Source: Halonotius pteroides
GTDB taxonomy: Archaea > Halobacteriota > Halobacteria > Halobacteriales > Haloferacaceae
Assembly (NCBI RefSeq): GCF_003605635.1
Contig: NZ_QMDW01000001.1
Span: 124,001 to 188,000, forward strand
Reading direction: 5' to 3'
Length of the DNA: 64,000 bases
The translations under genes were made by a program, and so were the position numbers. Positions 1 through 64,000 of this stretch are shown here, piece after piece (positions within the stretch are counted from its first letter, which is position 1; each line of letters starts with the position of its first letter). The notes under the pieces are model-generated. The model worked only from the letters and a program-made list of their open reading frames with translations, was not told where the DNA came from and made no database searches.

Positions 1-1
1 G

Positions 2-1090
2 CGTGCCCGCGAGGCCGGCGCAAACGACGACGTACTCGAAACAATCGGCGACGGCGTCACCGGCGCGGTCGCCGTCGTTGAGCGCGGCGACGGGCCGACA
101 ATCGCACTCCGGGTCGACATCGACGCGTTGCCGATCACCGAAGCCGACAGCGACGATCACCAGCCCACAGCCGCAGGGTTTCGCTCGACGAACGAGGGCT
201 ACATGCATGCCTGCGGTCACGACGCGCATGCGACCATCGGGCTTGGCGTGCTTGATCGGGTGCTCGGGAGCGACTTCACGGGCACGTTCAAACTCATCCT
301 CCAGCCCGCAGAGGAGACGATCTCCGGCGGCAAATCCATTGCTGACTCCGGAGTTCTCGACGATGTCGACGCCCTGCTGGCTCCGCATATCGGACTTGAC
401 CACCCCTCAGGCGAAGTTGTCGCCGGCATCGATGAGTTTCTTGCTGTCCGACAGTTCGAAGCGACGTTTAGGGGTGAATCGGCCCACGCTGGCGCACGGC
501 CCGAAGCCGGCGATAACGCGGTGCAGGCGATGGCAGCTGCCGTTCAAAATCTCTACGGGCTGTCGCGCAACTCCGCCGGCGGTACCCGTGTCAACGCCGG
601 CCGTGTCGGCGGCGGCACCGCGAGCAATATCGTTCCGGAAGAAGCCTTCATTGAGGGCGAGGTTCGCGGCGAGACAACTGACCTAATGGAGTACATGTGG
701 GATCGCGCCGAGGATGTGCTAGCAGGAGCGGCGACGATGCACAACTGCGAGGTCACCATCGAGCGACTGGGCGACGCGCCGAGTGCCCACAGCGACGCCG
801 CACTCGTCGAGGTTGTCGACCGCGTCGCCCGCCGAACGACCGGCGTCGACACCGTCGTTGCGTCTGATAGTCTTGGCGGCAGCGAAGATGCCACGTATCT
901 CATGCAGCGCGTCCACCAACGGGGCGGACTGGCAGCCTATCTCGGCGTCGGCACCGATCATCCGGGCGGCCACCACACGCCAACATTCGATGTCGAAGCG
1001 CAAGATATCGCCGTCGGGATCGACCTGTTGGCCGGTGTTATCGCCGATCTCGCAGCCGATGTCTCGGCTGGTAACGCAGACGCAGCCTAA
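2..1090 (+). CDS. M20-family amidohydrolase/peptidase, 5' end missing
   Basis: Zinc-dependent amidohydrolase of the M20 family (aminoacylase, hippurate hydrolase, AbgB type), which cleaves N-acyl or peptide amide bonds in the cytoplasm. The reading frame is open from base 2, so the start lies before the window. RVDIDALP is followed by HACGHDAH, the metal-binding motif, then QPAEE with the catalytic glutamate, then a dimerisation domain (ESAHAGARPEAGDN) and a late HHTPTF motif with a further metal ligand. This order is typical of the family. The gene converges on the metal exporter-like gene with one base between the stops. The exact substrate cannot be read from the sequence. Confidence 0.9.
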   Translation, partial: RAREAGANDDVLETIGDGVTGAVAVVERGDGPTIALRVDIDALPITEADSDDHQPTAAGFRSTNEGYMHACGHDAHATIGLGVLDRVLGSDFTGTFKLILQPAEETISGGKSIADSGVLDDVDALLAPHIGLDHPSGEVVAGIDEFLAVRQFEATFRGESAHAGARPEAGDNAVQAMAAAVQNLYGLSRNSAGGTRVNAGRVGGGTASNIVPEEAFIEGEVRGETTDLMEYMWDRAEDVLAGAATMHNCEVTIERLGDAPSAHSDAALVEVVDRVARRTTGVDTVVASDSLGGSEDATYLMQRVHQRGGLAAYLGVGTDHPGGHHTPTFDVEAQDIAVGIDLLAGVIADLAADVSAGNADAA

Positions 1091-1091
1091 G

Positions 1092-2327
1092 TTAGCCGCC
1101 GAGAACGCCGAAGCCGAAGGATTCCAGCCCGAAAACTGGCCCCCACAGGACGTGCAGCGCGACGCCAACGACGAGCGCGGGGATCGTCGTGTAGATGCTG
1201 GCGATAATGGCGGCCTTCTTGTCGATCGCGATCAGCGGGAACAGCGCGTCGCCATCCTGGCTGATCGCGTTGGCGGCCAGCGCGGAGAATGGGATTCCGC
1301 CCTGAGCGTAGGCACCCGCCAGGACGATCTGTGGGCCACAGCCCGGAATCAATCCCAATAGCGCGCCGCCAACCGGCGCGAAGACGCCCGCCGCGGCGGC
1401 GACGGCGGCGATATCGATCTCGAAGAAGGCGACGGGATACTCATAGAGCAGATAGGCAACAAGCACCCAGACGGTGACGAAACTCGTCTCCATAGCGGCA
1501 TGTTGAAAAGTGCTATACAGACTCCCGAAGGACTCCCGGGCGCGGCCGACCTGCCCCTCGCCGATGTAGTGTCGCCCGATGAGATAGAGGTAAAACGACA
1601 GCGTCGTGCCGGCGATGCCGACAACCGTGAACAGGCCGGCGAAAGACCCACCAACCGACAGCGGCACCGCCGGCGCGCCGCGAGTGAGATAGGTGACGCC
1701 CAACCCAAGCGCCAACACCGCGGCCACCCACCACAACACATGTATCGCATGGCTGAGCGGCGTCAACACGGCCGACTCGCGGTCAGGGCCGGCCTCGTGG
1801 CTGTGGCCGGGCGTCTCACCGGCATACGTGTGCGCCGGATTTGAGCTCCGGCCGATGACACTGGTTGCGGTGCCGCCATCGGTCGCGGCCATCTGTAGGT
1901 GACTCACCGCGCTATCGACGCGGCCGACGCCCATCCCGAAGCGGTCGATAGCGTACCCCGAGCAGACCGCCGCGCCGAAGGCCAGCCCGTAGGCGTAGAG
2001 GGCGGCTTCCGGGGCCAGCGCGAGAATGACAAACGCGGAGTCGCCGGCGGTCGCGATCAGCGTCGCCACGACGGTGCCGAAACTCACTGTCCCGCGAATA
2101 TACAGCGGCATCATCACGATCGCTCCGCCACAGCCCGGCGTCAACCCCATCGCCGCGCCGACAAGCGGTTGGTACCGGCGGTTGGATTCCAGTCGCTCAA
2201 CGAGTGCGCCCTTGGTTCGATACTGGACGTAGCTGAACGCGAGGACAGTTACCGCGACAAACGCGCTGACCTGTACGTAGCCGTCTCGTACCGAGGCGAG
2301 GAAGATATCGAGGATCTCACCCGCCAT
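1092..2327 (-). CDS. Putative 10-TM heavy-metal/manganese exporter-like membrane protein
   Basis: Polytopic membrane protein of 411 residues resembling the putative 10-TM heavy-metal exporter family (ArsP_2-like, also annotated as putative manganese transporter). Two related halves are visible. Each holds a glycine-cysteine motif in a hydrophobic setting: LTPGCGGAIVMMPL near residue 62 and LIPGCGPQIVLAGA near residue 330. A histidine-bearing, poorly conserved loop (HSHEAGPDRE) lies between the halves and could bind metal. Several strongly hydrophobic stretches support the membrane location. The metal is not known. The ATG at 2327 follows directly on the first hydrophobic region. Confidence 0.7.
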   Translation of the reverse strand: MAGEILDIFLASVRDGYVQVSAFVAVTVLAFSYVQYRTKGALVERLESNRRYQPLVGAAMGLTPGCGGAIVMMPLYIRGTVSFGTVVATLIATAGDSAFVILALAPEAALYAYGLAFGAAVCSGYAIDRFGMGVGRVDSAVSHLQMAATDGGTATSVIGRSSNPAHTYAGETPGHSHEAGPDRESAVLTPLSHAIHVLWWVAAVLALGLGVTYLTRGAPAVPLSVGGSFAGLFTVVGIAGTTLSFYLYLIGRHYIGEGQVGRARESFGSLYSTFQHAAMETSFVTVWVLVAYLLYEYPVAFFEIDIAAVAAAAGVFAPVGGALLGLIPGCGPQIVLAGAYAQGGIPFSALAANAISQDGDALFPLIAIDKKAAIIASIYTTIPALVVGVALHVLWGPVFGLESFGFGVLGG

Positions 2328-2466
2328 CGATCCACCTCCGATGAGAGAGTACCGAGGCTTCGGTGTGAATTAGAGGCATCTAAATATAGGATTAACCAGT
2401 ACCAATATAACGGTTTCGGCACTGTAGATGGGCTGGACACGTGTTTGGCGGGAGCCAGCTGCGGTC

Positions 2467-3348
2467 TCATTGCAGTGCCGGGCCGATGACGTAGCCGAGA
2501 TACGGCAGCAGAAAGCCAGCGACGTAGCCCGTGAGATGTCCCCACACATTGGTGCCGCGCGGGACAAGCACCAACGCGCCGACAACGCCGAAGACAAACA
2601 CAGTCGTTCCGATCAAAAACGCCAGCTGACGATCGGGCGGCGTCGACCGCGCGGTGGCGACGACACCGGCTGGTGGTTTCAGCCACCAGAGGAGCCCACC
2701 GGCGAGACCCCCGGTTGCGAGACAACTCAGAGCGAGCAGCGGCTGGACGGGAAAGTACCACACCGAGGGGGCGGCAAAGACAACGGCCAACGAGCCGGTA
2801 AACGGCACCACACTCCATGCGGGGTCGATCTCACCGTCAGTAACCTCGCTGCCAGCGGCCACCAGCATGACCGGCACTGATCCGAGAAAAGCGGCGACGA
2901 TCCCCGAAAACCCGACTGAGAGTTGGTTGGTGACCTGCCCAAGCGTCGCCAGTGTGCCCCAAGCGATACAGAATGGAACGCCGAGAAGATAGCCGACTGT
3001 CAGGCGGCGAAACTGCCGTTCCCAGCCAGCGATCGACACCAGCGGGTAGAGTCCAAACAGCGTCACCCAAAAGTTGAGCAGATTATCGACAAGGTGTCGA
3101 CCGCTGACGTGAATGTAGTTCGCGGTAAAGGCTGTGAGCAGCGTCCGTCTGTCGGCAAACAACGAGTCGGCGGCGAGACTAAATCCCAGGCCGTCACCGA
3201 CACCGAGCAGCCAACCGAAACTCAGCGTTGCTGGCAGTGCAACCAACAGTAGGTACTGCTCGGCGAGTGGCGCGGTTGTTGTGCGCCGCCACCAGCGTGC
3301 TGCGGTCACCGGCACGCCGAGCAGCGTGCGAAGCCGACCCAATGACAC
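2467..3348 (-). CDS. Rhomboid-like intramembrane serine protease
   Basis: Multi-pass membrane protein of 293 residues with rhomboid features. An N-terminal loop with HxxxN character (NYIHVSGRHLVDNLLNF) precedes GFSG, matching the GxSG motif with the catalytic serine, and a late WGHLTGYVAGFLLPYL segment offers the histidine partner. The family cleaves other membrane proteins within the bilayer. The start is GTG at 3348, three bases after the stop of the small gene upstream, so the two are probably co-transcribed. The sequence departs from well-studied rhomboids, so activity is inferred from motif order only. Confidence 0.65.
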   Translation of the reverse strand: MSLGRLRTLLGVPVTAARWWRRTTTAPLAEQYLLLVALPATLSFGWLLGVGDGLGFSLAADSLFADRRTLLTAFTANYIHVSGRHLVDNLLNFWVTLFGLYPLVSIAGWERQFRRLTVGYLLGVPFCIAWGTLATLGQVTNQLSVGFSGIVAAFLGSVPVMLVAAGSEVTDGEIDPAWSVVPFTGSLAVVFAAPSVWYFPVQPLLALSCLATGGLAGGLLWWLKPPAGVVATARSTPPDRQLAFLIGTTVFVFGVVGALVLVPRGTNVWGHLTGYVAGFLLPYLGYVIGPALQ

Positions 3349-3351
3349 AGC

Positions 3352-3534
3352 CTACTCCCAGCGTTCGAGCAGCCCAGAGATGATTGCGATCGACGAGTCA
3401 AAGTCCGTGAGCTTCAGCCCGTCGGTCGTCACGAAGACGTCGCTGTCGCCGACCGCGCTCCGGCAAACGGTTGTGAGCTGGTCGGCGCGGCTCTCGGTGA
3501 GTGGCTGCCCGGACAACGGTTCTTCATCGCCCAT
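3352..3534 (-). CDS. Small conserved-looking hypothetical protein (60 aa)
   Basis: Short soluble protein beginning MGDEEPLSGQ, with a mixed acidic composition, ending LLERWE. The ATG at 3534 was chosen; an in-frame start at 3588 would add a basic extension unlike haloarchaeal proteins. It is almost joined to the rhomboid-like gene (three-base gap) and lies 59 bases after CDC48, in the same direction. No recognised domain. Coding status is supported by the tight spacing and by the acidic composition, not by a family match. Confidence 0.5.
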   Translation of the reverse strand: MGDEEPLSGQPLTESRADQLTTVCRSAVGDSDVFVTTDGLKLTDFDSSIAIISGLLERWE

Positions 3535-3593
3535 GCTCCGCCGTTTGATGGCGGCCGGCTTCAAACCACGGATCGGTGTCGACAACACCAGAG

Positions 3594-5774
3594 CTACGTT
3601 TCAAACACCGATGCTTTGGCTTCCGTGAAGTGGGCTGCGGTGACTTCCAACTCGTCGGTGTGGTCGTTGGCTGTGGCCCCTTCGTACTGCTCAGTAAGCT
3701 CCGTGATCGCCAGCAGCGACGCCTCCCGGCAGATCGAGGTGAGATCGGCGCTGGAAGCCCCCTCCGTCGAGGCAGCGACCGCATCGAGGTCGACATCGTC
3801 GGCCAACTGCATGGTTCGCGTATGCACATCGAGCACTGCTTTGCGGGTCGCTCGATCCGGGTTCGGCACCTCGATCGATTGTTCAAGCCGCCCCGAGCGA
3901 AGCAACGCTCCATCGATGCTCTCCTGACGGTTCGTCGCGGCCAACACCACGAGATTCGGGGTATCGCTGAGACGATCGAGTTCGGTCAGCAGCTGGCTGA
4001 CGACGCGGTCGCCGACGCCGGAATCACCACCCATGCTGTCGCGGTCACCGGCGATGGCGTCGATCTCATCAAAGAAGATGATCGCCGGTGCGGATTGTCG
4101 GGCGCGCTCAAAGACCTCCCGGACAGCCTTTTCGCTCTCGCCGACGTAGCGATCCAGTAGCTCGGGGCCCCGAACCTGGATGAAGTTGACCTCGCTTTCG
4201 CCGGCGATCGCCCGGGCCAACAGCGTCTTGCCGGTGCCCGGTGGCCCATGCAGTAACACCCCAGTCGGTGGCGTTGTATCGGCGGCATCGAACAGCGGGC
4301 CGTACCGCAGCGGCCACGTCACGGCCTGCCTGAGCTGTTCTTTCACCGCGGTGAGACCACCAACGTCGTCGAAATCGGTTGTTGGCTGCTCGGCGACATA
4401 CTCCCGCATAGCAGAGGGTTCGACCGCCGTCATCGCCGTCTCAAAGTCCTCGCGGGTGACCTCGACGGCTCGGAGATCCTCGCCGGCCTGTCGGGTTCGA
4501 CGGAGCGCGGTCATCGCTGCTTCCGTGCCGAGGCCCTCCAGATCAGCACCGACAAACCCGTGGGTTCGCGCCGCGAGTGTGTCGATATCGACATCCTCGG
4601 CCAACGGCATCCGGCGAGTGTGAACATCAAGGACTTCCCGCCGGCCAGCCTCGCCGGGAACCCCGATCTCGATCTCCCGGTCGAAGCGGCCGCCCCGCCG
4701 AAGTGCGGGATCCAACGAGTCAACGCGGTTGGTCGCGCCGATGACGATCACGTCGCCGCGGGCGTCAAGCCCGTCCATCAGCGAGAGGAGTTGCCCAACG
4801 ACGCGGCTTTCGACATCGCCGCCGTCGTCGCGTTTGCCCGCGATCGAGTCGATCTCATCAAAGAAGACGATGGCAGGGGCGTCCTCGGCGGCCGCCTCAA
4901 ACTTCTCGCGGAGTTTCTCCTCGCTTTCGCCCTTGTATTTCGACATGATCTCGGGGCCGGACACGGTGAGGAAGGTTGCATCAACCTCGTTGGCGACGGC
5001 CTTGGCGATGAGCGTTTTGCCGGTGCCCGGCGGGCCATGCAGCAGGACACCTTTCGGCGGATCGACGCCGAGGCGGGTGAAAACCTCCGGTTCCGACAGC
5101 GGGAGTTCGATCATCTCTCTGACGAGTTCGAGTTCCTCATCAAGCCCGCCGATATCCTCGTAGGTGACGCCGGCTTCCGGTCGCTGTGGCGCGTCGTCGC
5201 CGGCACCCGTCGCCCGGTCGACAGTGTTGCGGAGTTTGTCGCCGGCAGACCCGCCGGCGTCGCTGCCGGTGGTCGGCGAGACGGTCACCGTTGTCGACCC
5301 GCTCACCCGAACCGTGCCATCGGGATCGGTGTCGGTCACGACAAATCGATTGCCGGCGAGTCGTTCGATACGAACACCCTCGCCGGTTCTGATCGGCCGA
5401 TCCCGCAGCCCGCGTTTGACCGCCGTTTCGATCGTCTCGTGGTCGATGTCAACGGTGCCGAGTTCCTCGGGTGCCTGCAGCGTCACCGCGGTTGCCTCGG
5501 CGACAGGCTCCTTTCTGACGCGTACCTGCTGGCCGACTTTCACGTCGGCGTTGGCGCGGGTGTCGGCATCGATGCGAACGGTGCCGTCAGCCACGTCGTG
5601 GCCGCCGGGCCAGACCTTGGCGACGGTCGCCTGTGTGCCCTCGATAACAACCGTATCACCGCTCAAGACGCCGAGTTCGCGGATCGCCCGCTCCGAGAGG
5701 CGAGCGATCCCGCGGCCGGCGTCGCGTTTCTCCGCGCTCTTGACGGTGAGACCCAAGCCCTCGTCGTCGCTCAT
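3594..5774 (-). CDS. CDC48/VAT-type AAA+ ATPase
   Basis: Archaeal p97/CDC48 homologue of 726 residues, a hexameric unfoldase that pulls proteins apart and can feed the proteasome. An N-terminal double-psi barrel-like region ([18 protein letters not shown], about residues 1-180) is followed by two AAA+ modules. Both have a Walker A GPPGTGKT (about residues 247 and 511) and a Walker B (IVFFDEID and IIFFDEID), with arginine fingers in the expected [13 protein letters not shown]-like setting. The linker between N domain and D1 is rich in Thr, Ser and Gly. The PAC2-family gene close behind on the same strand fits a protein quality-control neighbourhood. Confidence 0.95.
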
Positions 5775-6040
5775 ACTCGCATTTGGGGTGCTGGTGGTAT
5801 AGACGTCTCGACACGATCGGATGGGATGGTCTCTCCGGCGGTTCAGCGATCGTTGCTACTGCCGGCCGCAACACAACAAGTCGGTCGTTGCGCGTGTCTC
5901 GATGGTCGCCGAACAGTGCGAGACCGACGCCGGCGACACGCACAGAACGCGTCGCTCTCGATTCAACAGTTGGGGCAAAATAATTACGCAGCGCGTACGA
6001 TCGGCGTGGTGGCTGTCGACACGCCGAAGCGGATCACAGT

Positions 6041-6808
6041 TCAGCCGATGTACCGCAGCTCTTCGTCGGGGATCGCCTGCGCTTGCTGTTGGGACTGCAT
6101 CTCTTGGATCTTGCCGACGACCTCCTCCATCTCCTCGGCGCGATCCTCCAAGGAGCTGAAATCGACCTCGAAGCCGAGTACCGTTTCGAGCACCTCAAGG
6201 ACAGCCTGCGCGCTCTTCGGGTCGACAAGATAGCCGCTCGTTTCGCCCATCAGACAGGCCGCATCAAGGCCACGGCGCTTGCCCAATCCAAGGATCAAAC
6301 CGCTGACGCCAACGATGCCGCCCTCGGGCTCGTCGGGGCGGAATTCAACGCCAGCGTCTTCGAGTGTCGCTTTCTGATCGGCGGCACTAATTGCGCCGAG
6401 AACGGTGTACTCCTCGACGAGTTCGCCGGTCGGGACGCCGCCAAGTGCGTAGGCGGTCTCAACGCCGAGCGATTCCGCTGCATCGAGAAAGGCGGTGGTC
6501 AGGCGGTAGTGGCCATCGTTGGTGGCCGCTTGGTGGTCGCCGGTTAAGACGGCGAGATCAGGGCCGTCGCCGGCGGTTGTGACGGCATGGAGCTCGGCGC
6601 ATGTGAGATCGGCGACCCCCTCATCGTTGACGGTGACCTGTGGGGGGAACTCGTCGGCGTACACCTGCCGTACCAGCTCGCTGTCAAGCTCCTCGACGAG
6701 ATGTTCGGCGGCGAGCTTGCCGACATGGCCGACACCCGGCAGTCCTTCGATCAACACCGGATCGCGGAGCTCCGGCTCCGCAAGCGAGTTGATCTCGATT
6801 TCGTCCAT
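6041..6808 (-). CDS. PAC2-family proteasome assembly chaperone-like protein
   Basis: 255-residue protein of the PAC2/proteasome assembly chaperone family. The N-terminal IEGLPGVGHVGKLAAEHLV and the central TAYALGGVPTG motif are typical. The C-terminal region is predicted coiled coil (EDRAEEMEEVVGKIQEMQSQQQAQ). The ATG at 6808 starts MDEIEIN; longer readings would run through the Nop10 gene and were discarded. It is the last gene of the L44e-S27e-aIF2-alpha-Nop10 operon, four bases after Nop10. This gene order is widely shared among archaea. The molecular role in haloarchaea is inferred from the family. Confidence 0.9.
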   Translation of the reverse strand: MDEIEINSLAEPELRDPVLIEGLPGVGHVGKLAAEHLVEELDSELVRQVYADEFPPQVTVNDEGVADLTCAELHAVTTAGDGPDLAVLTGDHQAATNDGHYRLTTAFLDAAESLGVETAYALGGVPTGELVEEYTVLGAISAADQKATLEDAGVEFRPDEPEGGIVGVSGLILGLGKRRGLDAACLMGETSGYLVDPKSAQAVLEVLETVLGFEVDFSSLEDRAEEMEEVVGKIQEMQSQQQAQAIPDEELRYIG

Positions 6809-6812
6809 AGCG

Positions 6813-6995
6813 TTATTCGCGGTCGCGTCGCTTAAGAGCCCGTCGGTACTCGCCGTATGGATCCTCCGGGCTAAACGGCGCGGGTGCGCTGTTTGCGGTG
6901 GGACTGCCACACTCGGGGCAGGTATCACCAAGGCTGTAGACCGGCCGTTCGTGTTCTGTCTCCCAGACACGACAAACACGAATGTTCGATTTCAT
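6813..6995 (-). CDS. nop10: H/ACA ribonucleoprotein protein Nop10
   Basis: 60-residue Nop10, a component of the H/ACA RNP that makes pseudouridine in rRNA with Cbf5, Gar1 and L7Ae. A zinc-ribbon-like half (CPECGSPT) precedes the conserved PAPFSPEDPYGEYRR tail that docks on Cbf5. One of the N-terminal cysteines is present (RVCRVW) while the second of that pair is not, as is usual for haloarchaea. It sits between aIF2-alpha (20-base gap) and the PAC2 gene (4-base gap), the common archaeal arrangement. Confidence 0.95.
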   Translation of the reverse strand: MKSNIRVCRVWETEHERPVYSLGDTCPECGSPTANSAPAPFSPEDPYGEYRRALKRRDRE

Positions 6996-7015
6996 GAGAA
7001 CGCGGGAGAAGGCGA

Positions 7016-7816
7016 TTAGTCGTCGTCTTCGCGTCGCTCGCGGTGGTACTCGCCGTTGCCACCAACGGCCTCGATGGCTTCGGTTGCACGGTTGGCACTC
7101 GCCTCAAGCTCGGACTCAGCGGTCTTGTAGTCGGGGGCTTGTACCTTGATGCGGTACTCCGGCGCGCCGACGTAGGTGACCTCGAGTTCGACCTCCGCCG
7201 GTACCTCACCGTTGCCCTCTGCCGCCTGGAGTGCCTCTTTCACATCGTCGACACCGTCGTGGCTTGGACAGTGCAGGTCGACGTAGCCCGTGACGGTGAC
7301 GTAGGGCACCGAGACGTTTTCGCGGGCGGTCTGGACGATCGCCGCGATATGTTCCTCGGCGAGATCGGTGTCGTCGAGGGCGTCGGTGCCGTGGATCGCC
7401 GCCTGCTCGAAGGCCGCATACAGCGTGTCAAATTCGGCCAACAGTCCGTTGACAACCGTACTGTAGGTGTCGTCGTCGACATCCTCGCCAAGGGCGAGCT
7501 CCATCCAGTTGTCGGCCTTCCGTTGGTTTTTCCAGGCTTGGATGGTGTCTTTGCGCTGGTGTTCGTTGACATCCTTGATCGAGAGATCGATCTGCTGGGA
7601 GCTCTCGTCGACATCCAACACCTTGGCGACGACTGTCTGGCCCTCTTGGACGTGATCGCGGACGTTTTTGATCCAGCCGCTGGCGACCTCGCTGATGTGG
7701 GCGAGTCCGCGTTTGTCCTCATACTCATCCAGATCGACGAACACGCCGAAATCGGCGATCTCGTCGACCTCGCCGACGACAAGATCACCGACTTCAGGGT
7801 AGCCACTGTACTTCAT
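7016..7816 (-). CDS. Translation initiation factor aIF2 subunit alpha
   Basis: 266-residue alpha subunit of aIF2, which with beta and gamma delivers initiator tRNA to the ribosome. An N-terminal S1 RNA-binding domain ([20 protein letters not shown] ... GLAHISEVA, residues 10-80) is followed by the helical middle domain and an alpha-beta C-terminal domain ([24 protein letters not shown]). The length is standard. It is separated from S27e by 12 bases and from Nop10 by 20 bases, so it is co-transcribed with both. Confidence 0.97.
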
Positions 7817-7828
7817 CGGTTGCGGAGC

Positions 7829-8002
7829 CTACCGTGCCTCGACAGTCTCGCCGACCTCGTGGTCGATGTCGGCTTTGCCGCCGGTCGGCGTTGCCAGCGT
7901 GGTGCCGCAGACCGCACAGTTGACGACCGTGGCGGTCTTCTCGAAGACGATCTGTTCGTTGCCGCAGTCGCTGCATTCGACGGTGACGAAGTTGCCTGCC
8001 AT
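7829..8002 (-). CDS. rps27e: 30S ribosomal protein S27e
   Basis: 57-residue ribosomal protein with a zinc ribbon: CSDCGNEQ and CAVCGTTL. The ATG at 8002 ([14 protein letters not shown]) matches the usual start of the family; an upstream start would overlap the L44e gene. Only two bases separate it from the L44e stop, so translation is probably coupled. Confidence 0.96.
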
Positions 8003-8004
8003 AC

Positions 8005-8289
8005 TTACTCCTGAAAGGTGAGTCGACCGGCGCGCCATCCCTCACGGATGTGGGCGGTGCCACAGTCGCTGCAGCGGTAGGTGAGGTTGGTTTTCTTCGT
8101 TGGCTTGTCGCCACCGGGCACCTTCGAGAACTTCCCGGCGTTGCCGATCGTCGAGGTCTGGCGGTCGCGCTGGCGGTCTTGCACCTTCTTCATTCCGGTG
8201 GATCGACCCGAGCGAACCTTCTCAACCTCGTGTTCGTGGTGAGCGTCACAATGCGGACAGTATGTATTCATCCGGCGTGGCATTTCCAT
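8005..8289 (-). CDS. rpl44e: 50S ribosomal protein L44e
   Basis: 94-residue ribosomal protein beginning [29 protein letters not shown], with CPHC and CSDC zinc-ligand pairs and the conserved basic middle. It is the first gene of the operon with S27e, aIF2-alpha, Nop10 and the PAC2 protein. A TATA element lies about 33-41 bases upstream of the ATG, so the mRNA has a very short leader. Confidence 0.97.
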
Positions 8290-8321
8290 GGGATAATCTC
8301 CTTGGCGTGGCTTTGCCGTGA

Positions 8322-8330
8322 GTATATAAA
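8322..8330 (-). promoter_or_regulatory. TATA box of the L44e operon
   Basis: On the minus strand TTTATATAC lies 33-41 bases before the L44e ATG, in otherwise GC-rich sequence. Transcription should start roughly 25 bases downstream, leaving a leader of only a few bases. Confidence 0.7.
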
Positions 8331-8382
8331 ACGCGTTTGGTTCGCGGACGGAGGACGCTGCCGTGAGAACGCTGTCGATCAG

Positions 8383-8892
8383 TTATGTATCACCAATCAA
8401 TAGATCATCGATGAACCGAAATCCGTTCACGAACGTCACCGAGTCGCCGTACCCCTCATCGCCGAGCACCGTTTTAGCTCCCTCGCCGGCCGGGATATCG
8501 GTCGTGTAGATGTACGCTGCCGTTGCCTGGCCTGTGCTGAGTTGCTGGGCCGCCAGCGCGGCGAGGGCCGCGTCAGCCTGCTCTACTTCGTCGGCCGGTC
8601 GGTCGTCGACGTTGGCGATGTATCGCTGGACACCATCCATGACGCGAGAGACGATCGGCTCCGAGAACGGAAGCGGAGCTGCAACCTGCACCCAGCCCGC
8701 TTCAATTGCGGTGTTGACGGGTGGATTCTCAACAGCGGGCTGGTCGGTTGTCAACTCCTCGTAGACACGATCCGGAACCACGAACGTGATATCGTTGCGG
8801 CGAGCGAACCGGCGGACAGCCTGATAGCGACTGTTCGACGGCTGTCCCATTGCGACGAACAACCCGGTGTCAGCGATATGCAGGCTACTCAC
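8383..8892 (-). CDS. PIN-domain protein (putative ribonuclease)
   Basis: 169-residue PIN-fold protein. The N terminus HIADTGLFVAMGQ carries the first catalytic aspartate, VPDRVYEEL supplies the glutamate, EQADAALAALAAQ a middle acidic residue, and IYTTDIPAG the last one. PIN proteins are Mg-dependent ribonucleases and include VapC toxins. The start ATG overlaps the stop of the HTH gene upstream by four bases (ATGA), so the two are translationally coupled. This could be a toxin-antitoxin-like or a regulator-nuclease pair. A housekeeping RNA-processing role is also possible. Confidence 0.8.
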   Translation of the reverse strand: MSSLHIADTGLFVAMGQPSNSRYQAVRRFARRNDITFVVPDRVYEELTTDQPAVENPPVNTAIEAGWVQVAAPLPFSEPIVSRVMDGVQRYIANVDDRPADEVEQADAALAALAAQQLSTGQATAAYIYTTDIPAGEGAKTVLGDEGYGDSVTFVNGFRFIDDLLIGDT

Positions 8893-9476
8893 GCGTCGCT
8901 GGCAGTATCTGCCGGGTCGATTTCGTCGAGCGAGCCGCCGGACGCATCAGTAGCATACTGTTCAGTTACGACCGGGCGCAGTGCTTGGAGGATTAGTTCC
9001 GCAGCAAGCGGCGAGATATCGAGATCGTCGGCCATCAGCCGGTGGGTCGTTTCGCCGCGCTCACGGGAAACGGCATACGTCAGCGCCGTCGCAAGGCCGG
9101 CGACGCCGTGGCGGTCGATGTAGGTGTCGATGTCGTCGTCGGTCTCGCGGCGGCCGACCGCGTCGATGAGTGCCGGCGTGATCGTATACTCGCCCGCTGC
9201 GGTCGTCACGGTGAGGTCGATCTCGCGGGCCGTATACCGCCGGGGTTGTTCGTCGTGCGTGATCTCGACAACGCCGGCGTCGACGAGCCGGTTGACGTAG
9301 CTGTAGGCTGTCCCCTGCGGGAGATCGAGGGCTGCCATCGCCTCTTTGACCGTCGCCGCACCCTCGCAGTCGAAATACGCGTGCAGCTGGGCCAGCTGTG
9401 GCTCTTCAAGCAGATCCGCGACCGAGAGGAAGTCACGAACGATGTCGCCGTCAGCGGGGGTTACGGGCTGTGACAC
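8889..9476 (-). CDS. Winged-helix transcriptional regulator coupled to PIN gene
   Basis: 195-residue DNA-binding protein from the GTG at 9476 (MSQPVTPADGD). A winged helix is visible at about residues 25-85 (TVKEAMAALDLPQGTAYSYVNRLVDAGVVEI followed by the wing PRRYTAREIDLTV), then an alpha-helical C-terminal region ending in an acidic tail. A longer reading to 9548 exists, but it starts with an atypical cysteine- and phenylalanine-rich segment. The gene overlaps the PIN gene by four bases. Upstream, an imperfect palindrome and a doubled GATTACA-type repeat at 9489-9512 could be its own operator. Target genes are unknown. Confidence 0.75.
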   Translation of the reverse strand: MSQPVTPADGDIVRDFLSVADLLEEPQLAQLHAYFDCEGAATVKEAMAALDLPQGTAYSYVNRLVDAGVVEITHDEQPRRYTAREIDLTVTTAAGEYTITPALIDAVGRRETDDDIDTYIDRHGVAGLATALTYAVSRERGETTHRLMADDLDISPLAAELILQALRPVVTEQYATDASGGSLDEIDPADTASDA

Positions 9477-9488
9477 TGTTGGATCTTG

Positions 9489-9512
9489 ATTACAGATTAC
9501 AGCAAAACAGTA
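9489..9512 (-). promoter_or_regulatory. Promoter/operator region of the HTH-PIN pair
   Basis: An AT-rich stretch holds a doubled GATTACAG and the imperfect palindrome TTACAGCAAAACAGTAA, just ahead of the GTG at 9476. Its place between the start codon and an AT-rich TATA-like tract suggests autoregulation. This is an inference from position and symmetry. Confidence 0.35.
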
Positions 9513-9719
9513 AAAAGTGTTCTGGTACCCCGGTCCGCAAGGGATCAATTCCGAACTGCAGCCCTGAAATCGGCGAAGCGAATGGAGACGTGCCCAGCTA
9601 CCGGTTCAACAGACGGTTCAAACTATCCAAGCTTTGAACTGAGTTTGAGCACTCTTCGACCCAACTCCGGTCGCTGATTGAAAAATCACTATCCGACTAC
9701 CAGCCCCACCTGTCAGTGC

Positions 9720-9965
9720 ATGCCAACATTCACCCTCTAGGACAGACCCGACTGCCCGTACTCGAAACGCGTGCGCCGCGTTCTCGATGTCCTTGCAGTC
9801 GACCACGAGGAGGTTATCGTCCCAGAAGCCAAGGCCGACCGCGACGCCCTCGATTCGATCACCGGCCAACGCGGCGTCCCAGTGCTCGTCAGCGACGATC
9901 TTCCCGAGGGCTATTTGCATGATAGCTCCGAGATCTCGGCGTACCTCAAGGAACATTACAACTGA
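9720..9965 (+). pseudogene. Glutaredoxin/GST N-terminal-like gene with an in-frame TAG
   Basis: From the ATG at 9720 the frame reads MPTFTL, then TAG at 9738-9740, then DRPDCPYSKRVRRVLDVLAVDHEEVIVPEA ... SITGQRGVPVLVSDDLPEGYLHDSSEISAYLKEHYN. Apart from that codon it is a complete 82-codon thioredoxin-fold protein of the haloarchaeal glutaredoxin/GST-N type: CPYS active site, cis-proline GVPVLV, and the EI-x-YL end. The family usually has Tyr where the stop lies, so TAC to TAG is a one-base change. Restart at the GTG at 9771 would lose the active-site cysteine. I therefore call it a recent pseudogene; a sequencing error is the main alternative. Confidence 0.7.
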
Positions 9966-10082
9966 CGACACGCACAGCAGTGACCACGAATCGAGTGGGG
10001 GGCAACGAGAGCGATGGTGTCGAGTCGCTCCACAGCAACGCTTTCATAGGCGGTAGTGACTCCCAGTCCGAAAAGAGCGGCT

Positions 10083-10140
10083 CACCCACAGAGCAGGAGT
10101 GTCATTCGGTCACACCCACAGAACAAGAGAATCATTCGGT
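10083..10140. repeat. Two imperfect 28-base direct repeats
   Basis: Copies at 10,083-10,110 and 10,113-10,140 share CACCCACAG at the start and TCATTCGGT at the end, differing at five or six internal positions. Only two copies are seen, next to the stop of a degenerate membrane-protein frame. They may be a decayed local duplication. Confidence 0.6.
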
Positions 10141-10143
10141 TAG

Positions 10144-10344
10144 TCACTTGTCTGCATACGCGAGCAGTAGAGTCAGTGCACTCATGGCTGCTATCATGAG
10201 GTAGACCGCTGGGATATATGGCGTTGAGTGGTCACCGAGCTGTGTAGCAAAGCCGATTCTGGCCAGCGGCAGCACTACCAGCGCTATCGCGTACCGTGTG
10301 TTTCGAGACCAGTGTATCAAACCGCTGTCGAGAAGCGTGCAGTA
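10144..10344 (-). pseudogene. Possible remnant of a small membrane-protein gene
   Basis: A 66-codon open frame ends at 10,144. It translates to two hydrophobic segments, YAIALVVLPLARIGFAT and IPAVYLMIAAMSALTLLLAY, joined by a short polar loop and ending YADK. No ATG or GTG start exists in the frame before the upstream stop; only a TTG is available. The clean hydrophobic pattern suggests a genuine C-terminal fragment, but chance cannot be excluded. Confidence 0.25.
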
Positions 10345-10956
10345 TCAGATTTTGGTCTCACGCTGTTCGAAAACCCACGGGATGAGTAGCGTGTGGGTCA
10401 GCACGGAAACACCAGGTGGAGTGAGTGGCCACCAAACGGTGGCACAGTGGGACGACAGGGGAACCGATCGCGTCAGCGGCGACGCCGCTGGGAGCGACGG
10501 CGGTAGATGGTACCACTCGTCGCCCGCAGGCTGCTGTACCGTGAGCCGCTGTCGGTGGTTGCCCAGAACCGTTTGTATCGACCGGATTCAATACTTGATT
10601 GTTCCGATTCAGCTGTTTTTCTTGCCATCATTGCAATTGAAAACACGATATATACATACATTTGTTTGTCTAAAGCGGCAAACTCTGAGTTATCATCAAA
10701 ATCTCCGCAAACAAAATAATGAACAACTCGGTTTGAAGTAAATATTTTAGTCGAAACCCCGCACTGGTCGAGTGAAGCCGAACAAACCAAAACTATAACA
10801 AACTTTTCTGCTGTTCTGTAGTAGTTATCTGTTTGAAACAATGAAATTCTCAATAAAATTGGTCGATATCAGGATTCTACCGGCTGTTTGCGAATGTGAA
10901 CCGACCGGTCTGGTCGGATTCAAATCCGGCGTGTTACAGACAGCCGCAGACGAGGG

Positions 10957-10980
10957 GCGAGCGACAGAGCAGTCGCTCGC
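10957..10980. repeat. Perfect 9-bp stem hairpin
   Basis: GCGAGCGAC at 10,957-10,965 pairs perfectly with GTCGCTCGC at 10,972-10,980 across a six-base loop. It lies about 125 bases downstream of the tRNA-Gly 3' end on the minus strand, so it might stop or process a read-through transcript. Confidence 0.5.
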
Positions 10981-10998
10981 AGTGTTGTCTTCGGCGGT

Positions 10999-11106
10999 AT
11001 GTGCCGGCCGGGATTTGAACCTCACTCGCTTTGCTCACTCTGTTCGCGCCACTCGCTGGTTCAAATCACCGTGGCAATTTTCGCCTCACTTCGTTCGGCA
11101 GAAAAT
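10999..11106 (-). repeat. tRNA-3'-end inverted-repeat cassette behind tRNA-Gly
   Basis: Directly behind the tRNA (minus strand) is a hairpin, ATTTTC pairing with GAAAAT (11,077-11,082 with 11,101-11,106). Beyond it comes an exact second copy of the last 22 bases of the tRNA 3' region (10,999-11,020 equals 11,105-11,126). A 10-base perfect inverted repeat, GATTTGAACC at 11,012-11,021 and GGTTCAAATC at 11,058-11,067, closes a larger stem. The same layout lies behind the tRNA-Thr fragment at 38,000-38,100. Confidence 0.75.
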
Positions 11107-11176
11107 GTGCCGGCCGGGATTTGAACCCGGGCCATGAGCTTGGAAGGCTCAGGTCCTACCACTAGACCACCGGCAC
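11106..11176 (-). tRNA. tRNA-Gly (anticodon TCC)
   Basis: Complete cloverleaf on the minus strand. The acceptor stem GTGCCGG pairs with CCGGCAC and is followed by discriminator A. The D arm contains GTCTAGTGGTAGGAC. The anticodon stem TGAGC/GCTCA encloses the loop CTTCCAA, giving TCC. The T arm has loop TTCAAAT within CCGGG/CCCGG. CCA is not encoded. It lies alone, followed by the repeat cassette described separately. Confidence 0.97.
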
Positions 11177-11226
11177 GCATCGCTCCCTTTCCGGTGGGCC
11201 ATTAATACCTTACCGATTCAGTGCCG

Positions 11227-12261
11227 TCAGTCGTCGCTAAACGCCGCGGCAGCATCCCGGATATCCGGGGAGACCCCTGGCACCTCAGTCTCGCCGACCG
11301 GCCCCTCAGCTTCGAGTTCGTCCAGCGACTTGGGGAATGTCCGCAGTTCCTTGTGGATCGCCAACCCGGCTTTGGCTCCTTTCCCCATCGCGACCGGAAC
11401 CTGATTGTGGCCCTGCGTGATGTCGCCAACCGCGTAGACGCCGTCTGTGGTCGTCGCTCCGTGGTCATCGACAATAACCGTCCCATCGTCGTTAAGCTCA
11501 CAGCCGAGGTCGGTCGCCAGCCCAGTGTTGTAATCGGAGCCATACATCGCAAAGCCGCCGCGGTACTCTCGGGTGGTGCCGTCCTCAAACGTAAAGCTTT
11601 CAAGCCAGCCGTCGTCACCGCGGGTCAGGCCCTCGATATCCTCGTGGATCACGTCGACCGGGTGGCCCTCAACGAGTTTCTGAGTCTCCTCGCTCCACTC
11701 GATCTCGTCGCCGCGCGTCAGGATATCAACCTCATCGGTGAAGTTGAGCATGATCATCGCCACGTGGGCTGTCGCCTCGCCGGTGCCCATCACGTACACC
11801 GATTCGTCGATAAACATGTAGGCATCACAGTGCAGACAGTAATGCAATCCCTTGCCGGTTCGCGGTAGCGGCGGCTCAGGTCGCTCATCGGAAAAGCCCA
11901 TGCCGAGCACGACACGGTCGGCCACAACATCGGTGTCGTTACCGCTAAGCTGGAACCGGCCGTCATCGCCGCGTTCGATCTCCGTGATTAGATCACGAAC
12001 CACGTCGCCGCCGTAGTTTTCGACCTGTTCGGTGGCGGTTTGCAGAAACTCGTTGCCTGAGATCTCCTCGGGAACACCGACGACGTTGTGCGTATCTAGC
12101 ATCATCGCCGCGCGGCCGCCACCGCGGTCGATAAGGACTGTGTCGTGGCTGAGTCGCGTCGTATAGAGCGCGGCCGAGAGCCCGGCTGGCCCGCCCCCGA
12201 TCACCGCAACCTCATACTCGTCGGCCTCAACATCAGTATCGGCGGCATCCGTTGTACTCAT
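11227..12261 (-). CDS. FAD-dependent thioredoxin reductase-like oxidoreductase
   Basis: 344-residue flavoprotein from the ATG at 12,261 (MSTTDAADTD). An FAD-binding Rossmann motif (VAVIGGGPAGLSAALYTTRL) stands near residue 20, a CLHCD redox-active CxxC near residue 135, a second nucleotide-binding GTGEATAHVAMIML near residue 150, and a late GVYAVGDITQG FAD motif. The order matches low-molecular-weight thioredoxin reductases. The NAD(P) motif is unusual (GTGEAT instead of GGGDSA), so the electron donor may differ. The leaderless promoter lies 25-32 bases upstream. The true partner, thioredoxin or another small thiol protein, is not shown here. Confidence 0.88.
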   Translation of the reverse strand: MSTTDAADTDVEADEYEVAVIGGGPAGLSAALYTTRLSHDTVLIDRGGGRAAMMLDTHNVVGVPEEISGNEFLQTATEQVENYGGDVVRDLITEIERGDDGRFQLSGNDTDVVADRVVLGMGFSDERPEPPLPRTGKGLHYCLHCDAYMFIDESVYVMGTGEATAHVAMIMLNFTDEVDILTRGDEIEWSEETQKLVEGHPVDVIHEDIEGLTRGDDGWLESFTFEDGTTREYRGGFAMYGSDYNTGLATDLGCELNDDGTVIVDDHGATTTDGVYAVGDITQGHNQVPVAMGKGAKAGLAIHKELRTFPKSLDELEAEGPVGETEVPGVSPDIRDAAAAFSDD

Positions 12262-12285
12262 GTATATCTCTGTAATGCCCCCAGT

Positions 12286-12293
12286 CATATAAC
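12286..12293 (-). promoter_or_regulatory. TATA box of the thioredoxin reductase-like gene
   Basis: On the minus strand GTTATATGA lies 25-32 bases before the ATG at 12,261, the distance expected for a leaderless haloarchaeal transcript. Confidence 0.65.
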
Positions 12294-12316
12294 TCCGTAC
12301 CAATCGTGCGCACAGG

Positions 12317-13045
12317 TTACAATACCGATCTGATCCCCCAGTCCGTCGTCACGTCGTTGGTGGCGGTCGTCACGACCGCATAGCAGTTACCGCTGGAGAC
12401 GGTCACGGTGAGAGGCTCGATCGCATCGACGGCGTTCAGAGCCGCCCGAAACGCGTCAGGATCATAGATATGATAGAATCGATCAACCGTCTCGCCGCCG
12501 GGCAGCGTCCACGCAACTGTCGTATCAAAGCTCGTCTCAGCGTCGAAGCGGTCATGGGCGGTGCTCCACGCGGAGACAAGCCCAAGCCCGCCCGGCCGCA
12601 ACAGGCGACCAAGTTCAGCGAGGCTCTGTCGGCGAGTCGCCGCCGGCCGGAGATGATGCAGCGTTGCAACGTAGACAATCTGGTCGAACGTCGCGTCGGC
12701 GAACGGCAGCGTGGCCGCATCACCCTGCACGAGAGCAGCAGCAAACCCGTGATCACGTCGACGGGTCGCCGCCGCCGACAGCAGCCCCCGGCTCACATCG
12801 ACGCCGATGGCGTCAGCACCGTACTCGGCTAAGAGTTCGGTGTGGCGACCGTTGCCACAGCCGAGATCAAGCGCCTGACCGAGTCCCTCGTGGTCAGCGA
12901 CCGCCGTCACGAACGACTCAACCTCGGGCCAGGCGTATGCCCGTGTTGACGCGAAATGGTCAGCGATACGGTCGTAGACAGCCCGGACGCTCCCGGCTGC
13001 GCGGTCAGGTGTGTCGGCTGGCGACGACGCCGGCTCCTCGCTCAT
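12317..13045 (-). CDS. Class I SAM-dependent methyltransferase (Trm9-like)
   Basis: 242-residue methyltransferase from the ATG at 13,045 (MSEEPASS). The start of the fold, VYDRIADHFASTRAYAWPEV, resembles the Trm9/ABH8 group of tRNA wobble-uridine methylases. Motif I is ALDLGCGNGRHTELLA, motif II is GVDVSRGLL, and the post-I region ATLPFADATFDQIVYVATLHHL is standard. The length suits this group. With Elp3 in the same window, a role in wobble-uridine modification is plausible. The substrate is inferred from similarity only. Confidence 0.8.
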   Translation of the reverse strand: MSEEPASSPADTPDRAAGSVRAVYDRIADHFASTRAYAWPEVESFVTAVADHEGLGQALDLGCGNGRHTELLAEYGADAIGVDVSRGLLSAAATRRRDHGFAAALVQGDAATLPFADATFDQIVYVATLHHLRPAATRRQSLAELGRLLRPGGLGLVSAWSTAHDRFDAETSFDTTVAWTLPGGETVDRFYHIYDPDAFRAALNAVDAIEPLTVTVSSGNCYAVVTTATNDVTTDWGIRSVL

Positions 13046-13116
13046 AGGTATGATTTTGCGACCGCGGATAAAATCGTCCTGCATCCGCAAGCGATGTCGA
13101 CTGCCGAAGGCGACGG

Positions 13117-14523
13117 CTATTCGTCCGGGAAAAACCGGCCGTGAAAGCCGAATGGCTCGACGTGCGGCAGAGCGACCCGTGCCTGCAGCGTTAGCGTCTC
13201 GGCGTCAAACACAAGCAGGCTGGTCTGCTCCTGTGTCGCGTCGAGTGCGGTCGCCACTACGACACCGTCGTCGACCGCGTCGCTGCCGGGGCGTTGTATC
13301 GGGATCGGCTCCTCAAGATACACCGATTCCTCCCACCACTCCTGTGCCGTCCCAGTTTCGCAGTCAACTTTCACCAGTCCGGTGGCCCCATCGCGGTCGG
13401 TGGCCTGCCCGTAGGCGTAGCGGTGGCGACGACCGACCGCGGCTCGCGGGACACGCGGCAGTTCCATGCCGCCAGCGTATAGCCGTGTTCGATCGAGGTC
13501 AGCGGTCGTTGGATCGATCCGATAGCGCATGAGCCGGCCGTCCGGCACGTCAGGGAATCCATCGCTGTCGAGTTCAGCCATCGAGAGCGCGCCAACGATG
13601 TCGCCGTCGGGGAACTCGATGAGATCAAGGACGATCTCACCCCCGTCCCGAAAGGCGTTGACGTGGTGGAAGCAGAATGTCGCCTCGAAGGTTGGCTCGG
13701 CGACCAACTCGCCACTTTCGCGGTCGACAACGAGCAGTCGCGTCGGGCGGTCGGGCTCCCACCCCAACATATCGATCGCCCCCTCCGAAAACGGATTCAT
13801 CGCCCGCAACACCGACAGCGTCAGCGGCGATTCGACCAGCAGGACGTGCCGATCGGTCACACTGCAGTCGTGGATGTACGCCGGCCCGCGAGCGTCGATC
13901 GAGGTGATCAGCTCCCGTCGCCGGCTGCCACGTGGAACCCGGTAGATGTGGTACTGCGGTTGGATGCCAAACTGGGTCGCAAAGCCGATCAGCTCCTCGT
14001 GGTGAGGGTCGTCAACGAGGTGGGCTGCGGTGATGTGTTCGGTGAGGTCGTCGTCGAAGGTGAACTCATCGCGTGTGGCAAGCGTGTCGGGAGCAAACGC
14101 GACCCGACGCGGGGCCTCGGTGAGCGCGACATACTCGTTGTCGATCCGGGCGACGTGGACATTGGCGTTGTCGGTCGGCTCCGGGAGGCCAAACGAGCGG
14201 AGGGTATCAAGCACGCGCCGCCAGCCGCGGGTATCGGTCCCGAACTGTCCGGTCAGTCGGCCGGCCTCGGCGTCGGCGTACGCGTCGCTGCGGAGGAACC
14301 GATTCGTGTATCGAACCGCGCCATCGTCGAAGCTATAGCGGCGCAACATTGCCAACCCGTCAAACCAGTGGTTGACCCGCTGCTCGCCGACACGGAAGCG
14401 GCCGGGGCCGTTGCGGATGAGCGTCCCCGAAAGCCACGCCGGGATCGTTCCCTCAACGGGCGGGCGGTAGTCGTCGTACTCGGTTGTAGCTGACTGAAAG
14501 CCGAGTGGACTCGATTCGGCCAC
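13117..14523 (-). CDS. Carotenoid oxygenase family protein
   Basis: 468-residue member of the RPE65/carotenoid cleavage oxygenase family, seven-bladed propeller iron enzymes. Visible motifs include the start GTLIRNGPGRFRVGEQRVNHWFDGLAML and four histidines in the expected contexts: HITAAHL, YIHDCSVT, CFHHVNAF and FGFHGRFFPDE at the end. Cleavage of carotenoids could yield apo-carotenoids, or retinal for rhodopsins. A lycopene cyclase lies about 14 kb away. The start GTG at 14,523 (MAESSPLGF) was chosen to avoid a basic, arginine-rich upstream reading. It follows CcdA and TlpA on the same strand after a 77-base gap. Confidence 0.88.
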   Translation of the reverse strand: MAESSPLGFQSATTEYDDYRPPVEGTIPAWLSGTLIRNGPGRFRVGEQRVNHWFDGLAMLRRYSFDDGAVRYTNRFLRSDAYADAEAGRLTGQFGTDTRGWRRVLDTLRSFGLPEPTDNANVHVARIDNEYVALTEAPRRVAFAPDTLATRDEFTFDDDLTEHITAAHLVDDPHHEELIGFATQFGIQPQYHIYRVPRGSRRRELITSIDARGPAYIHDCSVTDRHVLLVESPLTLSVLRAMNPFSEGAIDMLGWEPDRPTRLLVVDRESGELVAEPTFEATFCFHHVNAFRDGGEIVLDLIEFPDGDIVGALSMAELDSDGFPDVPDGRLMRYRIDPTTADLDRTRLYAGGMELPRVPRAAVGRRHRYAYGQATDRDGATGLVKVDCETGTAQEWWEESVYLEEPIPIQRPGSDAVDDGVVVATALDATQEQTSLLVFDAETLTLQARVALPHVEPFGFHGRFFPDE

Positions 14524-14600
14524 AGAGACAGTTCGGCGGGCCAGCGATATCAACCCTTGGCGAGGCCGTTGGACCACCCGGCGACAACGCGCCCGCCGCC

Positions 14601-15260
14601 TTACAGGAGATCGAGCACAACGACCGACAGAGACAGTTGGCCGACCCCGGCGGCGATCATCACCACAGCCGCCCCGCGTTTGAGCCAGCCGGCGTACCGG
14701 CCGGCCGCCCGCCATGACTCGATGCCCGCGCTGGTGAGCAGTGTTACCCCGACAAGCGGGGCAGCGAGCCCGACAGCATACCCACCGAGGACGACCACTG
14801 CCTGAAGATCTGGCAGCCTGAGTGCCTGGGAGATGACGCCGAAAAACACCGGCACAACACAGCCGGCGGCCGCAACCGCATAGACCGCGCCAAACCCCGC
14901 GAACCCGAGCAGCGAGTCAGGCCGAGCCGGCAACTCGATCGGCTGGCTCGGCGTGACGCCAAACAGGATCGCAACGCCGAACACGACTAACGCAACACCG
15001 GCCAGCGGTTCGAACAACGGCAACAGGGTCGTCACCTGTTGGCCGACACGCAAGGCGAGGCCGCCGACCATACCGACCGCAAGCAGCGCGCCGGCGGCCG
15101 CCGCGATCGCCGACACGGTCGCCGGTGTCGACTCGTCGCTGTTGTGGACGTAGTAGCCCACATACCCAGGTAACAGCGGAAACGCACACGGCGAAAAGAA
15201 GGTCGTCACACCAGCCCCGCCGGCGAAGGCCAGCGTGCCGAGAAACGCCGACTGAGTCAT
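14601..15260 (-). CDS. ccdA: Cytochrome c biogenesis protein CcdA (thiol-disulfide membrane carrier)
   Basis: 219-residue membrane protein with six hydrophobic segments. The first carries FFSPCAFPLLPGYVGYY and the fourth AAAGCVVPVFFGVI, the paired cysteines that move reducing power across the membrane in the DsbD/CcdA family. The ATG at 15,260 (MTQSAFLGTL) overlaps the end of the TlpA gene by four bases, so both are translated together. CcdA would reduce the TlpA-like protein outside the membrane, for haem ligation or general disulfide exchange. Confidence 0.93.
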   Translation of the reverse strand: MTQSAFLGTLAFAGGAGVTTFFSPCAFPLLPGYVGYYVHNSDESTPATVSAIAAAAGALLAVGMVGGLALRVGQQVTTLLPLFEPLAGVALVVFGVAILFGVTPSQPIELPARPDSLLGFAGFGAVYAVAAAGCVVPVFFGVISQALRLPDLQAVVVLGGYAVGLAAPLVGVTLLTSAGIESWRAAGRYAGWLKRGAAVVMIAAGVGQLSLSVVVLDLL

Positions 15261-15784
15261 CGCGACTCCGAAACCGCGGCAAGTTGTGTCCGCAGCGATG
15301 CCACATCGAACTGTCCGCTGTCGGTCCACTGGATCGTCCCCGTTGGGTCAACGATAGCGAGCGATGGGATGCTGCTGGCACCGATCGCCGCAAGCACCGC
15401 GCCGTCTCGATCGATCCCGACCGGCCACGCCCCGCCGTGGGTGTTCCACCACCGTCGCAGTTCAGCCTTCGTGGTGCCGCGCCCGATGAGTTCGTTCGTC
15501 ACAGAAACAACGGCGACGGACTCGCCAAACGCCGCGTGAAGATCCGCCAGCTTTGGAAACTGCTCCTTGCAGGGATCACACCAGGTCGCAAAACAGTCGA
15601 TCAGGGTCGGTGCGTCGGCGACCGGCAGCGTGGTTTCGCCGGCTGTCGATCCCGTGGCGTCAATTGTCTCAACGGTGATCGGAAACGCGTCTCCACGACT
15701 GGTGTCGTTGCCACGAACGACCCAGAGGCTCCCGCCGGTGAGTCCGATGCCAGCAAGCCCGGTCAACGCCTGTCGTCGATTCAT
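15257..15784 (-). CDS. TlpA-like thioredoxin with Tat-type signal
   Basis: 175-residue thioredoxin-fold protein. The N terminus MNRRQALTGLAGIGLTGGSLWVV is a twin-arginine-type signal, so the protein is exported folded. The active site is FATWCDPCKEQFPKL near residue 70, and the cis-proline context SSIPSLAIVD is present. It is first in a pair with CcdA, overlapping it by ATGA. The pair is a self-contained thiol-relay unit, with CcdA as electron donor. Confidence 0.93.
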   Translation of the reverse strand: MNRRQALTGLAGIGLTGGSLWVVRGNDTSRGDAFPITVETIDATGSTAGETTLPVADAPTLIDCFATWCDPCKEQFPKLADLHAAFGESVAVVSVTNELIGRGTTKAELRRWWNTHGGAWPVGIDRDGAVLAAIGASSIPSLAIVDPTGTIQWTDSGQFDVASLRTQLAAVSESR

Positions 15785-15981
15785 AGATGGCCTGTTGTCG
15801 GAGACGAATCAGCGACGGGATCGCCTCACCGTCCGATCGGCTCCTACGGGCAGCGACTCAAAGAGTGATCTGGTGGGGCTCTCGAAGCAGTCGGTGGCAA
15901 CACAGCCACAGCGGCGTTGGCGATAACACGCGAATAGTCATCATGGAGCTTCAGGAACAACACAGTCCCGCCGCTGACAAC

Positions 15982-16566
15982 TTATTCGAAGTCCCAAAGT
16001 CCAACCCGCTCTTGCTGTGCGGTGGCTTCGGTCGTCGCAAACGAATCTCGAAGCCGGAACTCACTCTCATAGAGCCGTGCGTAGCCGCCTGACAGCAGCA
16101 GCGAATTGAAATTTTTGCCGTCAACGTAGAGATAGCCCAGCAGGCGACCGTAGCCGCCGCGCCGATCCGATTCGGGGTCGACGACGAGCCGGACTTCCTT
16201 GTCTGCCAGTTTTTGCTCAGCGAACGCAGTTGCGTTCTCACCCCACGAGACGAGATGGTCTTGGCCAGCTTCGCTGTCAGGAATTCCCTCAAATTCCCCC
16301 GGTGAGACCGTGTTTGGTGGCGTTTCCGGCGTGTCAACACCGAGGAGTCGAACCGTCTCGGTCGTGGCATTTGTGTACCGGATCTCGACGGTATCGCCGT
16401 CGATGACGCGGGTAACCGTGACGTTCCATGACGGCCCCTCTGCGGTCGCAGTAGGCTCGGTCGTCGGCCCGGCATCCGGCGTCGGCAGCGGGGCAACCCC
16501 ACTGCAGCCGGCGAGAGCGACGACAGTGATGATAGCGAGGACAGAAACAACGCGACGATGCTGCAT
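15982..16566 (-). CDS. Thermonuclease-family (SNase) lipoprotein
   Basis: 194-residue secreted nuclease. The N terminus MQHRRVVSVLAIITVVALAGCSG holds a lipobox, so it is probably anchored outside the cell by a lipid. After a Thr/Pro-rich linker come the SNase motifs: RVIDGDTVEIRY, VRLLGVDTPE, then WGENATAFAEQKLADKEVRLVVD, with RRGGYGRLLGYLYV holding the second arginine. Such enzymes degrade extracellular DNA, an important phosphorus source in brines. The ATG at 16,566 was preferred to a GTG three codons upstream. Confidence 0.92.
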   Translation of the reverse strand: MQHRRVVSVLAIITVVALAGCSGVAPLPTPDAGPTTEPTATAEGPSWNVTVTRVIDGDTVEIRYTNATTETVRLLGVDTPETPPNTVSPGEFEGIPDSEAGQDHLVSWGENATAFAEQKLADKEVRLVVDPESDRRGGYGRLLGYLYVDGKNFNSLLLSGGYARLYESEFRLRDSFATTEATAQQERVGLWDFE

Positions 16567-16775
16567 ATCTGACACGTGGCCGGCAGCGACAAGAAACGAA
16601 CGGTGTCAACCGATCAACTCGGCTAGCAATGTAGCTCTGTTGCTGTATCCGTGTACTGTCAGCGTCGCATGTATCGACGGTAGACAACCACGGACGAGTC
16701 AGGTGAATATGACGGCCGAAAGGACACCGAAGCGGGAGTGACTGCTGGCTGTTCGCCTGCTCGACAAGCCGATCG

Positions 16776-19121
16776 CTACCTGCTCACGGTGAACGTGTCA
16801 AGCCGCGTCTGGAGTTGGTTTGCTTGGGTGGCGAGTGATTCGGCGTTCGACGTTACCTGCGTTATCGAAGACGCCTGTTCGTCCGCTGCGGCTGAGGCAT
16901 CCTCCGCGGCCTGGGCGGTGGCTTCGCCAAGCTCAGCAACCTCCTCAATTATTGAGACAATCTCCTCGGTGCTGCTGGCCTGATCATCAACTGCACGGGT
17001 TATCTCCTGGACGCCGCTATCAGTGTCTTCGACGTTGTTCACCACATCGATAAACGCGTCAACCGCAGCATCCACCGACGCGGCTGTTTCTGCGATGTCA
17101 TCCTCGGTGTGTTGGATCTGGTCGACGGTTGTCGACGTCCGCGTCTGGACATCGTCGATACGCGCAGAGATATCGCTGACCGAGTCTTGGGTCTCCTCGG
17201 CCAGTTCTTTCACCTCGTCCGCAACGACAGCGAACCCATCGCCGGTGTCGGTTCCGTTGCCACCGCCAACCCGCGCTGCTTCGATATTGGCATTGAGCGC
17301 CAACATGTTCGTCTGTTCGGCGATATCGGAGATCAGCTCAACAATCTCATCGATCTGCTCCATCTGGTCGTTGAGCTGCTCAACAGCCGCGACAACCGAC
17401 GACATATCCGCCTGGATACGCTCCATCTCGTCTCTCGCTTGTTTGGCTGTCGCCTCGCCATCGACGCCGATCGCGGCGGTGTCCTCCGAGAGTTCGGCGA
17501 CAGTCTGTGCCTCCGCTGCGACCTCTTCGACGGTCGCCGACAGGTTGTTCATCTCACTGGAGACGCTGTCAAGCCGCTCACGCTGTTTGTCGGCGCGGGT
17601 TGTTGCGCCCTCGATCGACTCACTGACCACGTCACTGGCTTTCTTTACCTCTTTGGCACCGGTGGTGGCCTGTTGGCTCGCTGCCGCAACCTCCTGTGAG
17701 AAGTCCTGGATATCTGTGACCGTCGCCTCGATCTCATCAAGCATCGCGTTGAACGCTATGGCGATCTCGTTCATGGCGTCAGTATCCGTGTCTGACGGCA
17801 GTCGAACCGTGAGATCACCGTCAGCACACGCACTCATCAACTCGCTGTATTCCGCTGCGCGTGCTTCGAGCTGTTCACGCAGTTTCTGTGATTCATGGCC
17901 CTGTTGAATCCGATCCTGCAGTGAATCGTGCATGCTATCGAACGTCCCTTCCTCATGGAACAGGGCAGGTCGATACTGGGTTGTTTCGGCGACTTCACGG
18001 AGGTCACAGCCGACCGTCTCGGAGAGAAACGTCTCGTCGCGCTGTTGTTCCCCAAAAAATTCGAGATTATGCTGCCTGTCAGCCCTAGCAATCCGCATGT
18101 TGTGATTGACGTGGTGTGTCGCGCCGTCAAGGGTCACAGTACCCTCTGGGGCGTTGAACGTCAGCCCGCTTTCGAGCTGTTCGATCACCGCAGCTTGGTC
18201 GGTTGTGCCTGCCGCTTCGACAGCTTTTGCGTAGAGGTGTATCGAGACGTAGTTATTCTGTGCTTCCTGATTGATGTAGTCCGCATCCGGGAACATCTCA
18301 TAGAACCGCTCAACGAAGGCGGTGTTTTCCTGTGTCATGATCTCTTCCATGTAATTAATCCCAACATGGACGTCCGCAAACGCCGGTGGCTCGTATCGTT
18401 CATGCTCGAACGCCTGAGCCATCGCTGTCGACGTACCAACAGGGATCGAAAGCCCACGCTCGGCTTTCGCTCGGAAGAACTCCGCATGGTTGTCCCCAAC
18501 GAGCATCGACATAATCACATCAGGATCAGCAGCCTCGATCGTATCGATCAACGGCTCGAATGAGGTCTGTGAGAGGGGGGCAAACTCCCTGCCGATCACC
18601 GTCGCATCGTTCTCCGCTGCAAGGATATCCACCCAGTCAGCCGAAAGATGTCCGAAGTTGTAATCGGCGGCGATGGTGAAGATCTTCGGCCCGTACTCAG
18701 AGACGAGGTACGGAAGCACCGCGCCCAGTTGCTGGCGAGCGGTCGCACCCACAGGGAAGGTGTACCTATCACAGACACCGCCCTCGTACTGTGTCGTATA
18801 GAAGTAGAGCTGTCGGTGAGCGTTGATTAGCGGACGGACAACCTCTCTTTCCGAGGAGGCGTATCCAGCCCAGATCGCGTCTGGGTTCTCGTGTTCCAGG
18901 ATATCGGTGACCAACTGTCGGTATCGGTTGACATCGGATTGTGGATCCGGGTCGATGATCTCGATTTCACGGCCGAGAATTCCGCCGTTTTGATTTATTT
19001 CTTCGACCGCAAGATGGCTTGCTTGCCATTTGGAGGTGCCAAGTTCAGCGAACTTTCCTGAGCGGTTTTCGAGTACAGCGATTGTAATCGGATCATCTGA
19101 CTGCTGGGCCAGATTAAGCAT
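16776..19121 (-). CDS. Soluble chemotaxis transducer with amide-type ligand-binding domain
   Basis: 781-residue fusion. Residues about 1-380 are a periplasmic-binding-protein fold of the UrtA/FmdD/AmiC type (TIAVLENRSGKFAELGTSKWQASHLAVEEIN; TTQYEGGVCDRYTFPVGATARQQ). A HAMP-like linker follows (ADGDLTVRLPSDTDTDAMNEIAIAFNAML). The rest is a methyl-accepting signalling domain with the hairpin tip EQTNMLALNANIEAA near residue 600 and GFAVVADEVKELAEE. I see no signal peptide and no transmembrane segment, so it should work inside the cell, like the cytoplasmic amide sensor AmiC. It would pass binding of an amide or branched-chain ligand to CheA. No che genes lie nearby. Confidence 0.88.
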   Translation of the reverse strand: MLNLAQQSDDPITIAVLENRSGKFAELGTSKWQASHLAVEEINQNGGILGREIEIIDPDPQSDVNRYRQLVTDILEHENPDAIWAGYASSEREVVRPLINAHRQLYFYTTQYEGGVCDRYTFPVGATARQQLGAVLPYLVSEYGPKIFTIAADYNFGHLSADWVDILAAENDATVIGREFAPLSQTSFEPLIDTIEAADPDVIMSMLVGDNHAEFFRAKAERGLSIPVGTSTAMAQAFEHERYEPPAFADVHVGINYMEEIMTQENTAFVERFYEMFPDADYINQEAQNNYVSIHLYAKAVEAAGTTDQAAVIEQLESGLTFNAPEGTVTLDGATHHVNHNMRIARADRQHNLEFFGEQQRDETFLSETVGCDLREVAETTQYRPALFHEEGTFDSMHDSLQDRIQQGHESQKLREQLEARAAEYSELMSACADGDLTVRLPSDTDTDAMNEIAIAFNAMLDEIEATVTDIQDFSQEVAAASQQATTGAKEVKKASDVVSESIEGATTRADKQRERLDSVSSEMNNLSATVEEVAAEAQTVAELSEDTAAIGVDGEATAKQARDEMERIQADMSSVVAAVEQLNDQMEQIDEIVELISDIAEQTNMLALNANIEAARVGGGNGTDTGDGFAVVADEVKELAEETQDSVSDISARIDDVQTRTSTTVDQIQHTEDDIAETAASVDAAVDAFIDVVNNVEDTDSGVQEITRAVDDQASSTEEIVSIIEEVAELGEATAQAAEDASAAADEQASSITQVTSNAESLATQANQLQTRLDTFTVSR

Positions 19122-19552
19122 CTATCTCGCTGGCTCCGTTAGAAAGCGTCTTCAAACCAGTTCCAACCACATCACAAACAGTCTGAAAGGGGGTGATCCT
19201 GTGCACCTGTGCTGACAGTCTCTTTGCTGATCGCATATTTTCTAGTGAGATATTATACCATATATCCATTCTGGTTCGCGCAATGAGTACTGTAATCATA
19301 TATTAATGCGCGTTTATTGATTTTTGTTGCTTTTGGGATCGTATAATAAAGCTACGCGAGTCAAACAGCGGCGTCAAACTCACATTCGTTCCGGCGAGCG
19401 GTGAGAATCCCAGCCCTCAATTGACGGTCACATGTGTTGGTCGATCACCAGTCGCCTGTCGCCACACAGACAGGTCGTTGTGTCGCCAACAGCGGTAGCA
19501 TGGAAATGGCTATCTACCAACAGGAACTAGTTGTCACAACAACCGAGCATCG
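19122..19552. other. Intergenic region between divergent transducer and KptA genes
   Basis: No gene found. An AT-rich block at about 19,230-19,365 contains several TATA-like tracts (ATATTATACC, CATATATTAA, GTATAATAAA) that could serve both divergent genes. The GC-rich remainder up to 19,552 shows no clear motif. Confidence 0.5.
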
Positions 19553-20179
19553 ATGAACGATATTCGTCGCTGTGACATCCACGGATACGTTACGGCCAAG
19601 CGGTGCCCCACCTGCGGTAACTCTGGCAGCCACATCATCGATGGATCGACCCGACGACAGGTATCGACGTTCCTCAGTGGCGCGTTGCGGCACTTCCCGG
19701 ACGATGCCGGGCTTGCCCTCGACGAAGCCGGCTGGACGGCCCTCGACAGCGTCGTCGACCGCGCCGGCGAGACGTACGGCATCGACCGCGAGGCGGTCAT
19801 CGGGGTCATTCAAACCGACCCAAAGGGTCGCTTCGAGGTCGACGGCGAACGGGTGCGGGCGGCCTACGGCCACTCGATCGCCGTCGATCTGGACGCCGAC
19901 AACACGCCGGTTCCCGACACGCTGTATCACGGCACCTCGCCGGACGCGCTGGAATCGATCCGCGAGGAAGGCCTCAAACCGATGAGTAGACAGCACGTCC
20001 ACCTCAGTGACTCGGTTGGCGACGCTCACGACGTCGGGAGCCGCCATGCGGCCGACCCTGTGATCCTCCAGGTTGACGCCGCGGCGATGCAAACTGCTGG
20101 GCACACGATCACGAAACGCGGGCGGGCCGTCTATACGACAGACCACGTCCCGCCGGCGTATCTGACTGCAGCCGACTGA
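19553..20179 (+). CDS. kptA: RNA 2'-phosphotransferase Tpt1/KptA
   Basis: 208-residue enzyme that removes an internal 2'-phosphate from RNA by transfer to NAD, giving ADP-ribose cyclic phosphate. An N-terminal zinc ribbon (CDIHGYVTAKRCPTCG) precedes the family core: VSTFLSGALRHFP, GRFEVDGERVRAAYGHS, LYHGTSPDALESIREEGLKPMSRQHVHLS and the NAD-binding end AVYTTDHVPPAYL. The catalytic Arg-His-Arg-Arg set is represented in these motifs. Such enzymes process splice junctions left by fungal-type ligation; archaea ligate tRNAs differently, so the archaeal substrate remains open. Confidence 0.94.
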   Translation: MNDIRRCDIHGYVTAKRCPTCGNSGSHIIDGSTRRQVSTFLSGALRHFPDDAGLALDEAGWTALDSVVDRAGETYGIDREAVIGVIQTDPKGRFEVDGERVRAAYGHSIAVDLDADNTPVPDTLYHGTSPDALESIREEGLKPMSRQHVHLSDSVGDAHDVGSRHAADPVILQVDAAAMQTAGHTITKRGRAVYTTDHVPPAYLTAAD

Positions 20180-20188
20180 CCGTTCCGT

Positions 20189-21772
20189 TCAGTCGTGCCG
20201 AAAGCAACGCATTCCGGTGAAGGCCATCGCCATCCCGTGGTCGTCGGCGGCCTCAATCACATCCTCGTCGTTGACGGATCCGCCTGGCTGGATCACGGCC
20301 TCGATGCCGGCCTCGGCGGCAGCGTCGATCCCGTCCGGGAACGGGAAGAACGCGTCGGAGGCCATAACAGCGCCCTTGGACGATTTGCCGTCGGCGTCGC
20401 GTTCGGCTTTCTTCGCGGCGAGTTCGACGGCGTCAACGCGGGAGACCTGCCCGACGCCGAGGCCGACTGTTTCGGTACCGGTGGCAAAGGCGATCCCGTT
20501 GGATTTGACGTGTTTGAGCGTTTGCCAAGCGAAGGACATTGTTTCGAGTTCGTCGTCGGTCGGCTCGCGCTCGGTGACAACCTCAAACGCCTCGGGATCT
20601 GGCGAGCCAAGATCGCGCTCCTGAACGAGTCGCCCGCCGACGATGGGTTTCTCGGTCATCGTCTCGGAAATCTCGTCGAGTTCGCCAACATCGAGAACTC
20701 GGAGATTGTCTTTTTCTGTCAGCACATCAAGGGCGGCCTCGGTGTAGCCGGGCGCGATGACGACTTCCTTGAAGGAGTCAACGACCTGTTCGGCGGTTTC
20801 GGCGTCACACTCGCGGTTGAGCGCGACGACGCCGCCGAACGCACTTTTTGCGTCGGTTCGCAGCGCGCGGTCGTAGGCGTCAGCCAGCGACTCGGCGACC
20901 GCACAGCCGGCGGGGTTGGTATGTTTGATGACGGCAGCGGCGGGCTCGTCAAACTCCTTGATCAGGTTGAGCGCGCCGTCGGCGTCGTTGTAGTTGTTAT
21001 ACGAGAGCTCTTTCGCCCCCTCATTGCGTTGCGGCGCGGAGACGACGTTGGCCTCCTCGCAGGTGCCGTCGGCGTACACCGCGCCGTCCTGATGGGGGTT
21101 TTCGCCGTAGCGTAAGGTGTCAGCGAGGTCGTCGTCGATGAGTCGGCGCTGTGGGAAGTCCCCACCGGTGTCGCCGTCGATTTCGACGGTTTCTGCCTCG
21201 TGGTCGACGCTCACACGATTCTCGGCGAACCACCGCACGGCTCGCGGATAGGCGGTGAACTCGCCGTCGTAGAGCACCCGCTGTTTGAGGTCGTCGGTGT
21301 CGTCGTCCTCGTAGACTGGCACCGCCTCTTGGGTGACGATCGGGCCGGCATCAACCTCCTCGGTGACGACGTGAACGGTACAGCCGGTCATCCGCACGCC
21401 GGCGTCAAGCACCTGCTCGTGGGCGTCCCTCCCGGGGAACGCCGGCAACAACGAGGGATGGACGTTGAGCGTCGTCGGGGCGTTGTCAATGAACTCGTCG
21501 GTGAGCACCCGCATATAGCCGTCAAGACAGACAAGATCGAAATCGTACCCCTCCAACGTGTCGAGAATACGTGTTTCGTGTGACTCACGGGATTCACCCT
21601 CCTCGCGGGCAACGACTTCGGTTGGAATACCCCGCTCGGCGGCTTCCTCCAGTATGGGCGCGCCATCCTCGTTTGTCAGGACGATAGCCAACTCCGCACC
21701 GCCCGGTGTGCGGTCAGCGATATGCAACAGATTTCGGCCGCGATTACTCGCTACGCCGGCGATTTTCACCAT
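20189..21772 (-). CDS. Fused PurN-PurH: GAR transformylase and AICAR transformylase
   Basis: 527-residue two-domain enzyme of purine synthesis. Residues 1 to about 185 form a PurN-type formyltransferase, with TTLNVHPSLLPAFPG and the later DAGPI holding the Asn, His and Asp of the active site. Residues about 195-527 are the AICAR transformylase part of PurH (RYGENPHQ, KHTNPAGCAVAES, AKSAFGGVVALNRE, AFFPFPDGID). The IMP cyclohydrolase domain that normally precedes it in bacteria is absent, in line with archaeal PurO doing that step. Start ATG at 21,772 (MVKIAGVASNRG). The gene diverges from purB with 123 bases between starts. This fusion is known in haloarchaea. Confidence 0.92.
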   Translation of the reverse strand: MVKIAGVASNRGRNLLHIADRTPGGAELAIVLTNEDGAPILEEAAERGIPTEVVAREEGESRESHETRILDTLEGYDFDLVCLDGYMRVLTDEFIDNAPTTLNVHPSLLPAFPGRDAHEQVLDAGVRMTGCTVHVVTEEVDAGPIVTQEAVPVYEDDDTDDLKQRVLYDGEFTAYPRAVRWFAENRVSVDHEAETVEIDGDTGGDFPQRRLIDDDLADTLRYGENPHQDGAVYADGTCEEANVVSAPQRNEGAKELSYNNYNDADGALNLIKEFDEPAAAVIKHTNPAGCAVAESLADAYDRALRTDAKSAFGGVVALNRECDAETAEQVVDSFKEVVIAPGYTEAALDVLTEKDNLRVLDVGELDEISETMTEKPIVGGRLVQERDLGSPDPEAFEVVTEREPTDDELETMSFAWQTLKHVKSNGIAFATGTETVGLGVGQVSRVDAVELAAKKAERDADGKSSKGAVMASDAFFPFPDGIDAAAEAGIEAVIQPGGSVNDEDVIEAADDHGMAMAFTGMRCFRHD

Positions 21773-21895
21773 ACCGATGGGTATCCGGGCGAGCGAAAAA
21801 CCGTTGCGGTCGGCCGCCGGGGGCGTCTGCTGGCAACTCATCAGCAGTCTGTGGCCATCGACATGCTTTTGCAACTGCCACGGGCACCGTCGGCT

Positions 21896-23308
21896 ATGAG
21901 CGACCTCTCGCGTAGCGACCCGCTGGCGGCGGTCTCGCCGCTTGACGGGCGGTATAGCCGCCGGACAGCCCCCCTCTCGCCGTACGCGGGTGAATCCGGA
22001 CTCATGCGGGCTCGCGTCCGCGTCGAAGCCGAGTACCTGCTCGCGTTGGCCGACGTTGCCGCCGTTGAGCTTGATCTCACCACAGATGAGCGGACAACGA
22101 TCCGTGCGACCTACGAGGAGTTCGACGCCGCCGATGCCGAACTAATCAAAGAACTCGAAGTCGACGGCGCGGCGGGCTACAACGCGACCAACCACGACGT
22201 GAAAGCCGTCGAGTATTTCCTTCGCGTTCGGCTCAGCGAGGCCGACGCAATCAACGACGCCGAACGGCTCTATCCGTGGCTTCACTTCGGGCTCACCAGC
22301 GAGGATGTGAACAACCTCGCCCACCGACTGTTGGTCAAACCCGCTGTCGAGGATGTCTTGCTGCCCGAACTCCGCGAGATTCGCGACAAACTCACCGACC
22401 TCGCCCACGAACACCGAGACCTCCCGATGCTTGCTCGTACCCACGGCCAGCCGGCGACGCCGACGACGTTCGGCAAGGAAATGGCCGTCTACGCAGCCCG
22501 ACTCGGCAAGACGATGGCACGACTCACACACGCCAGCGACGACCTCTCGGGGAAGCTCGCCGGAGCCTCAGGCACCTATGCCGCCCACCACGCCGCGTTC
22601 CCCGATGTCGACTGGCAGGCGTTTTCGGCGTCGTTCGTCACCGATCTCGGTCTCAACCACACCGCGCTGGCGACACAGATCAACCCCTGTGACGATCTGG
22701 CCGCAGTGTTCGATGCGGTTCGCGGCGTCAACAACGTCCTCATCGATCTTGATCAGGATATGTGGCTCTACATCTCGGATCGTTACCTCGGCCAACAGAC
22801 CGTCGACGGTGAAACCGGATCGTCGACGATGCCACACAAGGTCAATCCCATCGACTTCGAAAACAGCGAGGGCAACCTCTCGAAGGCGAACGCGGATCTC
22901 ACCTTCCTCGCGGACTACGTGACAACCTCACGGCTCCAGCGTGACCTCTCGGATTCAACGGTCAAACGCAACGTTGGCGCGGCCTTCGGCCACTGCCTGA
23001 TCGCATACAACAAGGCGCAGACCGGCCTTGGCAAGATCGTCCCCAACGAGCAGGTCATGACTGACGATCTTGAATCGACACCCGAGATCATCGGGGAGGC
23101 TGTCCAGACGATCCTCCGGCGGGAGGGGGATACCGACGCCTACGAGCGCGTGAAGGAACTCACTCGCGGCACGCAGGTCACGATCGAGGACTTTTATGAC
23201 CTCTTCGACTCACTTGATGTTGCGGAGTCAGTTCGTAAGGAGCTGTTGGCGTTGACGCCGGCCGGCTACACTGGCGTTGCCAGCGACCTTGCAGAACGTC
23301 CGGAGTAA
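21896..23308 (+). CDS. purB: Adenylosuccinate lyase
   Basis: 470-residue enzyme that releases fumarate from SAICAR and from adenylosuccinate, acting twice in purine synthesis. The start ATG at 21,896 gives MSDLSRSDPLAAVSPLDGRYSRRTAPL. Visible motifs are ATNHDVKAVEYF, FGLTSEDVNNLA, ARTHGQPATPTTFGKE and the signature GSSTMPHKVNPIDFENSEGN. It diverges from the PurN-PurH fusion, so a common control of the pair is likely. Confidence 0.96.
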   Translation: MSDLSRSDPLAAVSPLDGRYSRRTAPLSPYAGESGLMRARVRVEAEYLLALADVAAVELDLTTDERTTIRATYEEFDAADAELIKELEVDGAAGYNATNHDVKAVEYFLRVRLSEADAINDAERLYPWLHFGLTSEDVNNLAHRLLVKPAVEDVLLPELREIRDKLTDLAHEHRDLPMLARTHGQPATPTTFGKEMAVYAARLGKTMARLTHASDDLSGKLAGASGTYAAHHAAFPDVDWQAFSASFVTDLGLNHTALATQINPCDDLAAVFDAVRGVNNVLIDLDQDMWLYISDRYLGQQTVDGETGSSTMPHKVNPIDFENSEGNLSKANADLTFLADYVTTSRLQRDLSDSTVKRNVGAAFGHCLIAYNKAQTGLGKIVPNEQVMTDDLESTPEIIGEAVQTILRREGDTDAYERVKELTRGTQVTIEDFYDLFDSLDVAESVRKELLALTPAGYTGVASDLAERPE

Positions 23309-23328
23309 GCAGTGAGCGCGCTGCGGTC

Positions 23329-24123
23329 TCAGGGGTGGTGAGCGTGGGCAACAACAACCGGCGAGTCAGCATCCTGTTGTACATCGGTTGAGGTCGAACC
23401 AAAGACAAACCGCTCTAACGGGCCGACCGTCGGCGCACCCATTACCGTCAGGTCGTAGTACTCCGACTGTTCGATAATGGCGTCGGCCGCCGACGCTGCC
23501 TCATAGAGCCACGTGTCGACGTTCTCAAACTCGCCCAGCGCGGTCGCCGCCGTGGCAAGGATCTGGTCGCCGCGCTCACGACTCGCTGTTCCCGCAGTTT
23601 CGACAACGTGGAAGAGATCAACCGCGGCGTCGTTGGCGGCGGCGACCGCCCGCGCGGCCTCGACCGCCAACTGGCTGTGACGGCCGCCGGCGATCGGCAC
23701 AAGAATCGACGCCAACGTTTCGACATCGCCGCGGTCGTCAACGGTAACGACATCCGTTCGGTCGGCCAACCGCTCGGCTGCGGTTCCGCGGAGTCCAGAC
23801 AGCAAGGATGGCCTTGAGTCGCGTTCGACGACGAGTGCTGAGGGGTTTCGCCGGTTGACTGCGGGTTCAATGTCGGCCGCCGCGGCGATGGCGGTGGTCG
23901 GCTGGCTGTATGCATCGCGGTGATCCGGTGGCAGTTGGGTGTCACCAGCCGGTGTTGCGGTGGTCGACTCCGCAAGGAGCAACTCAGCGTCCCGGACGGT
24001 CGCCATGGCGTGTCCCACCATCGCGCCACGCCGTGCGGCTGTCGTGTCGGCGATGTGGCCGACGAGACATGGCCCGTGGCCCTCAGTTGTCGACGTTACC
24101 CCGGCGTCGTTGACCGCAGTCAT
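23329..24123 (-). CDS. Universal stress protein, tandem-domain form
   Basis: 264-residue protein with two UspA-like halves. The C-terminal half (ILVPIAGGRHSQLAVEAARAVAAANDAAVDLFHVV ... YYDLTVMGAPTVGPLERFVFGSTSTDVQQ) keeps the nucleotide-binding G-x-G signature in altered form. The N-terminal half (GPCLVGHIADTTAARRGAMVGHAMATVRDAELLLAES) is divergent. A TATA box stands about 25-33 bases ahead of the ATG. The C terminus is histidine-rich (HAHHP). The role in stress is inferred from the family only. Confidence 0.8.
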   Translation of the reverse strand: MTAVNDAGVTSTTEGHGPCLVGHIADTTAARRGAMVGHAMATVRDAELLLAESTTATPAGDTQLPPDHRDAYSQPTTAIAAAADIEPAVNRRNPSALVVERDSRPSLLSGLRGTAAERLADRTDVVTVDDRGDVETLASILVPIAGGRHSQLAVEAARAVAAANDAAVDLFHVVETAGTASRERGDQILATAATALGEFENVDTWLYEAASAADAIIEQSEYYDLTVMGAPTVGPLERFVFGSTSTDVQQDADSPVVVAHAHHP

Positions 24124-24147
24124 AGCCAGTATTGCTGTCTACTCGGA

Positions 24148-24156
24148 TATAAATTC
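24148..24156 (-). promoter_or_regulatory. TATA box of the tandem Usp gene
   Basis: Minus-strand AATTTATATC is 25-33 bases before the ATG at 24,123, fitting a leaderless transcript. Confidence 0.65.
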
Positions 24157-24245
24157 CACTGACCGTTTACGAGAAATGATGATCTGCTAATATGATTCAG
24201 GGGTTGCGTATCGGTCAGTTTTTGTCGGTGATAGCTTGAAAATGA

Positions 24246-24266
24246 CTGTTTTGACTACCAAAACAG
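24246..24266 (-). terminator. Hairpin behind elp3, probable terminator
   Basis: A perfect 8-bp inverted repeat CTGTTTTG/CAAAACAG with a five-base loop lies 13 bases after the Elp3 stop on the minus strand and is followed by a T-rich run (TCATTTTC). Position and shape suit transcript termination. Confidence 0.5.
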
Positions 24267-24279
24267 AGACCATGTCCTT

Positions 24280-25956
24280 CTACAGCCATCTGCTCACGTA
24301 TGGGCCATCCTGTGTGTAGCCCAACTTCTCGCGGTAGTACTGCCGAACGCCGATCCCGGAGATCACGCTGAGCTTGCCGAAACCGGCATCGCGGGCGAGT
24401 TCCTCGGCCGTTTCGAGTAGCCGGCGGCCGTAGCCGCGGTGTTGCCAGTCGGCCTCCCCAGCGGCTTCGCCGATACCGGCCTCGCTGCCGTAGACGTGGA
24501 GCTCGCGGACGATCGCTGCGTTCTGTAGTTCGCGTCGTACCGGGTCGTTTGGGAATCGGAGTCGACAGAAGCCGATCAGGAGGTCTTGTTCGGTATCCTC
24601 GTAGCTAATGAAGTGCTCGGTGCCGCCACAGGCCTCGTAGGTCAGTACGTCGCGTTCGATGTCGTCGGCGTTGGGGTCGGCCTCGTTCATCCCGACCTCA
24701 CGGGCGCGAATATCTCGGCACTCGATGCCGTTGTCGTCGGCGTACTGCTGGGCCAACTGCCGGAGGTTCGACTTCCAGACACCGGCATCGATGAAGTCCG
24801 CAGGGATATCACGCTGGACGCGTTGGAGGCGAGTGTATTTCGGGATCATCCCCATAATTTCGCCGATGAGTTCGGCGGCTTCCTCGTTTTGCAGCGGCTC
24901 GTACTCGCCGCGTCGCCACATGTCGTAGGTAAGCGTATCACGAACGACAATGGTGGGGTAGATCTTGAGATAGTCCGGCTTGTAATCCGAATTCGAGAAC
25001 AACTGCCGGAAGTCTTCCAGACACATCTCCTTGGTCATCCCGGGCTGGCCGGGCATCATGTGGAAGCCAACTTTGAAGCCCGAATCCCGAAGCCGGCGGT
25101 TGGCGTCGATCGAGGCTTGGTTGCCGTGGCCGCGGTGCATTTCCCTATTTATTCGCTCGTAGGTCGTCTGGACGCCGACCTCAACTTTCGTGCCGCCGAG
25201 ATCAAGCATACGGTCGATCTGCTCAGGGTCACACCAGTCGGGTTTGGTCTCGAAGGTGGTGCCGATGTTGCGGATCTCGTTTTTCTCGTTTTCGGCGATC
25301 ACATCCTCCAGATACTCAAACTCGTATTCCGCCGGGTCTTGGGCGAAGCTTTCACCCTCGGCGGCGGCGGGGTCGCTGTCGAGGTCGTAGTCGTTGAGCG
25401 CCTGTAAGGCGCGCTTGACAAACCACTCCTGGTAGTCATGGCTGCGGGCGGTCATCGTCCCGCCCATGATGATGAGTTCAACCTTGTCGACCGGGTGGCC
25501 GATCGTTCGCAACTGGTGGAGTCGCAGCGTGACCTGTCCGTAGGGGTCGTAGTCGTTCTGCTCGCCGCGGGCGGCCGCGGGCTCGTGGCCGGTGTAGCTC
25601 TGTGCGGAGTCGAACTCGCTGGCGGGGCCGCCGGGACAGTAGAGACACTTTCCGTGGGGACACATATGCGGGGAGGTCATGACCGCTACCGGCGAAACGC
25701 CGGAGGCCGTGCGTACCGGTTTGCGCTTGACGACAGCCTTGACCGTATCGCGGTGTTCCTGTGGGGCGTAGGACAGCAGCTCCGTGTTTTTTGGCACTTT
25801 CGGCGAGGAGTACGTAGCACAGACATCGAGCTTCGCGGATTCAAGATCGTCACGCTCGATCTCACCGTCGATGATACCGTCGACGAGCTCCTCGCAGGCC
25901 TGTTGGAACGCCACGGATTCCTCGGTGGTCTCGCCGTCGGCGAGTTCAGAGCTCAC
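24280..25956 (-). CDS. Elp3-type tRNA wobble-uridine carboxymethyl transferase
   Basis: 558-residue radical-SAM and acetyltransferase fusion that starts cm5U-type modification at tRNA position 34. Start GTG at 25,956 (MSSELADGE); a longer upstream reading is basic and unlike a haloarchaeal protein. The radical-SAM cluster motif is MCPHGKCLYCPGGP, followed by IIMGGTMTAR and GVQTTYERINREMHRGH. The C-terminal GNAT domain (GFCRLRFP ... ELHVYGSEAGIGEAAGEADWQHRGYGRRLLETAEELARDAGF) binds acetyl-CoA. In archaea Elp3 acts alone, without the other Elongator subunits. A Trm9-like methylase is encoded 11 kb away. Confidence 0.95.
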   Translation of the reverse strand: MSSELADGETTEESVAFQQACEELVDGIIDGEIERDDLESAKLDVCATYSSPKVPKNTELLSYAPQEHRDTVKAVVKRKPVRTASGVSPVAVMTSPHMCPHGKCLYCPGGPASEFDSAQSYTGHEPAAARGEQNDYDPYGQVTLRLHQLRTIGHPVDKVELIIMGGTMTARSHDYQEWFVKRALQALNDYDLDSDPAAAEGESFAQDPAEYEFEYLEDVIAENEKNEIRNIGTTFETKPDWCDPEQIDRMLDLGGTKVEVGVQTTYERINREMHRGHGNQASIDANRRLRDSGFKVGFHMMPGQPGMTKEMCLEDFRQLFSNSDYKPDYLKIYPTIVVRDTLTYDMWRRGEYEPLQNEEAAELIGEIMGMIPKYTRLQRVQRDIPADFIDAGVWKSNLRQLAQQYADDNGIECRDIRAREVGMNEADPNADDIERDVLTYEACGGTEHFISYEDTEQDLLIGFCRLRFPNDPVRRELQNAAIVRELHVYGSEAGIGEAAGEADWQHRGYGRRLLETAEELARDAGFGKLSVISGIGVRQYYREKLGYTQDGPYVSRWL

Positions 25957-26075
25957 GGCAACACCTCCGATCGAACGGGTCGCATTACTGTGTGGTGGTT
26001 GCGTTTCGCGGTTAAGCGTGTCGCTCGACGGTCTCACTCGCTTAGATCCCCACACCGACAATGGCGCGGTGTCGC

Positions 26076-26522
26076 TTACGAGGCGTCCTCGGCGGCTTGC
26101 TTGATCACAAACACTGGCACCTCGGCGTTGTCGACAACGCGCTCGGAGACGCTCCCGAGCGAGCGGAGCTTTTCGCGTGGTGTCTTCCCGTCGGTACCGA
26201 TGACGATCACATCGACATCCTGCTCGGTGGCTTCCTTAACGATCTCCTTGTCGGGCGTGCCGCGTCGGACGGTCGTCTCGACAGCAAGCCCCTCCTCGGC
26301 GGCCGCGTCGGCGACTTCTTCGACGGCGACCTCGGCGTCGGCGGTGAGTTCCGCATCGACGCCCTCGCGATCGTCGTCGCCAGCCGCCTGCACCGAGCGG
26401 ATATCAACAACCGACAGGGCGCGCACGGTCGCGTCGTTATCGGCGGCCAGCGTCAGGGCGTGCGGGAGCGTTCGCCGGATCGTTTCGCTGCCGTCTGTCG
26501 GCACCAAAATCGTGTCGTACAT
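26076..26522 (-). CDS. Universal stress protein UspA family
   Basis: 148-residue single-domain stress protein: MYDTILVPTDGSETIRRTLPHAL at the start, AVETTVRRGTPDKEIVKEA in the middle and DVIVIGTDGKTPREKLRSLGSVSERVVDNAEVPVFVI at the end. This last block corresponds to the ATP-binding G-2x-G-9x-G-(S/T) motif in modified form. A TATA element lies 25-34 bases upstream. One of three Usp genes within 5 kb. Confidence 0.92.
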   Translation of the reverse strand: MYDTILVPTDGSETIRRTLPHALTLAADNDATVRALSVVDIRSVQAAGDDDREGVDAELTADAEVAVEEVADAAAEEGLAVETTVRRGTPDKEIVKEATEQDVDVIVIGTDGKTPREKLRSLGSVSERVVDNAEVPVFVIKQAAEDAS

Positions 26523-26546
26523 GCCTGTGCATACAGTAGTAGGCTG

Positions 26547-26556
26547 TTTAATATCA
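26547..26556 (-). promoter_or_regulatory. TATA box of the UspA gene
   Basis: Minus-strand GATATTAAAC lies 25-34 bases before the ATG at 26,522 in a locally AT-rich stretch, the spacing of a leaderless transcript. Confidence 0.6.
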
Positions 26557-26762
26557 TGCCCTGTTGTGCGGGCTACTATACCAGCGTTCAGTACTAACTG
26601 AATCTACGGTCATATCTTTGAGAGGGCCTGCTTAGTCTACTAAAACAGCATCTGAAGTATGATATGAGTGCCTTCGAGATGCTGAATATAGAGTTTGTAG
26701 TCGGAAGCATGAAACTGAATCAACATAACCTTTATTAGATGATAATTGATGTTGTTTATTGC

Positions 26763-26927
26763 ATGAGTGAACCAACAATATCAGAGGAGAACGCTCCGCA
26801 GTGTGCTGTCTGTAGTTCAAAGATCGTTGATCTACCAACCAATCGTGTTATCGCAACCGAAAACAACGGCGAAGTCGAGTACAAACACTTCTGTGATGCA
26901 GGTTGCGAATCATCATATCATACATGA
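26763..26927 (+). CDS. Small zinc-binding protein (54 aa)
   Basis: 54-residue protein starting MSEPTISEEN. Cysteines occur as CAVCSSKI and HFCDAGCESSYH, four zinc ligands arranged like the small zinc-finger proteins common in haloarchaea. An AT-rich TATA-like tract (CCTTTATTAG) lies 25-33 bases upstream. The GC content is lower than that of the neighbours. Such small proteins often regulate or assist larger partners; no partner is evident here. Confidence 0.7.
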   Translation: MSEPTISEENAPQCAVCSSKIVDLPTNRVIATENNGEVEYKHFCDAGCESSYHT

Positions 26928-27167
26928 GGATGTACTAGACAACCTATGTCAACTACGATCGAAGATAACCGTGCTGAACACTGATTTTCTTACTTCGTCT
27001 CTCGTTCCACAACGTCTAATCCAATTTGGTCGATACTGCTATTGAGGCGTCTAAATTCTTTCATACGCACGCAGAAATCGTGACGCCTCGCCTTTCAGTC
27101 CGTATCAGAACACCGCCACAACGACCGTGCGAAACTTTATCATGGATTACGCCTAACCCTGATATGG

Positions 27168-27515
27168 ATGGCCACTGTTACCATACCACCGGCTGAAGAG
27201 GCCCGAGACGTCTTCAAACGGCTCGGCTACGCGATCGAGGAGCGCGGCAACGAGTTCGTCGCCGAGCGGAAGTGGCGGCGCGTCCAGGTGACACCGCTGC
27301 GTGCCGAGGACGCCAAATCGCCCGGCGAGCTGCTTGAGTATGGCTCGGAGGGCGGCCCGCGGCTCCGGTGTTTCGTCACCTGGATGGACTGTACCGAGCC
27401 GCTGCAGTCGTCACTTCAGTCGGCGAAGCCACCCTACGATTGGGCGATCATCGGTATCGAGCCCGACGGCGAGTTTCAGGTTGTCCACCCTGATCCGGGC
27501 AGTGCCCCGATCTGA
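27168..27515 (+). CDS. Conserved haloarchaeal hypothetical protein
   Basis: 115-residue soluble protein: MATVTIPPAEEARDVFKRLGYAI, then RLRCFVTWMDCTEPL and YDWAIIGIEPDGEFQVVHPDP. It resembles the haloarchaeal DUF7116-type proteins in my memory, which is not a database result. No catalytic motif is seen. A TATA-like ACTTTATCA is found about 30 bases upstream. The next gene, a Usp protein, follows after 68 bases on the same strand. Confidence 0.7.
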   Translation: MATVTIPPAEEARDVFKRLGYAIEERGNEFVAERKWRRVQVTPLRAEDAKSPGELLEYGSEGGPRLRCFVTWMDCTEPLQSSLQSAKPPYDWAIIGIEPDGEFQVVHPDPGSAPI

Positions 27516-27583
27516 GCCGTGACCCACCGCTCTGCCGGCCAGCGAACCGGAGCGATATCTTCTTGATCGCCCGGCGGCGAACG

Positions 27584-28009
27584 ATGGCAATGACGCTGAT
27601 CGTCGTCCCGGTTCGGTACCCACTCAGCGAACACTCCGCAGCGACGCTTCGGGAGGCGATCAAGATCAGCGCTGACCGCAACGCCGAGCTCTCGGTACTT
27701 CACGTTGACCTCTATCAGCACAGCAAGAACGTCACCCGAACCGACCTCAAGCGGGCGGTCGAACGGGAGTTCGGCGAACTCAACAACGTGCGGTACGTTG
27801 TTCGGCGGGGCTTTTTGCTCGAAGAAACCATCCTAGAGGAGATCGTCGGCGAGAACGCCGATCTCGTCGTGATCGGCTCCCGACAGGCCGGCCGGTGGCA
27901 ACGCATGCTCCGAAAGCTGCGGGCCGACCCTGATATCGGGGAGTTCCTCAAAGGCGAACTTGACTGTACGGTGATCACAGTCAGCGCCGACGGCGTGACG
28001 AGCCGCTAA
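27584..28009 (+). CDS. Universal stress protein family
   Basis: 141-residue protein with the UspA core: TLIVVPVRYPLSEHSAATLREAIKISADRNAELSVLHVDLYQ, FLLEETILEEIVGENADLVVIGSRQAGRWQRMLRKLRADPDIGEFLKGELDCTVITV. The nucleotide-binding loop is altered (SRQAGRWQRML). The ATG at 27,584 gives MAMTLIVV; another ATG two codons later is possible. The third Usp-type gene in this part of the window. Confidence 0.85.
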   Translation: MAMTLIVVPVRYPLSEHSAATLREAIKISADRNAELSVLHVDLYQHSKNVTRTDLKRAVEREFGELNNVRYVVRRGFLLEETILEEIVGENADLVVIGSRQAGRWQRMLRKLRADPDIGEFLKGELDCTVITVSADGVTSR

Positions 28010-28105
28010 CCAGAGCGGACGCAAAGAGCCCCCGTCCTGTTGAATGGCGGTTCGTCTCCTGAGTTCGTATCACGATATTGATTCATAGTGCGCACTGTAT
28101 TCGCA

Positions 28106-28885
28106 ATGTTGTTTTATCAGTGGGTACTACGTCAAGCAGTGCCCACCACATATCTGCAGTTTCATCTCGTTTTGACACTGCCACTGTTGGCCCTGCTGTG
28201 GTACCTGACGCCGACATACGACCGGATCCGGCGGCGGCGCGGCGCGGCCGGGCTGGCGATCCTCATTGCTATCGCCGTCGCCTACACGACGCCGTGGGGA
28301 TCGTATATGATCCAACGCGGTGTCTGGTGGTACGGCGAGGGCGTCGTCGCCGCCAGACTGCTGTCGATTCCGGCCGGCGAATACCTGTTTTTTGGGATCC
28401 AGACGCTGACCGTCGGCTTTTATCTCTACTGGCGTGGGTTCGATCCGAGCTACGAGACGGGTGATTTCGCGTGGGGGCCCCGGATCGCTGGCGTCGGTGT
28501 TGGTGTGCTTCTGTTCGGCGGTGGCCTCTGGATGGTGTTTCAGGGGCCGTCATGGCTGTATCTCGGTGGACTGCTCGCGTGGGTTGGCCCCGTCGTCGCC
28601 CTCCAGTGGAGCGTCGGCGGCGGCTATCTCGTTCGGCGGCCGCGGGCGTGGATCGAGGCGGCGGTGGTGCCGACCGTCTATCTGTGGATTATTGATCGCT
28701 GGGCGATCGGTCGTGGGCTGTGGATTATTTCCAATGAGTATACGACCGGAATCGCCCCCTTTGGCCTGCCGATCGAGGAGATCCTGTTTTTCCTCTCGGC
28801 TGGGGTGATGACCGTTACCGGACTTGTGCTCTTCGAGTGGGTGCTGGACTGGAACGACACGCGGACAGTTACCTCCCAACAGTAA
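28106..28885 (+). CDS. crtY: Lycopene beta-cyclase, fused CrtYc-CrtYd type
   Basis: 259-residue membrane enzyme that closes beta rings on lycopene to give beta-carotene. Seven or so hydrophobic segments occur in two related halves, each with the family PxE(E/D) motif: IPAGEYLFFGIQTL and LPIEEILFFLSAGVM. Bacteria often split these halves into two genes. The start ATG at 28,106 (MLFYQWVL) was chosen; a GTG at 28,088 is an alternative. With the carotenoid oxygenase at 13-14.5 kb it could supply retinal, although most haloarchaeal carotenoid is bacterioruberin made by another branch. Confidence 0.93.
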   Translation: MLFYQWVLRQAVPTTYLQFHLVLTLPLLALLWYLTPTYDRIRRRRGAAGLAILIAIAVAYTTPWGSYMIQRGVWWYGEGVVAARLLSIPAGEYLFFGIQTLTVGFYLYWRGFDPSYETGDFAWGPRIAGVGVGVLLFGGGLWMVFQGPSWLYLGGLLAWVGPVVALQWSVGGGYLVRRPRAWIEAAVVPTVYLWIIDRWAIGRGLWIISNEYTTGIAPFGLPIEEILFFLSAGVMTVTGLVLFEWVLDWNDTRTVTSQQ

Positions 28886-28963
28886 CAGCAGGTACCGCGG
28901 CAGGCCGCGGAGCCCCCTTCGAAATCCTTTTACAGCTTTCGGGTGGAGTATCACTAACTAACC

Positions 28964-29269
28964 ATGGACGTAACTATCGTCTCCGAGGAGGAGAACCCCA
29001 TGTTGCATCGCACGGATATCCGGTTCGAGACGGTTCACGACGAGGCCACGCCATCGCGGCTCTCGGTGCGTGACAGTCTCGCGGCCAAACTCGATAAGGA
29101 CGCCGAAGAGGTTGTTGTCCACGAGCTTGATACCACCTTCGGGATGCAAAAAACGGTCGGCTACGCGAAGGTCTACGATAACCCTGACCACGCCGCGGAG
29201 GTCGAACAGGAGCACGTGTTGGAGCGCAACAAGATCGCCGACGACGCCCCCGACGCCGAGGAAGCCTAA
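28964..29269 (+). CDS. rps24e: 30S ribosomal protein S24e
   Basis: 101-residue ribosomal protein: MDVTIVSEEENPMLHRTDIRFETVHDEATPSRLSVRDSLAAKL and TFGMQKTVGYAKVYD. The C terminus is acidic, as usual in haloarchaea. A TATA-like tract (CCTTTTACAG) precedes it by about 30 bases. It is followed after six bases by Kae1-Bud32. The small S27ae gene that often lies between these two in haloarchaea is not here. Confidence 0.96.
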   Translation: MDVTIVSEEENPMLHRTDIRFETVHDEATPSRLSVRDSLAAKLDKDAEEVVVHELDTTFGMQKTVGYAKVYDNPDHAAEVEQEHVLERNKIADDAPDAEEA

Positions 29270-29275
29270 GGCAAC

Positions 29276-30988
29276 ATGCGCGTGCTCGGCATCGAGGGCA
29301 CCGCATGGGCCGCCAGTGCGGCCTGCTATGACGACACCGGCGACTCCGTTTTTATCGAGTCGGATCCCTACCAACCCGATAGCGGCGGTATTCACCCGCG
29401 TGAGGCCGCCGAACATATGGGCGAAGCACTCCCCAACGTTATCGATAGCGTGCTCACCCACGCCGCTGAGACTGTCGACGACGCGGCCGACACCGCCACC
29501 AACGACACTGACAGTCCAAACCGCTATGGGATCGACTGCGTTGCGTTCTCACAGGGCCCGGGACTCGGGCCGTGTCTGCGCACGGTTGGCACCGCCGCCC
29601 GGGCGGCCGCACAGGCCCTCAACGTGCCGCTGGTCGGCGTCAACCACATGGTCGCCCACCTCGAAATCGGCCGCCATCAGTCAGGGTTCGACTCGCCGGT
29701 CTGTCTGAACGCCTCGGGCGCAAACGCCCACCTGCTGGGGTATCACAACGGTCGCTACCAGGTGCTCGGTGAGACGATGGACACCGGCGTCGGCAACGCC
29801 CTCGATAAGTTTACCCGACATATCGGCTGGGAGCATCCCGGCGGCCCGAAAGTTGAGGCGGCAGCCACGGACGGCGAACTCATCGATCTCCCCTACGTCG
29901 TCAAGGGGATGGACTTCTCGTTTTCCGGCATCATGAGCGCGGCAAAAGATGCTGCCGACGAGGGTGAAGCGATCGAGGATATCTGCTTTTCACTGCAGGA
30001 ACACATCTTCGGGATGTTGACCGAGGTCGCCGAGCGCGCGCTGTCGCTGACGGGCACCGACGAACTCGTTCTCGGCGGCGGCGTTGGCCAAAACGCCCGC
30101 TTGCAGTCGATGCTGGAAACCATGTGTGAGGAGCGCGGTGCGGCGTTTGACGTTCCAGACAACCGGTTTCTCCGTGACAACGCGGGGATGATCGCCGTCT
30201 TGGGGGCCAAACAGTTCGCCGCCGGCCAGACGATCACGATCGAGGACTCAACGGTTGATCCGAACTTTCGGCCCGACGAGGTCGCTGTCGCGTGGCGAGA
30301 GGGTGAGCAGTCGGTCGCGTGTGGTCGCGGTGGTGAGACGGCGTCGCCAACAGACGGGGCGACAGCGACGCAGTCAGCCGGTGATCGGCACGGTCGTCAG
30401 CGCGGGGCGGAAGCCGTCGTCGACATCATTGCACCAACCGACTGCGAGTACGAGCTGCCCGCTCGGTGTGTTCGGAAACACCGGCTCTCGAAAGCCTATC
30501 GCCATCCCGCCCTCGATACGACACTCACCGGCGAACGCACGACGGCCGAGGCACGGCTGACCAGCGAGGCCCGCGCCGCGGGGGTTCCGACGCCCCTCGT
30601 GTGGGATGTCGACCGCGAAACCGCGACACTCCACCTCCAGCATGTTGGTGAGGCTGATCTTGCTGAGCGACTGACGACCGACGCGATCACGACGGTAGGG
30701 AACCATCTTGCGGCGATCCACAATGCAGGGTTGGTGCATGGTGATCCGACCACCCGAAATGTCCGCGTTGGCGACCGCGTCTGGCTGATCGATTTCGGCC
30801 TCGGCTTTCATTCGGGCCACATCGAGGATTACGCGATGGATCTCCATGTGCTCCGCCAGAGTCTTGCGGCGACCGCCGATGACCCAGCTCCGCTACTCGA
30901 CGCGGTGAGTGGTGGCTACACCGCTGTCGGCGACACCGCGGTCATCGATCGGCTGGCAACGGTCGAGGATCGCGGCCGATATCAGTAG
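29276..30988 (+). CDS. Kae1-Bud32 fusion (KEOPS tRNA t6A synthase and kinase)
   Basis: 570-residue fusion of two KEOPS subunits. Residues 1 to about 345 are Kae1, which makes the threonylcarbamoyl adenosine at tRNA position 37; VNHMVAHLEIG carries the metal-binding histidines, and GGGVGQNARL and the RDNAGMIAVLG motif complete the ATP site. After a Thr/Ser-rich linker, residues about 375-570 are the Bud32 kinase or ATPase (VRKHRLSKAYRHPALDTTL; LVHGDPTTRNVRV with catalytic Asp; LIDFGLGFHSGHIEDYAMDLHVLRQ). The fusion is typical of haloarchaea and several other archaea. It follows S24e by six bases. Confidence 0.96.
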   Translation: MRVLGIEGTAWAASAACYDDTGDSVFIESDPYQPDSGGIHPREAAEHMGEALPNVIDSVLTHAAETVDDAADTATNDTDSPNRYGIDCVAFSQGPGLGPCLRTVGTAARAAAQALNVPLVGVNHMVAHLEIGRHQSGFDSPVCLNASGANAHLLGYHNGRYQVLGETMDTGVGNALDKFTRHIGWEHPGGPKVEAAATDGELIDLPYVVKGMDFSFSGIMSAAKDAADEGEAIEDICFSLQEHIFGMLTEVAERALSLTGTDELVLGGGVGQNARLQSMLETMCEERGAAFDVPDNRFLRDNAGMIAVLGAKQFAAGQTITIEDSTVDPNFRPDEVAVAWREGEQSVACGRGGETASPTDGATATQSAGDRHGRQRGAEAVVDIIAPTDCEYELPARCVRKHRLSKAYRHPALDTTLTGERTTAEARLTSEARAAGVPTPLVWDVDRETATLHLQHVGEADLAERLTTDAITTVGNHLAAIHNAGLVHGDPTTRNVRVGDRVWLIDFGLGFHSGHIEDYAMDLHVLRQSLAATADDPAPLLDAVSGGYTAVGDTAVIDRLATVEDRGRYQ

Positions 30989-31065
30989 CCGACATCGGGG
31001 CCAGGCGGAAACCTATCAGCGTCGAAAGGCGAATTTTCATTACACTGAGGCAATTACCGGCTCCT

Positions 31066-31359
31066 ATGGGAAAGAAATCCGAGTCCGGAACGCTGTTTGG
31101 GATCCCGTATAACTTCGAGCGCCCCTCCATCGGCCGGCTGCTGTCGGCTCACTGGAAACCAGACGAGGGGATGCTCGTGGAGAAACCGTTCGGCATCGGC
31201 TACACGCTGAACCTCGCCAGCTGGCGGTCGTGGGTCGCCCTGGGTGTCACCGGCGCGCTGCTCTATCAGGAGCGCAGCGGCGGCAGCGACGACGGCGAGG
31301 ATATCGATCTCGACGACGACGGCGACGACGAACCGGTCGAAGTTATCGTCGAAGACTAA
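31066..31359 (+). CDS. DUF5808 domain protein
   Basis: 97-residue protein with the DUF5808 pattern: GTLFGIPYNFERPSIGRLLSAHWKPDEGMLVEKPFGIGYTLNLASW. A short hydrophobic stretch follows (WVALGVTGALLY), and the tail is very acidic (DDGEDIDLDDDGDDE). The function is unknown for the family. It stands 77 bases behind Kae1-Bud32 and 42 bases before RdgB. Confidence 0.85.
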   Translation: MGKKSESGTLFGIPYNFERPSIGRLLSAHWKPDEGMLVEKPFGIGYTLNLASWRSWVALGVTGALLYQERSGGSDDGEDIDLDDDGDDEPVEVIVED

Positions 31360-31401
31360 AGGGATCGACGCCTCTTTTCGCGCCGCGACGAACAGTAAAC
31401 C

Positions 31402-31968
31402 ATGCTGCAGTATGTAACGACCAATCCTGGCAAGCTCCGGGAGGCCGAAAGCTATCTTGGCGACGAGATGATCGATGCCTACGATTACGACTACCCGGAG
31501 ATCCAAGCCCCGACGCTGGAGCCGATCGCGGCCGCAGGGGCTCGCGACGCCTACCGTGAGGTCGGCCAACCGGTCGTCGTCGACGACGCCGGACTCTTCA
31601 TTGAGGCGTTCGATGGCTTTCCGGGGCCGTACTCCTCGTTTGTCGAAACCACGATCGGCGTCGACCGGGTCTGGGAGTTAGCCGAGCCACTGAGCGATCG
31701 TCCCGCGTCGTTCCGCTGTGTGTTGGCCTACTGTGATGGCGAGGCGGTTGACGACCCCGTTGACGACGGCGACCTCCCGGTACAGTGTTTCACCGGCGTC
31801 GTCGACGGCGAGATCGTCGCCCCACGCGGTGACGGTGGCTTCGGGTATGACCCGATCTTCGAACACGACGGGGCGACGTTTGCGGAGCGCACCGCCGCGG
31901 AAAAAAACGAGCTGTCACATCGTGGCCGCGCGCTGGCGGCCTTCGCCGAGTGGTATCAGCAGCGGTAG
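31402..31968 (+). CDS. Non-canonical purine NTP pyrophosphatase (RdgB/HAM1/Itpa)
   Basis: 188-residue house-cleaning enzyme that hydrolyses ITP, XTP and their deoxy forms. Motifs: TTNPGKLREAESYL at the start, VVVDDAGLFIEAFDGFPGPYSSFVE in the middle, and GDGGFGYDPIFEHDG ... SHRGRALAAF at the end, all usual. Its stop codon touches the stop of the convergent PIN-like gene with no base between. Confidence 0.95.
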   Translation: MLQYVTTNPGKLREAESYLGDEMIDAYDYDYPEIQAPTLEPIAAAGARDAYREVGQPVVVDDAGLFIEAFDGFPGPYSSFVETTIGVDRVWELAEPLSDRPASFRCVLAYCDGEAVDDPVDDGDLPVQCFTGVVDGEIVAPRGDGGFGYDPIFEHDGATFAERTAAEKNELSHRGRALAAFAEWYQQR

Positions 31969-32577
31969 CTACGCCGATCGTGGCTCACGATCCGGGCCGG
32001 GGTAGGAGTCGTCGGCAACCGTGCCGTACAGTCGGTCGGGGACAAACAGTTGAGCGAACGCCGCTGGCGAACGCACGCTAACCGGGAACTGCCCGCTGAG
32101 TGTCGCCCCCGCCTGCGCGCCGGTGAGCCCAGTATTAAACGACAGCAGGTGCATCGCGCCACCGCGGTAGGCCGAGGCGAGTGCTGGGTGGTCGCCAGGG
32201 GGGTGGACAACAGGCTCCCGCCACGAATCGATGGCTGTCCGCCAGTCGGTCGCCAAGTCGTTGTCGGCAACCGTCTCGATGACGGCTTCGGCATCGGCGA
32301 GTAGGTCGTCGCTGGCGACGAGCGTTGTCCAAGCGTGTTGCCACAAGGATTCAAGCGCGGCACTGGCGTCGCCGTCGCCACACAGATCGGCCACAAGCAC
32401 GTCGGCATCGGCGACAACACAGACGGGCTGTGACTCTCGTGGGTCGGTAACTTTCTCGGAGGGATCCACAGCAGCTGATGCGGTTTTTTCCGCGCGATCG
32501 CGGCGTGTCGAGAGCGCGGATTCGATGGCCTCGCGGTCGACCGTCGGCGCGCGAGCAAACAGCTCAGGCCAGTGCAT
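31969..32577 (-). CDS. PIN-like domain protein, haloarchaeal type
   Basis: 202-residue protein with a PIN-like core: VCVVADADVLVADLCGDGDASAALESLWQHAWTTLVASDDLLADAEAVIE, HPALASAYRGGAMHLLSFNTGLTGAQAGATL and FPVSVRSPAAF. The first acidic pair (ADAD) and later residues are kept, while the last aspartates are replaced by asparagine (FNTG). Nuclease activity is therefore uncertain. A basic N-terminal segment precedes the domain. It converges with RdgB, the stops abutting. Confidence 0.7.
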   Translation of the reverse strand: MHWPELFARAPTVDREAIESALSTRRDRAEKTASAAVDPSEKVTDPRESQPVCVVADADVLVADLCGDGDASAALESLWQHAWTTLVASDDLLADAEAVIETVADNDLATDWRTAIDSWREPVVHPPGDHPALASAYRGGAMHLLSFNTGLTGAQAGATLSGQFPVSVRSPAAFAQLFVPDRLYGTVADDSYPGPDREPRSA

Positions 32578-32619
32578 ACGCGGCGTTGGAGGCCCGTTTA
32601 CAAGAGCGTTCTCAGTCGG

Positions 32620-33276
32620 TTACGCACCGAGAAGAATCGCGGAAACTTCGTCGACAGCGTCCTGTTCAACAACGAGTGCCAGCCGATCGCCGGCCTTGAC
32701 GGTTGTCGTCGGCAGCGGGATCGTCATCGGATCGCCCTTGTGGCCGTGGGCGTAGAGCCGCGCGGTCTCCGGTAAGTCGATCTCCGAGACTCGCTGGCCG
32801 ACGATGGGGGCATCGTCGTCGACAATGACCGTTGTCAGCTGGAGGGCCTCGGTCAGATCACCGATCGCGTTGAGACTGCCGCCGAGCAGCGCGGTTTTCG
32901 CGCCGGCCGCGCCGAGCCGCTGCGGGTAGATGACATCGTCGGCGGCCGCGGCGTACTCATCGTATTTGTCGTTGCTCACGTCGTCGCTGATCCGCAGGAC
33001 GGTGCGACAGCCGTACTCCTGGCCGAGCAGACAGATCTCGTGGTTGACCACCACATCGCCGGTGATCCCGCCGATGGCGTCGGCGTCGTCGATGCCGGCC
33101 TCCTGTAACACCGACTCGTTGGCCCCGTCGCCGTGGATCACCGTCAGGCCCGTCTCGCGGGCACGGTCAACCTTCCCCCGAACGTTGTCAACAACGACGA
33201 CATCGTAGCCTTCCTCGTCTAACACCCGGGCCGTGCGGGCTCCAACCCGGCCGTAGCCAACGACAATGATTCGCAT
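32620..33276 (-). CDS. TrkA-type RCK protein, potassium-uptake or channel regulator
   Basis: 218-residue regulator with an N-terminal RCK (Rossmann) domain, MRIIVVGYGRVGARTARVLDEEGYDVVVVD, then the D-x-x-x-A-D pattern (GIDDADAIGGIT), and a C-terminal TrkA-C domain (VGQRVSEIDLPETARLYAHGHKGDPMTIPLPTTTVKAGDRLALVVEQ). Such proteins sense NAD(H) or ATP and gate K+ transporters. The matching membrane component is not adjacent. The ATG at 33,276 was chosen because the upstream extension is cysteine-rich and unrelated. Confidence 0.92.
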   Translation of the reverse strand: MRIIVVGYGRVGARTARVLDEEGYDVVVVDNVRGKVDRARETGLTVIHGDGANESVLQEAGIDDADAIGGITGDVVVNHEICLLGQEYGCRTVLRISDDVSNDKYDEYAAAADDVIYPQRLGAAGAKTALLGGSLNAIGDLTEALQLTTVIVDDDAPIVGQRVSEIDLPETARLYAHGHKGDPMTIPLPTTTVKAGDRLALVVEQDAVDEVSAILLGA

Positions 33277-33335
33277 ACGGCCTCGTATGAGAGTCGGCAT
33301 CAAAAAGGTATGTTCCCGGCAGCAACAGTGGCCGC

Positions 33336-33773
33336 TCAGGCCGGTGGATCGGCCACCCACTTCTGGCTGAAGTCGGTGCCACAGCTGCAGTGAGCGTACG
33401 CGTGGATCACGTCGCCCTCGGCGTAGAGCCCGCCGACCTCTTCGTTTTCGGCCTCGGCAAACGCGAAGCCGAACTCGATGTGGTGGGACGCCGTTGGATC
33501 GTCCGCAGCGGCCGGACAGACACCACCGGCGAGGCGGTCGTCGATCTCACCGGTTCGATCCATCGCCTGTTTCGCGAATGCCATCGGATCAAGCCCGGTG
33601 CTGTCGGCGAAGGCCTCTCGGCCCGTTTCGCCGGCCACGACGACCACGACGCCACCATCGACAGCGATACCGGCCGTCGACAGTGGGTGGTCTGTATCCA
33701 CGACGGTATCGGCGACGTAGATCGCCACATCATCGAGTCGGTCGCCGGCGAGAAACGCGGTGAGATCGTCCAT
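33336..33773 (-). CDS. DUF5807-like haloarchaeal protein
   Basis: 145-residue soluble acidic protein: MDDLTAFLAGDRLDDVAIYVADTVVDTDHPLSTAGI, VVVVAGETGREAFADSTGLDPMAFAKQAMDRTG, with cysteines late (GGVCPAA; HAYAHCSCGTDFSQKWV) that may bind metal. It matches the pattern of DUF5807 proteins as I know them. An ATG at 33,797 would add eight residues. The function is unknown. Confidence 0.75.
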   Translation of the reverse strand: MDDLTAFLAGDRLDDVAIYVADTVVDTDHPLSTAGIAVDGGVVVVVAGETGREAFADSTGLDPMAFAKQAMDRTGEIDDRLAGGVCPAAADDPTASHHIEFGFAFAEAENEEVGGLYAEGDVIHAYAHCSCGTDFSQKWVADPPA

Positions 33774-33912
33774 ATCCGCCGTGGTGACGCCACACATTTA
33801 GCAATGACCCTTGCCGACGGTGGTTGAAACAGTTCTATTCGATTACAATCAGCAAGCGCTGTGTGCGATGGATCGCGTATGGTCAGTAGATCAGCTCTCA
33901 ACAGTGCTTGTG

Positions 33913-34737
33913 TTATATAAGATCGGGGATCGCGGGCGTCACAACAAGGATAGCGAATACGGTGAGCACTAACCCAAGTACCAACAGAAACCCGCCCCGA
34001 GCAGCGTTCCGCAGCGCGGTGTTGTCGGAGTTGTCATTCATCACCGTGAGGTGAGATTCGGTAGCTGTCATGACCGCATCCGCAGCTGTGCGTGCATCAT
34101 CCGGCACTGGGGCTGGTTTCCCAACAACGGTGGCGGTCTCGCCGACGGCGAGTGTTCCTTCCCGCAACTCGATCGGGGTCGTGCTATCGCCGATTCCTGA
34201 GCGATCTGCGGCAGGTTCCAACGCAATCCGCTCATCATCGGTTTGTGCGATGATTTCCTCGTTGCTGGTGAGCCGGTTGGTCGTCATATCCAGCGACAAA
34301 CTATCCGCGTCAGGCCCAACACGGATTTCGGCGGTGCCGTCAGAAATGAGAAATGGCCGATGCTTACTGTCGGAGTCGATGGAGCTGTCACCGGCATCCT
34401 GTACAACTTTACTGATCGTATACGCATAGGCGACACACGTTTTGTTTCGTAGCGGTGAGATGAGTGTGTCATCTGGTCGGAGTGGACGAATACGGCCCCG
34501 GATCTGGGCCATGTCACCGGCTGCGATCGCTTCAGCGATTGAGACTGAATCCGTCGAGACGATCATCCACCAATCGGTCACAGAGTTGGCCCCACTGGTC
34601 GTCGCAGTCACACCGATCCATGCGATCACACTACCAAGCAACAAGCGGGGTAAAACCCCGTCAACAGGCAACATCGGCTCTCCAGATATGGGTATACTTC
34701 CAACAAGACAAAGCGTTGTGAGTAGCAACTCAGTCAT
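33913..34737 (-). CDS. GIDE-domain membrane protein (E3 ligase-like, no RING seen)
   Basis: 274-residue protein. Two N-terminal hydrophobic segments (LLLTTLCLVGSIP; LPRLLLGSVIAWIGVTA) and one C-terminal segment (GGFLLVLGLVLTVFAILVV) frame a soluble GIDE domain: IRGRIRPLRPDDTLISPLRNKTCVAYAYTISKVV ... FLISDGTAEIRVGP ... LREGTLAVGETATVVGKPA. The eukaryotic MULAN E3 ligase carries the same domain plus a RING, which is absent here. The ATG at 34,737 (MTELLL) was preferred; one at 34,773 would overlap the upstream gene by 14 bases. The function in archaea is unknown. Confidence 0.75.
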   Translation of the reverse strand: MTELLLTTLCLVGSIPISGEPMLPVDGVLPRLLLGSVIAWIGVTATTSGANSVTDWWMIVSTDSVSIAEAIAAGDMAQIRGRIRPLRPDDTLISPLRNKTCVAYAYTISKVVQDAGDSSIDSDSKHRPFLISDGTAEIRVGPDADSLSLDMTTNRLTSNEEIIAQTDDERIALEPAADRSGIGDSTTPIELREGTLAVGETATVVGKPAPVPDDARTAADAVMTATESHLTVMNDNSDNTALRNAARGGFLLVLGLVLTVFAILVVTPAIPDLI

Positions 34738-34759
34738 CTGGACTGTCACAGCCAGCGGC

Positions 34760-35200
34760 TCAACTGTCGCCATCGAGCGATTCGGCGATCGATTGCAGGG
34801 AGTCCCGTGGTTCGTGTTTGACCGTGTAGACGGCACGGTCACCCGGCGCGCGCAGCCCGTATCGCTCGCCGTCAACGACCACATCGCAGATAACGCTGTC
34901 GCCGATCTCGCGGTCGAGGCCTCGGAGCCACGCGCCGAGTCGGTTGGTGCCCTCGCCGGTCGACCGGGCCTGTTTGCGGGTGTCATAGGCACCATACAAC
35001 AGTCGTCCGCTGTCGTCGCCCGCAACGGTCGCAAAGTATTCCGCACCGTCGATCACGATCGTGATACGGTCGTCGACAGCGACCGTCTCGGCGACAGCCG
35101 TCGGGAACTCAAGACAAGGGGTACGACTGCCGCCGCGGCGGACGATCGTCGCCCGAGAGGAGTCGATCGCATCGCTGTCGCTCGGAAGCCGCGTTGACAT
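34760..35200 (-). CDS. Conserved haloarchaeal hypothetical protein
   Basis: 146-residue soluble protein: MSTRLPSDSDAIDSSRATIVRRGGSRTPCLEFPTAVAETVAVDDRITIVIDGAEYFATVAGD, then LLYGAYDTRKQAR and NRLGAWLRGLDREIGDSVICDVVVDGERYGLRAPGDRAVYTV. It resembles DUF7112-type haloarchaeal proteins in my memory, not verified. It lies 11 bases after S6e and 22 bases before the GIDE gene, all on one strand, so the three may form an operon. Confidence 0.75.
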   Translation of the reverse strand: MSTRLPSDSDAIDSSRATIVRRGGSRTPCLEFPTAVAETVAVDDRITIVIDGAEYFATVAGDDSGRLLYGAYDTRKQARSTGEGTNRLGAWLRGLDREIGDSVICDVVVDGERYGLRAPGDRAVYTVKHEPRDSLQSIAESLDGDS

Positions 35201-35211
35201 AGGCGGTGTGC

Positions 35212-35736
35212 TTACGCGTTCGCCTCTTGCTCGTCGCTGTCGGCGTCGGCCGCCTCGTCGGCGGCCGCATCGTCAGCAGCCTCCGCATCGGCGTCTTCGG
35301 CGGCTGCATCGTCAGTATCGTCGGCAGCTTCGTCCGTTTCGTCGTCCGGTTCCGGCTCCTCAAGACCGAGAGCGACACGAACGTTGCCGTCGCTGTCGAC
35401 GATCGTCGCGTTGACCTGTGCGGTCTCCTCGGAGACCTGACGGCCGCGAACGGTGATGCGTTTGCGCTCGCCGTCATGGGTCGGATTGAAGCCGACGCCG
35501 CCCTCAAGCAGGCGTTCACGGATCTGTGCGCCCGGAACATCCTCGCGCATCGGGCGGCCTGTCTCGTCGGAGCCGCCGGTCAATTTGAGCGTGTACGAAT
35601 CAAGACCGACGGCACCGCCGTCGACCTCTTCGCCGAGCTCTCGCCCGAGGAATCGATTGGCGTCCTGTCCGTCGACCTCATGTTGATACGTCTGTCCGTC
35701 GGTCGGGTCAGCGACGGCGACTTGGAACTCTGCCAT
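35212..35736 (-). CDS. rps6e: 30S ribosomal protein S6e
   Basis: 174-residue protein starting [45 protein letters not shown], followed by [49 protein letters not shown]. The family core ends near residue 125; a 45-residue Asp/Glu/Ala tail follows ([19 protein letters not shown]...), an extreme form of the acidic extensions of halophile ribosomal proteins. The ATG at 35,736 fits the family; an earlier reading adds an unrelated segment. Confidence 0.95.
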
Positions 35737-35837
35737 ACCACTGTCTGTTCGGTCGCCAATAAAAAGCACGTCGAAACCGCCCTCACAGCCACCGGCGGTT
35801 AGTAATCGTTATACACCGGACGTACGTTGCCCAAAAC

Positions 35838-36671
35838 ATGCAACGACGCGCTGTGGCCGTGTACGTCGCGTTGTTCGTCCTCATCGGCGTGGCGTCGTAC
35901 ACGCTGATGGTAACTGCCGAACAACCACAAGTAGCGGTCGAGAATCCAAATTTCCAGCTTTCATCGGGTGATGGATTCACCGTCGACGGCCAGTCCTACA
36001 CCGCAGCGACGGTCGAAGAGGTCACCGAGGAGGGCGGCCACGGGAGTACAAGCACCCACAGAGAGGCAACGCTTGAATGGACGGTGGCGAATGTCGAAAC
36101 CACCGACGACTGGGCAGTCGGCGATACGATCACCGTCGACGGCCAGGAGTGGAACGTCGTCAGTACCTCAGCCTCGTCGGTGACCGTCGAGGAGGTCATC
36201 GACCGCGGAGCGATTCTCGAAGCCGATCCGGTGGCTGACAACACGACATACTCGGGTGACAGCGGCGAGTTCGTCCTTGTCGACGACGAGCGCGTCCCTG
36301 TCTCGGAGTACTTCGATCCCGCGACGGTGACGTTCACCGAGGGTGAAACGGTGCCGTACGATGGCCAACAGGCCACGCTTGACTCGGTCACCAACGAGAG
36401 TGTTACCGTGTCATGGACGGCTGATGAGTCAAACAGTCAGACGCTGAAAACCGGCGATACGATCACACTGGCTGACAACACCACCTACACCGCCTACTTC
36501 ACCGGGCCGAACACGGTTGAGTTGACCGCCAGCGCCGAGGCCTATCAAGCAGCCGTCAGCGAACAGGAAACGTTCTCCCAACGCGTCAGTGGGCTGCGGT
36601 GGGTCACGTTCACCGCCGGCTTCATCGCGATGCTGTTGATCGCCTTCGCCTTCCTCCCCTCACGATACTGA
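35838..36671 (+). CDS. Membrane-anchored haloarchaeal protein of unknown function
   Basis: 277-residue protein with a hydrophobic segment at each end (VAVYVALFVLIGVASYTLMV and WVTFTAGFIAMLLIAFAFL). The 200-residue middle is acidic, Thr-rich and likely outside the cell, with repeating beta-type blocks such as FTVDGQSYTAATVEEV, ITVDGQEWNVVSTSASSVTVEEV and VPYDGQQATLDSVTNESVTV. These three blocks look like internal repeats. The family is common in haloarchaea as far as I recall; no function is known to me. Confidence 0.7.
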   Translation: MQRRAVAVYVALFVLIGVASYTLMVTAEQPQVAVENPNFQLSSGDGFTVDGQSYTAATVEEVTEEGGHGSTSTHREATLEWTVANVETTDDWAVGDTITVDGQEWNVVSTSASSVTVEEVIDRGAILEADPVADNTTYSGDSGEFVLVDDERVPVSEYFDPATVTFTEGETVPYDGQQATLDSVTNESVTVSWTADESNSQTLKTGDTITLADNTTYTAYFTGPNTVELTASAEAYQAAVSEQETFSQRVSGLRWVTFTAGFIAMLLIAFAFLPSRY

Positions 36672-36782
36672 CCACACAACGTTCCAATCGGCTCCTTTCG
36701 GATCGATATCCACCGACGGCGGGTGCTCGTTATGTTGCTAGTCACGCGCTGTCACGATCCCATCATGACGATCTGTATGCAG

Positions 36783-36791
36783 GAACTATTT
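36783..36791 (+). promoter_or_regulatory. TATA box of the gene at 36,817
   Basis: CTATTTATT lies 26-34 bases before the ATG, suiting a leaderless transcript. Confidence 0.6.
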
Positions 36792-36816
36792 ATTCCGGCT
36801 TCGGTAACGGAAGCAT

Positions 36817-37344
36817 ATGGAACCGGGCGAGTACGTTGTTGATACCGAGGACGACGAACCTGATCTCGCGGTCGTTGTCTTGCAGCGAGACGCACCGATC
36901 AGTGAAGTCACCGTGTCGGATCCCGATTCGGATCGAACGGTCGCCGCTGATAACCCGGAGTACGAGGCCTCCGAGCCCGCTGTCAGCGTCGCCTTTGTCG
37001 AATCCGGGCTCAACCGACAGTGGCCTGACTGGACGGACGCTCCACCCGCAGCGCTCTACGAGGGAGCAACCGACCACAACGTGAAGCTCTATACGTTCCC
37101 CGAGGGCAGACTCCGGACGCTGACCGGCCAGCAGGCGGCGATCATGCTCGCCGAGGAGACAGTTGATCTCACCGCCCTCCAAACACGGCTTGAGGACGCC
37201 GGCTGGACAGTCGATCCCGACGATCACCTGATCACCGTCGAGAAACGCGACGAACAGTACCGGATCTACAAAACAGGCGACGTTGACGGAACGGGCACGC
37301 TCCGAACCCCACTGACAAACCTTGTCGAGGAGTACAGCGAGTAG
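36817..37344 (+). CDS. Conserved haloarchaeal hypothetical protein
   Basis: 175-residue acidic soluble protein: MEPGEYVVDTEDDEPDLAVVVLQRDAPISEVTVSDPDSDRTVAADNPEYEASEPAVSVAFVESGLNRQWPDWTDA, then LYEGATDHNVKLYTFPEGRLRTL. No motif known to me. The promoter is right for a leaderless mRNA, and the codon use matches the host. The TRAM gene follows 88 bases later on the same strand. Confidence 0.7.
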   Translation: MEPGEYVVDTEDDEPDLAVVVLQRDAPISEVTVSDPDSDRTVAADNPEYEASEPAVSVAFVESGLNRQWPDWTDAPPAALYEGATDHNVKLYTFPEGRLRTLTGQQAAIMLAEETVDLTALQTRLEDAGWTVDPDDHLITVEKRDEQYRIYKTGDVDGTGTLRTPLTNLVEEYSE

Positions 37345-37432
37345 CCGCCTCGCTGCTGGCGTTTCCAGCGTCACCGCCGTTCTGCGGTGTCGATAGGTTC
37401 AAGAGACTGGCCGCATCTCTTTCAGCAACTCA

Positions 37433-37879
37433 ATGGAAATCCCTGAGCAACTCGCCTGTCTGTACACCGCAGAACTCACTGAGACCGAGGACAGCTACAC
37501 GTTCACCGTGCCAGCCACGGAGGTCGAAGAGGGATCAGTCACGCCGGGTGAGACGCTTCGTGTTGCCGTACTGACCGACAACGATGTTGGCGATGGCAGC
37601 GACAGTCCCGACGATACCGCCGAGGAAACAGCCTCGACAGCGCGGTCTGAGACATCGACAGCGTCGCAGCCGAAGCCACCGGTGAGCGAGGGTGAGACGC
37701 GAGTCGTCGAGATTCAAGACGTCGGCGATCAAGGCGACGGGATCACTCGCGTTGAACGTGGGTTCGTGGTGATCATCCCTGAAACTGATGAAGGCGAGAC
37801 CGTCGAGATCCGGATCGAAACGGTGCGACCGAACGTTGCCTTCGGCACTGTTATCGATCGACTCGATCACGCCGAGTAG
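37433..37879 (+). CDS. TRAM-domain protein
   Basis: 148-residue protein with a C-terminal TRAM domain (VVEIQDVGDQGDGITRVERGFVVIIPETDEGETVEIRIETVRPNVAFGTVI), a small beta-barrel that binds RNA. The N-terminal part (residues 1-45) is a short beta-rich segment, then an acidic Ser/Thr-rich linker. Single-domain TRAM proteins of archaea act as RNA chaperones. It is the last host gene before the integrated element. Confidence 0.85.
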   Translation: MEIPEQLACLYTAELTETEDSYTFTVPATEVEEGSVTPGETLRVAVLTDNDVGDGSDSPDDTAEETASTARSETSTASQPKPPVSEGETRVVEIQDVGDQGDGITRVERGFVVIIPETDEGETVEIRIETVRPNVAFGTVIDRLDHAE

Positions 37880-37999
37880 GCACGTCGATTTACATACGCT
37901 GTGATGGCAGGTCAAACAACCGCTATCGAGGCTTTTTGAGTAAGCGACTGTGTCGGGGGCGATCGCTGAACAGGTGAGAGTGTGTGACAGCCAAAGAGA

Positions 38000-38098
38000 G
38001 CCTAGGCCGGAATTTGAACCAGAGGAAGACTCGCGTCGCTCGTCTTCCAGGGATCAAATTCCACGTGTAGCTTTCGCTCCTCACGTTCGTCGCAGAAA
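38000..38098 (-). repeat. tRNA-3'-end inverted-repeat cassette at the tRNA-Thr site
   Basis: A second copy of the last 20 bases of the tRNA-Thr fragment lies at 37,999-38,018, 99 bases away from the fragment. Between them are a perfect 9-base inverted repeat (GGAATTTGA 38,009-38,017 with TCAAATTCC 38,054-38,062), a nested 7-base one (GGAAGAC 38,024-38,030 with GTCTTCC 38,042-38,048) and a hairpin GCTTTC/GAAAGC (38,070-38,075 with 38,095-38,100) touching the tRNA end. The layout repeats that behind tRNA-Gly although the stems differ in sequence. Confidence 0.75.
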
Positions 38099-38140
38099 GC
38101 CTAGGCCGGAATTTGAATCCGGGGTCTCGTCCTTACCAAG
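38099..38140 (-). tRNA. Partial tRNA-Thr (GGT), attachment-site copy
   Basis: Read on the minus strand this is the 3' portion of a tRNA: anticodon loop TTGGTAA (GGT, Thr), 3' strand GGACG of the anticodon stem, variable region, T arm CCGGA-TTCAAAT-TCCGG and acceptor strand CCTAGGC. The 5' side (D arm and 5' anticodon strand) is missing; beyond base 38,140 the sequence no longer pairs. The host-type flank lies on the 3' side, and the element on the 5' side. This is what integration into the 3' half of a tRNA gene leaves at one end. Not a functional tRNA. Confidence 0.8.
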
Positions 38141-38366
38141 ACATTGATATGTTTCGTGGCCTGAAAACAGCATTTTGACCGTCTTCAGACGACACGTATT
38201 CTCATTTTATTTCAGACCACGTCGCCGTCTTGGACTTTGCTGTATTCTCTGGTGTTGGCCGGTCTCTTCGTCAACTTAGTATTATCGCGCACCCCCTTGA
38301 AACACCGGGCAAGCAGTCTTTCGGCCTGAGCAAGAATACTAATCGAGATGTCTCGCCTCGTCATTT
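38141..38366. other. Element edge, non-coding
   Basis: No gene. The composition is already mixed and AT-richer. A small palindrome (CGTCTTCAGACG) lies near 38,179. Recombinase arm sites might be present, but I cannot identify them. Confidence 0.4.
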
Positions 38367-39131
38367 CTATTTCAACGCTTGATTTACTAGTTTCAGATCT
38401 GACACTATTTCTACAAACTCGGAGAAAGTATGTTTACCAACAACAGAACGTTGATGCATTACGTCGTTACGAAGACCTTCTATATCATCCAAGACTTCCT
38501 TCGCCTGATCCTCTTCAAACCCTAACCGATCTACGAGCTCGTACTCTCGAACGATTTCGTTGATCTGACGAGTGTTCAGACAGTCTACCAGTCGAAGATC
38601 AGCGTCTTGGTCTACTTGTCTTTGGTATATATCTTCGATTTCCCCTTGCTCATTATCCGTCAAATGCGAAAGCCATCTTCCATGTTCAATCTCGTCGTAG
38701 ATAAGGTCACATGCTGCGCCTTCATACTCTGAAATAAGTTGATAGAGTGGTACTCCAGCTTGAACACTATTCAAATCTGCGTGAGTTATAATCCCCTCTA
38801 TGCCATCTCTCAATATGAACGCGAATCGCTTATCCCTTTCATCCATTATGTTCAGTAGATCTCGTGAACCTGGAGATGGATCAATAACAGGGACTTCACT
38901 GCCTAATAAATCGTCCTCTTCCAAAGGTTCCGCGTGACCTATAATCCGATCTGTCTCAGATACACCCTTGAGATCTTTTCGTCGGACGTACTTTCTAATG
39001 TGACCAGATATCTCGATAGGAGCCACATCAAACGAAAACTTATTCATTTCTTCTAAAACACTATTCACACGATCTTCTGGAGAAAACGTTGTGAGGTCTT
39101 CCGTCATAATGTCGCCCGCTTTGATCCTCAT
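38367..39131 (-). CDS. CBS-domain protein with HEPN-like C terminus
   Basis: 254-residue protein. Residues 1 to about 125 form a CBS pair (MRIKAGDIMTEDLTTFSPEDRVNSVLEEMNKFSFDVAPI ... FAFILRDGIEGIITHADLNS), a module that usually binds adenine nucleotides. The C-terminal half is helical and carries RNDVMH near residue 226, the R-x4-H motif of HEPN ribonucleases, in a helix GLRNDVMHQRSVVGK. A nucleotide-sensing RNase is thus possible, a design seen in abortive defence proteins. It lies directly at the element edge, 32 bases from the Orc1-like gene on the same strand. The HEPN assignment rests on the motif and the helical setting. Confidence 0.65.
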   Translation of the reverse strand: MRIKAGDIMTEDLTTFSPEDRVNSVLEEMNKFSFDVAPIEISGHIRKYVRRKDLKGVSETDRIIGHAEPLEEDDLLGSEVPVIDPSPGSRDLLNIMDERDKRFAFILRDGIEGIITHADLNSVQAGVPLYQLISEYEGAACDLIYDEIEHGRWLSHLTDNEQGEIEDIYQRQVDQDADLRLVDCLNTRQINEIVREYELVDRLGFEEDQAKEVLDDIEGLRNDVMHQRSVVGKHTFSEFVEIVSDLKLVNQALK

Positions 39132-39163
39132 AACTCGTTAACACAGCAGAGAACGTTTTAAAA

Positions 39164-39970
39164 TCAAGGCTCAACTGAAATTTCATCTGATGTAACTTTT
39201 GAAAGCCCTTTTTCACCTGCTTTCCGTCCTGCTCTCAATAGTTTCTCCAGTGCTTCTCGACAGTCTCCGCTGTTCTCTGCCACTGTTTCCGCGATTTCTT
39301 CGATGACTTCGTCGGGTACGGTTCCGGGTTTGAAGGCTTGCTCCACTCGTTTCTTCAGTATCTCTTCGAGCTGCGGTGCGTTGTAGGAGTTGAACTGGAG
39401 TGTCTGGCAGTTCAAACGTGATTGGCTCCTGGGATCCAGGTTGGCCTTGGAGGGCGGTCGATTGGAAACCATCACTAATCCCAGCGAGTTCTCCGCTTCC
39501 TGATTCAGCATTTGCAGGTCGTAGATGATCTCCGTCTTCTCCTGTAACTGGTCAAACTCATCAATGGCCACAGCTACGCCACGATTCTTATCCAACCACT
39601 CCTTCAGCTTGGAAAGCAGTTCATCCACTGGCTTACCTTTCCGAGGCGCAGGATACCCAAGCTGAATCAATAACTCAGTCAGAAGCGAGGAACGAGAATT
39701 ATACTGCCAGGCATTGATGTACACAGAGTCTGCACCAGCCTCAGTCTCTAACCGGTCGAAAACATGCTTCACACACGTCGTCTTCCCGACTCCCGCCGGA
39801 CCATACACCAGCAAATTCTCCGGAGTCCTCCGTCGAGTGAGTGGTCGGACAGCGTCAGCTATCCTCTCTATCTCGGCTTCTCTGCCGACCGGCTCATCCG
39901 GCTCGTAGTTCGATGTCAAGTAGGTTTCTGAACGTAGAATCCCGCCGCTGCTAGTTGATTCTTGGAACAA
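39164..39970 (-). CDS. Orc1/Cdc6-type AAA+ ATPase lacking the winged helix
   Basis: 268-residue protein with the Orc1/Cdc6 start (SETYLTSNYEPDEPVGREAEIERIADAVRPLTRRRTPENLLVYGPAGVGKTTCVKHV), Walker B-like VAVAIDEFDQL, sensor-1 LVMVSNRP and the lid NSGDCREALEKLLRAGRKAG. The protein stops after the AAA+ lid, so the DNA-binding winged helix of normal initiators (about 400 residues) is missing. It diverges from a second Orc1/Cdc6-type gene across 206 bases. Either it acts with that partner, or it is a regulator of it. Confidence 0.85.
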   Translation of the reverse strand: MFQESTSSGGILRSETYLTSNYEPDEPVGREAEIERIADAVRPLTRRRTPENLLVYGPAGVGKTTCVKHVFDRLETEAGADSVYINAWQYNSRSSLLTELLIQLGYPAPRKGKPVDELLSKLKEWLDKNRGVAVAIDEFDQLQEKTEIIYDLQMLNQEAENSLGLVMVSNRPPSKANLDPRSQSRLNCQTLQFNSYNAPQLEEILKKRVEQAFKPGTVPDEVIEEIAETVAENSGDCREALEKLLRAGRKAGEKGLSKVTSDEISVEP

Positions 39971-40176
39971 AGTTTACCTTCCCCTCGTATCATCTAACGT
40001 GTAACAGGTAGCTTCAAAAACCGGACCAAGGGAGGCATTTCACTTGCATCTATGTGTTCCGCGGAAACCTCCGGGCCTGAATTAAAACTAGCAAAACCAC
40101 ACTCCTCAATCGAAGAGGCATCCGAACCCGGGTGCCGGTAAAACCGTGTAACCCCTTTCATCAAAGAAAATCATCT
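39971..40176. other. Candidate replication origin of the element
   Basis: 206 bases between two divergent Orc1/Cdc6-type genes. It holds GTTCCGCGGAAAC (40,056-40,068) followed by CTCCGG, resembling the core of haloarchaeal origin recognition boxes, an AT-rich patch (GAATTAAAACTAGC), and a repeated CGTGTAAC at both sides. Such origins normally lie beside orc genes. Only one good box is visible, so confidence is moderate. Confidence 0.45.
40056..40068. promoter_or_regulatory. Origin-recognition-box-like palindrome
   Basis: TTCCGCGGAA is a perfect palindrome flanked as GTTCCGCGGAAAC, similar to the TTCC-N-GGAAAC core of archaeal mini-ORB sites. It is located between the divergent Orc1/Cdc6-type genes. 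Confidence 0.45.
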
Positions 40177-41199
40177 ATGACAGACCCACTGAAAGACCCG
40201 ACACCACTGCAACCAAACTACCTGCCTGAGAATCTGTACAACCGACAGGAAGAGCAGAAGCCGCTGGAAAACCTGACCTCGGATAACTCTGCTCCACAGA
40301 ACCTCTTCCTGCACGGACCCCGCGGCACAGGCAAAACCCACGTCACACACTTTGCACTCGAAAAAAGCGACAGGAAGTGCTACGTCCCCTGCACCCAGCA
40401 CGACACACAGTACAAGGCTCTGAAACAGATCCTCAGAGGACTAAACGAAGAAGTCAACGACGGCCACCACACCTCTGATCTTCAGAGAAAAGTAGTGGAG
40501 AAAACCAAGGCCGTACATACGGTAATCATCCTCGACGACATCGACTTTCTACTCCTGAACGACGGCGACGACCTGCTCTACTTCCTCACCAGGATGGAAA
40601 CACGAAACAGCGTAGATCTAGTACTCATCTCCTCAAACCACACCGGGCTAAAATCACAGATCGAAGAAAGAACCTACAGCAGCCTCCAACCACAAAGAAT
40701 CAACTTCGAACCCTACACCGCAGAAGAAACATACCAAATTCTCGTAGAAAGAGCTCGGAAAGCACTGGTCAACCAAAGCCTCCAGAAAGCCGCGTTAACC
40801 TACATCACCTCCACCACTCAGAACATCTCTGTCGGCCTGCACTGGCTAAAACACGCAGCTGAAACCACTGACTCAGTCATTACAGAATCTCACGTCCAAC
40901 AGGTGCAGAAGAAGGCATACGAGAAATACGCAGCAAACCTTCTCAACCGGTTTACCGAACATCACCGACTACTGTACCAAGCAATACGGGAACTCGACGT
41001 CGAAGAAAACACGATCAAGACAGGAAAAATCTACACACGGTACGAAGAACTCTGCAAAGCCTACAACGAGAACACGCTATCCAAACGCCGGCTCAGCGAT
41101 TACCTGAAACACCTGGAACTAGTCGACCTGATCGAAGCAGAATATCACTACGGCGGCAGCAAAGGCAAAACACGAGACGTGAACCTGGTAACTCTCTAA
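40177..41199 (+). CDS. Orc1/Cdc6-family replication initiator of the element
   Basis: 340-residue AAA+ protein from the ATG at 40,177. YLPENLYNRQEEQKPLENLTSDNSAPQNLFLHGPRGTGKTHVTHFAL carries the Walker A motif; VHTVIILDDIDFLLLND the Walker B; LVLISSNHTGL the sensor. A winged helix follows at the C terminus (HRLLYQAIRELDVEENTIKTGKIYTRYEELCKAYNENTLSKRRLSDYLKHLELVDLIEAEYHYGGSKGKTRDVNLV). It is shorter and less acidic than chromosomal Orc1 proteins and strongly uses AGA codons, a sign of foreign origin. It should bind the adjacent origin. Confidence 0.85.
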   Translation: MTDPLKDPTPLQPNYLPENLYNRQEEQKPLENLTSDNSAPQNLFLHGPRGTGKTHVTHFALEKSDRKCYVPCTQHDTQYKALKQILRGLNEEVNDGHHTSDLQRKVVEKTKAVHTVIILDDIDFLLLNDGDDLLYFLTRMETRNSVDLVLISSNHTGLKSQIEERTYSSLQPQRINFEPYTAEETYQILVERARKALVNQSLQKAALTYITSTTQNISVGLHWLKHAAETTDSVITESHVQQVQKKAYEKYAANLLNRFTEHHRLLYQAIRELDVEENTIKTGKIYTRYEELCKAYNENTLSKRRLSDYLKHLELVDLIEAEYHYGGSKGKTRDVNLVTL

Positions 41200-41242
41200 A
41201 CGCCATACATCTTTTACTTTAAGACATCTACCAAGTCAGTAA

Positions 41243-41464
41243 ATGGATCCTGATGAAGACGAACTGAAACAGCTCTGCCTCGGAATCGTCGAGGAAGCTG
41301 ATGCAGCGGCAGTAACTCCAGGTATCGTCCGACAAGAACTCAGAGTAGAACACGACATAGTCTACGAAGACAACAGAGTGTTCGAAGTTATGCACGAGAT
41401 GGAAGACAACGGAGAACTAATCTACCACCTTGGCGAATACAACGAGTTTGCCGTGCCAGAATAA
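41243..41464 (+). CDS. Small acidic protein, winged-helix-like
   Basis: 73-residue protein: MDPDEDELKQLCLGIVEEADAAAVTPGIVRQELRVEHDIVYEDNRVFEVMHEMEDNGELIYHLGEYNEFAVPE. The helix-helix-helix-strand pattern (TPGIVRQEL ... VFEVMHEMEDNGELIYHLG) suggests a minimal winged helix. It follows the Orc1/Cdc6 gene by 43 bases on the same strand. It might control copy number or the initiator gene. The function is not known. Confidence 0.6.
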   Translation: MDPDEDELKQLCLGIVEEADAAAVTPGIVRQELRVEHDIVYEDNRVFEVMHEMEDNGELIYHLGEYNEFAVPE

Positions 41465-41639
41465 CCAACATCGGATATTCAACTTATTTACGACTAGATG
41501 AAACGACGTCGAAGTAAACGACATTAAAATGGAAAATATGATGGGAGATATTCTCATATTATCAGTAATTACTAATGGGAAGAATAGCTGGCAATAATAT
41601 AAGTTTAGGCCTAGAAAATGTGACCACTAGGCAATCACT

Positions 41640-42983
41640 ATGAACCGACGAGAGCTTCTCACTGCTGTTGGTACAACAAGTTTAATCTCAGTAGCTGGAT
41701 GTATGGGTGATTCTGACGAAGAAGATACAGAACAAACCGAAGAAGAGACAACCATCCAAAGAAATGGGGAACAATACTTCTTCCAAGACACAGCCGGCAC
41801 AATGGGACAACTAGGAGAACAATCAGCACCTACAGAAGCAAAAGACTGGCAAGAAATACAAAACGAACTAACCGAAGACGAATGGCAAGAAAAACAAACA
41901 AACGATATAGAAAGAGTAAGAAGAGAAAGAGAATTAGCAAGACAATCAGCAAACAACGGAATCGAACAAACACTAGAAGAAATGCTTCAAAGAGCAGAAG
42001 AAATCTACAAAAACCAAGAATTTAATTTGTGGAACGGCGAACCAAATATAGAAAACGAAGATGACGAAATAACATTCACAAGATCACTAATCAAAGCATC
42101 ACAAGAAGCAGGAGTAGACACATCAGGACTAGCAGACGACATAGTATCAAACATGGCCGAATACGCAGAACAAGAACTAGACTTCGTCAATTTTGATAAT
42201 TTCAAATTAAGTACATTGCCATCAACAGAAACACTACGCTCAGCCCAGTCCACATCAAGCCACAGAGGAGGACCTAGAGAAGTATCAAGCGGAGCCACTT
42301 ACAAGAACAGTGGCTTTGGACATATGCCAGCTTTACTTCAATACGAAAAGGAAGGCGAAACAGAAGTTAAGTACACTGAACTAACAAAAGCCACATGGCC
42401 TAATAGGTTTTGGAGTACTGTCAGAGACCCAGAAGACTCCAAATACCGTGCAAGCCTTGACCAAGACACCATGAAAAACGGAGGATTCCCAGAACACTTC
42501 GTAACAGCACTAGACTACAGCAAAGCAAGAGAACTAGAACTAAGAAACGAAGACATCCTAGGATTCGGACCAAACGACGGACCAGCAGACAACGATTACG
42601 AATCACTGGGAGATGAAATAGGACAGTTCCTAACAGAATTAGTAGATGACCAGTATGTAACAGGATACGTAGAAGATGGAGAAGAAATAAATCAGGATAT
42701 CAACAGACAAGATGGGATTCAAGTAGGAGGCACGTTAGTTTCAGATGAATTTGGCGAATCACTGGAAGAATACGTTACAGATCCTGACCCAGAAACAAGA
42801 GAATACGTAGAAAACATCGGAAGAGGAATCTACACAATCAGACAGGAACAAGGATGGGATACAGACCTAGCCATCACAGGAACAGTAGAAAACCCAGAAA
42901 TCAGAGGCACAACTTTAGAAAGAATCAACGAAATCAGAGCCGACCAAGCCTACGACCAAGTCAGACAAAGAGTTGCAGAATGA
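41640..42983 (+). CDS. Tat-exported lipoprotein of the element, unknown function
   Basis: 447-residue protein with a twin-arginine signal and lipobox: MNRRELLTAVGTTSLISVAGCMG. After an acidic linker (DSDEEDTEQTEEE) the protein is hydrophilic and helical, with many Glu and Arg (NDIERVRRERELARQ; TLEEMLQRAEEIYKNQEF). No known domain. The gene is conspicuously A-rich with AGA as main Arg codon. An anchored surface protein in a conjugative element could serve mate contact or exclusion; this is inference only. Confidence 0.75.
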   Translation: MNRRELLTAVGTTSLISVAGCMGDSDEEDTEQTEEETTIQRNGEQYFFQDTAGTMGQLGEQSAPTEAKDWQEIQNELTEDEWQEKQTNDIERVRRERELARQSANNGIEQTLEEMLQRAEEIYKNQEFNLWNGEPNIENEDDEITFTRSLIKASQEAGVDTSGLADDIVSNMAEYAEQELDFVNFDNFKLSTLPSTETLRSAQSTSSHRGGPREVSSGATYKNSGFGHMPALLQYEKEGETEVKYTELTKATWPNRFWSTVRDPEDSKYRASLDQDTMKNGGFPEHFVTALDYSKARELELRNEDILGFGPNDGPADNDYESLGDEIGQFLTELVDDQYVTGYVEDGEEINQDINRQDGIQVGGTLVSDEFGESLEEYVTDPDPETREYVENIGRGIYTIRQEQGWDTDLAITGTVENPEIRGTTLERINEIRADQAYDQVRQRVAE

Positions 42984-43128
42984 TTTCTTTTGAAAATCTC
43001 AGTTAGGCTATTTATATGATGGCCGGAAACCAGATCTCAAGTATATATCCTGTACATCTCAACAGCCCAATTTCGAGACAGGCACCCGTCTGGTTTGCTT
43101 TCTTTAGAATTACCATCTGATTCTTGAC

Positions 43129-43551
43129 TTACAACGAGTCTATAAGCTCCCACAGCGACTCTTCATCCCGCACTTCCTCCAAAGACTGCTCCACCTCACG
43201 TAGCTCCATCTCCAGTTCGATCCTGTCACGCCACTGATCCCGTCTTTCCCGCCTCAACTCTGAATAAAACTCGTCAATCGTACTCTTCAACTCCCTCTTC
43301 TTGTCTTCTTGAACGCCTCCGAAACCGTGGTACAGGTCTTCCAACCGTTCAATATACCAGTCAAGCTTCGACTCAAGTTCCTCGACCGTCTCTGAATGGA
43401 TCTCCCTACGCTCCTTCAGCAGATCTTCAATCCGTTCAAGCTCCTGTTCCAACCGTTCCTGTTCATCCTGCTGCTCTTCCTGTAGAAACTCCTCGACACT
43501 GAATCCCTGTGAAGATAGATCTAGGTCTTCCCAGTAGTTCCGGTACTCCAT
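43129..43551 (-). CDS. Coiled-coil protein
   Basis: 140-residue protein that is nearly all helical: QEEQQDEQERLEQELERIEDLLKERREIHSETVEELESKLDWYIERLEDLYHGFGG and a second run EFYSELRRERRDQWRDRIELEMELREVEQSLEEVRDEESLWELIDSL. Heptad spacing of hydrophobic residues suggests a long antiparallel coiled coil with a Gly hinge. The ATG at 43,551 (MEYRNYW) is used. No function can be assigned. Confidence 0.65.
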   Translation of the reverse strand: MEYRNYWEDLDLSSQGFSVEEFLQEEQQDEQERLEQELERIEDLLKERREIHSETVEELESKLDWYIERLEDLYHGFGGVQEDKKRELKSTIDEFYSELRRERRDQWRDRIELEMELREVEQSLEEVRDEESLWELIDSL

Positions 43552-43584
43552 CACGCAATAAAGATCGGATAACTGGAAAAGGTG

Positions 43585-43737
43585 TTATCCCTCCCCAGAG
43601 TTCGTTAGACCCCGATATTCTCTTGCCTTCTCCCTATAGAACTTTGGTAACTCCTCGATCTCCTCTTCACTCCAAGAATCAACTTTCTCCAAGAGATCCT
43701 CGGCCTCGAATACTTCACTTGCTGCGACTCGACTCAT
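43585..43737 (-). CDS. Small acidic helical protein (50 aa)
   Basis: 50-residue frame starting MSRVAASEVFEAEDLLEKVD, continuing SWSEEEIEELPKFYREKAREYRG and ending in SGEG with TAA. Its charge pattern is like that of the neighbours, and it lies 33 bases upstream of the coiled-coil gene on the same strand, 59 bases after the recombinase stop. The codon use agrees with the element. The coding call rests on composition and spacing only. Confidence 0.45.
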   Translation of the reverse strand: MSRVAASEVFEAEDLLEKVDSWSEEEIEELPKFYREKAREYRGLTNSGEG

Positions 43738-43796
43738 ACCAAAACAAGAAGAGATGAAAAGATTGGAAAATATGGGAACACTGTGTTTCTCAAGAT

Positions 43797-45035
43797 CTAG
43801 TCCTCAAGCTGTTCCAGCTTCTCCAATACACCCTTGTCTTCCAGTTCGGCTAATCGCTCCAGAACGTTTTGTTTCTCCTCTTTCGTAGACTCATCCTCAA
43901 GGCTGAGAGCTCTTCCACAGTTACGGCATTCTGAGTAGACATCGCTGTTCTCCGCACCACAGAACGAACATTCAACGCTTCCGTCCTCGTCTTCACCACC
44001 GCTCAAACCGTATTCTTCTCGGATAGCTTCATTGACGTCGTCATTGTTCAAGTGGACGTACACCTTCGCTCTGTCCGATCCTGGCTTCCAACCTGCAAAC
44101 TTGTTCAACTGCTCATAGCCCATAAACGTCGCAACCTCAGTCAAACGGGTGTGCCGCAGGTTGTATGGCCGACGCTTGTTCTCAGGGATACTTGCTCTTT
44201 CACAGGCATCTTGGAACCGGCGGAGAAAGCTATCGTACTTCCACCTGTCTCTCAAATCCGGTTCGTACATACAGTTAGTGTCGCCGTGCTGTTGAGGCAC
44301 ATTACCGCACTTCTTACACTCCTGTTGCTGAGTTTTGACAAACAAGGGGACACTTGGATCATCAATATCTCCTACCTCACCGCCAAGAGGATGCTGAGCA
44401 ATCCACTCACGTAGAGGACGCCCAGAACGAACCAGTTGATTGGTCCTATCAGGGGTTCCCTTGATACCCTCCAAATAGATGAAGTCCCCCTTCTCATTCG
44501 AAGTAAAATCGCCCAGGTTACGAGATAAAAGCTCACCAGGACGTGCCGCAGACTCATATAAAACCATCGTGAATGCACGGTCACGAGTGCTGATGAAACT
44601 GCTGAACAACCGCTTCAACTCCTCTTCAGTGAAGATATCCTCTCGGCTTACAGTCGATTTCTGGCTCGAAGAAGCAGAGAAGAAATCAACTTTCTCAGGA
44701 TGCTCACGTCCCCCGTTCTCGACTTTATAGAACTTCTTGGCAGCAGCTCTCATCGTATGCTGCGTAGAATCGGCATAATCACTCCTGTTCAAATTCGCGA
44801 TCATCAGTTTCAGTTCCTCCTCAGAAGCTCCGCTCAACTCAAAATCATCCGGAGCGAAATTCAACACTAGAGACTTCAAAGCAGTGATCAAACGGCTTTG
44901 ACGGACCTCACTAATCCCTTCAGCAGCACTGTGATCAATGAACTTCCGGATCGCCTCTACATTAGCTGATTCCAGTTCTGAGTCTTTCAGATTTTTAAGC
45001 TGTTGCTCAACGTTGATGTAGCGTGTAGTAGACAT
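43797..45035 (-). CDS. Tyrosine recombinase (integrase) with C-terminal zinc ribbon
   Basis: 412-residue site-specific recombinase from the ATG at 45,035 (MSTTRYINVEQQ). A helical core-binding domain occupies about residues 20-130. The catalytic domain shows the first Arg in LYESAARPGELLSRNL, the H-x-x-R box in YNLRHTRLTEVATFMGY, W in FAGWKPGS and the nucleophile in RAKVYVHL. A Cys cluster (CKKCGN ... CMYEPD) lies inside, and a zinc ribbon near the end (CSFCGAENSDVYSECRNCGRAL), then a coiled coil. It probably drove insertion into tRNA-Thr. It lies 5.7 kb from the attachment site rather than next to it. Confidence 0.92.
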   Translation of the reverse strand: MSTTRYINVEQQLKNLKDSELESANVEAIRKFIDHSAAEGISEVRQSRLITALKSLVLNFAPDDFELSGASEEELKLMIANLNRSDYADSTQHTMRAAAKKFYKVENGGREHPEKVDFFSASSSQKSTVSREDIFTEEELKRLFSSFISTRDRAFTMVLYESAARPGELLSRNLGDFTSNEKGDFIYLEGIKGTPDRTNQLVRSGRPLREWIAQHPLGGEVGDIDDPSVPLFVKTQQQECKKCGNVPQQHGDTNCMYEPDLRDRWKYDSFLRRFQDACERASIPENKRRPYNLRHTRLTEVATFMGYEQLNKFAGWKPGSDRAKVYVHLNNDDVNEAIREEYGLSGGEDEDGSVECSFCGAENSDVYSECRNCGRALSLEDESTKEEKQNVLERLAELEDKGVLEKLEQLED

Positions 45036-45399
45036 AGAGTGGTTCTGCACCTCAAAGAGAAGGAAAGGAGAGGACAAGCCGCGGTTCAGATGGATCAACT
45101 GCTGGGAAAGGACATTGAACCCTCTGTTCAGATGCCCTTATCGCAACGCTTCTCTTGGGGTTCAGACCCCTCATTACGGTTGAAGGACAGTGAACCCTTG
45201 ATAGGGTGCCCGGACGGGGCTACCTACTTTCCGTTCACTGTTTCTCAAGTCCTCTCCTTCCTTCGTTTGGTTTTTCAAGTGAAGATTGGTCTAGAATATT
45301 TAAATAATCTGTCCTGTACACCATCTGAATTCAGGGTTATCGACGGATGGAAGTTAAACAAATCCTGGCCATAGACCCTTTTCAACGAGATGTATCGGA
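45036..45399. ncRNA. Structured intergenic region, possible regulatory RNA
   Basis: 364 bases between divergent recombinase and phosphatase genes, no gene found. A long inverted repeat (17 bases at 45,059-45,075, with one bulge against 45,249-45,264) encloses smaller hairpins: GGTTCA/TGAACC (45,083-45,088 with 45,116-45,121), GGGG-TTCAGA-CCCC (45,157-45,170) and CCCT-TGAT-AGGG (45,195-45,206). This could be a structured RNA, a recombinase-binding region or an operator array. I cannot tell which. Confidence 0.4.
45295..45306 (+). promoter_or_regulatory. Strong TATA tract ahead of the phosphatase gene
   Basis: AATATTTAAATAA lies about 95-105 bases before the ATG at 45,400, so the mRNA would have a leader of around 70 bases, unlike host leaderless genes. 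Confidence 0.5.
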
Positions 45400-45786
45400 A
45401 TGGATGAGGTTGTTGATGGGATTTTCGTAGGTCCCGAATCTGATGCCAGCGATGAGGTACTTCTACAGAAACACGGTGTCGATACCGTGGTCTCTCTAAC
45501 TCACAGCAACCCGAAAACAGGAGACATCACTCGTGTAGATGTGCCGATGATAGATGGACCTCAGAACAGTTACCAAGCGTTCGCTGAAGCCGTAGAAACA
45601 GTTGTGGAGCAACGTGAAAACGGTCAGCGTGTCCTGGTCCACTGCTCGGCTGGTTCCTCCCGCAGTCCTTCAGTCGCCGCAGCAGCAATATCAAACCTCA
45701 CAGAAACAGACCTCAAAGACGTGTTCAACCAAGTAATTGAACGAAGGTCCGAAACCGATCCTCACGAAGCATGGTTCGTCAGGTAA
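45400..45786 (+). CDS. Dual-specificity protein phosphatase
   Basis: 128-residue single-domain phosphatase of the DUSP type. IFVGPESDASDEVLLQKHGVDTVVSLTH is the usual start, VDVPMIDGPQNSYQAFAEAVETVVEQRENGQRVLVHCSAGSSRSPSVAAAAI contains the signature HC-x5-RS with nucleophile Cys and Arg, and the general-acid Asp is in PMIDGPQ. It should remove phosphate from Tyr or Ser/Thr of proteins. The target is not known. A strong TATA tract lies in the structured region upstream, which suggests separate control. Confidence 0.9.
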   Translation: MDEVVDGIFVGPESDASDEVLLQKHGVDTVVSLTHSNPKTGDITRVDVPMIDGPQNSYQAFAEAVETVVEQRENGQRVLVHCSAGSSRSPSVAAAAISNLTETDLKDVFNQVIERRSETDPHEAWFVR

Positions 45787-45880
45787 TCAATTATTTGAAT
45801 TCTGATATATAGAATAATCGAACATAGTTCTGAGCTAGGCTTGGAAAAATGTAAAGACAGTACTTCTACAATTCCCTAAT

Positions 45881-46579
45881 ATGACCGATGTCGTCTACGC
45901 TGTAAGAATCTCAAACTTGGAGTACTCTGGACTAAAAATAATGGACGTCAAAATAGGGAAATCAACCAACATAGATAATACCTTATCTCAGTATAGCCGG
46001 GGTGCAAGAAACATTGAATTACTTGATATGTGGAAACCAAATCCACAAAAGAACCTCTCTACAGCTGAAAAAGGCGTCCACGAAATAGCAGAAAAATACG
46101 CCTATAATAAACAAAGCGAAAAATTTGTCTTCCTACAAGGTGGCTACCAGCAGTTTGCAGAAACTGTCAATAAAATATTGAAGAACACCACTAAAGCCGA
46201 AATTGAGGAAAGAGAAACCGATACAGAAGACACGGAATCAGTGAACTACACTGGAACAACCCCTGCCATAATCAAGATATTAGGAGAGACACATGAAGTC
46301 GATAACTGGACTGATACCCTCCAAACCGGAGTAGCACAGATACTGGCTGAAGTCGATGATCAAGAGAAAGTCACTGAAATTGAAGGACGAACAAGAAGCT
46401 ATTTTGTCAAAAAAGAAAGACAATCTGATTTAGTCTCCCCTAAACAAATACCAGAAACAGAACTATACGTAGAATCAAACTTCTCTGCCAACGACGTAAA
46501 TAGAGTTATTCAAAAGGTACTGAAAAAGTACAACTACGAAGAAGAAAAGCTCGAAATATTCACCGAAGAAGAAAACTAA
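45881..46579 (+). CDS. GIY-YIG-like (T5orf172-type) domain protein
   Basis: 232-residue protein. The N-terminal 100 residues follow a degenerate GIY-YIG/T5orf172 pattern (VVYAVRISNLEYSGLKIMDVKIGKSTNIDNTLSQYSRGARNIELLDMWK, then TAEKGVHEIAEKYAYNKQSEKFVFLQGG). The C-terminal domain (TPAIIKILGETHEVDNWTDTLQTGVAQILAEVDDQEKVTEIEGRTRSYFVKK ... ELYVESNFSANDVNRVIQKVLKKYNYEEEKLEIF) resembles a block I recall from phage and restriction-related proteins. The first Tyr and KIGKS are present, so nuclease activity is possible. Confidence 0.65.
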   Translation: MTDVVYAVRISNLEYSGLKIMDVKIGKSTNIDNTLSQYSRGARNIELLDMWKPNPQKNLSTAEKGVHEIAEKYAYNKQSEKFVFLQGGYQQFAETVNKILKNTTKAEIEERETDTEDTESVNYTGTTPAIIKILGETHEVDNWTDTLQTGVAQILAEVDDQEKVTEIEGRTRSYFVKKERQSDLVSPKQIPETELYVESNFSANDVNRVIQKVLKKYNYEEEKLEIFTEEEN

Positions 46580-46616
46580 GGCAATAAACTCCGGCCTCTC
46601 GAACCATCAGAACATC

Positions 46617-48608
46617 CTATAGTGACGTTGTCTCAAGTTCTCTAAAATCCCGAACCAGTCTAAACGCCACTCGATCCAAGTTTAACCCTTCTTCCTCTAT
46701 CCTCTGCTTCAATCCTTCCAGTACTTCTTGCTTCCGTGCTGCTACCCAGACCGCGTCAAAACCAGATTCCAGGTGTTGTTTCAGATGGTCGACTTCCCGC
46801 TGATTGTTGCCCATCGCCACCTCAACCACTAACTCCATGTTTCCCATGTTGACGTAGACATCGGCGTCGAACTTTTCGAGGAACGCATCCAAACCCTGTT
46901 CTTCGAATGCTTCCTTAATCTGGTTCTGCCAGTACCTGTGGATGATTCCTCCTCGCCCCCTGTGTTTCACGTCCAGATCTAGACCTTCTGCGTAGTCACG
47001 GCCTTTCTCCGTCAACTGGAGCAGCTTTCGCTTGCCATCCTGAGCCTTGACGTGGCGTTCTATTACAACACCTTGGTCGACCAGTTCGTTCTTCGCCTTG
47101 TTTCCCTTGTACGTACTACTGAAACGCTCGTATCGTTTGGTGAGAGGCTTGAACGGGTTCTCGATAATATCTTTCAGTAACCGGTCGGCGTCCTCAGATA
47201 CCTGTATCTCGGTCGGATCATCGGGGATCGTGGTCTCCGGTACTTCCTCGGATCTGCCAGGAGCAATCCGGTTGTCGAAACGCTTCGTGGTCTTCCGTCT
47301 CTCGCTTTCCAGTTTACTCCATTTTTCGGCCTGCTGCTTTTCGAGTTCTCTATCCGTGACGGTCTTCTCCAGTTCGTAGTTTTCGAGTTTGACCGGGACT
47401 GGGTACCGGCCACCGACCTGAACGACTGCTTCACCAGTGGTAAGATCGTGAGCGAACTCCGCCTGCCTCTCAGACAGGTTCATCGCATCCGTGACCGATT
47501 GGAACTGCTTCCGGTCGGCTGTAGGCAACAGAAGCTTGGTGAAGGTATTCGCCTTGATCGAATCCGTCAATTTGCTTGCCTCTTGATCTGCGACAACCAA
47601 TCCTTCACCGAACTCCCGCATCTTCGCCGTCAACTCATCCACCTCAGGGATACCGGCAGCATCCTGCCGCTCCTTATACACAGAAAAAACCCGCTTACCC
47701 TCGTCAAGAAAGAAGAGATGATTCAAACCACTATCCCGGTGACCCTGAGCCAAACGATACTCGTAGACATAAGCAAAGAGAACCTCCATCAAGAAATTCT
47801 GGACATCCCGGCTCAAGCCGTCAAACTCGAAGACAACATTCTCCTTCAGCAATTCGTCTACAGCATACCCCCGATTACAGTCAAAAACAGTGCCTGCAAC
47901 CAGGTTAATCGCCTCCAACCGATTCAACAAGGTATCGCGGTAATCAGACGCCTTCCGAACAAAGTTGACCTTCTGCTTCTTGATCAAAAGCTCCAGCTCG
48001 TGAAGACTCGGATACGGCTCAGAAACCCTATCAAACAAATTATACAGAGTATAAAGTTCGACAACCTTCTTCATCAAATAATTCTTCGAACCACTCAGCA
48101 ACGAAGTAGCGTGACCAAAGATCTCAGCAAAAACCTGTGCCCATCTACGAGGCGGAACACCCGTCGGCGGCTTCAACGGATTAAATTTGAGGCGAGTCCA
48201 CGACAACACCAGCAAATCAATGTCTTGGGATAGATGCCGGTAATCCTGCTTCAAATCAAACGCCCAAAACGGCTTACCCACCTCATCCATCAACCTGTAA
48301 GACAGAGTCGTCTTACCACTCCCCGACTGGCCGACAGCGAGAAGATGCTTGGTTAGATCCTCCTGAGAAAGATAGAACGACTGTTTCCGAAACGTCTCCC
48401 CCAAATAAACATCACCGTACCTCGCGCTATTTTCGAACGGGTAACGATACCGTTGAACAGACTTTCCAAAAACAGCTTTCGAAATCGCATCCTGGATATA
48501 CTCACTACTGGAAAACCCAGAGGCTAAGACCAGCTTCTGCACCTCATCATCATCAAGAATGCCACGTTGATCTGCCAATCGGAGAACCTTCTCAGGATCA
48601 CGACTCAC
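46617..48608 (-). CDS. HerA/VirD4-like ATPase with nuclease-fold-like C terminus
   Basis: 663-residue protein. Residues about 75-400 form a HerA/FtsK-type ATPase: HLLAVGQSGSGKTTLSYRLMDEVGKPFWAFDLKQDYRHL (Walker A), HLFFLDEGKRVFSV (Walker B), then VVADQEASKLTDSIKANTFTKLLLP. After a charged linker comes a winged helix (YERFSSTYKGNKAKNELVDQGVVIERHVKAQDGKRKLLQLTEKGRDYAE) and a final alpha-beta domain (ADVYVNMGNMELVVEVAMGNNQREVDHLKQHLESGFDAVWVAARKQEVLEGLKQRI) that looks like a restriction-endonuclease fold. In a conjugative element it is the best candidate for the coupling ATPase that brings DNA to the channel. Confidence 0.8.
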   Translation of the reverse strand: MSRDPEKVLRLADQRGILDDDEVQKLVLASGFSSSEYIQDAISKAVFGKSVQRYRYPFENSARYGDVYLGETFRKQSFYLSQEDLTKHLLAVGQSGSGKTTLSYRLMDEVGKPFWAFDLKQDYRHLSQDIDLLVLSWTRLKFNPLKPPTGVPPRRWAQVFAEIFGHATSLLSGSKNYLMKKVVELYTLYNLFDRVSEPYPSLHELELLIKKQKVNFVRKASDYRDTLLNRLEAINLVAGTVFDCNRGYAVDELLKENVVFEFDGLSRDVQNFLMEVLFAYVYEYRLAQGHRDSGLNHLFFLDEGKRVFSVYKERQDAAGIPEVDELTAKMREFGEGLVVADQEASKLTDSIKANTFTKLLLPTADRKQFQSVTDAMNLSERQAEFAHDLTTGEAVVQVGGRYPVPVKLENYELEKTVTDRELEKQQAEKWSKLESERRKTTKRFDNRIAPGRSEEVPETTIPDDPTEIQVSEDADRLLKDIIENPFKPLTKRYERFSSTYKGNKAKNELVDQGVVIERHVKAQDGKRKLLQLTEKGRDYAEGLDLDVKHRGRGGIIHRYWQNQIKEAFEEQGLDAFLEKFDADVYVNMGNMELVVEVAMGNNQREVDHLKQHLESGFDAVWVAARKQEVLEGLKQRIEEEGLNLDRVAFRLVRDFRELETTSL

Positions 48609-48669
48609 ATCAGACAGTGAAAGGGTAGAATTCTACAACGATGGGATATACCAAGCTTCTATTGAAATT

Positions 48670-51660
48670 CTATGCGGCAGCTCCACCGTAGAACTCCTCT
48701 GCCTGGGCTACAATTGGATCAACTAGGTCTTCGTGCTTGTAGAGGCTGAGACCGTTATTTCTCAGAACCGCTTTGACCTCTGTCTTGATCTCGGCTCTAA
48801 TCTTTTCCCTGTTCGTCCAATCAAGCTCCACGCTATCCTTCAGATTGTGCTTGAGTTCCCGAGCGATGCTTTTCAGTGTTTCTTCGCCGATTTCAGTCTC
48901 CGTATTCGCAGAAATAGCATCATAGAACGCCAGTTCCTCGTCACTCAATCCAAGTTCATCTTGCCGATCATCCGTCTCCTGAATCCTCTCAGCATAATTT
49001 CTCAACTCGTCGATAACCTGCTGAGTCGACAGAAACCCTTCATTATAGTCGTGAATCGTACTCTGAAGTTCTTCTTCGAACGACTCGTACTTTGCCAAGT
49101 TGCTTTTTTTCCGGGTCGTAATCTCATTTTCCAGTAGCTGCCGGAGCATCTTCACCTGAAGGTTCTCGAATTCGACCTCCTCCACATCCTCAAGGAATTC
49201 ATCACTAAGTACTGGCTTCTCTTTCTCCCATTTGTCGAAACCCGTAACTTCGATCAGATCCTCAATACCGACTCCTTCAGCTACTAAATCTTTCATGGCC
49301 GAGTCTAAGTCTTCCATCTCGTCGGGATTATTGGAATCCTCAATACTGTTTATTGCTCCGAGAACGGCTTCGAAGAAGGCTACATCTACACGGATGTCAC
49401 TTGCCGCAGAGTGCGGAGTAACCAATGCGTGAGCTTTCTTCAACTCCTTCATTGATTCCCGGAACTGATCCTCACGCTCTTCAGTAATCAACACTTCATT
49501 CTGTGCCTTATAGAGCAACCTTTTCCGCTCCAACTTATCAAGCTCCGGCCAGTCGCTGTAATCAACTGCTGCGAAGTAGTCCGCAACCTTCTGATGTTTT
49601 TCCTTCATCACCTTTACACCCTCCTCAATATCCAGCATCGCATCGTTCCGAACCTCGGACGTGTATTTATCCAAAGCCTGCTTTAGCCGCTTACTGATCC
49701 CGATATAGTCTACAATCAGACCACCAGGTTTGTCCTTGTAAATGCGGTTGACTCTGCCGATTGCTTGAAGCAGATTATGATTCTTCATCGGCTTATCCAT
49801 GTACAAGGTGTGTAGATGGGGCGCGTCAAACCCTGTTAACCACTTATCACAGACGACCGCGATTTTGAATGGATCTTCATCGTCTTTGAAACGACGCTTC
49901 AATTCATCATTTGAGATAGGATCGTCGATGAAGTCTTCTGCTCCTGAAATCACTACTCGTGTCTCTGGAGCGTCCGGATTATCCCTGATTTTCTTGCTCA
50001 GGTTCACTGCGGCTTGACGGCTAATCGCAACCACCATTCCCTTACCTTCGATTTCTCTGTTGTTGAAGTGCTCAACAATATCGTCAGCGATCATCTCCGT
50101 CCGCTCTTCACTGTTCTCAATGACGCGGCGAAGCTGAGTCCACTTTCTTTTCATCTCCTGCTTCAAATCATCCGACTTCGACTCCATCAATTCGTTAAAC
50201 CGGTCCTCAATCCCAGGATCGTTAACTTGGAGTTTAGCTAGACGGCTCTCATAAAAAATCGGGACTGTGGACTCATCTTTCTCTGACTCCTTGATAGTAT
50301 ACTGGCTGATGTAGCCACCGAATGTATTCGTAGTAGACCGATCTTCCTTCTCTATTGGAGTTGCTGTAAAACCGAGGTGCGAAGCGTTAGGAAGCCCGTC
50401 ACGAACGTTTGTAGCCAAGCTCTTGTACTGAGTACGGTGAGCCTCGTCCGCAACCACAATCACATTATCTCGGTCGTTGACTTCCGGATACTGAACCTCG
50501 TCGTCCGTGGTCTGGAACTTTTGAATCGTCGCAAAAATAATCCCTCCTGCCTCTCGATCCAATCTTTCCCGGAGTTCAACTCGATTGTCGCTATCTGCCC
50601 ACTCAGCGTCTAAACCGTGGTTCTTGAACTCTTTGTATAGTTGGTCGTCAAGATCATTTCGGTCAGTGAGGAAGACAAGCGTCGGGTTCTTCATCGAACT
50701 CTCACGACGAATTTTCTTCGCATAGAAAACCATCGAGAGGGACTTCCCAGAACCTTGGGTGTGCCAGACAAGCCCAATACGATTCTCATCAGGATTGGGA
50801 ACAACTTCCTTACTGCTCTTAACAGCGCTGTTCACCGCATAGAACTGATGATAGGCTGCAAGCTTTTTCCCAAGCTTTCCGTCCTCATCAGCGTATACTA
50901 TGAAATTCTCGATAAGATCCAGTAGTCTTTCTTTGTCGAATGCACCACGGATCAATACCTCTGAAGGTGGTAGCTCATCTGTAGCATCTTTTTCTTCATC
51001 GATATACCGCCAAGGTGAGAACCACTCCCAACCGGCACTAAGGCATCCGAGCTCGGCATTGTTCATATCCAGAACGCCAATAAGCTCGTTGTAGTGGAAC
51101 AGATCCGGAATATCGCTCACATATCGATCCGTGACCTGCTTATACGCATTACCCATCGATGCCTGAGGATTCGTCGGATCCTTCATTTCCAAAACACCGA
51201 TAGGAAGACCGTTGACAAACACGATGACATCGGGCTTCCGTTGTGGACCTTCCCCGACCTGTATAACTACTTGATTAGTAACTAGGAAATCGTTCTTTTC
51301 TGGCTCATCAAAATTAAAAATGTCCACATACTCCCCTCGTGTCTCTCCCTCATTTTCGTACTCAACATGCACGCCTTGGACAATATTTTGATGGAACTTT
51401 TGATTGCTCTTCAGAAGTTTCGGAGAATTAAATCCTATAAGTTTAGATATAGCTTGTTCAATAGCTTCATTCGGAAGAGATGGATTTAATTCTTGGAGCT
51501 TTGCTCTGAGTCTGTCTCTAAGTACAACTTCAGAGAGAGAATCCCGCTCTGGCTCATCGCTATTCGGCCCAAGTTCAGAACCAGGCTTGTAATCATACCC
51601 GATGTTCTGAAAAGCCTGTAGGGCCGGCTTCTCTGCCAACTCCATCTCATTCATAGACAT
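48670..51660 (-). CDS. hsdR: Type I restriction enzyme R subunit
   Basis: 996-residue motor and nuclease subunit. An N-terminal PD-(D/E)xK nuclease (KPDVIVFVNGLPIGVLEMKDP) at about residue 140 precedes a superfamily 2 helicase: VWHTQGSGKSLSMVFYAKKI (Walker A), VVADEAHRTQY (DEAH), LGFTATPIEKEDRST and a second RecA half with VCDKWLTGFDAPHLHTLYMDKPMKNHNLLQAIGRVNRIY. A helical C-terminal part binds the methylase core. The gene is third of the operon M-S-R, six bases after HsdS. All motifs are intact. Confidence 0.96.
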   Translation of the reverse strand: MSMNEMELAEKPALQAFQNIGYDYKPGSELGPNSDEPERDSLSEVVLRDRLRAKLQELNPSLPNEAIEQAISKLIGFNSPKLLKSNQKFHQNIVQGVHVEYENEGETRGEYVDIFNFDEPEKNDFLVTNQVVIQVGEGPQRKPDVIVFVNGLPIGVLEMKDPTNPQASMGNAYKQVTDRYVSDIPDLFHYNELIGVLDMNNAELGCLSAGWEWFSPWRYIDEEKDATDELPPSEVLIRGAFDKERLLDLIENFIVYADEDGKLGKKLAAYHQFYAVNSAVKSSKEVVPNPDENRIGLVWHTQGSGKSLSMVFYAKKIRRESSMKNPTLVFLTDRNDLDDQLYKEFKNHGLDAEWADSDNRVELRERLDREAGGIIFATIQKFQTTDDEVQYPEVNDRDNVIVVADEAHRTQYKSLATNVRDGLPNASHLGFTATPIEKEDRSTTNTFGGYISQYTIKESEKDESTVPIFYESRLAKLQVNDPGIEDRFNELMESKSDDLKQEMKRKWTQLRRVIENSEERTEMIADDIVEHFNNREIEGKGMVVAISRQAAVNLSKKIRDNPDAPETRVVISGAEDFIDDPISNDELKRRFKDDEDPFKIAVVCDKWLTGFDAPHLHTLYMDKPMKNHNLLQAIGRVNRIYKDKPGGLIVDYIGISKRLKQALDKYTSEVRNDAMLDIEEGVKVMKEKHQKVADYFAAVDYSDWPELDKLERKRLLYKAQNEVLITEEREDQFRESMKELKKAHALVTPHSAASDIRVDVAFFEAVLGAINSIEDSNNPDEMEDLDSAMKDLVAEGVGIEDLIEVTGFDKWEKEKPVLSDEFLEDVEEVEFENLQVKMLRQLLENEITTRKKSNLAKYESFEEELQSTIHDYNEGFLSTQQVIDELRNYAERIQETDDRQDELGLSDEELAFYDAISANTETEIGEETLKSIARELKHNLKDSVELDWTNREKIRAEIKTEVKAVLRNNGLSLYKHEDLVDPIVAQAEEFYGGAAA

Positions 51661-51666
51661 ACACGA

Positions 51667-52974
51667 TTAGACCTCGTTAGATAATTTTTTCTCGCCAATA
51701 TTAATGTCACTTGCCCTGACTTCCCCCGTCATTAGTCGGGGTAGTAGCGTTTGTTTCATTTCCTCCAAATAACGATTCTCAATCATATTGCTAAACTGAA
51801 GTTCTTTCATAGATTGGACAATATCAGAGAATCGCTCAATCTCAGATTCTGGTGGTAGAATAACAGGATATGATTTGATGACGTCCTGCCTAAGATGATG
51901 TACCGTACTTCCGGTTGCATGAGCATGACAATAGTTCCTAAATTTGTCGGATCTCATTAGATAGTAGAGGAAATATTCGTCCAACATATTGTCTTCTTTT
52001 GGAGAAATGTCACAGACATCCTGAGAGATAATAATGCGATCCTCATCAAATATTGGCGGGATCAAAGCAGGACTGCCTAATAGCGAACCGTCCATAGTTT
52101 GTTCTGTGATTGCAATAATTAGATCATATGGCTCCATCTCATATCTTTCTTTCATTTCTTCTTTTGTATAAAACTTCATACCGTCCTCTCTAAACCCTCC
52201 GCCTTCTTCTACATTTTTTAGGTTGATCATTGGGTATCCTTCTTCTCCCTTCTTATCAAGGTAGTCACTGGTGTATGAGAGCCCTCGGCTTGGGTTGACC
52301 AATTCTCCTAATTCTTTAACTTGAAATTCTGAAGGAATTTGACCTTCTTTAGAGTCTTTGAAATCCGTATAGTTGTCAAAGTCGATGAACCAAGATTGGA
52401 AGAGTGCATCAGCAATGGCCTCCAACCGGTCGTTCATCTCTATATTTGTCTGTATTTTGTCATCAAAGTCGGTGAGTACGTCGGCTATCTTTTTTTGATA
52501 TTCCAGTGGTGGGAGCGGTATTTTTATCTTTTCACACTCAGGAACACGAATATGATCAACGGTTGACCCGCTTCCCTTGTATTTGTGAATCTGATTCTGT
52601 ACAAAAGGGCTTAGAAACGCATAAGTTAGGTATCTGGAATCAAGCACTTCTGGATCAGGTCGATATTGCATTACACGTTGACCCAAAAATACCGTATCAT
52701 CTTCTCTAACGAGTCCAACGTCCCCAAGAGGGGCTTCTCTAGTTAAAAGAACATCACCTTTGTTCACCTCCGCTCGGCGGATCCATTCCTCATACGTTTC
52801 TTCCGTTACATAATCTACGTCACTGAGATCAATTCGTCCTTCACCGATATTTGTAGTCCTCAGCATCTTATACGGTGTAGGGCCATCCACTGTCGGAGCT
52901 GTGTTATTGATACAATCAACTATGAGTTCACAGGCTTCTCTGACCTCTACTACATCCCAATCAGATTTCATCAT
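51667..52974 (-). CDS. hsdS: Type I restriction specificity subunit S
   Basis: 435-residue specificity subunit with two target-recognition domains. The first (residues 1 to about 185, GDVLLTREAPLGDVGLV ... IRVPECEKIKIPLPPLEYQKKIADVLTDFDDKIQTNIEMNDRLEAIADALF) ends in a conserved helix; the second (about 205-435) repeats the layout (ITEQTMDGSLLGSPALI ... VILPPESEIERFSDIVQSMKELQFSNMIENRYLEEMKQTLLPRLMTGEV). The start overlaps the end of HsdM by 11-14 bases. The target site cannot be read from the sequence. Confidence 0.93.
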   Translation of the reverse strand: MMKSDWDVVEVREACELIVDCINNTAPTVDGPTPYKMLRTTNIGEGRIDLSDVDYVTEETYEEWIRRAEVNKGDVLLTREAPLGDVGLVREDDTVFLGQRVMQYRPDPEVLDSRYLTYAFLSPFVQNQIHKYKGSGSTVDHIRVPECEKIKIPLPPLEYQKKIADVLTDFDDKIQTNIEMNDRLEAIADALFQSWFIDFDNYTDFKDSKEGQIPSEFQVKELGELVNPSRGLSYTSDYLDKKGEEGYPMINLKNVEEGGGFREDGMKFYTKEEMKERYEMEPYDLIIAITEQTMDGSLLGSPALIPPIFDEDRIIISQDVCDISPKEDNMLDEYFLYYLMRSDKFRNYCHAHATGSTVHHLRQDVIKSYPVILPPESEIERFSDIVQSMKELQFSNMIENRYLEEMKQTLLPRLMTGEVRASDINIGEKKLSNEV

Positions 52975-54553
52975 AACCAAGCCCCCGGAGATTTTCACGG
53001 ATGTTTTCTTTAAGTGAATCGCTCTCCTCGAACTGTCCTGCTAATGCTTCTGTCAACCGAGACATCTTTTTATCAAACGGTTCCCCCTCATAATCTTCGT
53101 CTTTTATTCCAACGTATCTGCCAGGAGTAATCACCCAGTTTTGCTCTTTAATCTCATCCCGGCTGGCCACGGCACAGAATCCAACTTCATCTGAGTACTC
53201 TTCAGCATTTTTCTCCCCTCGATATGCTCTTACTATCTCTGTGATTTTTGATATATGATCTTCCGATAATTCATTCAGTGTTCGGTCAATTTCTTCATAC
53301 ATGTCTCTGGCATCTACGAATAATGTCTCCCCACTTCTATCCCTATATTCGTCAGATTTCTTTCCTTTACTCAGAATCCAGATACACACGGGAATTGAGG
53401 TTGTATAGAATAATTCTCCTGGAAGAGCAATAACTGCGTCAACTAGATCTTCTTTGATGATCTCTTTTCGAATCTCACCTTCTGGATCCTGGTTGGCGAG
53501 AGAACCATTCGCCATAACAGTTGCTGCCATTCCATCTTCATCGAGATGGTGGATCATATGCTGAATAAACGCGAAATTTGCATTTCGAGCGGGAGCCATC
53601 CCGTAATCAAAACGAGGATCATCATCTGCGATTGAGTTCTTTCCCCAGTCATCCATATTGAACGGAGGATTGGTAATGATATAATCGGCATCAAGACCTT
53701 TATGTTGGTCATCACGTATACTGTCACCAAGCTTAATATTCCCATCTAGACCCCTGAGGTACAGGTTCATTTTACAAATCCGCCATGTTGATTCCTTAAT
53801 TTCTTGACCGTAGATGGAAATTTGATCAGTATCTCCACCGTGATTCTGAAGGAATTTATGACTCTGTACAAACATCCCTCCAGACCCGCAGAATGGGTCA
53901 AAAATACGGCCTTCGTAGGGTTCCAGTATTTCGACGAGAAGTTCGACTACACTTTTCGGCGTGTAGAATTCTCCTCCTTTTTGACCGCCTTCCATAGCAA
54001 ATTTTTTGATAAAGAACTCATACACGCGCCCAAAGATATCTTCATCCTGTTTTTTATCTCCGTTCTCATCTTTCTGAGACATCTCAATATCAGCAAAGAG
54101 GTTAATTAGTCCCTCCAATGAATCATGGGGAAGAGTAGAACGAGAGTATCCCTTCGGGAGCATCCCTTTTAATCGAGGGTTTTCCTCCTCGACTGCTCGC
54201 ATAGCTTCGTCTATCTTTTGTCCGATCTGAGGATCAGTTGCATTATTAACAAGATGGTTCCACCTTGCTTCCTCAGGAATGTAGAAGACGTTTTCTCGGG
54301 TATATTCGTCGTTATCTTTTAAGATATATTCGCGTTCCTTCTCGTCTTCAGTGTAGTAACGGGAGTCTGGATCATCGATTTTTCTTTCTAATTCCGCCCT
54401 CCTTTCCTCAAAAGAATCTGACATATTCTTTAAGAACAAGAGTCCAAGAGTGTAGTCCTTGTATTCTGATGGGTCAACTGGTCCACGTAGTTTCGTAGCT
54501 GTTTCCCAGAGTTTCTTTTCAAGTTCGCCGTTAGAATTTCCCGCAATTGCCAT
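52961..54553 (-). CDS. hsdM: Type I restriction-modification methyltransferase M
   Basis: 530-residue N6-adenine methylase from the ATG at 54,553 (MAIAGNSNGELEKKLWETATKLRGPVDPSEYKDYTLGLLFLKNMSDSFEE). A helical N-terminal domain is followed by GGEFYTPKSVVELLVEILEPYEGRIFDPFCGSGGMFVQ (SAM-binding motif I) and DYIITNPPFNMDDWG (catalytic NPPF). The upstream reading to 54,619 is not conserved in type. It lies 62 bases behind the TBP-like gene on the same strand, then overlaps HsdS, so all four may form one transcript. Confidence 0.96.
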   Translation of the reverse strand: MAIAGNSNGELEKKLWETATKLRGPVDPSEYKDYTLGLLFLKNMSDSFEERRAELERKIDDPDSRYYTEDEKEREYILKDNDEYTRENVFYIPEEARWNHLVNNATDPQIGQKIDEAMRAVEEENPRLKGMLPKGYSRSTLPHDSLEGLINLFADIEMSQKDENGDKKQDEDIFGRVYEFFIKKFAMEGGQKGGEFYTPKSVVELLVEILEPYEGRIFDPFCGSGGMFVQSHKFLQNHGGDTDQISIYGQEIKESTWRICKMNLYLRGLDGNIKLGDSIRDDQHKGLDADYIITNPPFNMDDWGKNSIADDDPRFDYGMAPARNANFAFIQHMIHHLDEDGMAATVMANGSLANQDPEGEIRKEIIKEDLVDAVIALPGELFYTTSIPVCIWILSKGKKSDEYRDRSGETLFVDARDMYEEIDRTLNELSEDHISKITEIVRAYRGEKNAEEYSDEVGFCAVASRDEIKEQNWVITPGRYVGIKDEDYEGEPFDKKMSRLTEALAGQFEESDSLKENIRENLRGLGYDEI

Positions 54554-54615
54554 ACATAGTGTTGCTGAGGAAACACTGTTAATGGTTGCGTTGAACTGGC
54601 GGCCATCAACAGAGG

Positions 54616-55152
54616 TCAACGAAGTATCTGAAGCTGGTCTCCCAGATGAGACTCTGACTTCTCCGCTTCCTCCCTGCTTATAGTACCGCTGATAATCGAT
54701 TTTCCGCTAGCAAATACGAGCATCACCGTTCCCAGATCTGGAGGTCGATAGATTACGCCAGGGAACTGCTCTGGTTCATATTCGACGTTCTCAAGTCCTA
54801 GGTGGATAGCTAAAGCCTCTAATTGAATCTCTGTATCGAAGTCTGCGAGATAGACAGAGTTGTTTTGTCTGAAAGGGACTTCATCAAACTCCACGCCGAT
54901 TTTTCGAAGGGCACTCAGCAGGTCTTCCTTGGCCTCAAACAATGCTTCCCTGTTGGGGGTACCTCGGATCTGGAAAGTCCCTGTACGGTAGAGAGTAAGA
55001 GCCGGTCCTCCTTCCTCCAAACGTATCGTCGCCATAGAATTGCTGTGAGTTTTAGCCTCTATGTCGAATTCGTCAGAAAGAGCTTGAATAACCTCTGAAA
55101 GCTCTATTTGCCTGCCGAGCTCTCCACTTCCCATCGTACTTACTACGTGCAT
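54616..55152 (-). CDS. Divergent TATA-binding protein with a degenerate first repeat
   Basis: 178-residue protein. The C-terminal repeat is clear TBP: QLEALAIHLGLENVEYEPEQFPGVIYRPPDLGTVMLVFASGKSIISGTISREEAEKSESHLGDQLQ, with both Phe residues that push into the minor groove. The N-terminal repeat (ELGRQIELSEVIQALSDEFDIEAKTHSNSMATIRLEEGGPALTLYRTGTFQIRG) keeps the spacing but has lost the FPG loop and its Phe. Normal archaeal TBP is nearly symmetric. It sits directly upstream of hsdM. It may direct transcription of element genes, or compete with the host TBP. An ATG seven codons downstream is an alternative start. Confidence 0.85.
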   Translation of the reverse strand: MHVVSTMGSGELGRQIELSEVIQALSDEFDIEAKTHSNSMATIRLEEGGPALTLYRTGTFQIRGTPNREALFEAKEDLLSALRKIGVEFDEVPFRQNNSVYLADFDTEIQLEALAIHLGLENVEYEPEQFPGVIYRPPDLGTVMLVFASGKSIISGTISREEAEKSESHLGDQLQILR

Positions 55153-55221
55153 CCAGGTTATCTATTCGGAGAAGCCCATTCCTCTTTATTCCACTCGTTT
55201 CATTTTTATAAGATCTCTCGG

Positions 55222-56091
55222 TCACCAGTCTGTCAGCCCGCTTTGTTCGGTCAGTACCTCTGTTGTTTCCATGACTTTCCGGTTCCCGGATTTTCTCAGC
55301 ACCATTCCCGTGTACTGTTCTTTGCCGTGGCGGTCAGCTAGGCTCTCCAGATACTGTTCGGCCTCATCTATAGAGCCGAAGAAGGGGTCGACCAGTTCAT
55401 CTCCGGCCTCGGTGTGGTACACGACTCCTTCGTCTCCACTCCAGTAGTACTGCGTTCTGCTGCCTCCATCTGGCAGAATCTCTTCCTCAGCTTCTTTCTC
55501 GAATGCCTGGTCAATCGCCTGTTTGTAGTGTGCCTCGGGGAAGTAATTCTCCAGTTTGAAGCGGAGAGGTCCGGAGAAGGAGGTGCCGCCGGTAAGATTC
55601 ATCCAGTACGGCTTATCCTCCTCGACGAACCGTTTCTCCTCGGCGTATTCTTCGAGCAGTTCATCTACTCCCTGTATCGTTCATCACCTTCTTCGGGCTC
55701 AAGCAACGCCTCTAACTCGGTTTCGAAGACCCCGATGACCTCCTCAACCTCGCCTCCGTCAGGGTACAAGGGTGCGTCTTCCTCCGGATCTAGATCAGTA
55801 CGGTACGCACCGGCTTTTTCCAGTTGTTCCTGGCTGAAGTAGCCGTACTCCCATTCTCCGTAGGTGTTGGGAGAGCGGACACGGCCGAAGTAGACATCGT
55901 CGTCATCCCCGGCCTTGTCGTAGGCCTCCCACTCCCAGTCCGGGAGAAACGCGGCCTCCCACTCCGCGACAGGCTCCTCCTCATCGTAATCAGTAATTGT
56001 ACGTCACCGCCGGCCGAACCTTGGCTTTGGAAGATTTTTGACTGGCTTTGTATACCTCCTCTCGTATATCCGATGTAACAGTAGTCATCAT
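55222..56091 (-). pseudogene. Element gene broken by two frameshifts
   Basis: Three consecutive minus-strand frames read as one acidic protein of about 285 residues. The first part starts at 56,091 (MMTTVTSDIREEVYKASQKSSKAKVRPAVTYNY) and stops at 55,990. The second, without start codon, reads TDYDEEEPVAEWEAAFLPDWEWEAYDKAGDD ... EPEEGDERYRE and stops at 55,665. The third, again with no start until 55,602, reads VDELLEEYAEEKRFVEEDKPYWMNLTGGTSFSGPLRFKLENYFPEAH ... QSGLTDW. Removing one T near 55,990 joins the first two as VTYNYDYDEEEP. Sequencing error, true decay or recoding are possible. The domain is not recognised. A separate gene beginning at 55,602 cannot be excluded. Confidence 0.6.
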
Positions 56092-56210
56092 CCTGTGGAG
56101 AACACGGAATCCGTAAAGCTAGTAGAGAGATGAGACACCGTATTTCGTATGAAATTAATAAAGAAAAAGTAGGAGAGTGTCTGATTGGCTGACTTTCTAA
56201 GGACTCTTTT

Positions 56211-56636
56211 TCAAGCCAGTTTCTCGGCTACATCGTAGGCGAAGTCGGTATCTCCTTCACTGTAATTTCCTTCTTCCAGGTCTTCTATCATCTGATCGAT
56301 CTCGTCCCTTTCATCCAGGCTTCTTTTCGTCAGATACGCGGGTAGTGTGGAAACACCCAGGGCTCCAACGAGTCCAACTGTGGCAAGATTACTCTGTGTG
56401 ATTGTGTCGACCTGTTCTGAGATCTGTGAGTAGAACTCTGGAGCAAGCTTGCCGGCTACACCAGCACCTGAGATTCCAAGTCCTGTCGTTGCGCGTTGTT
56501 TAGCTTGTTCGTGATACTCCTCGCTTTCATTCTCTAATGCACTTATTACATCATCTAAAGATTCGTAGTAAAATTCTTCTCCCTGTGTTGCGAGTGCTGT
56601 ATTTATTTCCTCAAGATAATCTCCCAAATTGTTCAC
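56211..56636 (-). CDS. Hypothetical element protein with two Gly-rich hydrophobic segments
   Basis: 141-residue protein. Acidic helices at each end (NNLGDYLEEINTALATQGEEFYYESLDDVISALENESEEYHEQ; SLDERDEIDQMIEDLEEGNYSEGDTDFAYDVAEKLA) flank TTGLGISGAGVAGKLA and NLATVGLVGALGVSTLPAYL, two moderately hydrophobic Gly/Ala segments that may lie in the membrane as a hairpin. No family recognised. Confidence 0.6.
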   Translation of the reverse strand: MNNLGDYLEEINTALATQGEEFYYESLDDVISALENESEEYHEQAKQRATTGLGISGAGVAGKLAPEFYSQISEQVDTITQSNLATVGLVGALGVSTLPAYLTKRSLDERDEIDQMIEDLEEGNYSEGDTDFAYDVAEKLA

Positions 56637-56712
56637 CTTATAGTCACAAATCTAATATGAATATTATTAATGTATTCTGAATACAAAGATAGAATAAAAA
56701 CAAGAATAGGCG

Positions 56713-57648
56713 CTATGCCTGCATCTCGTGCTCCTCCATCAACTCTCTAAGCGCGCTTTCTTCACCCGGCCAGTACGGCTCTGCATCTCCCTGCTCGATC
56801 AAATCCCGCGAACGAGTATAAACAGCTGAACGACCGAGATTCTCAGGTTCCGGTACATCGTTACCGCCGCTCTCCAGGAGCTGGGCGGCCTGCTCAAACC
56901 CTTGCGCCAACTCATAATCAGGTACATCCCGCGTGTAATGCGTAAGTGCGCGTGTACCTGTGTTGTACGTCTCCCAGAGTGTTGGAGACTCCAGATCCTC
57001 CACCTCACTATGCATAGCATTCAGAAGATCCGGTACAGGATTCTCCAAGTACCGATCAATCCCGGTATCCATCAACACCAAAAGGGCCTCATCCTGATTC
57101 ATCAACTCTCTATTTTGGGCTTGGGCTAACCGGTGCTCGATCTCCGCCGGCGACTCAATCACGGCATCAACAGCGTTGTACGCCAAACCCGGCTGGAACG
57201 GCTCGCTGTGAGTCTGATCAAATCCGAGCTCGGAGATGAAGGCGGTCATCCCGTTACTACATACCTGGCGCTCCGCACCCACTTCGTACTTCAAACCGTG
57301 AAAACCACTGTGACCGCTCTGCACCTGTAAACCCAGGTCGATAGGATCATCCTCGGCAGCGTACACCGTTGCACCGTCAAAATCTATTTTCGCACTCATC
57401 TTGTGCGCAGTAGGAGAGATAGAAACTCTGCCCTGTGGCTCTACCTCTTCGTGCCTGTCCACTGCGTCCCCGACCGTCTCCAGGATATCCCCGTACTGGA
57501 TGATGTTGTAGAAATCATCGCTGCTGGAGACGACACCGGTGGCTCTGCCATCGTCAGTCCACAAACTGTCCCGGTACGGAATATCCTCCCAGTCATCCTC
57601 CCCGGTGTGATGGGCGTAGACTTCGTGCCGGTCCACCTCCGGAAGCAT
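56713..57648 (-). CDS. DUF932-like phage/plasmid protein
   Basis: 311-residue protein. The middle matches the DUF932 pattern found in phage and plasmid proteins: VVSSSDDFYNIIQYGDILETVGDAVDRHEEVEPQGRVSISPTAHKMSAKIDF ... IDLGLQVQSGHSGFHGLKYEVGAERQVCSNGMTAF. The function of the family is unclear; it often sits near antirestriction or plasmid-maintenance genes. The frame continues upstream of the ATG as coding-like sequence (VEEYVFDGLDELYETAE) without a standard start codon before a stop near 57,740, so the real start is uncertain. Confidence 0.7.
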   Translation of the reverse strand: MLPEVDRHEVYAHHTGEDDWEDIPYRDSLWTDDGRATGVVSSSDDFYNIIQYGDILETVGDAVDRHEEVEPQGRVSISPTAHKMSAKIDFDGATVYAAEDDPIDLGLQVQSGHSGFHGLKYEVGAERQVCSNGMTAFISELGFDQTHSEPFQPGLAYNAVDAVIESPAEIEHRLAQAQNRELMNQDEALLVLMDTGIDRYLENPVPDLLNAMHSEVEDLESPTLWETYNTGTRALTHYTRDVPDYELAQGFEQAAQLLESGGNDVPEPENLGRSAVYTRSRDLIEQGDAEPYWPGEESALRELMEEHEMQA

Positions 57649-57827
57649 TTCTGCGGTTTCGTAAAGCTCGTCTAAACCATCGAAAACGTACTCTTCGACT
57701 TGAATCGTTGAATCACCTTGTGGAGAAAACAGGTGACCGAAACGCTACTATTCAAGCCACACACCAAGTTTCGGATGAACAATAAGAACAACCAACAGCA
57801 AGTTCTCAAATACCAGGTCGAAAATAG

Positions 57828-57968
57828 ATGCTTACAAACCAGAAGCTCTGGCTCTTCACCGCAGCAGTAGGCGGAATAAGAATAGCACAGGGCTACTGGA
57901 AACTCTCAACGCCAATCACAATAATAAGCATCATGATGTACCTGAAAAGAAGTGAAAAACCTCTCTAA
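57828..57968 (+). CDS. Small membrane-like protein (46 aa)
   Basis: 46-residue frame: MLTNQKLWLFTAAVGGIRIA, then QGYWKLSTPITIISIMMYLKRSEKPL. One or two hydrophobic segments with a basic end. Its codon use (AGA, ATA) suits the element. It stands alone on the plus strand between minus-strand genes. A second small frame overlaps it and is less convincing. Confidence 0.4.
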   Translation: MLTNQKLWLFTAAVGGIRIAQGYWKLSTPITIISIMMYLKRSEKPL

Positions 57969-58030
57969 ATCCTGGATCTAAAACAATTCAGAGACCAATC
58001 ACCCTTACTTTCTCACCTGCTCAAATCCCT

Positions 58031-59878
58031 TTACTCTTCGAAATCTGAAATCATTTCTATGCGTTCTTTGTATATATTGTGAGATGTTCCCAGCAAAAAC
58101 TCGCCGAAATAAAATTCGTAAAATGGTTTCCAGAGTCTCTCAAATCCATGAAGCTCGGCATCCTGGGTCTTGAAATCGTGATATAACTTGTACATCTTCC
58201 TATTTGCTTTCAAAACGGTCTGCTTGTCTGTTTTATCGACGGCGTACTTGTCAGCGGATTTTTCTATACCCGGGTACCCATAAAAAGCAAGCAGAGTATT
58301 TCTGCCACCAAACCCTACCGAAAGGATACTGGCTACAATATTAGCTAAAAGATCCCTGTTAATAATATGATACTCTTCATGTCTTAATACAGCCTTCAGC
58401 TCATCATCGTCCAGCTTTTCAACAACAGCTTGGCTGACAAGGATAGAGGTTGAGCCAAAGCCCGTTGAAACCGGTCCAACGACAGGTGCCTTAGAGTCAA
58501 CCGTAACCACATTAATTGATGCTAAATCCGTATCCAGGGAATCCAGCTCAGTGTAAATCCTTCTCTCTTGATACAATGAAACAATATGCCGTACCCATAG
58601 AGCAGTTGTTAGGATCAGCGGCGTGAAAAACACGAGATAATACAGGGTCGTGTACGCCCGCGTGGACAAGAAAGGTAAACCGGCCATACTCTGCTCGATA
58701 ACTATCAAGCTACCACCAATATAGTTCTCGGACATTACAAGGATATTAGAATAGAACCCGGAGGATAGCAGTACTGCTGATTCAGACGGCACCAAGACGA
58801 CCCCGGCAAAGTCATAGACCAAGATCGCAGCCGCCAGACCTCCAAGCAAGAGAACCATCAGGTTGGAAAAAAAGAATGCCACTGCTGAAAGAGAGGAGAT
58901 AACACTCGAATCAGTGCCCTGAATCCGTGAGTTCCTCAAGTACCGGTGTGTCCTATAGCAGCTAAGATACTCAAAACTGATCAGAAGAATCATAAATAAA
59001 ATAAAATTATTGACAAGAGAAGGAATCCCGTTATAAAGCGTAGCCATAGCCTCTGACCCTGCAAAACTTCCAGTGAAATCAGAGAACATACTGGCCAAGC
59101 CAAACAACGGAATATCGTCTTCAATTTCAGAATAAAAAGACAGAGATACATCAAATCCCGATAGCAAGGAAAGCGGACCCAGAGCAATGAAAACAAGCAA
59201 TCCGAAAGGGATCAAACGGTAGAATGCTGCTTGAAACGGGATGATCAACAGCTTTGAAAAACCGGTTTTCTCCCGCGGAATATACACATCCACAAGAATC
59301 TTGAATACACTACCGGTCAATATCATAGTGACGACGACTCCTGTCACAACCGGAGGAAAAAGGAATGCAAATCTTGAGAAAACAGCAGCAAGGATACCGA
59401 GAACAGCTAAACCCGGATACGGATTAGAAAACCAGGAAACTATCACCCCATAATCTTGAATATCAACCAAGTTCTCGTGACTAACAGTAAATAAAGTAAG
59501 TAACCCTACAACAGCGGTTACAGACAATAGAAGCAAATACCCATAATCCTCGTAGAAAATGCTTCGAGTAAGATCAGGAAGCAACGCAACATATAGACAG
59601 TAAGAAACAATCAGGCAAGCGGAAAGAGCAAAGAAAACCGGATCAACATATGTTCCTGTATAGACCCTACCTTCCTCATAATCCAGTGACACCCTTCGTT
59701 CACACAAGCCTAGAAACCTGCTGAAACTCCAAGATTTAGAAACAGTGAAGCCACCTTCATTTTCCTCCTGTTCAACCACCGGTTCAATATCAACCTCATC
59801 AAGATCCTTCTCCACTTTCTCAACAGCCTTGTCAAAGAGACTGGTTACATCCCACGTCTCAGAACTTAACCTAATCAC
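58031..59878 (-). CDS. Multi-pass membrane M48-type metalloprotease
   Basis: 615-residue protein with at least eight hydrophobic segments and a late zinc-protease domain: DSLDTDLASINVVTVDSKAPVVGPVSTGFGSTSILVSQAVVEKLDDDELKAVLRHEEYHIINRDLLANIVASI. HEEYH is the HExxH site and EKSADKYAV supplies the third ligand. The domain resembles M48/BlaR1-type peptidases. A cytoplasmic N-terminal segment of about 80 residues is present. Its ATG overlaps the stop of the AbrB-like gene by four bases, so the two are made together. It may process a regulator or a channel protein. Confidence 0.82.
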   Translation of the reverse strand: MIRLSSETWDVTSLFDKAVEKVEKDLDEVDIEPVVEQEENEGGFTVSKSWSFSRFLGLCERRVSLDYEEGRVYTGTYVDPVFFALSACLIVSYCLYVALLPDLTRSIFYEDYGYLLLLSVTAVVGLLTLFTVSHENLVDIQDYGVIVSWFSNPYPGLAVLGILAAVFSRFAFLFPPVVTGVVVTMILTGSVFKILVDVYIPREKTGFSKLLIIPFQAAFYRLIPFGLLVFIALGPLSLLSGFDVSLSFYSEIEDDIPLFGLASMFSDFTGSFAGSEAMATLYNGIPSLVNNFILFMILLISFEYLSCYRTHRYLRNSRIQGTDSSVISSLSAVAFFFSNLMVLLLGGLAAAILVYDFAGVVLVPSESAVLLSSGFYSNILVMSENYIGGSLIVIEQSMAGLPFLSTRAYTTLYYLVFFTPLILTTALWVRHIVSLYQERRIYTELDSLDTDLASINVVTVDSKAPVVGPVSTGFGSTSILVSQAVVEKLDDDELKAVLRHEEYHIINRDLLANIVASILSVGFGGRNTLLAFYGYPGIEKSADKYAVDKTDKQTVLKANRKMYKLYHDFKTQDAELHGFERLWKPFYEFYFGEFLLGTSHNIYKERIEMISDFEE

Positions 59879-60345
59879 AAGTTAGGTAGAAATCCAGGTG
59901 CGTTCAAGATACCCTTACGTAAATCATCATCATCAAAATCATCATTAGGATGAGATTTGGTGGGAAGCAATTCAGCTGATTGACCATTATCAAGCAAAAA
60001 CGCATATCTTGCACCCGTCTTTTCAACCTCAAAATCTTCGTACATCAAGTAAAATAAATGTTCACCTTTCTCAAACCTCGACAAAACAGAGTCCTCAAAT
60101 TCATCGGGCGGTCTAATTTTCTGATTGTCTCCCTCACAGAATATTTTAGTTCGGTTAATAAACTCATATGTGGGCTTGTAGATAGGCTTATTCGAGATCA
60201 CAATAAATTTTGCATTCTTTTCAATTTGCCAGTGAACAGCTGGTCGCTCCTCATTCTCCATGAGTGGTTCTCTCACCTCATCAGGAATCCTGATCTTCCG
60301 GTTGCTCAAAACAGGCCGGCTCTGAACAAAACGCCAGTCACTCAT
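59875..60345 (-). CDS. AbrB-like N-terminal domain protein coupled to the protease gene
   Basis: 156-residue protein from the ATG at 60,345 (MSDWRFVQSRPVLSNRKIRIPDEVREPLMENEERPAVHWQIEKNAKFIVISNKP). The first 55 residues match an AbrB/SpoVT-type swapped-hairpin pattern (a basic strand, I-P-x-E-V-R, and a final strand). The C-terminal part (EFINRTKIFCEGDNQKIRPPDEFEDSVLSRFEKGEHLFYLMYEDFEVEKTGARYAFLLDNGQ) is of unknown type. It could bind the promoter region between it and the VirB2-like gene. It precedes and overlaps the protease gene. DNA binding is an inference. Confidence 0.6.
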   Translation of the reverse strand: MSDWRFVQSRPVLSNRKIRIPDEVREPLMENEERPAVHWQIEKNAKFIVISNKPIYKPTYEFINRTKIFCEGDNQKIRPPDEFEDSVLSRFEKGEHLFYLMYEDFEVEKTGARYAFLLDNGQSAELLPTKSHPNDDFDDDDLRKGILNAPGFLPNL

Positions 60346-60351
60346 ACTCAC

Positions 60352-60570
60352 CTAGAAAGATTTCTACTGCTATAATAATTTCACGGACTCAAAGATGTGG
60401 TATCAGACGCGATTCGTTCTAACTCTATAATCAATAGTAGATGCATAAAATATATTACATTTAATCTGCTGCCGATCATATAGAAATTCGAAGTCAAATT
60501 CCAGCCTGAACCAAGGCTTGAATCCTGGCTTCTTCCGGGAAAAGACCCCGGAAAACACCTAAAAACAGCC
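60352..60570. promoter_or_regulatory. Divergent promoter region of the transfer operon, with leader hairpin
   Basis: 219 bases between the AbrB-like gene and the VirB2-like gene. AT-rich tracts (CTATAATAATTT near 60,370; CATAAAATATATTAC near 60,445-60,460) serve as TATA candidates for both directions. A 7-bp perfect hairpin TTCCGGG/CCCGGAA with seven-base loop (60,533-60,553) lies 17 bases before the VirB2 start and could block or guide translation. Confidence 0.55.
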
Positions 60571-61017
60571 ATGAGTGAGAATCCGCTTCGATCAGTGGCA
60601 ACACTGGTCAACGACACACAACAGCGCATCGCGATCCGACTACCCGGAATTAACGGTCAGTGGAAAAGGGACGTGGGAAAAACAGCAGCCTCAGCACTCA
60701 CCTTGCTTCTGGCAATGGTTACACCGGTCTCAGCACAGACCGTTGCGGACGACCTCCCCTGCGACCCACCGGATGGAATGGAGCCGTTGTTCACTTTCCT
60801 GAACTCAATCACCGAGTTAGCGTTCCTAGCCGGAGTCGGCCTAGCGACACTAACATTCGTTGTCGCCGGCACCTGCCTGATCATCCCCGGACAGGGCTAC
60901 AACCGTCTCGGTAAGAATATTGCCAAGAACGGGTTGATCGGAGCAATCCTGCTCCTATCAGCGAATATGATTACCTCATACTTGATTTCCCAGCTTGGAG
61001 GTAGCATCTGCGCCTAA
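60571..61017 (+). CDS. VirB2/TrbC-like pilin or channel subunit
   Basis: 148-residue protein. A basic N-terminal part (RSVATLVNDTQQRIAIRLPGINGQWKRDVGKT) precedes a signal-like segment ending in a typical cleavage region (AASALTLLLAMVTPVSAQT), then a short outer part with two cysteines region (LPCDPPDG) and two membrane segments (LAFLAGVGLATLTFVVAGTCLII; GLIGAILLLSANMITSYLI). This layout fits VirB2-type conjugative pilins. It is first of three closely packed transfer genes (5-base gap, then 1-base overlap). Confidence 0.7.
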   Translation: MSENPLRSVATLVNDTQQRIAIRLPGINGQWKRDVGKTAASALTLLLAMVTPVSAQTVADDLPCDPPDGMEPLFTFLNSITELAFLAGVGLATLTFVVAGTCLIIPGQGYNRLGKNIAKNGLIGAILLLSANMITSYLISQLGGSICA

Positions 61018-61022
61018 AGACG

Positions 61023-62120
61023 ATGAACTGGCAAAAACTCGTATTTCCGGCGTTGACATTGCTGGTCCTCAGCACTGTCTTGGTTGCTCCAGCAGTGGCA
61101 CAAGAGGACTCCGAAGAAGAACAGGAGCAAACCGGTATTTTGTCCGGATTGGCGGAAACACTTTCAGACTTCACCGAAGGCAAGTCACTTACCGAGATCC
61201 TGAAGGACACACTGTATCTGATCCTGTTCGAGCCCTTCATCCGGCTTGGAGAAGCATTACTCGCCACTACAGCACGTCTTTTGACCGCAACTCCTGACGT
61301 ACACCCGAACTCAGCGGTCGAAGACGTCCACAGTGACGTACTGTTGGTGGCATACCTGTTGTCCTCACTGGTGTTCATCGTTGCCGGGATACTACATATG
61401 ATCGGGCCGATTCTCGGCATCACCTACGGACAGGTCCGAAAAATCCTGCCAAGAGTCATCCTCGCACTGGTATTCGCCAGCGTCTCCCTACCCTTGCTCC
61501 AATACGGAGTGGAGTTCACACGCGCACTAACCCTTGCATTCCAACCTGAGTTCTACGAATCCACGTTTCAACAGCGTATGGGAATGGGTACAGGACTCAT
61601 CCTGGCCTACCTGATTCAATCACTGCTGTTGCTGGCGGTCGCAGTACTGTTCGTTATCAGGGACGTGTATATCCTGTTTGTCGCAGCCATCAGTCCGTTG
61701 CTGGCGTTGGGATGGAGCCTACCCAGAGTCAAAAGATACGCCGACACGTTCATCGCAGGATGGTTCGCCGCACTCCTAATCGCACCACTGGACATGCTCG
61801 TATTGAAATTCGCCTTCGCCATGTTCAACGGAGCCGGCAACACAGCCGTACAAGGCGTATCAAACTGGGTGCTCGCACTATCCTTCCCAGTCCTCCTCCT
61901 GCTTGTGCCGAAACAGATATGGGACGCATCACAAACCGCAGTCGGACTGACCTACGCAGCATCCAGCAACGTGAAACAACGAATGAACTCCAGTGATGAT
62001 GGTGAAGATGAGTTCTCAGAAATGCTGGACAAGGATCAGAAGCAGCGGCTACGAGAAAACCGGAGAAAACGCAGAATGTCCTCTGGAAGCAAAAAATTCG
62101 ATTTCGGAGGTGACGACTAA
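61023..62120 (+). CDS. VirB6/TrbL-like polytopic transfer channel protein
   Basis: 365-residue membrane protein: signal-like start (MNWQKLVFPALTLLVLSTVLVAPAVAQEDS), then at least six hydrophobic segments (VLLVAYLLSSLVFIVAGILHMIG; ILALVFASVSLPLLQYGV; GLILAYLIQSLLLLAVAVLFVI; LFVAAISPLLALGWSL; FIAGWFAALLIAPLDMLVL; WVLALSFPVLLLLVP), ending in a charged tail (KDQKQRLRENRRKRRMSSGSKKFDF). Its place between VirB2- and VirB4-like genes and its topology match VirB6-type inner-membrane channel proteins. Confidence 0.75.
   Translation: MNWQKLVFPALTLLVLSTVLVAPAVAQEDSEEEQEQTGILSGLAETLSDFTEGKSLTEILKDTLYLILFEPFIRLGEALLATTARLLTATPDVHPNSAVEDVHSDVLLVAYLLSSLVFIVAGILHMIGPILGITYGQVRKILPRVILALVFASVSLPLLQYGVEFTRALTLAFQPEFYESTFQQRMGMGTGLILAYLIQSLLLLAVAVLFVIRDVYILFVAAISPLLALGWSLPRVKRYADTFIAGWFAALLIAPLDMLVLKFAFAMFNGAGNTAVQGVSNWVLALSFPVLLLLVPKQIWDASQTAVGLTYAASSNVKQRMNSSDDGEDEFSEMLDKDQKQRLRENRRKRRMSSGSKKFDFGGDD
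62106..62113 (+). promoter_or_regulatory. Strong ribosome binding site of the VirB4 gene
   Basis: GGAGGTGA, fully complementary to the 16S rRNA end, lies six bases before the ATG at 62,120. This start overlaps the stop of the VirB6-like gene by one base (TAATG), and the site supports that start within the upstream coding region. Confidence 0.8.
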
Positions 62121-64000
62121 TGACCAGTATCCGCTTCCCCGGCAAACTCGAAGTCTCAACCAAGTTCTTCGGACAGTTCACCGTAAAAGACCTGCTCCGA
62201 TTACTGACACCTTCAGGACTGGTTTACATCTTCGTTCCCTCCATCTTCGGCTTCCTACTTGCCGGAGCACTGGGAGTAACCTGGTACTGGTTCACTCCAT
62301 ACGGACAACACCTCGACACACTGCTGTACAACCTGATACGGTACAGAACCCACCAGAAAAAGATCGACATGGAATCTGAGCCGACCGCATTCAACGAAAT
62401 AATTAGAATGGGTGACGACAGGGCAGCGGCGTTCGTCAAGGTCACACCAACCAACCTCGATATGAAGAGCGAGGACGAAAGAAAAGCACTACACAGCCTG
62501 TACCGGAACTTGCTGGACACTGTCAACTACCCTGTCCACGTCATCTCCCGACAAGACCACCTGGATCTAGAAGACTACATCCAGAAACTGGATAAACCTG
62601 GTAATACACGTCAAGATATCCGGCATCAGTATATGCTGAAATGCCGGGAGTTCTCCGATCAAGATCTCTCCTACACCACGCACTACATCAAGATCTTCGC
62701 GGAGAAAAATGTCGACACCCTAATGCCCAGTTTCCTACAGCTCACCGACAAAGAAGCCGATGAGAAACCACTGACAGAGGAGCTGAACAGCCGGTGCAAC
62801 GAAGTTATCGACGCCATCAACTCAGCAGAACTCCAAGCAGAACAGGTCACCGACAGTGATCTGAAAACTCTCAGTAACTTCTACCCAGGAACAGTCAGTG
62901 AAAATATAGAACCCGACTGGACTAGCGTTGGAAAGAAATTCAACACGAAAGGCTACAGGAAGTCCCTATACCTCTCCGAGTACCCGTCCACCGTTGAGCT
63001 CGGCTGGCCTCTACAACTGCTGCGTACGGAAGGACTCGTCGACATAACACAAGTTATCGAACCAAGACGCAGTGCGAAAGCCTCAACCAAACTTCAGCGA
63101 CTGTCAGAAAAACTCAACGCCGAGATCGACTCAATCCTTAGTCACGGATACAGAGGCACCAACAAACTCGAAACGCTGCTCGAAGACACCGAATGGATAC
63201 TCGACTTACTGGCTGAAAGACGCAGTACCGCTGTCGACTACGGGGTCTACATCACCGCCAAAGCCAACGATAAAGAAAGCTGTATCCAGACCTACCGGCA
63301 GATACAGAACCGGTTAGATACCCTGCGAAACCAGTACACGAAACCAGTTCTCCGTACTGACGAAGCGTTCAAAACCGATCACCCGGCGTACGGTGACGCA
63401 TTGAACGAAACACATTTAATGCCGTCAACCAGTGCAGCAGCAGGATTCCCATTCGGAACACAGAGCACACAGCAAAACCAAGGAGTAATCTACGGCGTTG
63501 ACACCAGCGACCAGGCACCCGTCCTCGCTGACCGTTTTCAGTGGTCCTCTCACTCAATGGTTAGAATGGGGATGGTCGGCTCCGGCAAAAGCTATGCAGC
63601 CAAAATTGAGCTGCTGCGCTCTGCCGTGGTCTACGACAACCTTCAGATAATCACAGTCGATCCGAAACAGGAGTACAGAACGGTAACCGAGGCTCTTGGA
63701 GGCAGTATAGAGTACCTGGACAGTACTAGTGACTACCATTTCCCGGAAGACCAACACGTCTGCTTTCAAGTAAAAGACAGGGGAGAGGAAGAAAACGTCC
63801 GGGAACTGGTCGAACTGATTCGAGAGATCTACAGCTATGTCAGCCAAGACCAGAGAAAAACACTGGTACTGATCGATGAAGCCCGTATCCTGATGAACGA
63901 TGAAGAAGGCCGGAAAGTATTGAATCAATTCGTCCTCGAAGGCCGAGACACCAACACTGCCGTCACACTGGTTACACAGAACGCCTCCCACTTCACCTAC
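62120..64000 (+). CDS. VirB4-like conjugation ATPase, 3' end beyond window
   Basis: At least 627 residues, open to the window end. Two hydrophobic segments near the N terminus (SGLVYIFVPSIFGFLLAGALGVTWYWF) attach it to the membrane. A long helical-alpha/beta VirB4 N-terminal domain follows, then the ATPase: FQWSSHSMVRMGMVGSGKSYAAKIELLRSAVVYDNLQIITVDPKQEY (Walker A near residue 484) and DQRKTLVLIDEARILMNDEEGRKVLNQFVLEGRDTNTAVTLVTQNASHF (Walker B). VirB4 powers assembly and DNA transfer of type IV secretion channels. The upstream genes supply pilin and channel. Confidence 0.9.
   Translation, partial: MTSIRFPGKLEVSTKFFGQFTVKDLLRLLTPSGLVYIFVPSIFGFLLAGALGVTWYWFTPYGQHLDTLLYNLIRYRTHQKKIDMESEPTAFNEIIRMGDDRAAAFVKVTPTNLDMKSEDERKALHSLYRNLLDTVNYPVHVISRQDHLDLEDYIQKLDKPGNTRQDIRHQYMLKCREFSDQDLSYTTHYIKIFAEKNVDTLMPSFLQLTDKEADEKPLTEELNSRCNEVIDAINSAELQAEQVTDSDLKTLSNFYPGTVSENIEPDWTSVGKKFNTKGYRKSLYLSEYPSTVELGWPLQLLRTEGLVDITQVIEPRRSAKASTKLQRLSEKLNAEIDSILSHGYRGTNKLETLLEDTEWILDLLAERRSTAVDYGVYITAKANDKESCIQTYRQIQNRLDTLRNQYTKPVLRTDEAFKTDHPAYGDALNETHLMPSTSAAAGFPFGTQSTQQNQGVIYGVDTSDQAPVLADRFQWSSHSMVRMGMVGSGKSYAAKIELLRSAVVYDNLQIITVDPKQEYRTVTEALGGSIEYLDSTSDYHFPEDQHVCFQVKDRGEEENVRELVELIREIYSYVSQDQRKTLVLIDEARILMNDEEGRKVLNQFVLEGRDTNTAVTLVTQNASHFTY

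Follow-up and report, generated by a model that had tools for sequence, protein, structure and literature searches.

A TbpC-like TATA-binding protein as a probable dedicated part of haloarchaeal restriction and defence cassettes

The TBP gene and its restriction cassette

The window, the whole stretch of 64,000 nucleotides of Halonotius pteroides DNA that was analysed, carries on its reverse strand a gene for a TATA-binding protein (TBP) followed by hsdM, hsdS and hsdR, the genes that together make up a predicted type I restriction-modification (RM) system. The features of the locus, in window coordinates, are as follows.

54616..55152 (-), TbpC-like (defence-associated) TBP of 178 amino acids, identified by Pfam, residues and an AlphaFold2 model
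55203..55212 (-), TATA-like CTTATAAAAA, 51-60 bases upstream of the TBP start, a candidate promoter for this gene that is proposed from sequence only and lacks conservation among relatives
55222..55602 (-), small open reading frame (ORF) upstream of the TBP gene, in the same place in loci L009-L012
54569..54593 (-), conserved noncoding element CAACGCAACCATTAACAGTGTTTCC, proposed private promoter, -40 to -16 from the hsdM ATG
52961..54553 (-), hsdM, ATG at 54553 (Pfam, PADLOC, NCBIfam)
51667..52974 (-), hsdS, ATG at 52974 with GTG 52998 also possible, overlapping the hsdM stop (Pfam, PADLOC, NCBIfam)
48670..51660 (-), hsdR, six bases past hsdS (Pfam, PADLOC, NCBIfam)
46617..48608 (-), HerA-like ATPase gene (PADLOC mad8-like), kept after hsdR in loci L010, L011, L115 and L118

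The overlap of hsdM and hsdS measures 14 bases and the spacing of hsdS and hsdR six, which indicates that M, S and R are read together. The TBP gene lies directly upstream of these three genes on the same strand, across a gap of 62 bases (54554-54615), exactly as the first-pass annotation of this DNA had described. Its further statement that the TBP gene runs straight into hsdM holds for the adjacency and not for a simple run-on, as the gap contains a conserved promoter-like element. An alternative hsdM start at TTG 54619 was ruled out by the in-frame stops found between -45 and -69 in most relatives. The neighbours of the TBP gene comprise hsdMSR together with HerA-like and DUF932 genes, and the 64-kb window also contains a tyrosine recombinase, Orc1/Cdc6 genes and a T4SS pilin, which make a mobile or integrated element likely and support the mobile-element setting that had been assigned to the gene.

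Several other genes adjoin this cassette. The HerA-like ATPase is closest to mad8 of the MADS system in PADLOC, and for the cassette hsdM and hsdS there are matches to mad2 and mad5 as well, weaker than those to the type I models. Upstream of the TBP gene, small ORFs and a gene for a DUF932 protein (55222-55602, 56211-56636 and 56713-57648) are co-conserved with it in several relatives. The opposite strand carries a dual-specificity phosphatase-like gene (45400-45786) and a gene for a T5orf172/SeqA-C-like protein (45881-46579), the latter conserved in L115 too. In two related cassettes, hsdR and the HerA-like gene are separated by an additional TBP gene whose product belongs to another subclade (L011:14463-15008 and L115:16499-17044), giving two TBPs per cassette.

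That the product of 54616-55152 is a TBP homologue is beyond doubt; it is claimed here as a variant TBP only, canonical TATA binding being no part of the claim. PF00352 matches the protein with 90.6 bits (E 5.9e-26) over two repeats, of which the C repeat scores 68.3 bits and the N repeat 25.1 bits. The AlphaFold2 model has a mean pLDDT of 94.7, and the PDB structures that match it best are TBPs of archaea and eukaryotes (TMq 0.77-0.87). The two-repeat TBP saddle is borne out, as is the good C repeat read from the sequence at the outset. The C repeat is intact in EYEPEQFPG and LVFASGK and retains F137, F154, E133 and E135; the acidic stirrup that contacts TFB (E131, E133, E135) is likewise kept, and TFB binding is predicted. 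In the N repeat, N44 and Y61 replace the two intercalating phenylalanines, so that a Phe pair is present in the C repeat and absent from the N repeat, the combination by which TbpC-like TBPs are defined (N-terminal pair gone, C-terminal pair present; PMC4230888). The loss that had been ascribed to the N repeat is borne out for the intercalating residues and does not extend to the fold: in the model the N repeat folds as a TBP half, and what is lost is residues. The source genome encodes three further TBPs, each with both repeats strong.

Association of the divergent TBP group with defence genes

In Halosimplex salinum, Halobaculum saliterrae, Halobellus clavatus and Haloarcula mannanilytica, the gene directly upstream of hsdM encodes a relative of this TBP with 66-86% identity. 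A TBP at E<=1e-34 is found in 21 of 392 genomes of the order, and the neighbourhoods fetched from this search contain type I RM genes or large methyltransferases, in some cases accompanied by SNF2/BrxHII-like helicases; TBP matches on plasmids have RM or methyltransferase neighbourhoods of the same kind. Two haloviruses carry a TBP of the non-canonical group, one adjoining a type IIG enzyme and the other an Eco29kI system, and a scan of viral contigs with the TBP 54616-55152 as query found no relative. Pairing of a TBP with HsdM, for which a search in other archaeal elements had been proposed, thus recurs across several genera, is joined by many other defence types, and is not peculiar to one genome. 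The non-canonical group as a whole occurs on chromosomes, plasmids and viruses, its partner systems are type I, type IIG and DISARM/BREX-like, and in some of them the TBP gene points away from the RM genes or lies downstream of them. Searching in the reverse direction from HsdR, 12 of 15 homologues have a TBP in the fetched stretch; those without one are L223 and the fragmentary system L224, and at L221 the contig end cuts the stretch, which appears to contain the end of a TBP.

A maximum-likelihood tree was built for 91 TBPs, the TBP fragment of L152 being left out. All 67 scored haloarchaeal TBPs outside the canonical clade (67/67) have a defence gene within 3 kb, a count that includes L161, whose long branch arises at the base of the canonical clade and whose gene adjoins a helicase gene, and that leaves L165, a long branch with no defence gene near, with the canonical clade in which it was placed. 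The defence label changes 2 times on this tree, against 19.9 in shuffles. The TBP 54616-55152 lies outside the canonical clade, in a well-supported clade separate from L217 (taken as TbpC), and the non-canonical TBPs are not necessarily one clade.

A further sample, in which the neighbourhoods of accessory and canonical TBPs were compared, was drawn by PF00352 alone from 44 genomes. Among the matches listed, beyond which lie the weakest PF00352 matches, a defence gene is located within 3 kb of 18/18 non-canonical and 1/21 canonical TBPs (Fisher p 3e-10), as scored with a defence-protein panel drawn partly from TBP neighbourhoods and applied identically to the controls; the single canonical case was scored through a helicase match. 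All 16 partner proteins from this sample that were tested with Pfam possess Eco57I/N6-MTase, HSDR_N or defence-helicase domains. TFB paralogs, a more chromosomal sample than that of the TBPs, served as a control and gave 0/40 near defence genes against 18/18 for the TBPs (p 2e-15); on this ground a general effect of mobile, multi-copy transcription factors was rejected as the cause of the association. None of 30 TBP loci chosen from largely non-halophilic archaeal matches is near a defence gene. It is near certain that the divergent haloarchaeal TBP group is associated almost exclusively with RM and defence genes. The gene at 54616-55152 is best explained as a TbpC-like TBP that has become a dedicated part of these cassettes.

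The one-sided loss of intercalating residues noticed in the first-pass annotation is common to the whole defence-associated group. Canonical haloarchaeal TBPs possess F44 in 21/22 and F61 in 22/22, whereas among the 67 defence-associated TBPs F61 is retained in 5, Tyr61 is found in 59, and position 44 is in nearly all of them Tyr, Asn, Asp, Ser or other. The C-repeat phenylalanines F137 and F154 are each present in 65/67, and the TFB-contact stirrup is still more constant (E131 in 67/67, E133 in 66/67, E135 in 67/67). Two loci, L014 (4454-8543) and L015 (2794-6855), contain MTase-TBP-helicase-TBP operons whose TBPs are complementary: in each operon the first TBP has the N-terminal Phe pair but not the C-terminal one (S137, P154), and the second is the reverse. 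The very long branch and unusual composition of the TBP at L150:6064-6579 suggest that it may be decaying or carry a frameshift.

The element before hsdM and the proposed role of the TBP

The gap between the TBP gene and hsdM contains the element CAACGCAACCATTAACAGTGTTTCC, with the consensus CAACRCAACnnTTAnCAGnGTnTCC (core CAACRCAACnnTTAnCAG). In an alignment of 12 related systems, positions -40 to -21 each carry about 1.26 bits, compared with about 0.3-0.45 for the stretch before them, into which the 3' end of the TBP gene extends in most of the systems. The in-frame stops in relatives indicate that the element is noncoding. It occurs once in the 64-kb window (0.00 expected), and a genome-wide pattern search gave a single match at 0 or 1 mismatch. 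Its register, with AA at -34/-33 (BRE), TTA at -29 to -27 (upstream TATA half) and CAG at -25 to -23 (non-TATA downstream half), fits a predicted leaderless archaeal promoter, the downstream half aside. Canonical TBP genes of the same order mostly have TTTATAAG- or TTTTTAAA-type boxes. The initial expectation that no separate promoter intervenes between TBP and hsdM is thus probably false; this removes a simple TBP-hsdM operon and strengthens the idea, raised at the same time, of promoter choice by an altered TBP.

In a second HsdM family, whose N terminus is about 58% identical, another element, GCAAAnTTGAAG, occupies this position before hsdM, and it is also found in L223, where no TBP is nearby. 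The occurrence of the element CAACGCAACCATTAACAGTGTTTCC goes with the HsdM family and not with the TBP subclade: L219, L164 and L220 retain it next to a TBP of another subclade, and a comparison of promoter elements with TBP subclades gave no match. These observations suggest that the recogniser may be less specific, or may be another protein. The six-mer TTGAAG was also considered as a general defence promoter word and dropped, since its enrichment in defence loci (10 families vs 0, nominal p 5e-4) fails correction for 4096 words.

In established structures, such as the TBP-TFB-DNA complex of Pyrococcus, it is the C half of TBP that is turned towards TFB, the BRE and the upstream part of the box, whereas the downstream part is read by the N half. 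Docked on host TFB, the intact C half of the present TBP would read the BRE together with the element's normal upstream half, and the altered N half would tolerate or prefer its non-TATA downstream half, so that protein and element appear to agree. Paired with host TFB, the TBP would fire a private promoter before hsdM, recruiting host RNA polymerase to a site poorly used by the housekeeping TBP, and hsdMSR would be switched on as one unit after the TBP accumulates, for example when the element is newly in a host. This role of the TBP as an activator at the hsdM promoter, acting with host TFB, is our main reading, to which we assign a probability of roughly 0.45. Of the two functions that the first-pass annotation had offered, redirection of RNA polymerase to element promoters fits the conserved non-TATA element, and the timing of restriction against methylation is rejected because hsdMSR, judged from sequence, share one promoter: the three genes form one tight unit with no noncoding promoter for hsdR. 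Extended more tentatively, and at clearly less than an even chance, to haloarchaeal defence cassettes at large, the proposal would be that they carry their own basal initiation factor together with cognate non-TATA promoters, a sigma-factor-like orthogonal switch in which the TBP has one altered half; in L014 and L015 the paired TBPs are complementary in this respect.

Other roles can be set against activation. As a repressor or autoregulator, the TBP would sit on the BRE and half-TATA without productive initiation and keep RM expression low and balanced; the altered N half would suit this, as would the divergent orientation of TBP and hsdM in L120, L164 and L222, a layout common for regulators, yet repression alone does not need an essentially invariant TFB-contact stirrup, and we regard such a role as rather doubtful. 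The retained stirrup also counts against the TBP as a structural or sensing subunit of a defence complex, bending DNA or binding foreign DNA, as do the promoter-register element conserved before hsdM and the related RM system L223, which has no nearby TBP. A subunit role is unlikely in our view, even with the association of TBPs with many unrelated effector types, the 4-base overlaps with a helicase gene in some systems, and the presence of TBPs in TOTE/TALON systems (PMC12458937) in its favour.

Alternatively, the TBP might serve as a spare initiation factor, through which transcription of defence genes would continue while the housekeeping TBP is blocked or hijacked by a virus. Haloviruses do encode TBPs of the defence-associated group, and tbpC transcripts were undetected in laboratory growth (PMC4230888), but the viral TBPs also adjoin viral RM genes and so look like cassette parts rather than hijackers, which leaves a spare factor quite improbable. 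Becker et al. (2014) described the Phe loss in tbpC-like genes and left their function open, considering them possibly nonfunctional or very specialised regulators (PMC4230888). A decaying passenger would agree with the loss of the N-terminal Phe pair and with the deletion of Halobacterium tbpC, which had no apparent phenotype (PMC2121645). The dN/dS of the N repeat (0.04-0.21; C repeat 0.04-0.17, several pairs being near saturation in dS) indicates purifying selection and rules out decay of this repeat; together with Tyr61 in 59/67 and the 67/67 defence association it makes a passenger very improbable indeed. The absent phenotype may have another cause. The only divergent TBP of pNRC100, VNG_RS12735, is taken, judging by its residues, to be tbpC; it belongs to the defence-associated group and lies in an MTase-helicase-TBP operon (L217, pNRC100 103993-120520), where it follows a methyltransferase and a helicase with 4-base overlaps. 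An ISH27 transposase interrupts the methyltransferase, and the system has therefore probably lost its function in the model strain, which may explain why the deletion was silent.

Relation to known systems

TBP paralogs and the N-repeat Phe loss (PMC4230888, 2014), as well as TBPs in TOTE/TALON (PMC12458937), are already known. A literature search, mostly outside subscription journals, found no paper linking TbpC-like TBPs to restriction or defence genes of haloarchaea; in one paper on haloviruses, a gene of the TBP family appears near a methylase in a list of extra provirus genes, the link not being remarked (PMC7230728). The association gives TbpC-like TBPs, previously called possibly nonfunctional or specialised regulators, a concrete role that is testable in tractable haloarchaea, and makes the TBP neighbourhood a marker for finding unknown haloarchaeal defence systems. 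If activation is true, basal transcription factors would join the known ways of controlling restriction systems, and nature would offer in this protein an example of a TBP that selects promoters by means of one altered half.

The C proteins of type II RM systems, which have a helix-turn-helix and make R appear later than M, resemble this TBP in being small transcription regulators encoded beside RM genes. They differ in that the haloarchaeal protein has a TBP fold without a helix-turn-helix and is a basal initiation factor, and in that separate control of R and M is not found here, hsdM, hsdS and hsdR overlapping or lying 6 bases apart. The TbpC-like TBPs described in haloarchaea, such as Halobacterium tbpC, share with it the lost N-terminal and present C-terminal Phe pair and a scattered distribution (PMC4230888), the link to restriction or defence being what is absent from the papers found. 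The multiple TBPs and TFBs of Halobacterium NRC-1, among which alternative TBPs have been proposed to choose promoters in environmental regulation (PMC2121645, PMC3404096), are similar as proposed promoter selectors; unlike the present TBP, the canonical-like TBPs of pNRC100 have no defence gene nearby. TOTE/TALON conflict systems have TBP-domain proteins inside defence operons (PMC12458937), as do the haloarchaeal cassettes. TALON, however, is described as mostly limited to Chloroflexota and as containing TPR-CSD proteins and a NERD nuclease (PMC12458937), whereas the haloarchaeal cassettes contain full-length archaeal-type TBPs with the TFB stirrup, placed beside RM, DISARM or BREX-like genes.
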